Shown here piece after piece: positions 1 to 40,938 of a stretch of DNA of 40,938 bases; position 1 is the first letter of the stretch, and every line of letters begins with the position of its first letter. This stretch comes from a virus. Position numbers and translations under genes: made by a program. The notes beneath the pieces are model-generated. The model searched no databases. It was not told where the DNA came from and saw only the letters and a program-made list of their open reading frames with translations. The stretch covers positions 1-40,938 of the IMG/VR virus record IMGVR_UViG_3300042294_002034; one strand, given 5' to 3'.

Positions 1-15
1 TTCACGCATAATATA

Positions 16-579
16 TTATTTATGGTTAAATTTGCCAAAGTAGGTATAACTACTTAAACGCAGTTTATTTGCCGGCAGCGTTTTTGTCATCCCATGCCAT
101 TGTCCTGGATGATTTAACATAAGATACCCTGTATTAGGCTTGTAAGCAAAAGCGTATCGTACATGCTGCCCTTGACTGTCATGATAGAAAACTGTGCCCA
201 ACTCTGTATCTCCATCTAGTAGATAAATTTGCATGGCCATTAGCGGATTATAATTCCTTTCGGCGCCATCCTCATGTACAGCACAGTTAAAGCCCTCATA
301 ATCCATCCAAAAACTACTCCAACATGCTTTGTGTTCAAAAGTTATAGCAACATGTTTTTCAATGTTATCTAACGCTTGATTGTAATAGTTATCAATATGC
401 GACAAAGGGGATTGATCGTTGGGCAACAATTTTCTACGGTTCCAACCTGTTTGCATTTGCTGTTCTTCCCAATTATATTTCCAAAGTTTTTCTAAACTAA
501 TTTCTTCAATTAAACTTGTTGGAAGTATATCTTCAATTAGAAATAAATCAGGAACATTATCAATTGGAGTTATTTTCAT
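16..579 (-). CDS. 2OG-Fe(II) oxygenase (prolyl hydroxylase-like)
   Basis: Probable 2-oxoglutarate/Fe(II)-dependent dioxygenase of 187 residues. The iron-binding HxD is visible as HED at residues 102-104. The distal His lies in the segment NHPGQWHGM (156-164), followed by an Arg in LRLSSYTYF that would bind 2-oxoglutarate. Enzymes of this fold hydroxylate protein side chains or small molecules; they are frequent in environmental T4-like phages and their substrates are unknown. The start codon overlaps the stop of the large terminase gene by four bases (ATGA), so the two are translationally coupled. The stop codon overlaps a late-promoter-like element serving a gene beyond the window. The fold is clear; the substrate is not. 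Confidence 0.8.
   Translation of the reverse strand: MKITPIDNVPDLFLIEDILPTSLIEEISLEKLWKYNWEEQQMQTGWNRRKLLPNDQSPLSHIDNYYNQALDNIEKHVAITFEHKACWSSFWMDYEGFNCAVHEDGAERNYNPLMAMQIYLLDGDTELGTVFYHDSQGQHVRYAFAYKPNTGYLMLNHPGQWHGMTKTLPANKLRLSSYTYFGKFNHK
17..23 (-). promoter_or_regulatory. Late-promoter-like ATAAATA element
   Basis: ATAAATA on the minus strand overlaps the stop codon of the oxygenase gene and would drive a gene to the left of the window. It matches the T4-type late promoter core (TATAAATA) and the elements seen before other structural genes here. Confidence 0.5.
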
Positions 580-2138
580 ATAAGAATAAATGGCATTGGT
601 GCTATGTAGTCATCCAAACTATCACGTAATTTTTCATCTAGATTAGCATCAAAACTTTGTAGTGCTTGAACTATTCTCAGACTTAATAATGTAGCAGATA
701 CTAAATCATCTGTTTCGCCTATTTTTGCTTCAAAACTTACGCCATGAGCTACAAAAGTTTTTAGTTCACTTATTAGATTTTTACTACAAATGGTCATTTT
801 TTTGTTTTCTATTAGATTTTTCAATTTAGCACAAACTGCTAATTTACTTTTATTTGTAGTTGTAAATCCTTTTCTATATAATCTAGATTGTCCTGCTTTA
901 ACTGGTTGACTAATAAATGTTCCGCGAATATTTTCTTCGCCAAATTCTGATATAACAACCAAGGCAGCTTCACCCAACGTATTATTTTCAACTGAATAGT
1001 AAATGTCATTTGTGGTGCCTATGGTGTCAAAAATATACTGACAAATTTCTTTAAGAATAGTTATTTGTCTTTGAATAGGAGTTTTATTGTGTTGCCATTC
1101 TGCAATTTGAATCATCGAAGGCAACTCAAAAACTTGTATGGCCGCATAATCGCCGCCGGTGCCTAAGCTGGGATCTAGCCCTATCACGTAGGTGTTGTTT
1201 CTTTTAGGCTTTTGAAACCAACGTACTTGTCCCTGAAGTTCAATGGGGTCCCTGCCTTGAAGTTCAGACAATGTAATACTATTAATTAGTGTTTCATCAT
1301 AAATTAAAAATTCACAGCCATGTTCTCGTCTAAAACGTTCTTCACCAATGCGACCAATTTCTTCTGCTTTCCAGACTTCATCACGATCAGGATGTTCCCA
1401 CCATGAAGCTTGGTAAGCGCGAAATCCGTTTATACCTAAATGGGTAGGATTGCCGTATTCGTCAACACACTTGTTTGCTTGTTTCCATATAAATGCAAAT
1501 TGATCTTCGTCTGAATTAGGAGTGCTGGTAATAATAGCTTTACCACCAGTGCTTAGTGTAGGCGAAATTGAAGTCCAAAATTCTTTAGCAATAGTAGGAC
1601 GCACAAACGCAAACTCGTCACAGTAAAGTAAGGTAATACTCATACCTCGCCCGGTTGTTTCAGTGGTTGTTTGACTAACAATACGTGATCCATTTTCAAA
1701 ATCAATTGAGCCTTTATTATAGCTAGTAACTCCAGCACGTATCCAATCAGGGCATAATTCGTATGCATATCTTACACGTTGCATAATCTCCTGCGCACCA
1801 GTGTACTTGTGAGCAGCGATTAGAATCGTGCTGTCCGGACGGAACATGGCAAACCATAGCAAGTAGCCGGCGGCACTTGTTGTTTTACCAGTTTGTCTAG
1901 GCATTAAGCTAATACTGAATCGGTTGTTGTGATAAGTACCTATAAGTTTTTTTTGATATTCAAAGGGTTCATACAACATTTTACCTTTTACAGGATGTTG
2001 TATATAAAAGTAATTACTCATAAAATATTCAGGGCCGTCAACCGGATCTGCGCATCTCGCGAATTCTAAAATCTGATCCTCGGTCATATTGACTTTTTGA
2101 TACGGACTCTTTATAATGTTATCATTAGGCTTTAACAT
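576..2138 (-). CDS. 17: Terminase large subunit gp17
   Basis: DNA-packaging motor ATPase and headful nuclease of T4 type, 520 residues (T4 gp17 is about 610). The N-terminal ATPase domain shows Walker A PRQTGKTT (residues 80-87) and Walker B LLYCDE with D174 and E175. The C-terminal RNase H-fold nuclease shows its acidic residues in GLDPSLGTGGD (D322), VENNTLGEA (E384) and the DD at 477-478. The motor docks on the portal, pumps DNA into the prohead and cuts the concatemer. The gene starts four bases after the stop of an HNH gene with only a weak ribosome site, so its expression may depend on read-through of that gene. It overlaps the downstream oxygenase gene by four bases. Confidence 0.97.
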   Translation of the reverse strand: MLKPNDNIIKSPYQKVNMTEDQILEFARCADPVDGPEYFMSNYFYIQHPVKGKMLYEPFEYQKKLIGTYHNNRFSISLMPRQTGKTTSAAGYLLWFAMFRPDSTILIAAHKYTGAQEIMQRVRYAYELCPDWIRAGVTSYNKGSIDFENGSRIVSQTTTETTGRGMSITLLYCDEFAFVRPTIAKEFWTSISPTLSTGGKAIITSTPNSDEDQFAFIWKQANKCVDEYGNPTHLGINGFRAYQASWWEHPDRDEVWKAEEIGRIGEERFRREHGCEFLIYDETLINSITLSELQGRDPIELQGQVRWFQKPKRNNTYVIGLDPSLGTGGDYAAIQVFELPSMIQIAEWQHNKTPIQRQITILKEICQYIFDTIGTTNDIYYSVENNTLGEAALVVISEFGEENIRGTFISQPVKAGQSRLYRKGFTTTNKSKLAVCAKLKNLIENKKMTICSKNLISELKTFVAHGVSFEAKIGETDDLVSATLLSLRIVQALQSFDANLDEKLRDSLDDYIAPMPFILI

Positions 2139-2142
2139 ATTT

Positions 2143-2808
2143 TTACTTATGGTTTAACTTATTTTGCCAGTATTGTTTTCTGGCATCTGCCATTCGTTGC
2201 TTTGTTTCTTCCGAATGTTTTTTTCCAGCAAATTTTCCAATCTTTCCAGTATTTGATTTTCCTATTTTTAATCTAGTTTCTTCACTATGAGTATAACCAT
2301 AAGATTTTCCTTTTTTGGACTGTGATAATTTCTTTTTATGTTCTTCAGATTTTGGTTTACGCATTTTTTGTTTGTGGTCTTCTGATTTTGGTTGAGTGTT
2401 TTTTCCTTTGAGGCTGTTTGAAATTTTAAGTTTTTGTTCTTCAGACATAATTTTTCCAAGATTAGTCCCTGGTCTTTCCTTACTTGCTTTAACGAGGTTA
2501 TTTCTTACAATTTGATATGACCTTGCAGTAGGTTTATATCTTTTAACTCTTTTTATGCCGACTATCATCATATAAGAAGCATACCACATTTTTCTTCTAT
2601 TAATACCGTCAACCATTTTAGTTAGTAAAAGATGACATATAAAGTGTTCCTTTGGCAATAAATTCACTAGATTATTTGGAGAATTTGATCCTCCAATGCT
2701 TTTTGGTATAATGTGATGTTGTTCAAAGTATCCTTCGCTAATCTTTCTTGACTTTGCATTATCGATTATTTTATAATACCACTTTGTATATTTGTTTTGT
2801 AAATACAT
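2143..2808 (-). CDS. HNH homing endonuclease with NUMOD3 repeats (copy 1)
   Basis: Free-standing HNH homing endonuclease, 221 residues. The N-terminal HNH nuclease shows HHIIPKSIGG (31-40), NLVNL with the central Asn, and a third His in KEHFICH. The second half carries repeated NUMOD3-type DNA-binding motifs of the pattern (H)SEExKxKxSxSxxGK. The N-terminus is clearly paralogous to the HNH gene at 11614-12387: both begin MYL, then NKYT, WYY and IIDNAK. It sits directly upstream of gp17 and is preceded by an ATAAATA element and a GAGG ribosome site eight bases before the ATG. It probably spreads by cutting related phage genomes that lack the insertion. Confidence 0.9.
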   Translation of the reverse strand: MYLQNKYTKWYYKIIDNAKSRKISEGYFEQHHIIPKSIGGSNSPNNLVNLLPKEHFICHLLLTKMVDGINRRKMWYASYMMIVGIKRVKRYKPTARSYQIVRNNLVKASKERPGTNLGKIMSEEQKLKISNSLKGKNTQPKSEDHKQKMRKPKSEEHKKKLSQSKKGKSYGYTHSEETRLKIGKSNTGKIGKFAGKKHSEETKQRMADARKQYWQNKLNHK

Positions 2809-2828
2809 ATTTTAGCCTCGTCCATAAT

Positions 2829-2835
2829 TATTTAT
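2829..2835 (-). promoter_or_regulatory. Late-promoter-like ATAAATA upstream of HNH/gp17
   Basis: ATAAATA on the minus strand, about 20 bases before the HNH start at 2808, with a GAGG ribosome site between. It probably serves the HNH-gp17-oxygenase operon. Confidence 0.5.
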
Positions 2836-2849
2836 CAAGAAAGTTTGTT

Positions 2850-3374
2850 TTGCATACTTTACTTTTAAACAAAGATTACCAACCTATTTCTGTGCTTCCA
2901 CTTAGCGTAATTGATTGGCGTCATGCTATCAAACTTATGTTTCTTGGCCGTATAAATGTTATAGAAACTTATCCTGACTGGATTGTACATAGCGAGAAGC
3001 TTGCTTTAAATGTTCCTAGTGTAGCTATTACCAAAGAATATTTTAATTTTAAGCGTAGAGTAAACTTTACTAGGCACAATATGTATCTGCGAGATCTTTA
3101 TCAGTGCCAGTATTGTGAAGATACATTTGACTTCAAGGATCTCACAATTGATCATGTAATACCATTGAGCTTAGGTGGTCTGACGAATTGGGAAAATTGT
3201 GTTACCAGTTGCAAGGCTTGTAATTTTGAAAAAGCCAATAAACTTAAAAAACCTATACGCAAACCTTACAGACCGGATTATTGGGCACTAGCTGCTGCAT
3301 GGAAACACAGTCCGTTTAGAGTAAGAGATCATAAGTGGAATCAGTATCTAGGTAGAGATAGTGCTGCTGCTTAG
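2850..3374 (+). CDS. HNH endonuclease (zinc-type), TTG start
   Basis: HNH nuclease of about 174 residues on the strand opposite to its neighbours. Zinc-binding pairs CQYC (86-89) and CKAC (121-124) flank the HNH core LTIDHVIPLSLGG (DH at 101-102), with N in LTNWENC. The family-typical N-terminus, LLLNKDYQPISVLPL, must be included. The only codon that fits is TTG at 2850, preceded by a weak AAGAAAG ribosome site. The ATG at 2748 would extend into the divergent HNH gene and is less likely. This type, with a conserved leader before the HNH, is common in bacteria and phages and differs from the NUMOD3 type next door. Whether it is a homing enzyme or a phage function is open. Confidence 0.8.
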   Translation: MHTLLLNKDYQPISVLPLSVIDWRHAIKLMFLGRINVIETYPDWIVHSEKLALNVPSVAITKEYFNFKRRVNFTRHNMYLRDLYQCQYCEDTFDFKDLTIDHVIPLSLGGLTNWENCVTSCKACNFEKANKLKKPIRKPYRPDYWALAAAWKHSPFRVRDHKWNQYLGRDSAAA

Positions 3375-3382
3375 TTATTTTG

Positions 3383-4012
3383 CTATTTTTTTTGCCAATC
3401 TTTATAGTTGACTGTTTTTTGTTTTTCTTTCCCGAATCCTGGTTTTAGAAAATCTAAAGTGGCTTTATCATATCCCCAGGACAGTCCAGGCTCATTTATT
3501 GTTTTAATATTTACAGGGTCAATTACTTTTGCAGGAATTGTAGTTGACCCAGCTTGTTGATGTGCCGCTAACCTATGATGTCCATCTACAACTTGGTAAC
3601 CAGTATCTGTTGGCTTTACGACAATAGGTGGAACATCTTTCCCTGCTTTTACAGCAGCAGCCAATCTGTTAACTTTTTGCGGATTAGACTGAGCCTTTTC
3701 TGGTGGTTCAAAAGTAGTTAGATACTTAGGACTAACAGGAATAACCGGTGTAGTGTCATGCTCTGGCCGACTATAGGCAGAACCTGCAGCACCACTTTTT
3801 GGAAACATGGATGATGGTGCAACATTTTGTACTGCCCGCATCTGACGAATACCACTTGGGCCTAGAATATCTTGTGCGCCTTGCTCTCTCTTATCAGGCA
3901 TAAAGGTATCTATCGTTCCGCGCTCTTTATACCTACGAAGCTCAGGACTAATATCCGGGCCTTGTTGTATTTGTATTGGTTCTATTTCGTTTATAAATTC
4001 TTTGGCACGCAT
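3383..4012 (-). CDS. ParB/Srx-like domain protein with capsid-targeting-like N-terminus
   Basis: 209 residues. The C-terminal half is a ParB/sulfiredoxin-type domain: PPIVVKPTDTGYQVVDGHHR followed by LAA, with the DGHHRLAA motif at 143-150. This motif binds nucleotide in ParB and occurs in many phage proteins. Residues 12-100 look disordered. The N-terminus MRAKEFINE resembles the capsid-targeting peptide of T4 internal proteins (MKTYQEFIAE), which the prohead protease removes after an (I/L)xE site; INE at 7-9 fits. The ATG lies just after the stop of the upstream gene. A role as a packaged or head-associated nuclease or NTPase is inferred, not shown. It converges on the HNH gene ending at 3374. 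Confidence 0.7.
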   Translation of the reverse strand: MRAKEFINEIEPIQIQQGPDISPELRRYKERGTIDTFMPDKREQGAQDILGPSGIRQMRAVQNVAPSSMFPKSGAAGSAYSRPEHDTTPVIPVSPKYLTTFEPPEKAQSNPQKVNRLAAAVKAGKDVPPIVVKPTDTGYQVVDGHHRLAAHQQAGSTTIPAKVIDPVNIKTINEPGLSWGYDKATLDFLKPGFGKEKQKTVNYKDWQKK

Positions 4013-4014
4013 AG

Positions 4015-4224
4015 CTAAATTGGTCGTTCGCCTGTAAGATAAGGCTTACTAAACCAAAGCTTAAACCACTCATCTGATCCCGGGCGAATATCATGTTTTT
4101 TCATGAGTTCGCCCTTTTCGTTGCCTGTTACAGAGATGTTACTACCTGCAAAGCCCTTGTATTCCTGCATGACTGCACAATTGCCTATGCCGGCCAATAG
4201 TTTCAGTTGTTGTAAGTCATCCAT
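4015..4224 (-). CDS. Small conserved T4-like phage protein (LLAG motif)
   Basis: 69-residue protein of unknown function. Its N-terminus LQQLKLLAGI resembles the L-x-x-L-A-G-(I/L/M) motif found three times in the 652-residue neighbour. The C-terminus (MKKHDIRPGSDEWFKLWF) has the look of small conserved proteins of environmental T4-like phages. The start codon overlaps the stop of a possible 21-codon reading frame upstream (TAATG), and the next gene starts three bases beyond its stop, so it is part of a tightly packed operon. Confidence 0.6.
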   Translation of the reverse strand: MDDLQQLKLLAGIGNCAVMQEYKGFAGSNISVTGNEKGELMKKHDIRPGSDEWFKLWFSKPYLTGERPI

Positions 4225-4289
4225 TAATGTTCACCGTAGGGAATAATAGGACGATCATCATCGGAATGTTCTGGTCCTAGTTGCACCAT
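4224..4289 (-). CDS. Possible 21-residue micro-ORF
   Basis: An ATG at 4289 opens 21 codons (MVQL at the start, then an acidic DDD stretch, ending PIIPYGEH). They end in TAA overlapping the ATG of the next gene (TAATG). It overlaps the end of the nuclease gene by 13 bases and fills what would otherwise be a gap, as expected of a coupled small gene. There is no strong ribosome site, so this may be chance. Confidence 0.3.
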   Translation of the reverse strand: MVQLGPEHSDDDRPIIPYGEH

Positions 4290-4711
4290 GACTGTTTAGC
4301 TTCGCCATAATACTCTCTAGCGAATCCATTTTGAATCAACATGGCGCGAAGACTTTGTCCGTCTAGGATCATGTCGCCTAATACACGCCCGCCAAACTTG
4401 TCCCATCCATAAAGAATGACTTGCCGTTTAACTGATTTGGCCACTGCATTTTTTGTGAATACGGTAGCTGCTTGTCCTCTTTGATCTTCACTGGCACATT
4501 GAGCGCGATGACCTTTTTCTGGTGTATCAACTCCAAAAACACGCACTGCTAGTTCCGGTTTTAAAGGTGCTGGTAAAAATGGAGCAGCAATAACTACTGT
4601 ATCTCCGTCATTGACTCTAACCACTTGTGCGTCGTATGTGACACCTTGTGGTTGTTTTTGAGCAAACGCTAAACCAGGTACTAATAATAGAACAGCTAAT
4701 AATTTTTTCAT
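4277..4711 (-). CDS. Secreted staphylococcal-nuclease-like thermonuclease
   Basis: 144-residue SNase-family nuclease with a clear Sec signal peptide: MKK, then LLAVLLLVPG, and a likely cut after AFA at residue 17. Catalytic residues of the family are visible: R57 and E65 in VRVFGVDTPE, the DGDT motif (35-38), and R109 in WDKFGGRVLG. The start was placed at 4711 rather than further upstream because AAAGGA precedes it at good spacing and the signal peptide begins there. The protein would be exported to the periplasm or outside, unlike the virion proteins around it. A sigma70-like promoter lies within the end of the preceding gene, suggesting separate expression. Possible roles are destruction of incoming competitor DNA or nutrient scavenging. 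Confidence 0.88.
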   Translation of the reverse strand: MKKLLAVLLLVPGLAFAQKQPQGVTYDAQVVRVNDGDTVVIAAPFLPAPLKPELAVRVFGVDTPEKGHRAQCASEDQRGQAATVFTKNAVAKSVKRQVILYGWDKFGGRVLGDMILDGQSLRAMLIQNGFAREYYGEAKQSWCN

Positions 4712-4721
4712 TGATTTTCCT

Positions 4722-5159
4722 TTATGTTTTTGTATATGTTGTTTGTATGTTTTGTCCAGGCTGTACATTTTTACCTGCTCCGCCAAATCCAACACCTTTG
4801 TCAACGCGAACGTTGTGTGTTTGGCCCGGCGAACCTAATGCACCAGTTGTGTCTTTAAAAGACGTTTGAACTTGTGATGTTCCTGCTAACTGACCTTTGT
4901 TGTATGCAGGACTGTTTTGTGTGACTGTTGCATTTAAATTTGGTGCCACTTGTCGTGTGGCAGAAACACTTCCTGCGCCGCCTGGTGTAAGATCCTGTTT
5001 GGCTGTAACTTTTGTACCGCCTACATCTGTAGTGCCTGTAACGGTTTTGGCTGATTTGTCTACTGTCAAGCTTGAATTGTCACCCACATTTACTGTTGCA
5101 GATGTAGGTTCTTCAGCAAGGATATCTAAATACCGCCTAAAAAACCTCGGGTCAGTCAT
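4722..5159 (-). CDS. Putative internal virion protein, low complexity
   Basis: 145 residues, unrecognised beyond its pattern. The N-terminus MTDPRFFRRYLDILAEEP is a short basic-amphipathic helix ending in LAE, like a prohead-protease-cleaved targeting peptide. The rest is Thr/Ser/Gly/Val-rich with alternating residues (for example SATVNVGDNSSLTVDKS), suggesting beta structure or disorder. The ATG at 5159 overlaps the stop of the upstream gene (TGATG); GTG and TTG codons just before it are less likely starts. Its 3' end contains the possible promoter of the nuclease gene. Confidence 0.6.
   Translation of the reverse strand: MTDPRFFRRYLDILAEEPTSATVNVGDNSSLTVDKSAKTVTGTTDVGGTKVTAKQDLTPGGAGSVSATRQVAPNLNATVTQNSPAYNKGQLAGTSQVQTSFKDTTGALGSPGQTHNVRVDKGVGFGGAGKNVQPGQNIQTTYTKT
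4731..4758 (-). promoter_or_regulatory. Possible sigma70-type promoter of the nuclease gene
   Basis: TGGACA (4753-4758) and TATACA (4731-4736) on the minus strand, separated by 16 bases, just upstream of the nuclease ribosome site. The match is partial, and the element lies inside the preceding coding region. Confidence 0.35.
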
Positions 5160-5701
5160 CACCAAGACCTACATGACCAGTATCTTGCCTTCCATCTTGG
5201 TCCAGGATTGTCGCAATTGTGTCTAGCTCTAAAACTTTTGCGACGCTTGGGATTTGACTTTTTGATACGCATGTTAGGATCACCAAACTCAACTTTGACA
5301 ATATTGCCATTTGGCTTTCTTACATACACTTTAGATTTTTTTACATCGCCCTTCATCTTCTTGCCTAAAGGTACCTTGCGTCCACGATATTTTGCTTCTT
5401 CTAGATCATTGTCTGGAGATGTTTCAAAGTTGTGGCTACGAGCATCTTTTTTGCCGTTGATAGGACTGGTAGAATCTTGAGCAGGGGGCATGTTTGAATC
5501 CTCATTGAGGTATCCTACATGTCTTAAAATCTGTAAAATAGTGTCATCTGCTTCGATTACGATACCATCTTCTACAACATCAACAACATAAGTTTCTACT
5601 AGAGTTTCATCTCTAGCTATTTCTAAATCAAAATAATCACCTACGCCAGGAGCCTCATATGACTCTTCAACTTGCTCGATATATTCTCTTAAAGTTTTCA
5701 T
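5159..5701 (-). CDS. Conserved phage protein with basic C-terminus, putative head-internal protein
   Basis: 180 residues. The N-terminus MKTLREYIEQVEE resembles the T4 internal-protein targeting peptide MKTYQEFIAE, though no perfect (I/L)xE site follows. The middle is acidic. The C-terminal 75 residues are strongly basic and end in RKSFRARHNCDNPGPRWKAR followed by YWSCRSW, a module I recall as conserved in environmental T4-like phages. The basic tail with two Cys could bind DNA or zinc. It overlaps the upstream gene by four bases and the downstream start by one, so it is tightly coupled. Function unknown; packaging with the genome is an inference. Confidence 0.65.
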   Translation of the reverse strand: MKTLREYIEQVEESYEAPGVGDYFDLEIARDETLVETYVVDVVEDGIVIEADDTILQILRHVGYLNEDSNMPPAQDSTSPINGKKDARSHNFETSPDNDLEEAKYRGRKVPLGKKMKGDVKKSKVYVRKPNGNIVKVEFGDPNMRIKKSNPKRRKSFRARHNCDNPGPRWKARYWSCRSW

Positions 5702-7656
5702 CGCTTTGTTCCTGAAGTTGATGCCATTGGCTTAGGCGTCTGCGGCGTCTGCTTGGCTGGTGCAGGAGCTTTGGGTGAAGCTGCCTTACCAACTGGACCT
5801 TCATCTGGACTGGGCGGTTGGCCTTTATCTGCTGTATAGATATCAGCAATACCAGTGTCGCCTTTTGGTCTTTGAGGATCCACTTCTCTCACCAATACGC
5901 TGTCTAACAGTGCTGATAGTTCTTCGTCTAGCATGTAATCAGTTGCCATTGGATTATCACCGGCCTTGGGCATGTTTGCAAACTGCTTCTTCTCGCGATT
6001 CAGATCATTGCCTTGACGAGTAATTGCTGCTACTGTTTCGTATTCTTCTTTAGGAGTGTTGGCGTATTCTGTTTCACGATCCGCCTCCATCATTTCCTCG
6101 TCACGATCAATCATGGCCACTACTGGACGATCTGAATCACCCATGCCTGCCAGCTTTAACATAGATAGCAGTTCTTCTGCCTTATCACCTTGGGCACTAA
6201 TATTAACGCTCTTGGTGCCATCACTGCTCATGTTGGTACTGACATTCAATCTGTCTTCCATATCCATGCCCATGTCTCCGCATTCGTCTACACGACTTTC
6301 ACTTAGGCCTGCTAGTCTAGCTAGTTCATTTAATGTGCCATCAGCTGCGACCTCGTACACAGGTGCTTCATTCATCCCATTACTCATGTCGTCGGCAAAT
6401 CTTTTTTCAACCCATTGTGTCTGATCTGGAAATCCTGGCTTTCCTTTTACTACTCCATAAGGAACTTCGCCGCGAGCTACATAATAGTCTGCTAAGGCTT
6501 CGTACAAGTCATTATCCATAATACCTGTCTTCATAAACATCTTAACTTCGTACTTGAACCTATTAGCAATATGATCTAATGCTTGACCGCCTTCGTCCAA
6601 CATCAAATTCAAACCTTCGTCTAGTTTACCAGCTTTCTTGGCTTTCCATGCAGTAGCATATGCAATTGATTTTTCTTTAGGAGTTATTTTGCCATCTTTT
6701 GCATAGCCTTTTTTGATATGTTTTACCATGCGTTCTGCTTTGGCGCCCGGAGGTGCTTTTTCATTTAATTGGATTCCGCTTAATCTTAGCATTTCGTTAA
6801 ATGCTTCTTCTAATTCTTCTTCCAAGGATTCGTCTGAGTCTTCTTCGAGCTCTTCCTGGCTTTCTTCAAAATTGGCCGGTAACATGCCGCCAAGAGGACC
6901 TTTTTTTGTATCTGCTGCGATTTTGTCTGGCGTTCTACTAACCACATTTGATGTACCAGCAACTGGTTGGAAATCTGGTGTAGAGGTTGCTTGACCGCCT
7001 GAATATGCCATCTGAGCTTTACTAGGATCATACCCACCGCCATAAGTTTTTTGATCTGCTGATGCTGTAGGAGTAGGAACTGGTCTTCCGGCTCCTCCTG
7101 TCAAATCTCCTTTACCACTAAACACTCCAGCTGGTGCTGGTGCGGCTGCTGGTGCAGCAGGGGCAGAACTTCCTGCAAAGCCTTGTGTTGGAGGAGCAGC
7201 AGCAGCATCTCTTGCATTAGCTGTTCTTACATCTTGTCCAGTGTAACTGCTAGACTGAGTTTGCGCAGCAGTGGCATCTGCACCGGCCATTGCGTCTGGC
7301 GCAGTAGGGGTACTTGGTCCAGGAGCTGTTTGACCTAATTTTGCTGCTAACTGTGATTGATTAGTTGGTCCACCACCGGGAGTAGTTTGTGCAGGCTGTT
7401 GCGAAGCAAACGCCGCTCCAGCTGCCTTAATGTCAGCCGATGTTGAAGCAGGTTTAGGTGCAGCAGGTTTTGGTTTAGGTGTTACTTGGGCCAGGTTTGT
7501 TTTACCCATCTGTGCGCCTTTTGAGCTAGTATAACTGCTTGTATTGGTAGCAGGTCCATATCCGGTATTAGTTGATTGATTCTTGGAAGTGTTTACCGGT
7601 GTTGCTGCTTGCTCGCCTAACATGTTGCTATACATTCTTAATAATTTTGGATCCAT
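5698..7656 (-). CDS. Large disordered putative internal virion protein
   Basis: 652 residues, function unknown. MDPKLLRMYSNMLGEQ (1-16) is a targeting-like helix with an LGE site. Residues 20-260 are Ala/Pro/Gly/Gln/Thr-rich and disordered, followed by an acidic block (264-286). A basic segment, ERMVKHIKKGYAKDGK (308-323) and IAYATAWKAKKAG (331-343), recurs in proteins of related phages. Residues 358-423 look folded and helical. A short motif recurs as MLRLSGI (289-295), LARLAGL (445-451) and MLKLAGM (499-505). A TTAAATA element and an AAGGAAC ribosome site precede the ATG. The gene has no transmembrane or signal sequence. It overlaps the next gene by four bases. Confidence 0.65.
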   Translation of the reverse strand: MDPKLLRMYSNMLGEQAATPVNTSKNQSTNTGYGPATNTSSYTSSKGAQMGKTNLAQVTPKPKPAAPKPASTSADIKAAGAAFASQQPAQTTPGGGPTNQSQLAAKLGQTAPGPSTPTAPDAMAGADATAAQTQSSSYTGQDVRTANARDAAAAPPTQGFAGSSAPAAPAAAPAPAGVFSGKGDLTGGAGRPVPTPTASADQKTYGGGYDPSKAQMAYSGGQATSTPDFQPVAGTSNVVSRTPDKIAADTKKGPLGGMLPANFEESQEELEEDSDESLEEELEEAFNEMLRLSGIQLNEKAPPGAKAERMVKHIKKGYAKDGKITPKEKSIAYATAWKAKKAGKLDEGLNLMLDEGGQALDHIANRFKYEVKMFMKTGIMDNDLYEALADYYVARGEVPYGVVKGKPGFPDQTQWVEKRFADDMSNGMNEAPVYEVAADGTLNELARLAGLSESRVDECGDMGMDMEDRLNVSTNMSSDGTKSVNISAQGDKAEELLSMLKLAGMGDSDRPVVAMIDRDEEMMEADRETEYANTPKEEYETVAAITRQGNDLNREKKQFANMPKAGDNPMATDYMLDEELSALLDSVLVREVDPQRPKGDTGIADIYTADKGQPPSPDEGPVGKAASPKAPAPAKQTPQTPKPMASTSGTKR

Positions 7657-7675
7657 TTTTGTTCCTTGTTTATAC

Positions 7676-7682
7676 TATTTAA
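7676..7682 (-). promoter_or_regulatory. Late-promoter-like TTAAATA upstream of 652-residue protein
   Basis: TTAAATA on the minus strand about 20 bases before the ATG at 7656, followed by GTATAAAC and an AAGGAAC ribosome site. It resembles the other late elements in the window. Confidence 0.45.
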
Positions 7683-7701
7683 ACCTTTTTAAAGATAATG
7701 G

Positions 7702-9654
7702 TTATCTTGTTTCTGTCATTTTATACCGCATGTATCTTTCAGATAGATCTGCGGTTGTCTTTGCTGATTTCATAAATTTTGAAATATCTGACAAATCTTT
7801 TCCAGCTTTTGCAGCTTTTTGAAATGCGTCGTAATCAAATAGATCTTTAAACTCGGGTTCTTTAGCTGCGACACTGGTAGGTTCCAATGGTTTATCTACC
7901 ACGGTGTCCAATTTAGGTTGCTCTGGTTTTGGTGCGGCGTCCACTTTTGCAACAGATATTGTGGTATCTGGTGGTGGTTTAACAGGTGCTGATTGCACTG
8001 CTGCGGTAGTCGTAGTTGAAGGTTTAGCTGCAACATATTTGACATCTGACAATCCAGCTCTTGCTAAACCTGCATCAATGTAGTTTCCAACGTTGGGAGC
8101 TTTAGGATTTTTACGGTCGCGCCAATGAGTATTAATTGATCCGTCTTTTCTTATCGCCCCTGGGCCAGCATAATATGCTGCGTATACTTTTGCAGGATCG
8201 CCTTGATATTTTTGAAAGTAGTGTCCTATTAACGCATTACCAGCTTGCTTATTTTGTTCGGGATTTTTTATATCAAAGTCTTTGGGAATAATATTTTTTT
8301 CCTTCATCCATTGAAATGTGCCGGGCATGATTTGCATGGGTCCTCTAGCGCCTGCATAGTTAGGTCGATCAGTTTTGGCCTTACCATACTCACTTTCCAT
8401 GCCATATATACTACGCTGAATTGCTTTTAACTTTTCGGCCTGTTTACGTTCTTCATCGGTCTCTTCATATAGGAAATTTCTATATCTGTTTAACACACGA
8501 TTATAAGTTTCTAATATTTCATCAGATGAGAATTTTGTTCCTGGAGGATAAGGTTTGTTAGGTGGCGGTGTCTTTACCGGTTCATCTGTTTGTGGTTTTA
8601 CTATCTGCGCTGAACTATCTACATCATCTTGAGGTAGTTCGCTTTGATCGCTTTGACTTCTGGCGTCAGGCTTTGGTGGAGCTGGTGGAGTTTTATCAAC
8701 GGCTACGGCAGGGGGTCGATCAACTGCCTGATCTGTTTTAGTGTCTGTATCTGCTGGTTTTTCTTCTTCTGGCTTTTGTTCGTCTGGTTTGAAAAGTTCA
8801 TATGCACCATATCCAAGAGCTCCGGCTGTACCAGTTTTGACTGCTGCTCGACCATATGGACCTAGTATTGGCGTTTCTTTTTCGACTTTGCGTCTTTCTG
8901 CATCAAGTTTTTTAATATTGGCAATTTTTTCTTGATCTGTAGTTCCATATTTGTCAAGATTTTTTTGATCTTGTTTGCTTAACGGTTTTTCAGCAGGAGC
9001 TGGTGCAGCAGGTTGTGGTTGTTGATCGGCTTGTTTTTGTTGTTGACGCTCGGCTTCTCGCTGTCTAAGTTGTTGTAATTTTTCTTGTCTTTCTGCTTCT
9101 TTACTGGGTGGCCGCAATGTTGGTTCAACTTTTGCAGTAGTTTTTGGTTCAGGAAAAAGTCTATCTAGTATTTTTGCTACCCTAGGTTCAGTTATTGCTA
9201 CGGTTGGCTCTCCAGTTTGTTTTGCTTGTTGTTGTGCCTGTGCTATTAGTTTTTCCGTTGGGGTTTGTGGCTGTGGTGCTAGTGATGGCTTGTCTGCACT
9301 TGGTTCTCTAGGTGGCCGTCCTGCTGCTGCTCTTTGCTGTGCTATTATTCTAGCCGTTGCATCAACAGGATCTTTAACAGGACCTAACTCTTTTTCTCTT
9401 GCCTTGCCAGAAGCAATCTCTTTATCAATCCTTGGTGAGGTTTGGCTAGTTGGTTTACCAGGAACTCGCCATACTCGTGCGCCGCCGCCTCCGGCACCGC
9501 CAGGACCTTGACCGCCACCTAGTTCAGGTGACATAACAGGATCGCCTCTGTGAGGACTGGTTCTTCCTATGTCCCCTAAGGGATCCAAAGGATCAGCCTC
9601 CGCTAATTTCTTGCGGAGGCCTTCTTGTATTTGCAGGAGACTACGCTTGGGCAT
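7702..9654 (-). CDS. Virion-associated lytic transglycosylase (SLT domain)
   Basis: 650 residues. A soluble-lytic-transglycosylase domain lies at about 405-535, with catalytic E420 in IYGMESEYG, the GARGPMQIMPGTF motif (435-447) and YYAGPGAI (494-501). It cleaves peptidoglycan glycan strands. The flanks are long disordered regions: Gln/Ala/Pro-rich with a charged coiled coil near 185-210, and Pro-rich on both sides of the domain. A weakly hydrophobic stretch at 265-290 could insert in a membrane. The N-terminus ends in KKLAEADP, an LxE site after a short helix, so the protein may be packed in the head and ejected with DNA, as T7 gp16 is. It lies among other putative internal proteins. Confidence 0.85.
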   Translation of the reverse strand: MPKRSLLQIQEGLRKKLAEADPLDPLGDIGRTSPHRGDPVMSPELGGGQGPGGAGGGGARVWRVPGKPTSQTSPRIDKEIASGKAREKELGPVKDPVDATARIIAQQRAAAGRPPREPSADKPSLAPQPQTPTEKLIAQAQQQAKQTGEPTVAITEPRVAKILDRLFPEPKTTAKVEPTLRPPSKEAERQEKLQQLRQREAERQQQKQADQQPQPAAPAPAEKPLSKQDQKNLDKYGTTDQEKIANIKKLDAERRKVEKETPILGPYGRAAVKTGTAGALGYGAYELFKPDEQKPEEEKPADTDTKTDQAVDRPPAVAVDKTPPAPPKPDARSQSDQSELPQDDVDSSAQIVKPQTDEPVKTPPPNKPYPPGTKFSSDEILETYNRVLNRYRNFLYEETDEERKQAEKLKAIQRSIYGMESEYGKAKTDRPNYAGARGPMQIMPGTFQWMKEKNIIPKDFDIKNPEQNKQAGNALIGHYFQKYQGDPAKVYAAYYAGPGAIRKDGSINTHWRDRKNPKAPNVGNYIDAGLARAGLSDVKYVAAKPSTTTTAAVQSAPVKPPPDTTISVAKVDAAPKPEQPKLDTVVDKPLEPTSVAAKEPEFKDLFDYDAFQKAAKAGKDLSDISKFMKSAKTTADLSERYMRYKMTETR

Positions 9655-9655
9655 T

Positions 9656-10465
9656 TTAGTCTTTGGGCTTTTTAAAACTAAACTTAGCTCCGCCGCCGGT
9701 GCCCTTGGGACGACCTTTTTTCTTTTCTACTGGTTTGCCTTCGCCATCAGTATCCTCGTCATCATCTTTTTGTGCAGAACCGCCGTAGCGTGTACCAGCC
9801 TTCTTGCCTTCGCCGCCTTTGCTTTGTGGGCCTTTTTTCTTCTCAAGATACTTTTGCATCTCTTCCCAGCCTTCACGCATAGTGCTAACACCCTTACTAA
9901 CTTTTTCCATGTCGCCATCGCCATCAAGATCCGCTTCATCTTGACCTTGTGCTCTAGCTTTCATTAGATTACCAATGAACTTATTGCTCTCGTCCTTCTT
10001 GCCTTTCTTGGCACCAGCAATTTTATCGGCGTAGGTGATTTTGTCTTTAGGTTCAGCCAATGCAGCGAACTCTTTTTGTTTTGCTGATAACATGTCTTCG
10101 TTGTAGCTGCCTTCGTCCATCTTGTCATGCTTGGCACGAATCATGGCCATCTTCTCTTTGCTAGCCCTTTCTCTGCCGGCCTTCTGTAATGCCTTCATAC
10201 CTGTCTCGCCGTATTTCTTTTTGCCTAGGTATGCCTGTAGACCACTTTCTTCCATTGACTTTTTATGGTCATGAAACTTTTCGCTTAACTGTTTTTCGAC
10301 TTGCGCAACTGCTTCAGCAATCGTGCCTTTATGAGTCTGTTTTTCCTTCTTGCTTTCATTGTGCAGTTCCTTAACTGTCGTCATACTCTTACTTTCTGTA
10401 AGAGTTTTCTTTGGAGCCTCAAGGCTTTCAATTTTCTTTAGGATATCATAGATATTGTTGCTCAT
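9656..10465 (-). CDS. Lys-rich putative internal protein with AT-hook-like tail
   Basis: 269 residues, mostly charged and predicted disordered or helical. The segment AEPKDKITYADKIAGAKKG recurs in related phages. The C-terminus contains KKKGRPKGTGGG with GRPKG (251-255), which resembles an AT-hook minor-groove DNA-binding motif, next to a DDDEDTDGEG acidic patch. Overall it resembles a histone-H1-like DNA-condensing tail. The ATG overlaps the stop of the upstream gene (ATGA). A role in organising packaged DNA or the scaffold core is inferred from context. Confidence 0.6.
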   Translation of the reverse strand: MSNNIYDILKKIESLEAPKKTLTESKSMTTVKELHNESKKEKQTHKGTIAEAVAQVEKQLSEKFHDHKKSMEESGLQAYLGKKKYGETGMKALQKAGRERASKEKMAMIRAKHDKMDEGSYNEDMLSAKQKEFAALAEPKDKITYADKIAGAKKGKKDESNKFIGNLMKARAQGQDEADLDGDGDMEKVSKGVSTMREGWEEMQKYLEKKKGPQSKGGEGKKAGTRYGGSAQKDDDEDTDGEGKPVEKKKGRPKGTGGGAKFSFKKPKD

Positions 10466-11091
10466 TTGTTCTTTCCTTTTGTGGGTGGTAATTTGTTTTG
10501 TTGGCTTCCTACTGGGCTCTTGGTACCTTGAGGTAGTTGATTAGTTGTAGCTGCCGGCTTGGTTCTTTCTGAACTTCTCATACTCACTAAGTCGGCATCT
10601 GATTCTAATGCAACCATTTTTGGACTTTGTTTTTCTAATTCTTTTAATAAACTATCTTTGCGCTTTTCTGCAACAAGTTCCTGTCCACCAGGCACATCTT
10701 GCAATTCGCTGTTTAATAACAATGAACCTTCGTGGTCTTTGCCATAGGCTTCAAACGCATCATTGTCGTCGGCCTGTTGCTTGCCATACACACAAACCCA
10801 CTCTGGATTAATGGCAGCTCGCTCAACAATAAGCTGTCTAATCTGTGTATTAATAGTGGGGTAAGCTACACTTGCTTCAAATTGCCAACACTCGCAAGCA
10901 CCCCACTTGGGAAACTCTCTGTGCTCTTGAATAGGCAAACTTTTGGCAGGTGTAACACTTACTAGCTCGTATGCATTTAGTGCATTTTTGATACGCTCCA
11001 TGATCTCGCCCTTGGGTTCGATCTTTGCGATCTTGATACGAAAATCATACGGTTGATTTCGTGCTGCAATATATTCGGTAAGACTTTTCAT
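10462..11091 (-). CDS. Conserved phage protein with targeting-like N-terminus
   Basis: 209 residues. It begins MKSLTEYIAARNQPYDFRIK, similar to the T4 targeting peptide MKTYQEFIAE but without a clear cleavage site nearby. Residues 15-120 look like a folded alpha/beta domain (RIKIAKIEPKGEIMERIKNA, then a stretch ending in PEWVCVYG). The last 70 residues are disordered and Lys/Pro/Gln-rich. I recognise it only as a conserved structural-type protein of environmental T4-like phages. A strong late element with the leader TATAAACAGGATG precedes it, so it heads the operon running to about 3.4 kb. Confidence 0.6.
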   Translation of the reverse strand: MKSLTEYIAARNQPYDFRIKIAKIEPKGEIMERIKNALNAYELVSVTPAKSLPIQEHREFPKWGACECWQFEASVAYPTINTQIRQLIVERAAINPEWVCVYGKQQADDNDAFEAYGKDHEGSLLLNSELQDVPGGQELVAEKRKDSLLKELEKQSPKMVALESDADLVSMRSSERTKPAATTNQLPQGTKSPVGSQQNKLPPTKGKNK

Positions 11092-11114
11092 AGGTGATCA
11101 TCCTGTTTATAGAG

Positions 11115-11121
11115 TATTTAT
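11115..11121 (-). promoter_or_regulatory. Late-promoter-like ATAAATA overlapping gp16 stop
   Basis: ATAAATACT on the minus strand; its TAA (11118-11120) is also the stop codon of gp16. The following leader, TATAAACAGGATG, closely resembles those before gp14 and gp19. Confidence 0.6.
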
Positions 11122-11600
11122 TTGTTTTTGTTCTTTTGGAGAATCTGGTTAAGTAGTTCGTTTCTATCTAGCACTACACCCTGGCCTGTAATGGGTTGAT
11201 CATCTGGATTGTCTTTTGACATCTGGTGATCTAATCTAGCCTTCTGGAGCTGTAGTTGTACCATACGGAGCTTTTTGTCCATTTTAGCTGTTTTGGCTGT
11301 AATAGCATGTCCTAGTAGTGTGCCTGCTGTTTGGAATACTACACCACCAAATCTAGGATCCATATTCATACCAAGATCGAGTAGATCCTGTGCGCTGGAT
11401 TTTGCTAATTCTGCTAATTCGTCAAGTTCCTGGTCGCTTGTTTCTAAATCTCGGACTGTAGGAAGTGCGATATCAATTTTATCAATAGCATCATCTACTT
11501 GTGCGATTACTTCTCGATTTTCCGCTATGGTTTGTAACACTTCAGAGTTGTCAGCTGATTCTGTTGAAGGGATATCTGGTAAGTCGAATAGTTCTGACAA
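11118..11600 (-). CDS. 16: Terminase small subunit gp16
   Basis: 160 residues, matching T4 gp16 (164) in size and layout: an acidic N-terminus (SELFDLPDIPSTES), a central long coiled coil containing DPRFGGVVFQTAGTLLGH and KMDKKLRMVQLQLQKARLDH, and a C-terminal tail. It would form a ring that recognises DNA and regulates gp17. No ATG is available. TTG at 11600 is the listed start, but an in-frame ATT at 11612 has a GGGG ribosome site at ideal spacing, inside the end of the HNH gene, and would add four residues. The HNH gene upstream may have replaced the original start region. Confidence 0.8.
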   Translation of the reverse strand: MSELFDLPDIPSTESADNSEVLQTIAENREVIAQVDDAIDKIDIALPTVRDLETSDQELDELAELAKSSAQDLLDLGMNMDPRFGGVVFQTAGTLLGHAITAKTAKMDKKLRMVQLQLQKARLDHQMSKDNPDDQPITGQGVVLDRNELLNQILQKNKNK

Positions 11601-11613
11601 TTTCTTAGTAATT

Positions 11614-12387
11614 TTATTTCCCCTTTTTTAAGTTATATGCGGCACGCCGGGCTGGCGACCATGGCTTTCCCCTATGAGCATCCCCATATTTCTTTTTTTC
11701 TTCAGGAGTCATATTATTTAAAATAGTTTTCTTTGACTGTGACATTTTATTTCTAGTTTCCTCCGAACGAACTATCCCGGTTAATTTTTTACTTATTTTG
11801 TCTTTTCTTTCGGCAGTCCACGATTCCGGAGAACTAAATGTTGTTTTGGCTAATTCTGATCTTTCTTCTGCAGACATCAATTTATACCGAAGTTTTACTG
11901 CGTTTGCGATTTTCGCTTTTGAGTCATCAGAATGTGTTTTTTCACCTTTTATTTTTGATTCTTTACCTCTAAATTTTGATACTCGTTTTTCAATAGTTTC
12001 TGCGGTTTGTTTAAGTCCCTTGTGTGACTGACTTAATTTTATCTTAGTTTCATCTGTGTGTTTTCTTTGTGTTTTATAAGCTTCAAAAACTCTGCTGTTA
12101 ATTTTATAATCTCTATTTTGATTTCCACTCTTACATATACACATCATATTATACGCAAACAACATTTTCTGTTTGTTTGCACCTGTTAACATTCTAGGTA
12201 GCAATGCATGGCATATATAGTGTTCTCGAGCGGTAAGATTAACTAAATTGTCTGCAGAATCATCGCCGCCAATTGATCTTGGAACAATATGATGCGTTTC
12301 GTGGTAAGCTAAGATATTTGTTTCTCTTGTTTTAGCATTATCTATTATAAAATAATACCAACGAGTATATTTGTTAGTAAGATACAT
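11614..12387 (-). CDS. HNH homing endonuclease with NUMOD3 repeats (copy 2)
   Basis: 257 residues, paralogous to the HNH gene upstream of gp17 (shared MYL, NKYT, WYY and IIDNAK start). HNH core: THHIVPRSIGG (31-41), NLVNL, and REHYICH with the third His. The C-terminal two-thirds hold NUMOD3-like DNA-binding repeats (HTDETKIKLSQSHKG, SEETRNKMSQSKK). It separates gp4 from gp16. An ATAAATA element sits five bases before the ATG, implying a transcript with almost no leader, while a second TAAATA lies at the gp4 stop. Its final codons supply the Shine-Dalgarno-like GGGG for gp16. Confidence 0.9.
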   Translation of the reverse strand: MYLTNKYTRWYYFIIDNAKTRETNILAYHETHHIVPRSIGGDDSADNLVNLTAREHYICHALLPRMLTGANKQKMLFAYNMMCICKSGNQNRDYKINSRVFEAYKTQRKHTDETKIKLSQSHKGLKQTAETIEKRVSKFRGKESKIKGEKTHSDDSKAKIANAVKLRYKLMSAEERSELAKTTFSSPESWTAERKDKISKKLTGIVRSEETRNKMSQSKKTILNNMTPEEKKKYGDAHRGKPWSPARRAAYNLKKGK

Positions 12388-12392
12388 GCATA

Positions 12393-12399
12393 TATTTAT
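12393..12399 (-). promoter_or_regulatory. Late-promoter-like ATAAATA abutting the HNH start
   Basis: ATAAATA on the minus strand with only TATGC before the ATG at 12387. With T4-like spacing, transcription would begin at the start codon, giving a leaderless mRNA. Confidence 0.45.
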
Positions 12400-12429
12400 G
12401 CAAATCTGCTATTTTTTTGGTCATGCTCG

Positions 12430-12435
12430 TATTTA
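12430..12435 (-). promoter_or_regulatory. Late-promoter-like TAAATA overlapping gp4 stop
   Basis: GGTAAATACGAGC on the minus strand; TAA (12433-12435) is the stop codon of gp4. It may be the ancestral promoter of gp16, now separated from it by the HNH gene. Confidence 0.45.
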
Positions 12436-12870
12436 CCGAGCTCGTTTGCCTTGATGAAACATATCTGATTCGGTTACTACTCTAAAACGCAATCCTTGAT
12501 CCTTGGCCCAGGCGTTGGCTGCTTGCCATTTATACATGTTAAGTACTGCCGCTGCTTGATCTCTAGGACTGTTACCTGCTGCTTCCAGTGTGGTTTGTTT
12601 ACCTGGTTTGATTTCTATCAATTCACCAATGCGTTCGCCGGCTTTGTTTTGATAGACTATTAAAAAATCTGGCACATATATCGTATTACGGTTGGTAAAT
12701 GGATTGCGATAAGGAATATGTACTGATTCACTGGCCCAATGAATTACTGCTGGGTTGTTATCGCAGAATCTCATAAAACTGTGTTCCCAACTGCTTCTGT
12801 AATGCGGAACTTTTTTTCCTACATATTTGTCAGGATTGAGAATTTCGTAAAATCCATTCGCATATTTCAT
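12433..12870 (-). CDS. 4: Head completion protein gp4-like (PD-(D/E)xK fold)
   Basis: 145 residues, close to T4 gp4 (150). The conserved start is HYRSSWEHSFMRFCDNNP, in which E29 is a likely active-site residue. The nuclease core VPDFLIVY (D68) and GELIEIKPGK (E86, K88) forms a PD-(D/E)xK signature. In T4, gp4 acts after packaging to finish the head before tail joining and is thought to trim or protect DNA ends. The start overlaps the preceding stop as TAATG. The nuclease-like motif is seen directly; the gp4 name rests on size, motif and neck/terminase context. Confidence 0.75.
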   Translation of the reverse strand: MKYANGFYEILNPDKYVGKKVPHYRSSWEHSFMRFCDNNPAVIHWASESVHIPYRNPFTNRNTIYVPDFLIVYQNKAGERIGELIEIKPGKQTTLEAAGNSPRDQAAAVLNMYKWQAANAWAKDQGLRFRVVTESDMFHQGKRAR

Positions 12871-13271
12871 TATGGTAGTATAGCTCTAGTAACATATTTG
12901 TTCTGAACAGGTTGATTAACAAGTCCTAAAAAACTTGTACCTTTACGTTCGTTGTTTAGAAAGTAAGCTGTATATGTATTCAAATCACCTAATGGAATTT
13001 TTTTGAATTCATCTAAAACTTTCATTGGATTAGATCCTAATTTTATTGCAGTATAAATTACTGCACTGGCCAATGCTCTAGCAGCTTCCTTTGTTTCTGC
13101 AATTTGCTCAAAGTGTGCAATAATAGCCGCATCAACATTAGAACTAACCTCAATTGGAAATTCAAAAAAATTATTAAAAAACTTGTCTGCGTCTGGTGGA
13201 TTTATAGCATTTGTATTAATTCCAGACAGATTAGTAGGATAAGGTGTCTCTGGGTAAGTTGTAGTGACCAT
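12870..13271 (-). CDS. Conserved T4-like structural-type protein
   Basis: 133 residues; I recognise it only as a conserved protein of environmental T4-like phages. The first 40 residues are irregular (PETPYPTNLSGINTNAINPP). The rest is helical, with AARALASAVIYTAIKLGSNP and LNTYTAYFLNNERKGTS, ending NKYVTRAILP. It sits between a tube-fold protein and gp4, with a TAATG junction to gp4, so a tail or neck role is likely. No catalytic motif is visible. Confidence 0.6.
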   Translation of the reverse strand: MVTTTYPETPYPTNLSGINTNAINPPDADKFFNNFFEFPIEVSSNVDAAIIAHFEQIAETKEAARALASAVIYTAIKLGSNPMKVLDEFKKIPLGDLNTYTAYFLNNERKGTSFLGLVNQPVQNKYVTRAILP

Positions 13272-13272
13272 G

Positions 13273-13458
13273 TTAATCCTTTGCTATTCTTTGATTAGAT
13301 GGTAAACGTGGTTGTTTTGTACCAAGATTTGAAATACCGGCCGATCCTAAATAAGTTTCAATGGTATCAAGATTTTTTTCAATTAATGCCATACTACTCT
13401 CGTCGCTGCCAACTCCAAATAATGTAGTTGTAAATATTTTACTGTTTGACTGTATCAT
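13273..13458 (-). CDS. Small conserved structural-operon protein
   Basis: 61 residues, unknown function. It contains IEKNLDTIETYLGSAGISNL and a basic C-terminus. The ATG overlaps the stop of the tube-like protein by four bases, and its stop lies just before the next ATG. The tight coupling supports it as a real gene and a possible minor tail component. Confidence 0.6.
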   Translation of the reverse strand: MIQSNSKIFTTTLFGVGSDESSMALIEKNLDTIETYLGSAGISNLGTKQPRLPSNQRIAKD

Positions 13459-15065
13459 AAGTTTATAGGATTTGTGGATGTTTGTCCGGTATAATTAGCC
13501 GAAGTAGGGGCATTTAAATTTGTTAGAGCTAATCTATTAGATACCTCAGCAGTGCTTGGAATCTGTAAATTATTCCATGGCGTGTTGCTTAATGCACTAG
13601 ATGCTTGTTGTACAACAGTGCTAGTGCCAGTCTGAAATGTCGTTGCAGAGTTTTGTAAATTAGTTGATAAAAATGCAGCAGATCTTCCAAACTGTTCTTG
13701 AAGTGTTTTTAAATTTTCAGCCGACGCCACTGACCTAATTTTGTCTGTAGCAGCTTGTGTAGCAGAGTTAAATTGATTTACAGGTATTGGTTGTGATGCT
13801 ATACCAATTAAGCTGTTCGATGGCCCTTTTGCAACAGATAGAATATGGTTAAGTCCACCTCCTGTGACCTGTTGAGACGAATTAGTAAATATTCCAGATA
13901 AATTTGACGCACCAGATACTCCAGGATTTCCTCTTAATGCAGACGTTATTCCAGTGATAGCTGTAGCTGCAGAAGTAATGTTGAATCCATTGCTAGATAC
14001 ACTGCCAAATCCAGCAGTGGTTTGCAGTGGTAATGATGACTGGAACGCAGGAGCTGTTTCGGTTCTATAAGGAATATATGTTTGGTTTAACGCACTACCT
14101 ACATTGCCTCCTCGTAGTGCATTTGTAAATCCTTGAATTAATTCGCCTTTAGCTAAATTTACAAAATCTATATTTTTGTTTGTTTGATATGCTCTAACAG
14201 CCTTAAATGCCGAGCTTCCCCAGCTTCCGTTGCCTCCATCTCTAATTATTTCGTCTAAAGCATTAACTACGCCACCTGGACCTAAAATTGTGTTTGTTCC
14301 TCCGCCGGCTACTGTAAGTGGACTAGGTGATTTATCATAATGTAAATCAGCGAATCCTCTGGCCACTCTAGCTGCACCACTGGCATACAACACTGTTTCA
14401 TAAGAAATAGTCATAACATTTTCTAAGGTGCCGTCTTGACCATTTTGGTGTGTACCGTGTCTGTACGATGTTATTACAGGATTAATACGTGTATATTCAC
14501 TAAATCTTTTTTGATGCAAACTATAGATTCTTATAGCCTGAATATACTGTGTGGAAATACTACTATCTTTTCTAGGACTGTATCCAAATTTGTTTAACAA
14601 GTTTCTTTGCCCAAGTATCTGTTTGGTATTTCTTAGATAAATTGGATTCAGAGAACCTGTAGCATCACCATAGTTATTGTCCATGTCTCTGTAATAATAA
14701 TTGTAATAGTCAAACCAAAGTTTTCTTACTATGTTAGCAGCATCGTCATGAAAGGTAATATTAATGTCTTCATATCTAACTTTGCTTTGTACAATAGAAG
14801 GTCTGTTATAATTATTAAATGTTTTTGTATCTACTCTAAATTTTGGAAGGTCTGCTGATTTAACTAACAGTCCTGCTTCAATTTGATTGCGTTGATTCAC
14901 TGAAGATAATTCTGGATTCAAATCAAAAAATACATGAAATAGCCAAGTATATTTTGGTGCCCTTTCATAATTGCTAGTGACAAAAAGTCTACTGGCGTGT
15001 GCATAATCTTTAATCGTGTCGCCAGTAGCAAGTTGTGTTAAAAAACCATCAAAAATATTAGCCAT
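13455..15065 (-). CDS. Second tail-tube-fold protein (gp19/gp48/gp54-like)
   Basis: 536 residues. The first 200 residues resemble a tail tube subunit: the segment INITFHDDAANIVRKLWFDY aligns in pattern with VQLRDDAGGNVSKLIGQQIQ of gp19, and APKYTWLFHVFFDLNPE and LENVMTISYETVLYASGAAR fit tube beta strands. The C-terminal 300 residues are Ala/Ser/Asn/Thr-rich and low complexity. T4 has tube-like proteins gp48 and gp54 that start the tube at the baseplate; this may be an equivalent or an environmental-phage paralogue. It follows a strong terminator and has its own CTAAATA element and AAAGAG ribosome site. Confidence 0.7.
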   Translation of the reverse strand: MANIFDGFLTQLATGDTIKDYAHASRLFVTSNYERAPKYTWLFHVFFDLNPELSSVNQRNQIEAGLLVKSADLPKFRVDTKTFNNYNRPSIVQSKVRYEDINITFHDDAANIVRKLWFDYYNYYYRDMDNNYGDATGSLNPIYLRNTKQILGQRNLLNKFGYSPRKDSSISTQYIQAIRIYSLHQKRFSEYTRINPVITSYRHGTHQNGQDGTLENVMTISYETVLYASGAARVARGFADLHYDKSPSPLTVAGGGTNTILGPGGVVNALDEIIRDGGNGSWGSSAFKAVRAYQTNKNIDFVNLAKGELIQGFTNALRGGNVGSALNQTYIPYRTETAPAFQSSLPLQTTAGFGSVSSNGFNITSAATAITGITSALRGNPGVSGASNLSGIFTNSSQQVTGGGLNHILSVAKGPSNSLIGIASQPIPVNQFNSATQAATDKIRSVASAENLKTLQEQFGRSAAFLSTNLQNSATTFQTGTSTVVQQASSALSNTPWNNLQIPSTAEVSNRLALTNLNAPTSANYTGQTSTNPINL

Positions 15066-15081
15066 ATTAACTCTTTTATAT

Positions 15082-15088
15082 TATTTAG
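15082..15088 (-). promoter_or_regulatory. Late-promoter-like CTAAATA before tube-like gene
   Basis: CTAAATA on the minus strand, 16 bases upstream of the ATG at 15065, directly after the terminator, so the downstream cluster restarts here. Confidence 0.55.
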
Positions 15089-15090
15089 TT

Positions 15091-15120
15091 CAAAAAAAAG
15101 CCCGGAATATTCCGGGCTTG
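15091..15120 (-). terminator. Intrinsic terminator after gp19
   Basis: A perfect 22-base palindrome (15098-15119, AAGCCCGGAAT and its complement) is followed on the minus strand by a run of eight T (15092-15099, partly within the stem). It ends transcripts from gp19 and is T-rich only in the minus direction. Confidence 0.85.
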
Positions 15121-15137
15121 TCAAAACATTACAAAAA

Positions 15138-15785
15138 TTATAGCGTAATAGTACCAGGATTTGCTAATGTAGCAGCTCTTCTTCCTACCAGGCTACCAAT
15201 TCCTGAACCAATTGGAGATTGCACAGCATTGTCATACATTATGGTTAATGCTATTGTAGCTGCCTCACTGGTAGCGTAGGCCATTTCACCATAATTCACC
15301 TGTGAAATTAAAGCTCCATTAAGTTCCCATGTCTCTAATACACCAGAAGTATTAGTAGGACTAAATGCTCCATTACCACCATCAAGCATTTCAAATTTAA
15401 GTGTAAACTTATAATCAATTCCTGCTGCTGCCGAGCTTTGTTCTACAAAATCAAATTGTTTCTGAATCTGTTGCCCAATTAATTTACTTACATTGCCACC
15501 GGCATCGTCGCGTAATTGAACATTCACTGGCTCCCAAGTTGGTTTGCCTACTAAATTAACTTTAGAGTTGTAAACATCAATAGTGAATGGGTTCATGTTC
15601 AAATTTGGTCGGCTAATACTATCAACCTGTTTGGTCAGTTCGACGAGATTGGAACCAGACAAACCAAAATTTTCAAATATCGCACGAAAGCGATATTTTA
15701 ATTTTGGCATCAATAAACCTTGTGTGGTAGCACTTTGGTTTGATGCCAACGGAACTGTAAAATTTTTTAACGAGGCAATTGCCAT
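15138..15785 (-). CDS. 19: Tail tube protein gp19
   Basis: 215 residues. This is the major tail tube subunit, whose stacked hexamers form the inner tube of the contractile tail. The typical tube pattern is visible: PKLKYRFRAIFENFG, VDSISRPNLNMNPFTIDVYN, KPTWEPVNVQLRDDAGG, and LETWELNGALISQVNYGEMA followed by a strand IALTIMYDNAV. T4 gp19 is 163 residues, so this has a modest extension. It has its own late element and a strong AGGAGA ribosome site, and is bounded by a terminator, as expected of a very abundant protein made from its own transcript. Confidence 0.93.
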   Translation of the reverse strand: MAIASLKNFTVPLASNQSATTQGLLMPKLKYRFRAIFENFGLSGSNLVELTKQVDSISRPNLNMNPFTIDVYNSKVNLVGKPTWEPVNVQLRDDAGGNVSKLIGQQIQKQFDFVEQSSAAAGIDYKFTLKFEMLDGGNGAFSPTNTSGVLETWELNGALISQVNYGEMAYATSEAATIALTIMYDNAVQSPIGSGIGSLVGRRAATLANPGTITL

Positions 15786-15804
15786 TTTATTCTCCTGTTA
15801 TAGG

Positions 15805-15810
15805 TATTTA
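15805..15810 (-). promoter_or_regulatory. Late promoter of gp19 (TAAATA)
   Basis: TAAATACCTATAACAGGAG on the minus strand, with the ribosome site AGGAGA close to the ATG at 15785. The leader closely matches that of gp14. Confidence 0.6.
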
Positions 15811-15830
15811 CCAAAAATTTATTGGAATCT

Positions 15831-15853
15831 ATTGGAGCCTCGGGGGCTCCAAT
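15831..15853 (-). other. Stem-loop between gp18 and gp19
   Basis: A nine-base perfect stem (ATTGGAGCC and its complement) with a five-base loop lies in the gap after gp18. No clear T run follows, so it may stabilise the gp18 mRNA end or weaken read-through rather than act as a classical terminator. Confidence 0.6.
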
Positions 15854-15864
15854 ATATACCCACA

Positions 15865-18800
15865 TTATACTCCTGCTGCAATGTCACCTGGATTCTTTAA
15901 ACGAATCGGGATGTAAATAAATTCAACATCTTTCATTGGTTCTATTGCAATGTCAACATATAGTTCGTTACGTGCAATACGTGCCGGAGTATTATTAGTA
16001 TCATCACACACTACTACGTAATCGTAAATACCACGTTTTGCAATCAAATCGTTAATTGCGCTACTGATAATATTCTTGATTTGATCTCTAGTGATTTTAT
16101 CATTTGGTTCAAACAAGAAAGCATTACCTGCAGATGCCAGAATAGTACGTAGATAATTCACCAATCTAGCTACATTGATTCTGTCAAGACTGCTTGTAGT
16201 TGGGTTACGAGTTTTTTGTCCCCAAACTACTAAGCCTACACCTGGTAGATTAGTAATTGGATTAATTTTATTTTCGTATAAGGTATCACGTAAACCTTGA
16301 CGAACTCCTTCAAAGACAAATTCGCCACTGGCTGCATCAATATATCCGATGCTACTAGCATTGTCCACTAAACCACGACGTGTACCTGCCGGAGCGAACC
16401 ATTGATAACTAACATTGTCGTTAAAAATCATAGTTCGTAGTGCTAAATGACTTGCTGGCACAACAATATCGTTGCCTTGTAAATCGCTTGACAATCCACT
16501 AGGATAATAAACTCCTAAATATGGAGATGCAGTAGCAAGTCCATCACCATTGGTGTTGTTGCTCCAATTTGCAATGTCAATTGCGTTTGGTGCAAGTCGC
16601 ATAGGAGTGTCGCCGATGACGAAAGCAGTTTGGGCACGATCGTTGTTAAGTGCAATCATTTCATCAATGACTTCTGGATATCCCGGACACGCAATAATGT
16701 TAAACTGAAACTGATCTTCTCTCACTTCAGTATTAGCTAGTATAGCTGCCTGCATTGCTGCTGTAACCATGCGTCTTTGCGCTTGTCTACCCATGTATGG
16801 ACTACCGTTATTTTTCAATCCGCTAGCCGTTTGCCATGTGTCTTTTACAGTAGGTAACGATCCGCCGGCACCAGGTACAGTTGGCAATTCAGGATAGGCT
16901 TGAGCATTAAATTTGTTACTCACAAACTGTTTAACATTATACCCGCTACGTCTTAGATTAAACAATAACATTCCTCGCGGATATAATCTGTAGTCCGGCG
17001 CATCTTGGTCAATGTAGTCACTGGCCAATAAATCTGTAATAGCTGGCAATGACCCTGTAATAATATCTGTTGTGCCATCAGTATCCCAACGTGCATCAGC
17101 AAACAAAATACCATTTTGGCCAACTTGATCTGTATTATCAATTAATACCCATTCTGTGCCATCATAACGATATATAACTGGATAATTTTCTAAATCTCCA
17201 CTATCTAACCAAAGATCTCCTGCTACAAGAGCAGTAACACCATCGCTTTGATATTCTGGTTGGCTAGCACTAACAATCACGCCTTCTGGATCAGTATTTT
17301 CTAGTTCATAACCTCTTGCATCAGTTTTACCTGACCAGTAAGAACTTCTATAACCTCTCCATCCGCCAATGTCATTGATCATAATATCAACGCTAGCAGG
17401 GTCGCTGTAATACCATAGAGTACCATCATCGGGTGCCTGGTATGGTTCTGTAGTGCTGTAAGTGTAGGTCAGTGATTGCCAATTAGTTAACGCTAAAACT
17501 GAACCATATGCAATTGTACCAGTTGTATTACTTGTAAATCCTGCATCGGCAGTAGGAGTACCACTAACATCAGTTAGATAAATGTCTCCGCCATAAATGT
17601 GCGTGAACGTAATAATGTTGTTTGTTACACTTACATTTAATTCTGGAATATCTACTGCTAATATATCAGATACAAAACTTGTAGGTGTCGTTCCTGTAAG
17701 AGTAATAGTATATTCTGTAATTGTATCAGTTCCGATTGATGTTACACCAATTTTGATTTGTTCGCCGTTTGTAAATGGGTTAGCACCAAGTATACTTCCG
17801 CTTACGGATGTTGCTCCTGTTACTCTTCTACGGAAAGGTTTAAAACCGTTTGTATCATCACGTAACGGATCCCATGCTATCCAAATTGTACCAGCAACTA
17901 TACCATTGCCGCCGCCAGCTGGATCTAAACCAAAAAGTGCATCTTCGGCTCTATTGTAAAATGGTGCAGCTAAAGCCGAGAACGACGAAGAAGTGCTACT
18001 ATACTTTTTAATAACTATATCTGCTCCACTACCAGTGGCACCAAGTTTCATAAAGATACTACCGCTTGGACGTGGTACAGTATCTGTACTACGCCAATTT
18101 GGAATGCCGGCAAAAGTTCCAAAAGTTAATAAAGGATTTGCATATGTATTACCAGAAGTGCCTAATCCTAAACTGGCCATTGGAGTGCCTGCTGAATTAG
18201 ATATTGTTATTTCGCCGTCGGCTGTAACACCGTCGCTGGCAGCACTGTCAGTGGCATAAATTTCTAATTTACTTTCAATATAGGCTGCAGAAACACCGGT
18301 AATACCAGCACCATTTATTGCAGCAACCACTTGTGCAATAGTTCTTGGCGAACCTGTATTACCAACGGTTACAACTGTTCCGTTAATTGTCAGTGCAGCA
18401 GCCGGAGTGCTAGCTGGAATAGCTGTAGTGGCACTTGTTGCAAATGTCACTGTGCCTTTAATTGTTGGCCAACTCTGAGCCCACGCATCTGTTCCAATCC
18501 TTACCCAGGTATTGTTTCTATTTTTATAGAACAAAATTGCATTACTACCAGTACCAAACGACACTGCATAACTACCAATTTGTCCAACACTGCTGTTAGG
18601 AACATAAATGCCACCTGATAATGTCTGATTAGTGGTCGTTGTAATCAACAAAGGTGTCTTCAATGTGAATACACTATTAATTGCATCCCATTCGTTAATA
18701 CCCCAAACACTTTCAGTAAGATCCATCCAATGAGTTCCATCAGCAACAGAGCCAACAGGTCTTACAGTTGTAGCTTCTAATGCATCCAAATCTACATCTG

Positions 18801-19131
18801 CACGGATAGCATAAATTCTATTGACATTACCTAACACATTGTAGGCTGTCATTAATCCATATTCATTTCTTTCATCGCCATGTAGCGGAGTTCCTGCCGC
18901 GCTTTGTTTAAAGCTTGGATAACCCATAGATGCTATCAATTCACGTTGACTTGAATATGACAACAATTTACCTGCTCTAGCTGCGGTAGTATCCGTAGCG
19001 GATCCACCTGATGGATTAGACTTATCCTGAGCGGTAGCCATAATAATTAAGGGAACTGTTCCTACAGCGCCTGGAACATATTGACTTTCGTCGGTAACGG
19101 TAATTTCTAAACCTGGAGATACTAGTGCCAT
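15865..19131 (-). CDS. 18: Tail sheath protein gp18 (enlarged)
   Basis: 1088 residues from the ATG at 19131 (T4 gp18 has 659). This is the contractile sheath subunit. The N-terminus MALVSPGLEITVTDESQYVP and C-terminal region (NVARLVNYLRTILASAGNAF, DYVVVCDDTNNTPARIARNE) are typical sheath sequence. The extra length lies in the middle: a flagellar-hook IN-like segment near 230-310 (IAQVVAAINGAGITGVSA), a second beta domain near 450-530, and a segment near 630-660 (AGDLWLDSGDLENYPVIYRY). These probably form surface insertions. AAAGGA precedes the ATG; an in-frame TTG at 19149 is a weaker start. Confidence 0.95.
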   Translation of the reverse strand: MALVSPGLEITVTDESQYVPGAVGTVPLIIMATAQDKSNPSGGSATDTTAARAGKLLSYSSQRELIASMGYPSFKQSAAGTPLHGDERNEYGLMTAYNVLGNVNRIYAIRADVDLDALEATTVRPVGSVADGTHWMDLTESVWGINEWDAINSVFTLKTPLLITTTTNQTLSGGIYVPNSSVGQIGSYAVSFGTGSNAILFYKNRNNTWVRIGTDAWAQSWPTIKGTVTFATSATTAIPASTPAAALTINGTVVTVGNTGSPRTIAQVVAAINGAGITGVSAAYIESKLEIYATDSAASDGVTADGEITISNSAGTPMASLGLGTSGNTYANPLLTFGTFAGIPNWRSTDTVPRPSGSIFMKLGATGSGADIVIKKYSSTSSSFSALAAPFYNRAEDALFGLDPAGGGNGIVAGTIWIAWDPLRDDTNGFKPFRRRVTGATSVSGSILGANPFTNGEQIKIGVTSIGTDTITEYTITLTGTTPTSFVSDILAVDIPELNVSVTNNIITFTHIYGGDIYLTDVSGTPTADAGFTSNTTGTIAYGSVLALTNWQSLTYTYSTTEPYQAPDDGTLWYYSDPASVDIMINDIGGWRGYRSSYWSGKTDARGYELENTDPEGVIVSASQPEYQSDGVTALVAGDLWLDSGDLENYPVIYRYDGTEWVLIDNTDQVGQNGILFADARWDTDGTTDIITGSLPAITDLLASDYIDQDAPDYRLYPRGMLLFNLRRSGYNVKQFVSNKFNAQAYPELPTVPGAGGSLPTVKDTWQTASGLKNNGSPYMGRQAQRRMVTAAMQAAILANTEVREDQFQFNIIACPGYPEVIDEMIALNNDRAQTAFVIGDTPMRLAPNAIDIANWSNNTNGDGLATASPYLGVYYPSGLSSDLQGNDIVVPASHLALRTMIFNDNVSYQWFAPAGTRRGLVDNASSIGYIDAASGEFVFEGVRQGLRDTLYENKINPITNLPGVGLVVWGQKTRNPTTSSLDRINVARLVNYLRTILASAGNAFLFEPNDKITRDQIKNIISSAINDLIAKRGIYDYVVVCDDTNNTPARIARNELYVDIAIEPMKDVEFIYIPIRLKNPGDIAAGV

Positions 19132-19161
19132 GTTTTTTTCCTTTAACAAAACATTTTCAAG

Positions 19162-19168
19162 TATTTAT
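19162..19168 (-). promoter_or_regulatory. Late-promoter-like ATAAATA of gp18
   Basis: AATAAATACTTG on the minus strand about 30 bases before the gp18 ATG, which has an AAAGGA ribosome site. Confidence 0.55.
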
Positions 19169-19219
19169 TAAAAGGATATTATTTTAACCAGATATAAGGT
19201 GCCTTTGAAAGGTTTTACA

Positions 19220-19227
19220 TATAAATA
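19220..19227 (+). promoter_or_regulatory. Exact TATAAATA late promoter motif
   Basis: TATAAATA, identical to the T4 late consensus, on the plus strand six bases before the ATG at 19234. With T4 spacing, the transcript would start at about 19233, giving a leaderless mRNA. Confidence 0.55.
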
Positions 19228-19233
19228 CCTAGT

Positions 19234-19578
19234 ATGCTTAGACCTCTATGTACTATTTGTAAAGGAAATTTTGCCGCTGTAAATTATAAAGCCGGTAATA
19301 AAATTTATTACAGAAAAATTTGTGCTAGTTGTGCTAGAAAAACCAAACGAACTAAAGAACAACCAGGGTGGACTAAAACCGGATATAAAAAAAAGTTGGT
19401 TTGTGAAAGATGTAACTTTAGTGCTAAAATCTCAAATCAAATATTTGTATTTTATATTGACGGTAATTTAAAAAATAACAATTGGTTAAATTTGCGAAGT
19501 ATTTGCGCCAATTGTAGAATAGAACTAAATCTTACTAAGACTACCTGGCGTGAGAGTCCGCTAGTAGCAGATTATTGA
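19234..19578 (+). CDS. Small zinc-ribbon protein, degenerate HNH-like
   Basis: 114 residues with four CxxC pairs (6-9, 30-33, 57-60, 91-94), likely binding two zinc ions. The segment FYIDGNLKNNNWLNLRSICA resembles the HNH pattern HIDGN...NL..LCxxC. The position of the first His is Y or F, so catalysis is doubtful. It may be a DNA- or RNA-binding relic of a homing endonuclease. It is on the strand opposite to its neighbours and its end overlaps the convergent dNMP kinase gene by 38 bases. No ribosome site lies near the ATG, only the TATAAATA element. Confidence 0.7.
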   Translation: MLRPLCTICKGNFAAVNYKAGNKIYYRKICASCARKTKRTKEQPGWTKTGYKKKLVCERCNFSAKISNQIFVFYIDGNLKNNNWLNLRSICANCRIELNLTKTTWRESPLVADY

Positions 19579-20200
19579 CTTTTAGATATAGTTCCTCGAT
19601 TGAGCCGTTATTTTCTATTTCGTAGTTAAAAGTCTGCCCAATCCAAGCCCATTCACTAGCATGCACTAGAGGGTAACGTTGCGGCATTAATTGCCCTGCA
19701 TCCTCTAACAGCCATTGCCTATCTTCACGGGTAGTATTTTCTCGTAATGCACACTCATACCACTCTGGTAGTGGGCCTCGTTTTACCCATATACATATGC
19801 CACCGTGTTTTCTTATTGCTGCTATTTCGTTAGGGAATCTTACATCACTAATTACAATGTCTTCAGTGGTTTTACGCAACCTGTTTTCTAAGCTGGCTAT
19901 CCATATGTCATCATGAAATCCGCTCCTACAGACTTCAGTGCCCCATAGTTGGAGCATTAATCTTGGAGTAAGTCGGGGCATGTTCAGACGTTTGCTCCAC
20001 CATGGATCAACTTGTTCTCGCCATTCTCTAGCTTCGGGGGTCAAACCTTCTAGCAGCTCTCTGTCCCATCCAAATACTTTAGCTACAGCGTCTTTAAGAG
20101 TTCCTGCAAAGCTATCTCTTACAAATCCGTGTTTTGCCACTAGATAATTGGCTACGGTGTCCTTGCCACTTGAAATAAATCCTGTGATGCCTATAATCAT
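19541..20200 (-). CDS. 1: Deoxynucleoside monophosphate kinase (T4 gp1-like)
   Basis: 219 residues. P-loop GFISSGKDT at 7-15, followed by LMLQLWGTEVCRSGFHDDIW and VISDVRFPNE, the acceptor and nucleotide-binding segments of the T4 dNMP kinase family. It phosphorylates dNMPs for phage DNA synthesis, an early function. It lies among late virion genes but has its own near-consensus sigma70 promoter, with a terminator hairpin between the promoter and the ATG. A strong AGGGGG ribosome site lies in the 3' arm of that hairpin, eight bases before the ATG. It converges on and overlaps the zinc-ribbon gene. Confidence 0.9.
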   Translation of the reverse strand: MIIGITGFISSGKDTVANYLVAKHGFVRDSFAGTLKDAVAKVFGWDRELLEGLTPEAREWREQVDPWWSKRLNMPRLTPRLMLQLWGTEVCRSGFHDDIWIASLENRLRKTTEDIVISDVRFPNEIAAIRKHGGICIWVKRGPLPEWYECALRENTTREDRQWLLEDAGQLMPQRYPLVHASEWAWIGQTFNYEIENNGSIEELYLKVNNLLLADSHAR

Positions 20201-20223
20201 AAAAAATGCCCCCTAAGGAGCAT
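20201..20223 (-). terminator. Terminator hairpin overlapping the dNMP kinase ribosome site
   Basis: On the minus strand ATGCTCC, loop TTAG, then GGGGCAT and a run of T forms a six- to seven-base stem followed by a T tract (20206-20201), directly before the ATG at 20200. The 3' arm contains the AGGGGG ribosome site. The nested promoter would start RNA at about 20217, inside the 5' arm. Confidence 0.65.
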
Positions 20224-20251
20224 ATTATACTACAGTGTAAGTGCAAGTCAA
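20224..20251 (-). promoter_or_regulatory. Sigma70-type promoter of dNMP kinase
   Basis: TTGACT (20246-20251), 16 bases, TATAAT (20224-20229) on the minus strand. The -35 overlaps the stop codon of the upstream gene. This is a host-type early promoter by pattern. Confidence 0.7.
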
Positions 20252-20622
20252 ACACCATATTTGTTTTTTATTTTTTTTGGTACCGGACTGCTTTTGTTAA
20301 TCGTCGGTCCCTCCTGACTACGCATATCACCATTGTTCATGTCTTCGTAGTTAGCATGTACCTGTTTGTACGCTAATTTCAACATATCTTGTTCTTCTTT
20401 GCTGTATGGGGCGGTAGCTTTCCACTTACCTAACCAGGATTCTTCATCCACCGGCGGCATAGTTTTACCATCAGTGGCTGCTAATGCAAGTCCTAAGCGA
20501 TAGAGTGTATAATCGCTGTTCCATTTTTTACCATCTGTAAATCGATTGAGTCCGCGCATTGCAAAACGTTGACGCTTACTTAATTCTCCTGCCGTTTCAA
20601 CAATAATATCTTTAATTTTCAT
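20248..20622 (-). CDS. Conserved small phage protein with targeting-like N-terminus
   Basis: 124 residues from the ATG at 20622, which overlaps the gp13 stop (TAATG); an upstream in-frame start would add five residues and is unlikely. It begins MKIKDIIVETAGE, with IVE resembling a T4 internal-protein cleavage site. The middle contains GLNRFTDGKKWNSDYTLYRL and SWLGKWKATAPYSKEEQDML, a small alpha domain I recognise only as conserved in many T4-like phages. The C-terminus is short, basic and disordered. Function unknown; co-translation with gp13 suggests a head or neck association. Confidence 0.65.
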   Translation of the reverse strand: MKIKDIIVETAGELSKRQRFAMRGLNRFTDGKKWNSDYTLYRLGLALAATDGKTMPPVDEESWLGKWKATAPYSKEEQDMLKLAYKQVHANYEDMNNGDMRSQEGPTINKSSPVPKKIKNKYGV

Positions 20623-21542
20623 TAGCCTATCACCCATGTCATTGGATAAGAACCATCAACATAATCTTTCAATTCTTGTTCCAACTTTTCCATTTCAGCG
20701 GTAGCTTCACCTTTAAGTGTGGCACCGTTTAGTTGCGTACCACCTTGTGGTCCTGCAATACTAGCAAATTTTTCTCTAGCTTCGCCTACTATTCGTTTGG
20801 CAAAACTATAGGCATATTCTTGTATCCAAGGAAATGCCTGATAGTCGTTTAATAACATACTATCTGGCTTGTAGTTATACAAGTGCAGTAATACATCTTC
20901 AAAATCATTGGGATTAGAATTAGCTCCTGCAAAAGGAATTTTTCTAATCAGTGTAAGTTTTTTAGTTGTTTTGTTAAATGTATAGTTTAAATAACCGCCA
21001 AACATACGCATGGCTAGTTTTTGATAATCAACAAACAATTCGTAATTCAGCAATCCGCCCACACGCCCTGCCACTAGCATATAGGTATTTAAATAACCTG
21101 ATGCAAATGGTTCAAATTGACTAGCAGTTGTGCCCGAAACTGACCCAATGCCGCGTCTATATGCAGCTCTAACATCCATAACAACACTAGGCAGTATGAT
21201 TTCCTGTGTTTCAGGAAATAATTTTAAGAATGCATAGCTTTCTTCTTGACTATTCCCAGCTCGCTGTCTATATTTTAGCAAAGCCTGATCAATGGACATT
21301 TCGTAATGCTCCTTGTCGAGTTCTACATCAACAATACCATCGCCGAGCCTCATCCTGATGTAGTCTGTAATTGCGGCTCGACGCTTGTTAAGCGAGTCTA
21401 ACCATTCTGCGTTTTCGTCAAACTCAATATGCCCTACACCAGATCCAGTAGCAGGGTTATAAAGACTATCTGATTTCAACACGCCATTGGCGTAAAAATA
21501 AGTTGTATCAGGAACTACATTACCAGTAAAAGGGTTAGACAT
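20622..21542 (-). CDS. 13: Neck (head closure) protein gp13
   Basis: 306 residues, matching T4 gp13 (309). The hallmark is YNYKPDSMLLNDYQAFPW at 222-239, followed by QEYAYSFAKRIVGEAREKFA and IAGPQGGTQLNG. gp13 forms part of the neck that closes the filled head and accepts the tail with gp14. It has its own ATAAATA element and an AGGA ribosome site. Unlike the usual arrangement, gp14 and gp15 are on the opposite strand about 1.6 kb away, so the neck operon has been split and inverted. Confidence 0.88.
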   Translation of the reverse strand: MSNPFTGNVVPDTTYFYANGVLKSDSLYNPATGSGVGHIEFDENAEWLDSLNKRRAAITDYIRMRLGDGIVDVELDKEHYEMSIDQALLKYRQRAGNSQEESYAFLKLFPETQEIILPSVVMDVRAAYRRGIGSVSGTTASQFEPFASGYLNTYMLVAGRVGGLLNYELFVDYQKLAMRMFGGYLNYTFNKTTKKLTLIRKIPFAGANSNPNDFEDVLLHLYNYKPDSMLLNDYQAFPWIQEYAYSFAKRIVGEAREKFASIAGPQGGTQLNGATLKGEATAEMEKLEQELKDYVDGSYPMTWVIG

Positions 21543-21564
21543 CCATATATCCTAAAGTACAACG

Positions 21565-21571
21565 TATTTAT
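21565..21571 (-). promoter_or_regulatory. Late-promoter-like ATAAATA of gp13
   Basis: ATAAATACG on the minus strand; its TAA (21568-21570) is the stop codon of the upstream gene. An AGGA ribosome site follows, eight bases before the ATG at 21542. Confidence 0.6.
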
Positions 21572-22737
21572 TGCACTTTAAGGAGAATGGTATCTGAATT
21601 TAAACGTCCATTGCCTAGCGTTTCTGTGGCTTTGATATCTTCTAAGAATTTACGCAATTGCACTTTGGTAGCTTTGAAGAACTCTTTTAGCTTTTCTTCG
21701 GGCTTTCTAAGTGTTTTGCCAATGCTTGAAGATTCATTGTAGCCAGTCAGTGAAGTACCTTTGATGCCCAAAGGTCCAGTTACACTATCAGCAACATACT
21801 TGTATAATTTACGAGTTTTAGTGTTATAACACCATAATTCTTGTGCACCAATAATATCTACCGGATTTATAGACACCAATTTTAGTGTCTTTTCTTCTTT
21901 TAAATACTTGAGCTTGCTAACAACCTTTTCTTTATTAGGTGCCCGTTTGACACGAGCTTTTTTAGTTGCTTTCTTGACATTACGATACTGGTCTAGTGCG
22001 TCTAATATACTTTGAATAAACGCATGATGGCGCTTATAGTCAGAAGCCTTGTAGTGACGATATGCTTCGGCTATTTGTTCGTCAGCCCGACCTAGTGCTT
22101 CGCCTAGTTCAGTTTTGCGAGCTAAGAACAAATCTTCAAACTTTTTAATTTGACTTTGCGGCACTGCATTGCTTACTAGATAGTCGTAAGCTTTTGGGTC
22201 AACTGTGCCACCTGCCACTACTTCGTCATACAAGCCTTCAAAGTGTCCTAGATGTTCGCTGGTTTTTTCATTAAGACGATCTTGGATAGTTTTTACAGCA
22301 GCAGGTGCAACCACTGCGGTATTTTGTACAACTTCTTCTGGAATATCACTGCCCAAGATTTCGTCTATGCGGTCCCGAACGTAGTTCAATTCTTTGTCAC
22401 GCAACGGCATGCCTTGTTTGTGTGCTTTAATCAAACTACAAACAGTGATAGGAAGTAGTCGATCGCTACTACGAATAAAGCGACTGACATCTACTTTGCT
22501 ATAATGATCCTTCATCCAATCTACTACATATTTTTTTAGGTCTTTGGTACTATAAAAATAATTGTAGTAGAAAAAACTTTTACGCAAGTGATGATCGAAT
22601 TCTTCTTGCGTCATTGCAAGTGCTCGTTCAGTATCCCACACTGGTTCACGTCCTGTGTGCTTCTCATCAGCGAACAGTGGATCACGCTTTTTTGGTGGGG
22701 CTTTTTTGGGTGCTTTGATAGACTGTGCAAGTGCCAT
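21568..22737 (-). CDS. Conserved T4-like phage protein of unknown function (389 residues)
   Basis: 389 residues, strongly charged, mostly helical. The N-terminus is Lys/Pro-rich (IKAPKKAPPKKRDPLFADEK), then DHHLRKSFFYYNYFYSTKDL. A coiled-coil region spans about 195-270, followed by a basic KKATKKARVKRAPNKEKVVS segment and a C-terminal domain with LWCYNTKTRKLYKYVADSV. I recognise it as conserved in environmental T4-like phages but know no function. A near-consensus sigma70 promoter and a strong AAGGAG ribosome site suggest early expression, possibly a role in takeover or late regulation rather than structure. Confidence 0.65.
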   Translation of the reverse strand: MALAQSIKAPKKAPPKKRDPLFADEKHTGREPVWDTERALAMTQEEFDHHLRKSFFYYNYFYSTKDLKKYVVDWMKDHYSKVDVSRFIRSSDRLLPITVCSLIKAHKQGMPLRDKELNYVRDRIDEILGSDIPEEVVQNTAVVAPAAVKTIQDRLNEKTSEHLGHFEGLYDEVVAGGTVDPKAYDYLVSNAVPQSQIKKFEDLFLARKTELGEALGRADEQIAEAYRHYKASDYKRHHAFIQSILDALDQYRNVKKATKKARVKRAPNKEKVVSKLKYLKEEKTLKLVSINPVDIIGAQELWCYNTKTRKLYKYVADSVTGPLGIKGTSLTGYNESSSIGKTLRKPEEKLKEFFKATKVQLRKFLEDIKATETLGNGRLNSDTILLKVQ

Positions 22738-22766
22738 TACAAACTCCTTGAGTTGTATAAAATATA

Positions 22767-22795
22767 ATTATACTACTCTTTGGGTTTTTGGTCAA
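22767..22795 (-). promoter_or_regulatory. Sigma70-type promoter of the 389-residue gene
   Basis: TTGACC (22790-22795), 17 bases, TATAAT (22767-22772) on the minus strand, overlapping the end of the upstream gene; AAGGAG lies before the ATG at 22737. Confidence 0.65.
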
Positions 22796-23054
22796 GTAGG
22801 GCACCAAACATTAGCCAACCTTGCAATTCTTGCAACTCTTGTTGCACTTTTGTTAACTGTTCGTCATAGCGTACAGAGTGTCCGTACCTACGTCTATCAA
22901 CATTTAACCGGCTAAGTTCATTTACACTTGCCTCCAAATTTCTGTACATACGCTCCAGCTGACGTTTGTTTGCCAAGTTGTACATGGCCCATAGATTGCG
23001 TCTAATTTGGCTATCTATAGCCGGCCAGTCGTCGAGAGAATTAAAATCACTCAT
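22773..23054 (-). CDS. Small coiled-coil conserved phage protein
   Basis: 93 residues, nearly all helical: IDSQIRRNLWAMYNLANKRQ, then YRNLEASVNELSRLNVDRRR, then LTKVQQELQELQGWLMFGAL. This suggests an oligomeric coiled coil. It is conserved in related phages; function unknown. Directly upstream is an almost perfect sigma70 promoter whose predicted start coincides with the ATG, so the message may be leaderless. It is divergent from gp14. Confidence 0.65.
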   Translation of the reverse strand: MSDFNSLDDWPAIDSQIRRNLWAMYNLANKRQLERMYRNLEASVNELSRLNVDRRRYGHSVRYDEQLTKVQQELQELQGWLMFGALLDQKPKE

Positions 23055-23059
23055 AATAT

Positions 23060-23088
23060 AGTATATAGCATTGCCTAATTTGTGTCAA
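23060..23088 (-). promoter_or_regulatory. Near-perfect sigma70-type promoter
   Basis: TTGACA (23083-23088), exactly 17 bases, TATACT (23060-23065) on the minus strand, ahead of the coiled-coil gene. The predicted +1 falls at about 23053, at the ATG. Confidence 0.7.
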
Positions 23089-23100
23089 TTTTGGTGTCCG

Positions 23101-23107
23101 CTAAATA
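23101..23107 (+). promoter_or_regulatory. Late promoter of gp14 (CTAAATA)
   Basis: CTAAATACTAGATAACAGGA on the plus strand. The ACAGGA ribosome site is seven bases before the GTG start. It lies back to back with the sigma70 promoter of the opposite strand. Confidence 0.6.
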
Positions 23108-23127
23108 CTAGATAACAGGAAACAATT

Positions 23128-24513
23128 GTGCCAAGATTATCGCTTTGGAAAGACGGAGCTCATAGTAACGACTACAAATACATTGACCGCAATATCAGTG
23201 AAATGTTCACTGTTGGCGGAACTGGCATCTTGGTACACAAATATCTTGGTACAACTGAGCAAAATTTAACAAAAACAACAAGTTCGGCCCAGCCCGTTGC
23301 AGGCAACATACTTTCGTTTTCTTCAACATCAGACATTGATCTAGGTATGTTTGTAACTGCTACTGGTATCGCTACAGGTACCCAGGTATCTGCTAAAACA
23401 GCAAATACAATAACACTTACCGCTAGTACTACAAGTGCATTGTCATCAGGCGCAACTGTAAAATTTTATACTGATGCAGCCAAGCCTAGCTATATTAATG
23501 AATCTGCTCTTAACATACAAGATCTTTTGTTTTTAGAAAATCGTGATAGAAAATATGATCCTAATGTTTATTCATTGCGAGGGATATATCAAACACAAGA
23601 CGTAACATTTGATCTCAGCCAATTTGGCATGTTCCTGCAAACTGGAACTTTATTCATGGTGTTTCATATTAATGACTTAGTTGCTAGTTTAGGCAGAAAA
23701 TTAATGCCAGGTGATGTCATTGAACTCATGCATCTTAAAGATTACTACCCCCTTGATGATAGCATACCAGTGGCTCTAAAAAGATACTATGTAATTAGTG
23801 ATTGTAATAATGCTGCAGAAGGATATTCTGCAACATGGTGGCCGCATTTATGGCGTGTTAAAATAAATCCACTTACAGATAGTCAAGAATATAAAGATAT
23901 TTTAAATCAAATAAAAGTTGATATTGATCCAATAACAGGAAATACAGGCAATGTATCATTGGGATCTGTATCTAGCATTGTAAACAAGTACATAGAAATT
24001 AATGATGCGATATTACGTGAAGCAGAAACTAATGTTCCGTTTAGTGGTTATGACATTAGCACTTTATACATCAAACCTACCCAACCCGATGGTAGTCCAG
24101 GAGACCCATCAGGTGTTTCGGCTGATAACAATATTTCAACAGGAGATAATGTTACAGTAGATGCCGACAGCGGCATTGAAAGTCCTGATGCTACTGTTCA
24201 AGGTTACTTAACCGGCACAGGCTCAGCACCAAATGGTTTACCAGTATTTTCTGGAATAGCATTTCCTAATAATCCGCTAGTAGGCGATTATGCTTTACGC
24301 ACTGATTATCTGCCTAATAGGTTATTTAGATGGGACGGCAGACGCTGGGTAAAAATAGAAGATAATGTAAGGACTACACTAACTCAAGGTCCTGATAACA
24401 CTACATTACGTAGTTACTTTATTAATAACACCAGTACATTTGTAAACAACACTGGCGAAGTCACTAGTAGGCAAAGTTTAAGCCAGGCTTTAAGACCCAA
24501 GGCAGATAATTAA
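23128..24513 (+). CDS. 14: Neck protein gp14-like, with inserted beta domain
   Basis: 461 residues, GTG start with a good ribosome site. The core has the neck-protein pattern NISEMFTVGGTGILVHKYLG near the start and FDLSQFGMFLQTGTLFMVFH and MPGDVIELMHL in the middle. T4 gp14 is 256 residues, so this is much longer. Residues 50-113 are an inserted Ser/Thr-rich beta domain (LGMFVTATGIATGTQVSAKT) like those in the fibre protein at 33.8-37.0 kb. The C-terminus has a second extra domain, GDYALRTDYLPNRLFRWDGR. gp14 joins head and tail with gp13 and gp15. The assignment rests on pattern plus its position before gp15. Confidence 0.72.
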   Translation: MPRLSLWKDGAHSNDYKYIDRNISEMFTVGGTGILVHKYLGTTEQNLTKTTSSAQPVAGNILSFSSTSDIDLGMFVTATGIATGTQVSAKTANTITLTASTTSALSSGATVKFYTDAAKPSYINESALNIQDLLFLENRDRKYDPNVYSLRGIYQTQDVTFDLSQFGMFLQTGTLFMVFHINDLVASLGRKLMPGDVIELMHLKDYYPLDDSIPVALKRYYVISDCNNAAEGYSATWWPHLWRVKINPLTDSQEYKDILNQIKVDIDPITGNTGNVSLGSVSSIVNKYIEINDAILREAETNVPFSGYDISTLYIKPTQPDGSPGDPSGVSADNNISTGDNVTVDADSGIESPDATVQGYLTGTGSAPNGLPVFSGIAFPNNPLVGDYALRTDYLPNRLFRWDGRRWVKIEDNVRTTLTQGPDNTTLRSYFINNTSTFVNNTGEVTSRQSLSQALRPKADN

Positions 24514-25871
24514 TGGCTCAACAATTCTTTTACGATGCGCAAATAAGAAGATTCTTAATTCAATTTATAAGAATCGTAAGTAACTTTGACGTAGAATTTG
24601 GCAAGGACCGAGATGGTGTAAGAACGTTACAAAGAGTTCCTGTTTATTATGGTGACCCTAGCAGACAAGCAGCCACAATACTTAAACAAAACAGCGAAAA
24701 TATAATGAATGCAGTACCGGCAATGAGTGCCTATATCAGTGGTTTTACTTACGATCAAACTAGAGTCCAAGAGCCTTATTTTGTAAGTAAAATGCAGTTA
24801 CGAGAACGGCAATACGATCCAGAAACAGGACTTTATTCAAATCAACAAGGCGACAGTTATACCATTGAACGATTAATGCCAGTTCCTTATAATCTCGAAG
24901 TCAAATTAGATATATGGACTAGTAATACCGAACAAAAAATGCAATTGATTGAACAATTGGCTGTATTGTTTAATCCTTCATTTGAAATTCAAAGCACTGA
25001 CAATTACATTGATTGGGCCAGTTTGAGCTATGTACAGCTAACAAGTGTGTTGTGGACATCTAGAGTAATACCAGCTGGAACAGAAGAACCCATTGATGTT
25101 GCTACACTAACATTTACAATGCCAATTTGGATAAGCGCACCTGCTAAAGTAAAACGCTTGGGCGTAATTCAAAAATTTATAGGCAGCATATACGACGAAC
25201 AAGGCATGCTCAATGAAAATACTTTATTAACTAACTTAGTATCTAGAAGATATGTAACCCCATTGGATTATGGAATATTATACACTGGCAACCAACTACA
25301 GTTATTAAAATATCAAGAAGTTGTCGATGATAACAATAATATCATAAATGTGCAACCACCGGTAACCTGGAAATCGGTAATAGAAATTTATGGAACTCTA
25401 GTAACAGGTACAACAGAAATTAGATTAGCTTTGCCTACTGGAGCAGAGTTAATCGGCACAATAGCATATCATCCCACCGATCCATACATTCTACTATATG
25501 ATCCGTTTGAAGACACACTTCCGTCAAATACATTAATGCCAGTTGATGCAATTATTAATCCTCAAAATGTAAAAGTTGATAGCAACTTATTGGCACCAAG
25601 TGCAAATACTAGATATTTATTGACCGACGATATTGGCAGTCTCAGTAACCTAGATGGTAGCGTAGTATGGGGGGACCTGGTGGCAAATGCTAACGATATT
25701 ATTCAATACAATGGATCATCGTGGCAAGTTGTATTTGATAGCGACACTGAAACTTCAATGGAATATATACTTAATAATCTTACTGGTATACAGTACAGAT
25801 GGACTGGTAGTGAATGGGTTAAAAGTGTAGAAGGTGTATATCGAGGCGGCGAATGGTCAATAGTAATATAG
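24513..25871 (+). CDS. 15: Tail completion / sheath stabiliser gp15
   Basis: 452 residues (T4 gp15 has 272). The first 230 residues match the gp15 pattern: FFYDAQIRRFLIQFIRIVSN, RVPVYYGDPSRQA, PYNLEVKLDIWTSNTEQKM and NPSFEIQSTDN. gp15 caps the tail tube and sheath and joins to gp14. The C-terminal 200 residues are an extra extension, including WRWTG-like accessory segments (YRWTGSEWVKSVEGVYRGGE) resembling those in gp18 and gp14. The ATG overlaps the gp14 stop (TAATG), so they are translationally coupled. The Nudix gene starts inside its end. Confidence 0.85.
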   Translation: MAQQFFYDAQIRRFLIQFIRIVSNFDVEFGKDRDGVRTLQRVPVYYGDPSRQAATILKQNSENIMNAVPAMSAYISGFTYDQTRVQEPYFVSKMQLRERQYDPETGLYSNQQGDSYTIERLMPVPYNLEVKLDIWTSNTEQKMQLIEQLAVLFNPSFEIQSTDNYIDWASLSYVQLTSVLWTSRVIPAGTEEPIDVATLTFTMPIWISAPAKVKRLGVIQKFIGSIYDEQGMLNENTLLTNLVSRRYVTPLDYGILYTGNQLQLLKYQEVVDDNNNIINVQPPVTWKSVIEIYGTLVTGTTEIRLALPTGAELIGTIAYHPTDPYILLYDPFEDTLPSNTLMPVDAIINPQNVKVDSNLLAPSANTRYLLTDDIGSLSNLDGSVVWGDLVANANDIIQYNGSSWQVVFDSDTETSMEYILNNLTGIQYRWTGSEWVKSVEGVYRGGEWSIVI

Positions 25872-26293
25872 GATGTGGTGCTTTAATTTATAGTAAAAAA
25901 ACTCATCGATATTTGTTTTTGTTAAGAAATCAAAAAAAACATTCAGGATCATGGGGTTTGGTTGGCGGTGGTGTTGAGCAAAACGAAACTCCCATAAATG
26001 CACTAAGAAGAGAAATCAACGAAGAAATTGGCGACATTGAAATTTTAAAAATAATACCTTTAGAAAAATTTACAGCAGAAAACACCAGTTTTGAATATCA
26101 TACCTATTTAATAACAGTTGATGATGAATTTATACCACAACTAAACTCTGAACATCGAGGTTATGCATGGACTACTATCAACGATTGTCCTAAACCACTT
26201 CACCCTGGTGTATGGAGAACTTTTAGTTTTAATTGTATTATTGACAAAATAAAAACATTTGAATCAGCTTTAGAGATCGCACTCGAGCACTAG
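25853..26293 (+). CDS. Nudix hydrolase
   Basis: 146 residues. The Nudix box is intact: GX5EX7REUXEEXGU at 39-60, ending RREINEEIGD. Such enzymes hydrolyse nucleoside diphosphates linked to other groups (for example modified dNTPs, nucleotide sugars or RNA caps); the substrate cannot be told from sequence. The start lies inside the last codons of gp15, in another frame, with no separate promoter, so it is made with the late neck genes. Given the neighbouring sugar-nucleotide genes, a nucleotide-sugar substrate is possible. It converges on and overlaps the glycosyltransferase-like gene by 24 bases. Confidence 0.88.
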   Translation: MVNSNIGCGALIYSKKTHRYLFLLRNQKKHSGSWGLVGGGVEQNETPINALRREINEEIGDIEILKIIPLEKFTAENTSFEYHTYLITVDDEFIPQLNSEHRGYAWTTINDCPKPLHPGVWRTFSFNCIIDKIKTFESALEIALEH

Positions 26294-26983
26294 ATCTCTA
26301 TAACTAATTCTTCTTAAATTAGGTACATTTTGCCATGCTGTAGGCATATAACCTCTGCCAGTACTATTAACTAACACAAAATCAACAAAAAGGTATGTTT
26401 TAAAGACCTGTGTCATTGTAAGACTCCAATACAGGTCATTTTGATCTTTGAAGTCTGAGTAATATCCTGGGGTGTTATTGTAAATATTATTGCTATATCC
26501 CGGAGTATCGTTGCCATCAAAACCTAGTAGATAGACTTTGGTGTGTCCATCAAAACAAGCCAGATAGGCTGCTAAAGATCCTGCGTTCCAAGTTGGGTTT
26601 TGTGGAATCAAGTGAAATTTCTTTGGTTGCCGAACAATTTCACTAGCATAGGCATATACTACATGATTATCGCAATAACCACTTGTTGCGATTTCATTAC
26701 ACATTTCAGTGCCTACAGCTATCAAAAAATCTGGGTTAAAATCTCTATAAAGAGCATTACACCCGTAAGTTTGCAGTTTGCTTTTTTTTAAGTATTTTAA
26801 ATCAAATGTTAATCTATCTAATCCGTTACCTATAACTATAGCAGTTTGCCCGTGACGGACATTGTTAATAGTTTTAGGAACATTTTCTAATTCGTAATTC
26901 CATTGGCCGTTTGTATAAGAAGCAAGGGTGTAAATATCTTCTTCATAATAGATATTTCTAAATAGTTTTTTAATGCTTTGCAT
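26270..26983 (-). CDS. Sialyltransferase-like (GT42/DUF115-type) protein
   Basis: 237 residues. The pattern TAIVIGNGLDRL (47-58), followed by QTYGCNALYRDF and TWNAGSLAAYLACFDGHTKV ending in YLLGFDG, resembles GT42 sialyltransferases (Cst-I type) and related DUF115 enzymes: a GNG loop, an N in the acceptor region and a G-x-D near the end. It would transfer a CMP-activated nonulosonic acid to a glycan or protein. It directly follows the NeuB-like gene, which supports this. Distant similarity only; the family could be the motility-accessory type instead. Confidence 0.6.
   Translation of the reverse strand: MQSIKKLFRNIYYEEDIYTLASYTNGQWNYELENVPKTINNVRHGQTAIVIGNGLDRLTFDLKYLKKSKLQTYGCNALYRDFNPDFLIAVGTEMCNEIATSGYCDNHVVYAYASEIVRQPKKFHLIPQNPTWNAGSLAAYLACFDGHTKVYLLGFDGNDTPGYSNNIYNNTPGYYSDFKDQNDLYWSLTMTQVFKTYLFVDFVLVNSTGRGYMPTAWQNVPNLRRISYRDLVLECDL
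26271..26300. other. Stem-loop at convergent gene ends
   Basis: TAGAGATC and GATCTCTA form an eight-base perfect inverted repeat with a 14-base loop, spanning the stops of the Nudix and glycosyltransferase-like genes. It may act as a bidirectional transcript end, but no T run follows. Confidence 0.45.
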
Positions 26984-26985
26984 TA

Positions 26986-27864
26986 TTAAGTTCCATGAGC
27001 ACCAGACTCAGTATTTACCAAAAAGTTGCTGTCAATCCTTAGACGTTGCATTGCTGCTGTTTCACTTGGGTAAACAGTTAGTTCCTTTTTTCCTAAAATA
27101 ATTTCTATGTTTTGCAAAGTTTGCAATAATAAGTTTAATTCTGTGATGTCAAGACTAGCAGAGTGATCTGTACCCCACATATTTTTATTAAGAGTTACAT
27201 GTCTTTCGATTATCTCTGCACCAAAACTTGCTGCAACTATACTTGGTAAAATGTCTTTTTCGTGTCCGCTATAACCAATTGTTAAATTTGGATATTTTAA
27301 CTTCAAAGTTTCTATAACACGTATATCTATTTCATTGTATTTTGATGGGTATGAACTGTTACAATGTAGAATAGCATATAACTTGTCTGACAATATGCTA
27401 ACAGCTCTATCTACTTCATTTATTGTGCTCATTCCTACAGAAATAATAACTGGACATGTAGCAAACATAGCAACTTCTTCTAGCAACTTAACATTAGTAA
27501 TTAAGGCACTGGGAATTTTGACAAATGGTACATTATAATTTTGAATAAAATTAAAACTAGGTATATCCCACACACTAGCGGTCCACAGAATTCCAATTTT
27601 TTTACAGTAGCGATCAATTATGTCGTAGTGCTTTTTTTCGAATTCAATCTTGTTTTTGTAATCATAATAAGTTAATATGCCCCAAGGAGTTTGTCTTTTT
27701 TGATTTCGTTGATCCAAAGGTACGCATATAGCAGGTGTTCTTTTTTGAAATTTAACTAGGTTAACTCCAGCTGCTTTGCACTCTCTAATTAGTCGTAGTG
27801 CTGTTTTTATGGATCCATTATGATTGATCCCAATTTCAGCTATAAAAAATATTTTGTTAGTCAT
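26986..27864 (-). CDS. neuB: NeuB-like N-acetylneuraminate (nonulosonate) synthase
   Basis: 292 residues, the TIM-barrel part of NeuB/SpsE-type synthases, which join phosphoenolpyruvate to an N-acetylhexosamine to make sialic, legionaminic or pseudaminic acid. Visible motifs: IAEIGINHNG (8-17), FQKR (39-42), KIPS (116-119), GMST (144-147), HCNSSYP (167-173), GYSGHE (197-202), ERHVT (220-224) and GTDHSAS (231-237). The C-terminal SAF (antifreeze-like) domain of usual NeuB (about 340-350 residues) is missing, which may affect substrate closure. It starts ten bases from the divergent sulfotransferase start. The next gene follows after three bases. Confidence 0.92.
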   Translation of the reverse strand: MTNKIFFIAEIGINHNGSIKTALRLIRECKAAGVNLVKFQKRTPAICVPLDQRNQKRQTPWGILTYYDYKNKIEFEKKHYDIIDRYCKKIGILWTASVWDIPSFNFIQNYNVPFVKIPSALITNVKLLEEVAMFATCPVIISVGMSTINEVDRAVSILSDKLYAILHCNSSYPSKYNEIDIRVIETLKLKYPNLTIGYSGHEKDILPSIVAASFGAEIIERHVTLNKNMWGTDHSASLDITELNLLLQTLQNIEIILGKKELTVYPSETAAMQRLRIDSNFLVNTESGAHGT

Positions 27865-27874
27865 ATATAATTAC

Positions 27875-28474
27875 ATGATAATTTCAAGAAAACACAGTTT
27901 CATATTTATTAAGACAAAAAAAACTGCTGGATCCAGTGTTGAAAAGTACTTAGTCAATTATTTAGACCCCACTACTGATATTTGTACAGGGTCAAATTTT
28001 GATAACACGCCGCGACTTGGAACATTTATTAAAAACGGTAACCATATAGGTGCCAGTTGGGTAGCTGAAAATTATCCTATTGAATGGAAGAATTACTTTA
28101 AATTTGCTATTGTACGTAATCCTTGGGACACCATGGTTAGTTTTTACTTTTGGTACAAAATTGCTCGAAATGCTATCATAGCCAAACATAGTTTTGAACA
28201 TTTTTTAAATTGCATAGATTTGAACAAGTTCAATGATTGGCACAGATACACATTACATGACAACATTATAGTAGATAAAATTATAAAATACGAATCATTG
28301 CATGAGGATTTTCAAAATATTCCTGTTCCATACAATAACGAATTGCTTGAAATTTTTTTAAAAAGTGGGTATAGGCAAGTAAAAAACTATCAAGAACTTT
28401 ACACAAATGAAACTAAAAGTAAGATTGAAAAATCGTTTTCAAATGTCATAGAAGAATTTGGATACCGTTTTTAA
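27875..28474 (+). CDS. Sulfotransferase family protein
   Basis: 199 residues from the ATG at 27875; an upstream in-frame ATG at 27824 lies in the NeuB gene and is less likely. The PAPS-binding 5'-phosphosulfate loop KTKKTAGSS (13-21) and the 3'-phosphate motif VRNPWDTMVSFYFW (80-93) are clear. It would transfer sulfate from PAPS to a sugar or other acceptor. It is on the strand opposite to the island genes and its stop overlaps that of the PhyH-like gene by four bases, so it may be an independently acquired cassette. Substrate unknown, plausibly a glycan. Confidence 0.88.
   Translation: MIISRKHSFIFIKTKKTAGSSVEKYLVNYLDPTTDICTGSNFDNTPRLGTFIKNGNHIGASWVAENYPIEWKNYFKFAIVRNPWDTMVSFYFWYKIARNAIIAKHSFEHFLNCIDLNKFNDWHRYTLHDNIIVDKIIKYESLHEDFQNIPVPYNNELLEIFLKSGYRQVKNYQELYTNETKSKIEKSFSNVIEEFGYRF
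27903..27909 (-). promoter_or_regulatory. Late-promoter-like ATAAATA upstream of neuB
   Basis: ATAAATA on the minus strand, about 39 bases before the NeuB ATG. It lies within the sulfotransferase gene, and no strong ribosome site follows. Confidence 0.3.
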
Positions 28475-29169
28475 TCAAATCTAATTCTAATAAAATCTCT
28501 TAGCCCATTGCGAGGAAAAGTTCCTCGGTGTATAAAATTAGCCACAAATGCAAAGGTGGTAAATTTTGGTCCTACAATTGATATTATATCATCTTCGTCT
28601 AATATTAAATTACTAATTCTACTTAAACTTCTACCTTCAACAAATCGATTGTAAAAATAATAATTTGGATTTTTAATATGTTCAATTTGACCGCCATCAA
28701 TGTCAACATCGTTGAGATAAATGCCTAAAGATAATGATTCATTTGGAAAGTTAGCTATATGCCAATATTGACTTAACCAATAATTATTTTGATCACAATC
28801 ATTGAGTGATTGATAACTTGGCACACTCGACGGGTATCCTCTGTTTACTAATATTTTATTGGCTTTTCGTCCAAAAAGTTCTTCAAAGTAATTTACTATT
28901 GGATTAACTATGGTATTATCTTTGAGTGTTGCCCTTACAACATTATTATCATAAAACTGTCTAATTACAACTTTTGTAGGATCATTGAGTTGATTTTGTA
29001 TTTCTTCAGCATAAGGTTCAATTACATCACTGAATTGCGTTCCAAAGTTTTTTATAGGTAAACTATTATTATCTGTAAAAATTGCAGGGTATGGTTTTGT
29101 TAGTTCTACATTAGTAAACTCTATTCTATTACTCTCGTACTGTGCTAATATTTCTTGTTTATTTCCCAT
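28471..29169 (-). CDS. PhyH-like dioxygenase fold, possibly degenerate
   Basis: 232 residues. The core WLSQYWHIANFPNESLSLGI, YLNDVDIDGGQIEHI and the end FTTFAFVANFIHRG with RDFIRIRF follow the phytanoyl-CoA dioxygenase pattern (first His, YLNDV strand, distal His, final Arg). The first ligand pair reads H137-I-A139, where HxD is expected, so an iron ligand is missing and the enzyme may be inactive or halogenase-like; a distal H214 is present. It overlaps the NeuA-like gene start to stop. In the glycan island it could modify a sugar or protein, but this is uncertain. Confidence 0.6.
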   Translation of the reverse strand: MGNKQEILAQYESNRIEFTNVELTKPYPAIFTDNNSLPIKNFGTQFSDVIEPYAEEIQNQLNDPTKVVIRQFYDNNVVRATLKDNTIVNPIVNYFEELFGRKANKILVNRGYPSSVPSYQSLNDCDQNNYWLSQYWHIANFPNESLSLGIYLNDVDIDGGQIEHIKNPNYYFYNRFVEGRSLSRISNLILDEDDIISIVGPKFTTFAFVANFIHRGTFPRNGLRDFIRIRFD

Positions 29170-29812
29170 TGGTAAATCTCCATTTTACGTAGAGGTAATC
29201 TTCATTTGTGTCTACGTCTATTGTTTCACTATCTTGCACTTCAATGAGTTGCAAATTTTTTCTCAGCATTTTTCCAGTTTTAAAAAATTTAGTTTTATTA
29301 AAGATATGAAAACAATGAGCTGCTTGGTAATAATCGCCTATTAATTTTGTGTTTAACGTTTTATAATCTATGTCAGTTAATATTTTTTTGTTTACATTCC
29401 ACAACCAATTTTTATAAGTTTTAACACTTGTTGCATAATCAAATTGTGATTCACGAAAATCATCTAAAGCATGGTGTATGGTTTCTAATTTAAGTAGGCT
29501 CAAACATGGGTTTAGAAACATTAAATGTGAATCTTGTGTAGTTTTTAAATCTTTAAAAATATAGGTCAACGGACCATCAACTTCGGCAGTCTTCTTACTT
29601 CTTTTTATAATCTTGATGTTTTTAAAATTTTTCGCTATATTAATTAATTCTGTTTCATAACATAAAACATATTTATTATATTGAGTTGGAAGATTGTTAA
29701 GCTTGTCACAGGCTATTTCCCATAAATTTGTGTTGTCTAGCGGTAAAATTAATTTATTAGGTAAACGTTCGCTGCTTAACCTACCTGGAATAAACACTCC
29801 AATTTGTTTCAT
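29159..29812 (-). CDS. neuA: NeuA-like acylneuraminate cytidylyltransferase
   Basis: 217 residues. The nucleotide-binding start IPGRLSSERLPNK (8-20) is the variant of the (I/V)PARxxSKRLPxK motif of CMP-sugar synthetases, followed by DGPLTYIF, a HLMFLNPCLSLL segment replacing the family LQPTSPL, and near the C-terminus SETIDVDTNEDY, matching the IDVDTxED metal-binding motif. It would activate a nonulosonic acid with CTP. The ATG overlaps the radical SAM stop by four bases. It could instead be an SpsF/KdsB-like relative; pairing with NeuB supports a nonulosonate role. Confidence 0.8.
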   Translation of the reverse strand: MKQIGVFIPGRLSSERLPNKLILPLDNTNLWEIACDKLNNLPTQYNKYVLCYETELINIAKNFKNIKIIKRSKKTAEVDGPLTYIFKDLKTTQDSHLMFLNPCLSLLKLETIHHALDDFRESQFDYATSVKTYKNWLWNVNKKILTDIDYKTLNTKLIGDYYQAAHCFHIFNKTKFFKTGKMLRKNLQLIEVQDSETIDVDTNEDYLYVKWRFTNGK

Positions 29813-30651
29813 TTTCTTTCGCCTTGATAAAAAATCCCTGGGGTATCTCTAGTATATCTGCCTGGATCTTTTTGACAATTTTTACATGGATTCAAATAAT
29901 TATGATAATTTTCATTAGACATAATATCTATAAAATGTTTTCTTTTGTCGCTGTTTAAGATTTCATTTAGCGTAATGTTATATATATTTCCAATAGAATA
30001 ATCATTATGAAATTCGCTATTCATATTACAACAAATCATAACCGATCCGTCATAGTCTATACCTAAAAATTTTTTTGGTTCAAAACAAGGTCTAGTTCTA
30101 AGATCGCCGTTATTTTTATATTTGAGAGAATTTAATTTTATTACTCCGCCTCTATCTTCTATAGTGGCATTATTTTTAAAATTTAAGAAAATCAAAATAT
30201 TTTTTTTGCTAATTGTTTCAAAATATAAAAATTCAGCACTGCTTTTGCTGTCAACAAAATTTAAATTCAAGTTTTTTACTTTTCTTTTCCACCATTCCTT
30301 GCCTTTGCCTGCGTAGTCCATTATAGTAAGTTCATCAAAAAGTTCAATATTTTCTATGTTTAAATAATCTCCATTTGTATTTGACACAATTTTACAATCA
30401 AGATTCTGTTTGATATAGTCAACATATTTTTTTGTTAAATCATAAAAAGCCAAGGGTTCGTTATATCTAGAAAAAGAGATTGTGTTGGAATAATTTATTT
30501 CTTTTAGTTGATCTATCAAAGAAGTAAATTTGTAATAATCTAAAATTTTTACATTTTTTCTATCTTGCCTACTAGACTGTAAAGAATTAGGACAAAAAGA
30601 ACATTTCCTGTTACAGTAATTGTATACTTCTATTTCTATTAATTTAATCAT
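29809..30651 (-). CDS. Radical SAM/SPASM-type enzyme (1)
   Basis: 280 residues. The radical SAM cluster motif CNRKCSFC is at 13-20 (CxxxCxxC), with GD and N residues in the barrel and a C-terminal Cys-rich region (DGSVMICC, PCKNCQKD) like a Twitch/SPASM auxiliary cluster. It generates a 5'-deoxyadenosyl radical; substrate unknown. It is clearly related to the following upstream gene (same RPCFEP/DGxVMxCC/PCxNCQ pattern), so the two arose by duplication. Overlapping start/stop (ATGA) couples them. In a glycan locus, substrates may be sugars or peptides. Confidence 0.85.
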   Translation of the reverse strand: MIKLIEIEVYNYCNRKCSFCPNSLQSSRQDRKNVKILDYYKFTSLIDQLKEINYSNTISFSRYNEPLAFYDLTKKYVDYIKQNLDCKIVSNTNGDYLNIENIELFDELTIMDYAGKGKEWWKRKVKNLNLNFVDSKSSAEFLYFETISKKNILIFLNFKNNATIEDRGGVIKLNSLKYKNNGDLRTRPCFEPKKFLGIDYDGSVMICCNMNSEFHNDYSIGNIYNITLNEILNSDKRKHFIDIMSNENYHNYLNPCKNCQKDPGRYTRDTPGIFYQGERK

Positions 30652-31643
30652 GTAAAAAAAATGTTTTCATTTATTTCATTATTAGCGTATCTTTGACCTA
30701 TATAGTCAAAGCCATTGGGCGATCCTGTGCAAACTCCGTTTCTTATTTTCTGGCAGTTTGTACATGGTTTAGGATAAAACCCGTTTTCTTTAGTCAACGA
30801 CTCTCTAAAAGACACTGCTTTCTCGCCATAAAATATTTCATTCAAAGTTTGATCTCTAAGATTACCTAGAATATAATCTTTATGCATTGGAATGTCAGAT
30901 CTTAGATGGCAACATGGCATTACGTTACCATCATATGTAATGTTTATAAAATAACTAGGTTCTACGCATGGTACTTTTCTTTCAACCGCATTATTTTTCC
31001 AATTCATTTGTACCAATGATTGTTCGTCGCGTGAAATTGCACCACCTCTATTTTCCAGGAGCCAATTTTTTGGCCAATCAAGTTGAACTCTAATATTGCC
31101 AATTGTTTTATGTAAAGCTATCACTCCGTTATACCCTATATTTTCGTCATCTATAATCAGACAACCTGCTTCTTTTAACTTATGTTCCCAAAATTCTCTG
31201 CCTTGGCAATCGTAGTCCATAATGTTTAAAGTAGTCAAGAGTAATCCGTCTAAGTTTTTTTTAGAAATATAATCGCCGCTAGTGTTTGATACCAATTCAA
31301 CAAAATTATTTAAAGTTTCACTTGCTTCATTGACTCTTTTTTTTAGTAGTTTAATATCGCTCATTGGCTCCATATAACCCAAGAAGCTAACTACTGGTTG
31401 ATTTTCTGTAAAATCTCTATAATAATTTTTGAATGTACTAGCACTTGTTCTACGGTTGACGAATTGTCTATCCTGACCAAACCCAAACTCGTTTAGTTCT
31501 CTAAGAATTTTAGAGAACAACCAATCTTCCATTACAACTTGTTTGTTTCGTAAATAGGTTTTGTTAGGACACCAATCACAAGTTCTATTACAAAAACTAT
31601 GTAATTCTATGTCTACTCGCCTTATGTGTCTGAGCTCATTCAT
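30648..31643 (-). CDS. Radical SAM/SPASM-type enzyme (2)
   Basis: 331 residues. CNRTCDWC at 18-25 is the CxxxCxxC cluster motif; C-terminal DGNVMPCCHLRSD and PCTNCQKIRNGVC are SPASM-like cluster ligands. It is paralogous to the neighbouring enzyme and longer by about 50 residues. The start overlaps the stop of the ParB-like gene by eight bases, and its own stop overlaps the next radical SAM start. A pair of such enzymes is unusual in a T4-like phage, and the substrate is unknown. Confidence 0.85.
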   Translation of the reverse strand: MNELRHIRRVDIELHSFCNRTCDWCPNKTYLRNKQVVMEDWLFSKILRELNEFGFGQDRQFVNRRTSASTFKNYYRDFTENQPVVSFLGYMEPMSDIKLLKKRVNEASETLNNFVELVSNTSGDYISKKNLDGLLLTTLNIMDYDCQGREFWEHKLKEAGCLIIDDENIGYNGVIALHKTIGNIRVQLDWPKNWLLENRGGAISRDEQSLVQMNWKNNAVERKVPCVEPSYFINITYDGNVMPCCHLRSDIPMHKDYILGNLRDQTLNEIFYGEKAVSFRESLTKENGFYPKPCTNCQKIRNGVCTGSPNGFDYIGQRYANNEINENIFFT

Positions 31644-32667
31644 TTATCCACTCATTGAATGCGTTCTCGTTATTGAATACTGGGCTAGGTAAAATGCTAG
31701 ATTTATACGGATACAATAAATCTCGTAGCCAATGAGGATAAGTTTGACAAGCAAACAAAATATCATCATAAGTGCAACCGGTCCATTCTATAGTGTAATC
31801 ATCAACCATTCGCCCTCCATCCTCTTGCAAAGATTTCAAAGCTGCTTGATATTTTAAGTCGTCAACTAAAATCACATTACCGTACACTAATTCTATTATT
31901 CCACGAATTTGAAACGGAGTTTGTAAACTTTGATAACGCATTCTGTGCTGTGTCATTTCATAATTTTGTTTGTATTCTATACAACAGATTTTATAATCTT
32001 CCGGTACCAGACCTTCCATTTGAAGCAACTTCAACGAGGCAGCTCTATGATTACCTTCAAACACATATTTCTCATTTGGTTTATCTTCAATTAAGGGTCC
32101 AACTACTAATGGATAGTATGTACCATTTTGTAAAATATCCCGACCCAGTACAGTTTTATCGCTGTGAGAATCTACCAAAAACGGATCATAATGAAAATAT
32201 TTCCAATTTTTGTTGAACATATGACTACGCAATTTCAAATCTGATAGATAATTAAACTTAACCACAAGATTTTTTGACCGAATAAAATTTTTCATATTAA
32301 AATTTATATAGTCTTCGTAATACATTTTTTTAATTTCTTCAAATGAAAACATTCGTTTAATACTTTGGGTATTATAGGTTTTATTTTTAATTACTAGTTT
32401 GAATAGATTATATACTAATCTTTTTTTACCAGGATCAACACTTATAATATAATTTTCTGCTTCCTTCATTGCAGATTCAAACGCCGATCGTTCATCTACA
32501 ATGACATCAAATTGATCTGCAGGTCGTCCTATACATTCTGGATCGCAACGTAATCTTTCCTCAAAATATTGCTCAGGTGTTACAGGAGGGACATTAGGTT
32601 GAAAAAATTGTAAAATGCGTAGTGTTTCTTTTTCGTAAAGTGTATAAACTTTGGTGGTTGGGTCCAT
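31636..32667 (-). CDS. ParB/Srx-like domain protein (2)
   Basis: 343 residues. A ParB/sulfiredoxin-like core with FEGNHRAASLKLL (203-215) follows LGRDILQNGTYYPLVVGPLI; this nucleotide-binding motif also occurs in phage and DNA-modification proteins. The N-terminal 150 residues are helical and unrecognised. It lies five bases downstream of the fibre protein stop and overlaps the radical SAM gene by eight bases, so it is made with the fibre/island operon. Related in motif only to the ParB-like gene at 3383-4012. Function unknown; it could be an NTP-using partner of the radical SAM enzymes. Confidence 0.7.
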   Translation of the reverse strand: MDPTTKVYTLYEKETLRILQFFQPNVPPVTPEQYFEERLRCDPECIGRPADQFDVIVDERSAFESAMKEAENYIISVDPGKKRLVYNLFKLVIKNKTYNTQSIKRMFSFEEIKKMYYEDYINFNMKNFIRSKNLVVKFNYLSDLKLRSHMFNKNWKYFHYDPFLVDSHSDKTVLGRDILQNGTYYPLVVGPLIEDKPNEKYVFEGNHRAASLKLLQMEGLVPEDYKICCIEYKQNYEMTQHRMRYQSLQTPFQIRGIIELVYGNVILVDDLKYQAALKSLQEDGGRMVDDYTIEWTGCTYDDILFACQTYPHWLRDLLYPYKSSILPSPVFNNENAFNEWINE

Positions 32668-32672
32668 TTGTT

Positions 32673-33215
32673 TTAGAAATTCATGCCAAAATAAATTGCG
32701 TTGGGTCCTTGTAAATTCACTAATCTTGTGGCAGTGTTAGCAAAAGTCTGCACAGGTTCTACTATTGCCGTTGTTATGGTTGCAGTCAATGCCCAAGTAT
32801 TATATCTAAAACCAAGCGGCAAAGTGGTGCTAACAAAAGTATCAACCACTATTGATCCATTGCTGTACACGCCACTGGCCCCGCCGGCCACTATAGTAGA
32901 AGACAACGAATTATATAGCGAAACAGAAGTAGCGCCAAAATTCAATGAAATGTTAGGAGTAAGTTGATAGGTATATGTAGGCGGTGGCCCTTCTTGTGCA
33001 TCTCCTATTGTTGCAAATCGGGATATTTGTAAAACAGAGTAAACTCGCACGTTGGCAGAACTGTTTGCAAATATATATTCATTAATAGTTGCTGTGATAT
33101 TGGCAACTAGTGTGCTTACGTCAGTGGATGTGTTATAAAATCCGTAGGTGAGCACATAGCTATTTGAGGTTATTGGATCTACAACAAGACTGTCTGGTAA
33201 GGTGCGATAGGACAT
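32673..33215 (-). CDS. Small fibre-associated structural protein
   Basis: 180 residues, Ser/Thr/Val/Ala-rich with alternating hydrophobic residues: beta structure is likely (SNSYVLTYGFYNTSTDVSTL, SVSLYNSLSSTIVAGGASGV). No family is recognised. It directly follows the fibre gene (stop TAA next to ATG), so a tail-fibre or baseplate accessory role is inferred from operon position and composition. Confidence 0.55.
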   Translation of the reverse strand: MSYRTLPDSLVVDPITSNSYVLTYGFYNTSTDVSTLVANITATINEYIFANSSANVRVYSVLQISRFATIGDAQEGPPPTYTYQLTPNISLNFGATSVSLYNSLSSTIVAGGASGVYSNGSIVVDTFVSTTLPLGFRYNTWALTATITTAIVEPVQTFANTATRLVNLQGPNAIYFGMNF

Positions 33216-33827
33216 TTAACCAAAGTTTAAACCAAATTGAGAATAATAGTTTGTGCCATCATAATAAATGCTCACAATATCTACAGCATTTGGTGTTGTA
33301 GTTAGTGTTGGTGCCACTGCCCCTGGCCAGCGTGTTCCTGTGGGCCAGGTTACAAATCTACCTCCGGTACCATCTTGAATTAATTTTAAAATAAAATTAC
33401 CTACACCAATTGGAGCAGTGTATGATAAAACACAGTTTGCAGTAAGGGTTAGATTTTGTTTTTGTCTATTTCGCCAATCAATAGTAAACACAGGTCCTGA
33501 AATGCTGTTATTGAATTCAGTAGGAAACACCACAGTATTTGTAGCAGACACATTACCTATAAAAGCAGTTCCTGTTAAATTTAGATTTCCATTTATGCCA
33601 ACTCCGCCCTTGACTACCAACGCCCCGGTATTACTATTGATACTGATAGTTTGAGAAAGTATATTAACTGTTGGCGCCGTAAAGGTGCCAGAACCAGGAA
33701 CGAAGGAGAGCGCACTTGAAACATATTGATTTGTGCTTCTCCCCGATATACTAGGTTGCAATGATAGGTAATAATTTGTCGATTCAGTCCCAATTGGCAG
33801 GATCGGAAAAGACTGCGAATTAAGCAT
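33216..33827 (-). CDS. Tail fibre-like protein with C-terminal beta domain
   Basis: 203 residues. The segment GALVVKGGVGINGNLNLTGT is the repeat found in environmental phage fibres. The C-terminus (LTLTANCVLSYTAPIGVGNF, SIYYDGTNYYSQFGLNFG) is a phage fibre end domain. It would be a trimeric fibre or fibre tip attached to the virion. The start overlaps the 1061-residue protein stop (TAATG). Confidence 0.7.
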   Translation of the reverse strand: MLNSQSFPILPIGTESTNYYLSLQPSISGRSTNQYVSSALSFVPGSGTFTAPTVNILSQTISINSNTGALVVKGGVGINGNLNLTGTAFIGNVSATNTVVFPTEFNNSISGPVFTIDWRNRQKQNLTLTANCVLSYTAPIGVGNFILKLIQDGTGGRFVTWPTGTRWPGAVAPTLTTTPNAVDIVSIYYDGTNYYSQFGLNFG

Positions 33828-36800
33828 TATGCTTGCGCCTCAGTCCATGACAGTCGACACGCACATGACGCGGTTGATGATCCAATATTACGAACCATGA
33901 TGGTAATGATATCTGGACCATTGGGGTAAAACGCAGTATTGCTCCTAGATTCTCCACCACCTAGTATGCTTGATCCCATATCTCTTACCAACTCTAATTC
34001 TTGCTGTGTAGTTGTAAAGTTAGAACCACCGGCTGTATTTAGATAAAATCCATAAATTGTTTCACCGCCGGTTAGGGTTGTGCCTCCTTGATGAGGCACA
34101 TATTGGGCCAAGCTAGAACCACCCACTGACTGCCAGCTGACCGAGCCATTGCCTGCAAAGCCATTTAGAACAAGTGTCACCAAGAATTGGCCAGTGCTTG
34201 TAAAGTCCAACTGTCGTAAAACCATCTGCATACGATTTATAAGTTCTCTAGAACCTAGTGTGCCACCGGCCAAACCATTACTCACACTAGGAGCAATTCT
34301 AAAGCTTAGTAAAGCATTCGTAGCTCCTGACGCAATGGCAAGGGTAGACGTCATACCTTGGGTAAACACAAATGATTTATCATCATCATAACGGCCGTCC
34401 ATGATAACACTAGTACCCCAGTGACTGATAGTAGGACTAAAGCTGGGACTGTGTAGTTCTACTGCCACCGGAGCTGTGTTACTATAGGTAAAGCTCTGTG
34501 GACCACCGGTTCCCATTGTGCTAAAAATCATTGCTTGCGTAGTCGACGAAGTTGCTGCCTCGGTCAATGTGACACTTGTGTTTGTGGAAACACTAGCTAC
34601 AAACGTGTCTGCAGGAATACCAGTACCTACTACATACTGTCCAACTCTTACATTAATTGTGTTACTTGCTGTCACAACTGCGCTGTTGGCAGTTTGAACT
34701 ACAGTTTGTGTTACACCTGGACTGCCTCTAGTTAATCCAGTGAAGGTTGGACCAAATGTAACTGTTTGTGTAGAGGTAAATGTGGCAGGTTGACTCAGTG
34801 TCACTGACGTGTTTGTTACCACACTTTGCACAGTAGTTCCCGACGGGATACCATTGGCAACTACATATTGTCCTGTAGAAATTCCGGTAGTATTAGTGCC
34901 AGTTATTGTGGTACTGCCTGAAGTAAGATTAAAACTTAATAATGCTGCACCACTTTTTCCTGTATATGTAACAAATTCACTTGCGGTCTGGTTATGCACC
35001 CATAAGGTGCCTGCAGCAGGAAACTCTAAATGATCTGCTACATTTATAGTAGCATCGCCAGTTCCTAGACTAGAAGACAATATTGTATACTTACTTAGGG
35101 TATTGACTTCATATCTACCTGGCAAGTTACCTGAACGCATGTAAGCTTCATAGTTTATATTGTTATTGGCTTGTTTGTGGCAGTATATGATATCTCCATT
35201 GGTGCCACGGAAACCCCAACGGATAAATCCTGCACCGTACCAGGAATAATCAATATAAAACATCTGCATACGACCTAGATCTAATCTGTATCCGCTAGGC
35301 CCAGTACCATCAACTCGATCAATGTTCCATTGACTTTGTGAGATTCTTTGATCTATAGTTTTTGTAATTACTGCATTGTTAGCTGCTATCAAACCACGAT
35401 ATGGTGGTGTGATTGTAAAACTGGAATCTGATGTAATATCAACCACACGATAGGTCATACCTTTGATATTAATGAAGTCATTTGGACTCAGCTGTTTAGC
35501 AAAAATGGGGGTAGCACCATTGTTAGTAGCTGCAGATACCACTGCACCTCCTACTGCCACATTCCCCAATGAACCAATTTGATACGTAGAGCTTCTTTTG
35601 ACTGCGTATAATTGCTGACCATCAAATTCAAAGAACAATCCGTTTTGATCGTCAAACATTCCTAGTCTAATACTTGCTCCTACCCAATTATTCACAGTCA
35701 ATTGCGGAAAACCAGTAGCGATGGCGCTGCTTGGCGTACTTGCAGCAGTATATGTAAATCTATATCTATCTAAGCTTTGCACCACTGTGAAACTGCCATT
35801 GTAAGCTGTTTCATTGCAGCCAGCTATAATTATGTTTAAACCTGGTTGTACAAACTGAGCTTGTTTGGTTATCACTGTGACTGTGGTACCGCTGCTTGTA
35901 ATACTGTCAACTTGAATACTAGGCTTCATTGTAGAGCCAGTGCTCATTTGCAAACCTTTACCTGACTGGTAACGGAAGTATCTACGAGTTTGTCTAATAA
36001 TTTGTTCGTTATGACTTGAGGTAAATGTACTGAATTGTACACCGCCGTCATAGGCGCGATGTTGGAAAGCACCTTGGGGTCTTACATAAACATTGCCACC
36101 AGTGGGATTACCAGCCGGAGCGTTGACTGTATAATAACTGAAAGAAAAACTATTTCCTACACCTGATACAACCCATGATCCGTTTGCGTTAGTCTGGTTG
36201 GTGCCAGACACTGCTATTTCGTTGCCAACTGCTAAACCATGTGGCACTGATGTCACTACGTTAACCAAGTTACCACTAAACCCAATGCTGCTAAAAGTGA
36301 TAGCGGCATTACTAAACAAAGTTCCGCTGTATGCAGCAGTGACACCGCTGACAAAAATTGAACCAGTCACACCAGTGAATGCACTGCGAGCTGTGTATGA
36401 AAAACTGGTTCCAGCACTAATACTGTCAATGATGTATAAACCATCTGCACCTGCGAATAGTGTGTCAACAATAAAAACTGGTGTTCCTGCAGCCGGTGGA
36501 CTGGAAGTTAGTACTGTGACTGTTCTAGAACCATTGGTAACATTAACACCAGTGATGGTAATTGGGTTATTTGTATTCCATGATGCAAACGGACGATTGT
36601 TAGTTAAACCAAGACTTTCCCATTTAGTAGCTTGTGTGCTATATTCAAAGTCAGTATCAATTAATGCCTGCGGTGTACTTGTTCTAAATTTGTTTACAGG
36701 ATCTGTGTATAATTCTGAAGGTTTAAAACTTTCGTCAAATTCGTCAATGATAATTTGCAGTTTGTCGGTGCTGGTCATGCCGCTAGTGTTATATGCCAAC

Positions 36801-37012
36801 ACAATAGTGGTTATGGTATTGTTCACAGCATCAGTAGTAATGCTATGACCGGTAATTGTTAAACTAGCATCTGAAAAATTAAAAATTACTTGATTTGTAG
36901 TTACATTGGTAATCAGTACAAAACGCTCTCTAGGTAAAGATCTAGGTATAATAATAGTTCTTGTACTTGGTATAAATGTATAATAAGTGTCTAAAATCGC
37001 TTTTCTAGCCAT
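33827..37012 (-). CDS. Large tail fibre/adhesin structural protein
   Basis: 1061 residues. The N-terminus MARKAILDTYYTFIPSTRTI and PRERFVLITNVTTNQVIFNF is typical of structural proteins of environmental T4-like phages. The body is a series of beta-rich modules. Two Ig-like segments near 694-740 and 770-815 carry GQYVVANGIPSGTTVQSVVT and GQYVVGTGIPADTFVASVST; a related one occurs in gp14. It begins a fibre operon with a CTAAATA element and a GGAG ribosome site at the ATG. Receptor recognition or a baseplate-linked role is likely. Confidence 0.75.
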   Translation of the reverse strand: MARKAILDTYYTFIPSTRTIIIPRSLPRERFVLITNVTTNQVIFNFSDASLTITGHSITTDAVNNTITTIVLAYNTSGMTSTDKLQIIIDEFDESFKPSELYTDPVNKFRTSTPQALIDTDFEYSTQATKWESLGLTNNRPFASWNTNNPITITGVNVTNGSRTVTVLTSSPPAAGTPVFIVDTLFAGADGLYIIDSISAGTSFSYTARSAFTGVTGSIFVSGVTAAYSGTLFSNAAITFSSIGFSGNLVNVVTSVPHGLAVGNEIAVSGTNQTNANGSWVVSGVGNSFSFSYYTVNAPAGNPTGGNVYVRPQGAFQHRAYDGGVQFSTFTSSHNEQIIRQTRRYFRYQSGKGLQMSTGSTMKPSIQVDSITSSGTTVTVITKQAQFVQPGLNIIIAGCNETAYNGSFTVVQSLDRYRFTYTAASTPSSAIATGFPQLTVNNWVGASIRLGMFDDQNGLFFEFDGQQLYAVKRSSTYQIGSLGNVAVGGAVVSAATNNGATPIFAKQLSPNDFINIKGMTYRVVDITSDSSFTITPPYRGLIAANNAVITKTIDQRISQSQWNIDRVDGTGPSGYRLDLGRMQMFYIDYSWYGAGFIRWGFRGTNGDIIYCHKQANNNINYEAYMRSGNLPGRYEVNTLSKYTILSSSLGTGDATINVADHLEFPAAGTLWVHNQTASEFVTYTGKSGAALLSFNLTSGSTTITGTNTTGISTGQYVVANGIPSGTTVQSVVTNTSVTLSQPATFTSTQTVTFGPTFTGLTRGSPGVTQTVVQTANSAVVTASNTINVRVGQYVVGTGIPADTFVASVSTNTSVTLTEAATSSTTQAMIFSTMGTGGPQSFTYSNTAPVAVELHSPSFSPTISHWGTSVIMDGRYDDDKSFVFTQGMTSTLAIASGATNALLSFRIAPSVSNGLAGGTLGSRELINRMQMVLRQLDFTSTGQFLVTLVLNGFAGNGSVSWQSVGGSSLAQYVPHQGGTTLTGGETIYGFYLNTAGGSNFTTTQQELELVRDMGSSILGGGESRSNTAFYPNGPDIITIMVRNIGSSTASCACRLSWTEAQA

Positions 37013-37032
37013 GGTTGCTCCGATATATACCT

Positions 37033-37039
37033 TATTTAG
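37033..37039 (-). promoter_or_regulatory. Late promoter of the fibre operon (CTAAATA)
   Basis: CTAAATAAGG on the minus strand about 20 bases before the ATG at 37012, followed by a GGAG ribosome site. It probably drives the fibre genes and the glycan/radical SAM island. Confidence 0.55.
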
Positions 37040-37042
37040 CTG

Positions 37043-37573
37043 TTACATACCCAACACAATATCAACTGGTTTGAATGGGTATATTTTTAGGGTAGGATTA
37101 CTAGAGCCTGGTTGAGTCCGGGCATTAACTACAGTTCCAGCCGGGGGTGAATCTGCAAATTTTATATTGCCCGAGGATATGGTATAGCCCCTACTGGCGC
37201 AAAGTGTTGAGCTCAACCAAACCGTATCCGAGTTTTCAGCAAACGCCGGCTGAAAAATGCCGTTTATTGTTACCAGTAAATTCCAAGGACTGGTTAATGT
37301 GACCTGACTTTGATTATACCTAGGAACGAATGTATTAATTGTACCATCAGGATAGATTTCGTCAAGATCATACACAGCAGCAGATGTAATTGTGCTGTTG
37401 TCAGAAAAATTAATACCCGAAAGAAGGGTGAAATATGACGCAGTGATATTACCAGTGGTAACAATATCTGTTAATGTTTGTCTCTTCCAAGCATTATTTG
37501 TTTGATTGTAAATGTAAGTGATACCATTTACTGTAGTGGTTTGGCCGTTAGCAGGATTGGTTGGAAATGACAT
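37043..37573 (-). CDS. Small virion structural protein (fibre-associated)
   Basis: 176 residues. The N-terminus FPTNPANGQTTTVNGITYIY followed by NAWKRQTL is a phage structural pattern (an N-terminal Trp-containing cap seen in many fibre-related proteins). The rest is beta-rich with no catalytic motif. An AAAGGTC ribosome site lies ahead of the ATG, about 20 bases after the stop of the LamG protein. Its role as a fibre or baseplate component is inferred from neighbours. Confidence 0.6.
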   Translation of the reverse strand: MSFPTNPANGQTTTVNGITYIYNQTNNAWKRQTLTDIVTTGNITASYFTLLSGINFSDNSTITSAAVYDLDEIYPDGTINTFVPRYNQSQVTLTSPWNLLVTINGIFQPAFAENSDTVWLSSTLCASRGYTISSGNIKFADSPPAGTVVNARTQPGSSNPTLKIYPFKPVDIVLGM

Positions 37574-37593
37574 CGTTTGACCTTTTTACATAC

Positions 37594-40500
37594 TTATCTT
37601 AATTTGAAAGTAGCTGTGGGTGGTGTAAAGTTAGCGGTGTAACGGGCGAAACGGGTGATGCGTAGGTCGTCTATGTAACCGTTAAGACCATGAGCAGCAG
37701 GGAAGCCGCCAGCATAAGAAGCAGCACTACCACTTGTATTGGTTGAATAGGTTGTTGTTGATCCTTCTTGAGTACCATTCACAAATAGCCTGACGCTGCT
37801 CCCACTTCTTGTGACCGCCAAGTGATACCAAGTATTAGTTACCGTTTGCGTTGTGCCGGTTATTAAGCTACCAACATTGTGTTGGTTGACAACGACTTTG
37901 TTTAAGCTGTTTCTATCAACGGCAAGATATAGGTAGTTTGTAACGTTCTTAATGAATATGACATCTAAGTTGCCATCTCCTGCGCCACTTCTGTAATACC
38001 AGCACTCTTGAGTGAAATCACCTGTTTGATCTAGGTTGACAGAGTTAGGCAACGCTAGGTAATCCCCCGTTCCATCAAACGCCAATGAACTACCACCAAA
38101 TTTGCTTTGTACTCTAGAAACTCTTGCACCCCCTACTGCCTCAAGTGCATTCTTGGCGGTGACGTCCACAATTCCGGCATTAGTAAAGTTTAAGAGAAGT
38201 TGAGTGTTAGCGATGTTAGTCAATGGCGCAGTTGGTGGAGTAAAAGAGGAGGTATAGACGGCAGTACCTTTAACTATCCTGAAATCTGCCATATATCCGT
38301 TGAAATTTTCTCCTGCATAGCCCAAAAGTCCACCAATATACAACGGTACATTTTGTTCAACAACAGCAATATTTTGGCTAAACACTTCGGCACCATTAAG
38401 GAACATTTTAAGCGTTGTTCCGTTATGAGACCACGCACAATGCGACCACGCAAAACGAGGAACTATACCAGAAGAGGCGTAGATAGTGCCGTTGTAATAT
38501 GCTAATGCGCCAGTGGTTATGTTTATGAAGCCTTCGTAGCTGGTTGTACCTGAATTAGATACTCTTTTTGCAAACAATGCGTGGTAGTCGACGTAATTTC
38601 CTATTAAATACACCCAGCATTCCGCAGTCCATGCCGCACTGGCCAAGTTGAGGCCTGTATTATTTGATACCCATAATTCATTGGAATCGATGCCATTAAA
38701 ATAACCACTACCACCTACGGCTGCTGCGTTATATTCGGCAGCGGAAGCGAATGGGCTGAAGGCTTGGACGGACGGGGTGCCGCCAGCAACTGTAATTGTC
38801 TTTGCAGTTGCTTGCGTATTTTTGTCAAAGAACCTATTGCTTGCACAAGTCAGTAATACAGTATTTGTTACATCTGTAAGTTGTGCAGTAGGTACTGTAA
38901 TAGTTGTTTGTGTTGGGTCATAAGCAGCAGTACCTTTTATTATTCTTACGTTAGAAATGTATCCTTCTAGGTCATAACCGGAACCTGTATATCTAGTTCC
39001 AATATAACTAGTGGTCGGGGAAACATTTAGGTTCTTTGAGTTTGTTGCAGTAGCAACTCTACTACCGTTCAAGTAAACAGATAATGTTGTTCCAGAACGA
39101 ACAGCAACACAATGTTGCCAAGAGTTATTTGGTATTGATGCTGTGGCTTCTTCAATCGTAGTTGTGCCGTCAAAGAATCCCAACTTGTAACCAATACCGC
39201 CTAATCCAAACGCAAATGCCCATGCGCCCGTATTTGATGAATCCCGCGCATCAATAATATATTTTGTGTTTGGCGTACTGGTGACATAAACAAATGCCTC
39301 TACGGTAAAATCTCCAGTACCAAAAGCAACAGAACTACCAGAGTTCCAACTTAAGAAATCCCCACTTCCATCAAAGAAATTACTCCACCCCGTCTGGCTA
39401 AACGGGCTGAATGTACCTTGCGTGGTATTACTACCGTTACGATTGATCACAAATCTATTTGTGCTTTGATCTACAAATCTCTGATTGTTTTCACCTTGTG
39501 GATATTGCAGCGATAAGAAACTAGTATTAGCTACAGCAGTAAGACTTATACTAGGCGGAGTAAATGCCCCTGTATATGCAGTAGATCCGTTTATGATACG
39601 AAAATCAGCGATGTATCCGGTGGTACTTTCATACCCTGCAGCAGGCAATCCTGACCCTCCACCTATACGTATACCAGCCAAGTTGCTAGTTCCTTGAGTA
39701 CCTCCACTAGTTGATGCAGCTACCGTGCCATTAAAATAAAGAGTAACTGTAGCGCCGTTTCTGGCCAATGCAATATGTGTCCACTGATTAATAAAACAAC
39801 CAGTAAACGTTGTGGTTATTGAACCGCCGCCGCCGGAAACATAAAATGTTGTAGTGGTTGCGCCAATGTAGTCAGTTCTGATATCAACATCTCCAGTCTG
39901 CGTACTGTCAGCTTTAGTAGAGAAAAATACCATCGCAGCACCCAACTTAGTTGGATATACCCAAAATTCCACAGTAAAATTGCTAGACCCAAAATTCACA
40001 GGTGCGCTATTTGTCAGCGATATAAAGTCTCCTGTGCCATCAAAATAACCGCTACCTATATTTTGGTCAGTTTCTATAAATGGAGCGAACGTTTGTACAG
40101 TGGTATTACCTTCTACTGTAACAGCAAAAGCATTTGTGCTATTATCTCTGAACCTATTGCTTTGACACGTTAAAAGTTGTGTATTTGCCACCGCAGTTAA
40201 TGGTGTAGTCGAAGGAGTAAAGTTACTTGTATAAAGTGCCGTGCCCTTGACTACACGAACATTAGATATGTAACCATTGAAAGGATAATTGGCACTAGGG
40301 TCGCCGTTTCGGCGATCGCCAATATTGAAAGATTCTGAACTTGTAAAATTGGTTGAGTTTGTTGTTGTGGCATCCTGCACACCGTTCACAAAAAGTCTGA
40401 AGGTTGATCCACTCCTTGTGGCTGCAAAATGATACCACACTCCAGCAGATAAAGTTGTAGCTCCTTGTAATGGTATACCGGCGAAATATATCTTTGATTG

Positions 40501-40938
40501 ATAAAAACTTAATGCGTAGGTTCCGCCTCCGTTGCCATTACCTTTTCCCAATAGGTGCGCATATTCTAGGCTATAACTTGTTAACGAAGCTACGCTGTAA
40601 ACCCAGCATTCAATTGTGAAATCCCCAGTTCCAAAATCCAGCGCGGAGGTATTGGCAATTTGTATTCTGTCACCATTGCCATCAAAGAAGTTACTCCAGT
40701 TGGCAAGATAAGGACTAACCTTCGAGGGCCTAGCATCGCCATTCACAGTTAAATTAAAATCATTGGTACTTGAATCGCGAATCCATACATTGGCACCAGT
40801 ATCTGCTGGCAATGCTAGTGTGGTTAAATTAAAATATGTATCAAATGTACTGACTGCGATACTGATAGTGGCCTGCACTGATTGTGCTTGTGCATCATCT
40901 ACAATTACAGTAAGGTCATAGCTGCCATCAGTTGGCAC
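37594..40938 (-). CDS. LamG-repeat adhesin/tail fibre (partial, N-terminus outside window)
   Basis: At least 1114 residues; the reading frame runs off the window edge, and the visible GTG at the edge is not necessarily the start. It starts with an Ig/cadherin-like piece ([20 protein letters not shown]), then five LamG/concanavalin-like domains about 200-230 residues apart, each with a FDGxGDxxxL...GDFTxExWVY core. Linkers repeat ([20 protein letters not shown], with LTCxSNRFxD). LamG domains bind glycans, so this is probably a receptor-binding fibre. The repeat copies differ enough to be old duplications. Confidence 0.85.

Follow-up and report, generated by a model that had tools for sequence, protein, structure and literature searches.

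A recurrent gene cassette among tail genes of a T4-like phage, possibly for an unusual CMP-activated ulosonic acid

Results and Discussion

The window, a 40,938-nucleotide stretch of viral DNA (IMG/VR record IMGVR_UViG_3300042294_002034), is that of a T4-like phage related to cyanophages. It carries a cassette that may encode the synthesis of an unusual CMP-activated 2-ulosonic (nonulosonic-like) acid, most likely for decoration of a virion (tail or fibre) protein; this is the reading that we tentatively favour. The preliminary description had placed a sialic-acid-like island at 26270–29812. NeuB, CTP_transf_3 cytidylyltransferase (CMPT), sulfotransferase and Maf/GT42-fold genes were all found there amid virion genes, but the extent of the island had been only half seen: the minus-strand operon starts at 32667, with a ParB/sulfiredoxin-fold protein followed by two radical-SAM proteins (rSAM1 and rSAM2). 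The features are as follows.

32673–33215, minus strand: p180, a 180-aa Ser/Thr-rich protein (25% S+T) whose gene immediately precedes the cassette; a candidate acceptor
31636–32667, minus strand: ParB/sulfiredoxin-fold protein with an EGNHR motif (AlphaFold pLDDT 88.2 and Foldseek)
30648–31643, minus strand: rSAM1, radical-SAM/SPASM protein with CxxxCxxC present (PF13186, 1.6e-13; alignment A6)
29809–30651, minus strand: rSAM2, BtrN-like radical-SAM/SPASM protein (PF04055, 2e-8; PF13186, 1.8e-13)
29159–29812, minus strand: CMPT, CMP-sugar-synthetase-like cytidylyltransferase (PF02348, 1.9e-10; conserved family A1)
28471–29169, minus strand: 2OG/PhyH-like protein, the iron-site Asp of the family being Ala here (family alignment)
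27875–28474, plus strand: sulfotransferase-like gene between the 2OG-like and NeuB genes (PF03567, 7.2e-9)
26986–27864, minus strand: short NeuB-superfamily synthase without a SAF domain (PF03102, 4.9e-66)
26270–26983, minus strand: Maf/DUF115/GT42-fold transferase-like protein (VIA structure match; phrog_30607, function unknown, 4.9e-25)

From the ParB-like gene through rSAM1, rSAM2 and CMPT to the 2OG-like gene, successive genes overlap by 8, 4, 4 and 11 bp. PHROG profile matches identified the flanking genes as virion genes (phrog_5838, phrog_11591, the sheath stabiliser phrog_227 and the sheath phrog_10581). The proposed position beside tail fibres is thus borne out as far as virion proteins are concerned, whereas the fibre label for window positions 33827–37012 has a single annotated relative as its sole basis. 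The Nudix and sulfotransferase genes lie on the strand opposite to the operon.

Candidate enzymes for precursor synthesis

The upstream steps had been described as absent. No NeuC-like gene was recognised, but the ParB and rSAM genes, which are recurrent partners in other loci, are candidates for earlier precursor steps. The ParB-like protein gave no Pfam match above the cut-off, and its central domain is predicted by the structural model to have a ParB/sulfiredoxin fold. Foldseek matched this model to sulfiredoxin 6ky4 (probability 1.00, E 7.0e-3, TMt 0.64) and ParB 6sdk (E 6.6e-3). With VIA, the scores were Z 7.7 for ParB 7bm8, 6.5 for SbnI and 5.8 for SerK, none reaching Z 8, and the top 31 rows were all ParB, Noc, KorB, sulfiredoxin, SbnI, SerK or their kin. 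The sequence comparison with SerK gave E 0.93, and the SbnI and SerK Z scores were below that of ParB. At E ≤ 1e-8, the ParB profile matched one of 398 sampled genomes, namely the seed genome itself.

The rSAM2 profile (A4) matched BtrN in the PDB (4m7s/4m7t, 1.7e-35, positions 4–256) and nothing else at E ≤ 0.01, a significant homology over the length. BtrN is the radical-SAM dehydrogenase of butirosin synthesis and acts on a small molecule. rSAM2 differs from BtrN in being accompanied by rSAM1 and in its linkage to genes for NeuB and CMPT.

Synthase, cytidylyltransferase and accessory genes

The NeuB-like synthase and NeuA-like cytidylyltransferase of the preliminary description were both confirmed at the family level. 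The NeuB match exceeded the gathering score of its superfamily (PF03102, 223.1 versus 22.1 bits), as did the CMPT match to the CMP-sugar synthetase family (PF02348, 41.3 versus 22.6); the CMPT family alignment profile also reached 6oew (1.4e-6) and PpNeuA 9t4z (2.2e-4) in the PDB over positions 5–209. CMPT scored below the PseF equivalog cut-off (TIGR03584, 30.3 versus 205.7), and at E ≤ 1e-30 it was found in one of 296 sampled genomes, again the seed genome.

In contrast, a sialic-acid product is unsupported, because the NeuB differs from the NeuB/PseI/SpsE synthases of PF03102 in several respects. It has 292 aa, and the TIGR03569 profile match stops at position 274 of 329; no C-terminal SAF domain was found, the Pfam search returning PF03102 only. 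Its scores were far below the equivalog cut-offs for N-acetylneuraminate synthase (TIGR03569, 222.7 versus 399.65) and PseI (TIGR03586, 163.5 versus 340.25). At the position of NmeNeuB E134, a functional residue, the window NeuB has the non-acidic Leu121. In a residue survey, short-type NeuB proteins mostly had M, S, L, C, T or H here; among the 87 proteins of ≤ 310 aa one had an acid, versus 16 of the 21 longer ones. The equivalents of NmeNeuB His215, His236, Lys129 and Asp247, likewise functional residues, are retained (H201, H222, K116 and D233). The nearest solved relative, 6ncs (290 aa, 1.1e-37), shares the metal-binding His residues but has Asp at the E134 position.

The PhyH label of 28471–29169 could not be upheld. 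PhyH-type 2OG oxygenases have a His-x-Asp iron motif, and W-H-x-D was present in 21 of 22 distinct members of this family, whereas the window and its twin have H-x-A; searches of Pfam, PHROG and NCBIfam gave nothing significant, the only Pfam hit being DUF6330 at E 0.2. The sulfotransferase gene does exist (PF03567, 36.6 versus a gathering score of 22; the search used 27866–28474). The suggested sulfation role fared less well: the gene has an in-frame stop in L002, the nearest relative, and is missing between the 2OG-like and NeuB genes of L018 and L020. It is probably an opposite-strand insert and not part of the core.

For the GT42/DUF115-like transferase, the fold assignment stood and sequence support did not follow: neither Pfam nor the sequences in the PDB gave a match at E ≤ 1. 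The AlphaFold model, of moderate quality (mean pLDDT 67.5; residues 1–40 and 158–176 below 50), suggests the Maf/DUF115/GT42 fold. The best VIA match was the Maf glycosyltransferase 5mu5 (Z 12.9, rmsd 3.6, 183 aligned), followed by Methanocaldococcus jannaschii HPPK 8sd5 (Z 11.3, rmsd 3.5, 160 aligned), the cell-division regulator SteA 9hmy (Z 11.2, rmsd 3.6, 156 aligned) and CstII 1ro8 (Z 9.5, rmsd 3.9, 162 aligned); Foldseek found no structure at E ≤ 0.001. HPPK and SteA, which have the same fold, are not glycosyltransferases. The protein shares its fold with Maf flagellin glycosyltransferases and GT42 sialyltransferases, and its gene adjoins neuB, but its identity to them is 13%–15%. The Maf-like profile, which is insensitive and also missed L012, matched one of 13 records, the window's twin; transfer therefore lies outside the conserved core.

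Recurrence beside tail genes

The set ParB–rSAM–rSAM–CMPT–(2OG or HAD)–short NeuB occurs, whole or in part, beside the tail or baseplate genes of a number of phages, and also in phage-like stretches of two MAGs, one from Clostridia and one from Bacteroides. The window order is repeated in L002, L018/L036 and L020. HAD or HAD-cupin replaces 2OG in L024, L029 and L033, with no NeuB detected beside the cassette in L029. L112 has ParB, rSAMs, CMPT, NeuB and extra genes, and rSAM, CMPT, HAD and NeuB are found in L005, L006, L010 (reordered), L030 and L113. No cassette-type HAD was found in the 107-kb twin among ORFs of at least 70 aa in six pieces. An rSAM-family gene lies directly downstream of ParB in all 10 viral loci (nine distinct) retrieved with the ParB profile. 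The rSAM copy after ParB in L250 lacks the Cys motif, and in L251 the rSAM follows a second ParB. ParB-family fragments or extra copies do not always adjoin rSAM (L131, L136, L195).

The flanks comprise a head-tail adaptor, head closure and sheath stabiliser in L018, and baseplate wedge genes in L113 and L010. In L112, L024 (as L250), L006 (as L121) and L136, neighbouring genes gave matches to tail or tail-fibre proteins; the tail context of L002 is by homology to the window. Co-occurrence beside tail genes thus holds in relatives (L002, L018, L113, L010, L033, L112, L024, L006 and L136), and the preliminary description survives the test it had set for itself, namely that such genes be absent beside fibres in every relative. 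Most of these relatives lack a Maf-like gene beside the cassette. The examined viral loci contain 83 distinct short NeuB genes; a CMPT lies within 5 kb of 61 of them, an HAD within 5 kb of 35 and a Maf-like match within 5 kb of 10 (nine of them adjacent). Loci were partly found by querying cassette genes, and these co-occurrence counts are therefore not blind. Other carriers have nearby glycosyltransferase genes (GT2 in L120, GT4 in L040, GT1/GT2 in L136).

The cassette had been considered unusual for a T4-like phage. Only three of 50,697 phage records matched (a single-cell-derived Kyanoviridae, an uncultured jumbo record and a Moritella viscosa record), but 467 of 540 pattern-matched IMG/VR stretches encode a relative, which leaves the claim unsupported.

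Protein distances across carriers covaried for NeuB–CMPT (r = 0.76, 0/2000 permutations), NeuB–rSAM2 (r = 0.81, 2/2000) and CMPT–rSAM2 (r = 0.80, 0/2000). With only one T4-like phage retained, NeuB–CMPT gave r = 0.60 (1/2000), and rSAM2 covariation was weak (NeuB 0.46, 61/2000; CMPT 0.44, 71/2000). For many rSAM2 relatives, the surrounding stretch has neither NeuB nor CMPT.

A p180 profile built from four members and searched against 3400 ORFs matched L136 (5.5e-14) and L033 (5.9e-9), and a second round added L029 (4.8e-38). These relatives adjoin ParB, and in L033 the p180 relative comes after NeuB; none was found in L024, L112 or L251.

Proposed pathway and alternative explanations

From gene identities at the family or fold level, gene overlaps and recurrence, we infer the following enzymatic steps, product and acceptor. 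A sugar precursor would be made or modified by the ParB/sulfiredoxin-fold protein, which may be a small-molecule kinase of the SerK or SbnI kind, together with one or two radical-SAM enzymes of the BtrN type. The short NeuB would then condense this precursor with PEP. Phosphate removal would fall in many cassettes to a small HAD protein, in whose place the window has a 2OG-like gene, and the cytidylyltransferase would add CMP. In the window phage, the Maf/GT42-fold protein might transfer the sugar, perhaps straight onto Ser/Thr residues of a tail protein, for which the adjacent p180 is a candidate; Maf enzymes glycosylate flagellin at Ser/Thr directly. In favour of this pathway we counted the ParB-to-2OG overlaps, conserved order, the rSAM-family gene downstream of ParB, tail flanks, distance covariation, rSAM2–BtrN likeness, the genes near short NeuB, the glycosyltransferase genes near other carriers, co-travel of p180 and the seed-only matches of CMPT and ParB in sampled genomes. 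Against it we counted the rarity of the Maf-like match, the presence of its fold in HPPK and SteA, the missing iron-binding Asp of the 2OG-like protein, the lack of a cassette-type HAD in the searched pieces of the twin, the weak rSAM2 covariation once a single T4-like phage is retained, the rSAM2 relatives without NeuB or CMPT, the ParB copies or fragments apart from rSAM, the gaps in p180 and the partly non-blind choice of loci.

A serious rival, which we nevertheless consider unlikely, is that the sugar is made for the host surface (LPS or capsule). One use could be the blocking of superinfection, a role put forward for the polysaccharide clusters of cyanophages (such clusters are described in PMC7824862, section 22). 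In L012 (seawater, Kyanoviridae), a short NeuB lies in a larger sugar cluster with short-chain dehydrogenase, DegT aminotransferase, epimerase, CTP_transf_3 and HAD, and L044, L045 and L047 have the same gene clusters; some short NeuB genes of Bacteroidota lie beside a KdsC-like HAD, short-chain dehydrogenase, aminotransferase III and CTP_transf_3. However, gene clusters 12, 7 and 6 (dehydrogenase, DegT and epimerase) are absent from the cassette in the window, L018, L020, L024 and L033, and the window-type cassette sits amid tail, baseplate and neck genes, often with p180. Peptides are often substrates of SPASM proteins, and it is conceivable, if improbable, that ParB and rSAM work apart from the sugar genes and modify a tail protein (e.g., p180) as a peptide, with NeuB–CMPT as an independent adjoining sugar unit. 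L136 fits this arrangement, with p180–ParB–rSAM1–ParB and no CMPT or NeuB within its 13.4-kb stretch, as does L251 (ParB–ParB–rSAM–rSAM–rSAM), whose sole NeuB-like protein has 207 aa. Nevertheless, rSAM2 immediately precedes CMPT in most cassettes (exceptions: L010/L011, L129 and L040), and its sole significant solved relative is BtrN, a small-molecule enzyme.

The PF03102 match and the four retained NeuB residues would suit a conventional route to sialic, legionaminic or pseudaminic acid from host precursors, but the sub-cut-off scores, missing SAF domain and scarcity of the E134 acid in short proteins make this very improbable. Slightly less credible still is a chance gathering of cargo (moron) genes with no common function: the opposite-strand sulfotransferase and Nudix genes and the stop in the L002 sulfotransferase speak for it, whereas the core has conserved order, overlapping genes and covarying protein distances.

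Implications for phage biology

Mycobacteriophage capsid and tail tube proteins carry glycans, according to a passage in PMC12619734 citing Freeman 2023. The likeness to the window lies in the idea of glycans on virion proteins; the window differs in carrying a putative set of biosynthetic genes that includes NeuB, CMPT and rSAM. The clusters of PMC7824862 (section 22) are likewise sugar-modifying T4-like clusters with HAD phosphatases and 2OG enzymes, whereas those of the window lie among tail genes. The main text of that paper uses none of the terms NeuB, sialic, cytidylyltransferase and radical SAM.

The recurrence of the core beside tail genes of apparently unrelated phages suggests a travelling virion-decoration kit. 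In a bolder form, which we regard as rather doubtful, BtrN-like rSAM and ParB-fold proteins would make an undescribed ulosonic acid in a mobile, phage-linked tail kit, and the short NeuB and near-phage-only CMPT would yield a CMP sugar for co-travelling Ser/Thr-rich tail proteins of the p180 family, from T4-like phages to Clostridia- and Bacteroides-linked phages or prophages. If the favoured pathway is correct, phages would bring their own radical-chemistry route to an acidic sugar, which would probably alter tail–host binding or escape from recognition. It would also represent an additional nonulosonic-acid branch, lacking the SAF domain and Glu134 and having radical-SAM partners, hint at what a NeuB subtype common in cells might do, and make a direct test of tail glycosylation possible in uncultured phages.

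Gene organisation of the cassette

The genes at 26270–29812, previously described as a nonulosonic-acid island beside tail fibre genes, are real, but they make up only about half of the set, because the operon also holds a ParB-like protein and two radical-SAM/SPASM proteins (rSAM1 and rSAM2). Overlapping genes continue up to 32667, which rules out an island limited to the shorter interval. The first five genes (ParB-like to 2OG-like) overlap by 8, 4, 4 and 11 bp.

Genes of the operon, in operon order, and the adjoining Nudix gene
31636–32667, minus strand, gene 1: ParB-like protein
30648–31643, minus strand, gene 2: rSAM1
29809–30651, minus strand, gene 3: rSAM2
29159–29812, minus strand, gene 4: CMP-sugar-synthetase-like cytidylyltransferase (CMPT)
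28471–29169, minus strand, gene 5: 2OG-like protein
26986–27864, minus strand, gene 6: short NeuB
26270–26983, minus strand, gene 7: Maf-like (Maf/DUF115/GT42-fold) protein
25853–26293, strand opposite to the operon: Nudix gene

The Nudix hydrolase and Maf-like genes share 24 bp where their 3′ ends overlap. The sulfotransferase, counted as part of the island in the preliminary description, was rejected as a core member: it lies on the opposite strand, is missing between the 2OG and NeuB genes in two related loci (L018 and L020) and carries an in-frame stop in the nearest relative (L002, 5258–5910). The copies in the window and in its twin, a 107-kb IMG/VR record whose cassette proteins are identical to those of the window, are intact.

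Source phage and recurrence of the cassette

PHROG matches to a tail sheath (phrog_10581), a sheath stabiliser, a baseplate-wedge-like protein and large virion proteins identify a T4-like tailed phage. Its 33827–37012 protein matched 91 phage records, each at < 60% identity (59 named Synechococcus phage and 22 Cyanophage), and megablast of 24.9 kb of the window against phage records gave 0 matches, none of them thus being near at the DNA level. Likewise, tblastn with CMPT, rSAM2, ParB and two p180 proteins (p180 being the 180-aa protein encoded directly upstream of the cassette) found no match in 50,697 phage records. Relatives found in the scans (the best 80 of 467 fetched for NeuB and 80 of 86 for rSAM) ruled out a cassette unique to this phage.

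The order ParB-rSAM-rSAM-CMPT-2OG-NeuB was found in L002 (a 12.5-kb record 75%–93% identical to the window), L018/L036 and L020. L024 and L033 keep this order, but a HAD or a HAD-cupin fusion replaces 2OG; L029 has the HAD-type order with no NeuB detected alongside. A phage-like stretch of a Clostridia MAG (L112) carries ParB, rSAMs, CMPT, NeuB and extra genes with no HAD, and shorter or reordered sets of rSAM, CMPT, HAD and NeuB occur in L005, L006, L010, L030 and a stretch of a Bacteroides MAG (L113), with rSAM-CMPT-HAD in L004. Around the cassette, L018 has matches to a head-tail adaptor, a head-closure protein and a sheath stabiliser, L113 and L010 to a baseplate wedge, and L112, L024, L006 and L136 to tail or tail-fibre families, with weak tail-protein matches in L033; a tail-protein search of the L251 flanking proteins and of L250:3319-4515 (L250 being L024) gave no match.

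An rSAM-family gene lies directly downstream of ParB in all 10 viral loci recovered with the ParB profile (118 pattern stretches scanned), in L251 after the second ParB; ParB fragments or extra copies in L131, L136 and L195 have no rSAM following them. ParB-rSAM occurs without CMPT in L136 (5712–13337) and L251 (5027–9390), as units with multiple ParB or rSAM copies; in L136, tail-fibre and glycosyltransferase genes lie upstream. In six further contigs (L127, L128, L130, L133, L134 and L135), genes of 441 and 151/161 aa always precede one for an rSAM2 relative of 248 aa, and the stretch contains no NeuB. An rSAM1 relative at L024 4223–5044 lacks CxxxCxxC and adjoins an intact one; it is possibly a non-catalytic partner. 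No description of the cassette was found in the literature searched, which covered few subscription papers and no preprints and included passages of PMC7003362, PMC6292376, PMC7824862 and PMC12619734.

Among genomes, CMPT was confined to the seed genome in the phylum of the Bacteroides MAG (n = 296), and ParB to the seed genome in that of the Clostridia MAG (n = 398). A genome-contig scan for CMPT confirmed 3 of 24 stretches, one of which (L114, Coriobacteriaceae) had no further cassette gene in its clusters. On these 296 and 398 genomes and the one contig scan, CMPT and ParB would appear to be mostly phage genes.

Type of NeuB and candidate products

The window NeuB (292 aa; PF03102, 4.9e-66) has no SAF domain and scores under both the NeuB and PseI equivalog cut-offs. 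Aligned with NmeNeuB, it retains equivalents of K129, H215, H236 and D247 and has Leu at E134, all of which we take to be functional positions. Among 108 distinct family members in the loci examined, an acid occupies the E134 position in 1 of 87 proteins of ≤ 310 aa versus 16 of 21 longer ones. In view of the scores, the missing SAF domain and the E134 position, we rejected a default reading in which the pathway makes Neu5Ac or pseudaminic acid, and the earlier proposal of a sialic-acid-like product is not supported.

Short NeuB proteins without the SAF domain and the E134 acid are also common in cells (L199–L228 and L234–L241, from the phylum to which the Bacteroides MAG belongs); the E134 position is S, C or T in all 30 of the cellular short forms examined. 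Across this phylum, 133 of 296 genomes have a NeuB match at E ≤ 1e-60, long and short types pooled. In the neighbourhoods retrieved (the 30 best loci with short flanks, and 8 with long flanks, 5 of them viewed), some loci encode a KdsC-like HAD, a short-chain dehydrogenase, an aminotransferase III, a CTP_transf_3 protein and a fatty-acid hydroxylase, families identified on single examples and not all present in every locus viewed. A KDN-type pathway was considered as a candidate reading, since one of the cellular short NeuB genes has a neighbouring HAD that matches KdsC (1j8d, 7.9e-31) and 3e81 (2e-28).

Other enzymes and the transfer step

CMPT matches PF02348 and reaches PpNeuA by profile, and rSAM2 matches BtrN (1.7e-35, profile); a literature search for 'spiro-SPASM' returned no paper. 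The predicted structure of the ParB-like protein has a ParB/sulfiredoxin fold (best Z 7.7). The moderate-confidence model of the Maf-like protein, from a ten-row alignment with distant rows 13%–25% identical, has a fold common to Maf, HPPK, SteA and CstII. Foldseek found no match at E ≤ 0.001 with either model. The sole sign of function for the 2OG-like protein is the W-H-x-D pattern of its relatives; H-x-D is present in 21 of 22 distinct relatives, and the window copy has H-x-A. H-x-A occurs in some halogenases. The window protein may be either inactive or altered in its chemistry.

A viral scan with the Maf-like protein recovered only the twin and L002, and tblastn against phage records gave nothing beyond partial matches in 3 records of Pelagibacter phages, covering 25%–26% of the protein. 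The Maf-like profile, which is insensitive, found only the twin among 13 records (12 with a whole or partial cassette, and the locus L012). Other carriers have GT2, GT4 or GT1/GT2 genes nearby, or none recognised. Maf-like hits lie within 5 kb of 10 of the 83 distinct short NeuB genes, 9 directly adjacent, in a table from a hand-made loci list (87 loci with NeuB; 117 NeuB genes, 95 short; five repeats dropped, window and L002 included).

Candidate acceptor and proposed function

Among 3400 ORFs in the loci examined, relatives of p180 (32673–33215, minus strand) occur only beside cassettes, either upstream of ParB (L002, L018, L020, L029, L136) or following NeuB (L033); searches of L024, L112 and L251 found none. 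Since these loci had been picked by cassette genes, the link is an association rather than a census. When the p180 proteins of L018 and L020 were used together as the query, the scan found just three contigs, all known already, and so barely probed p180 away from cassettes. Ser and Thr make up 25% of p180 and 22%–24% of neighbouring virion proteins; p180 is therefore not singled out by composition alone.

The best support from the covariation test is for NeuB-CMPT linkage; linkage of rSAM2 is weaker once close relatives are dropped. What ParB and the rSAMs do is our inference, as are the precursor, product and acceptor. Modification of the host surface by the cassette ranks next among the readings, as a less likely but serious rival. 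Our leading, still tentative, reading is that the cassette encodes a CMP-ulosonic-acid pathway that may decorate the virion.
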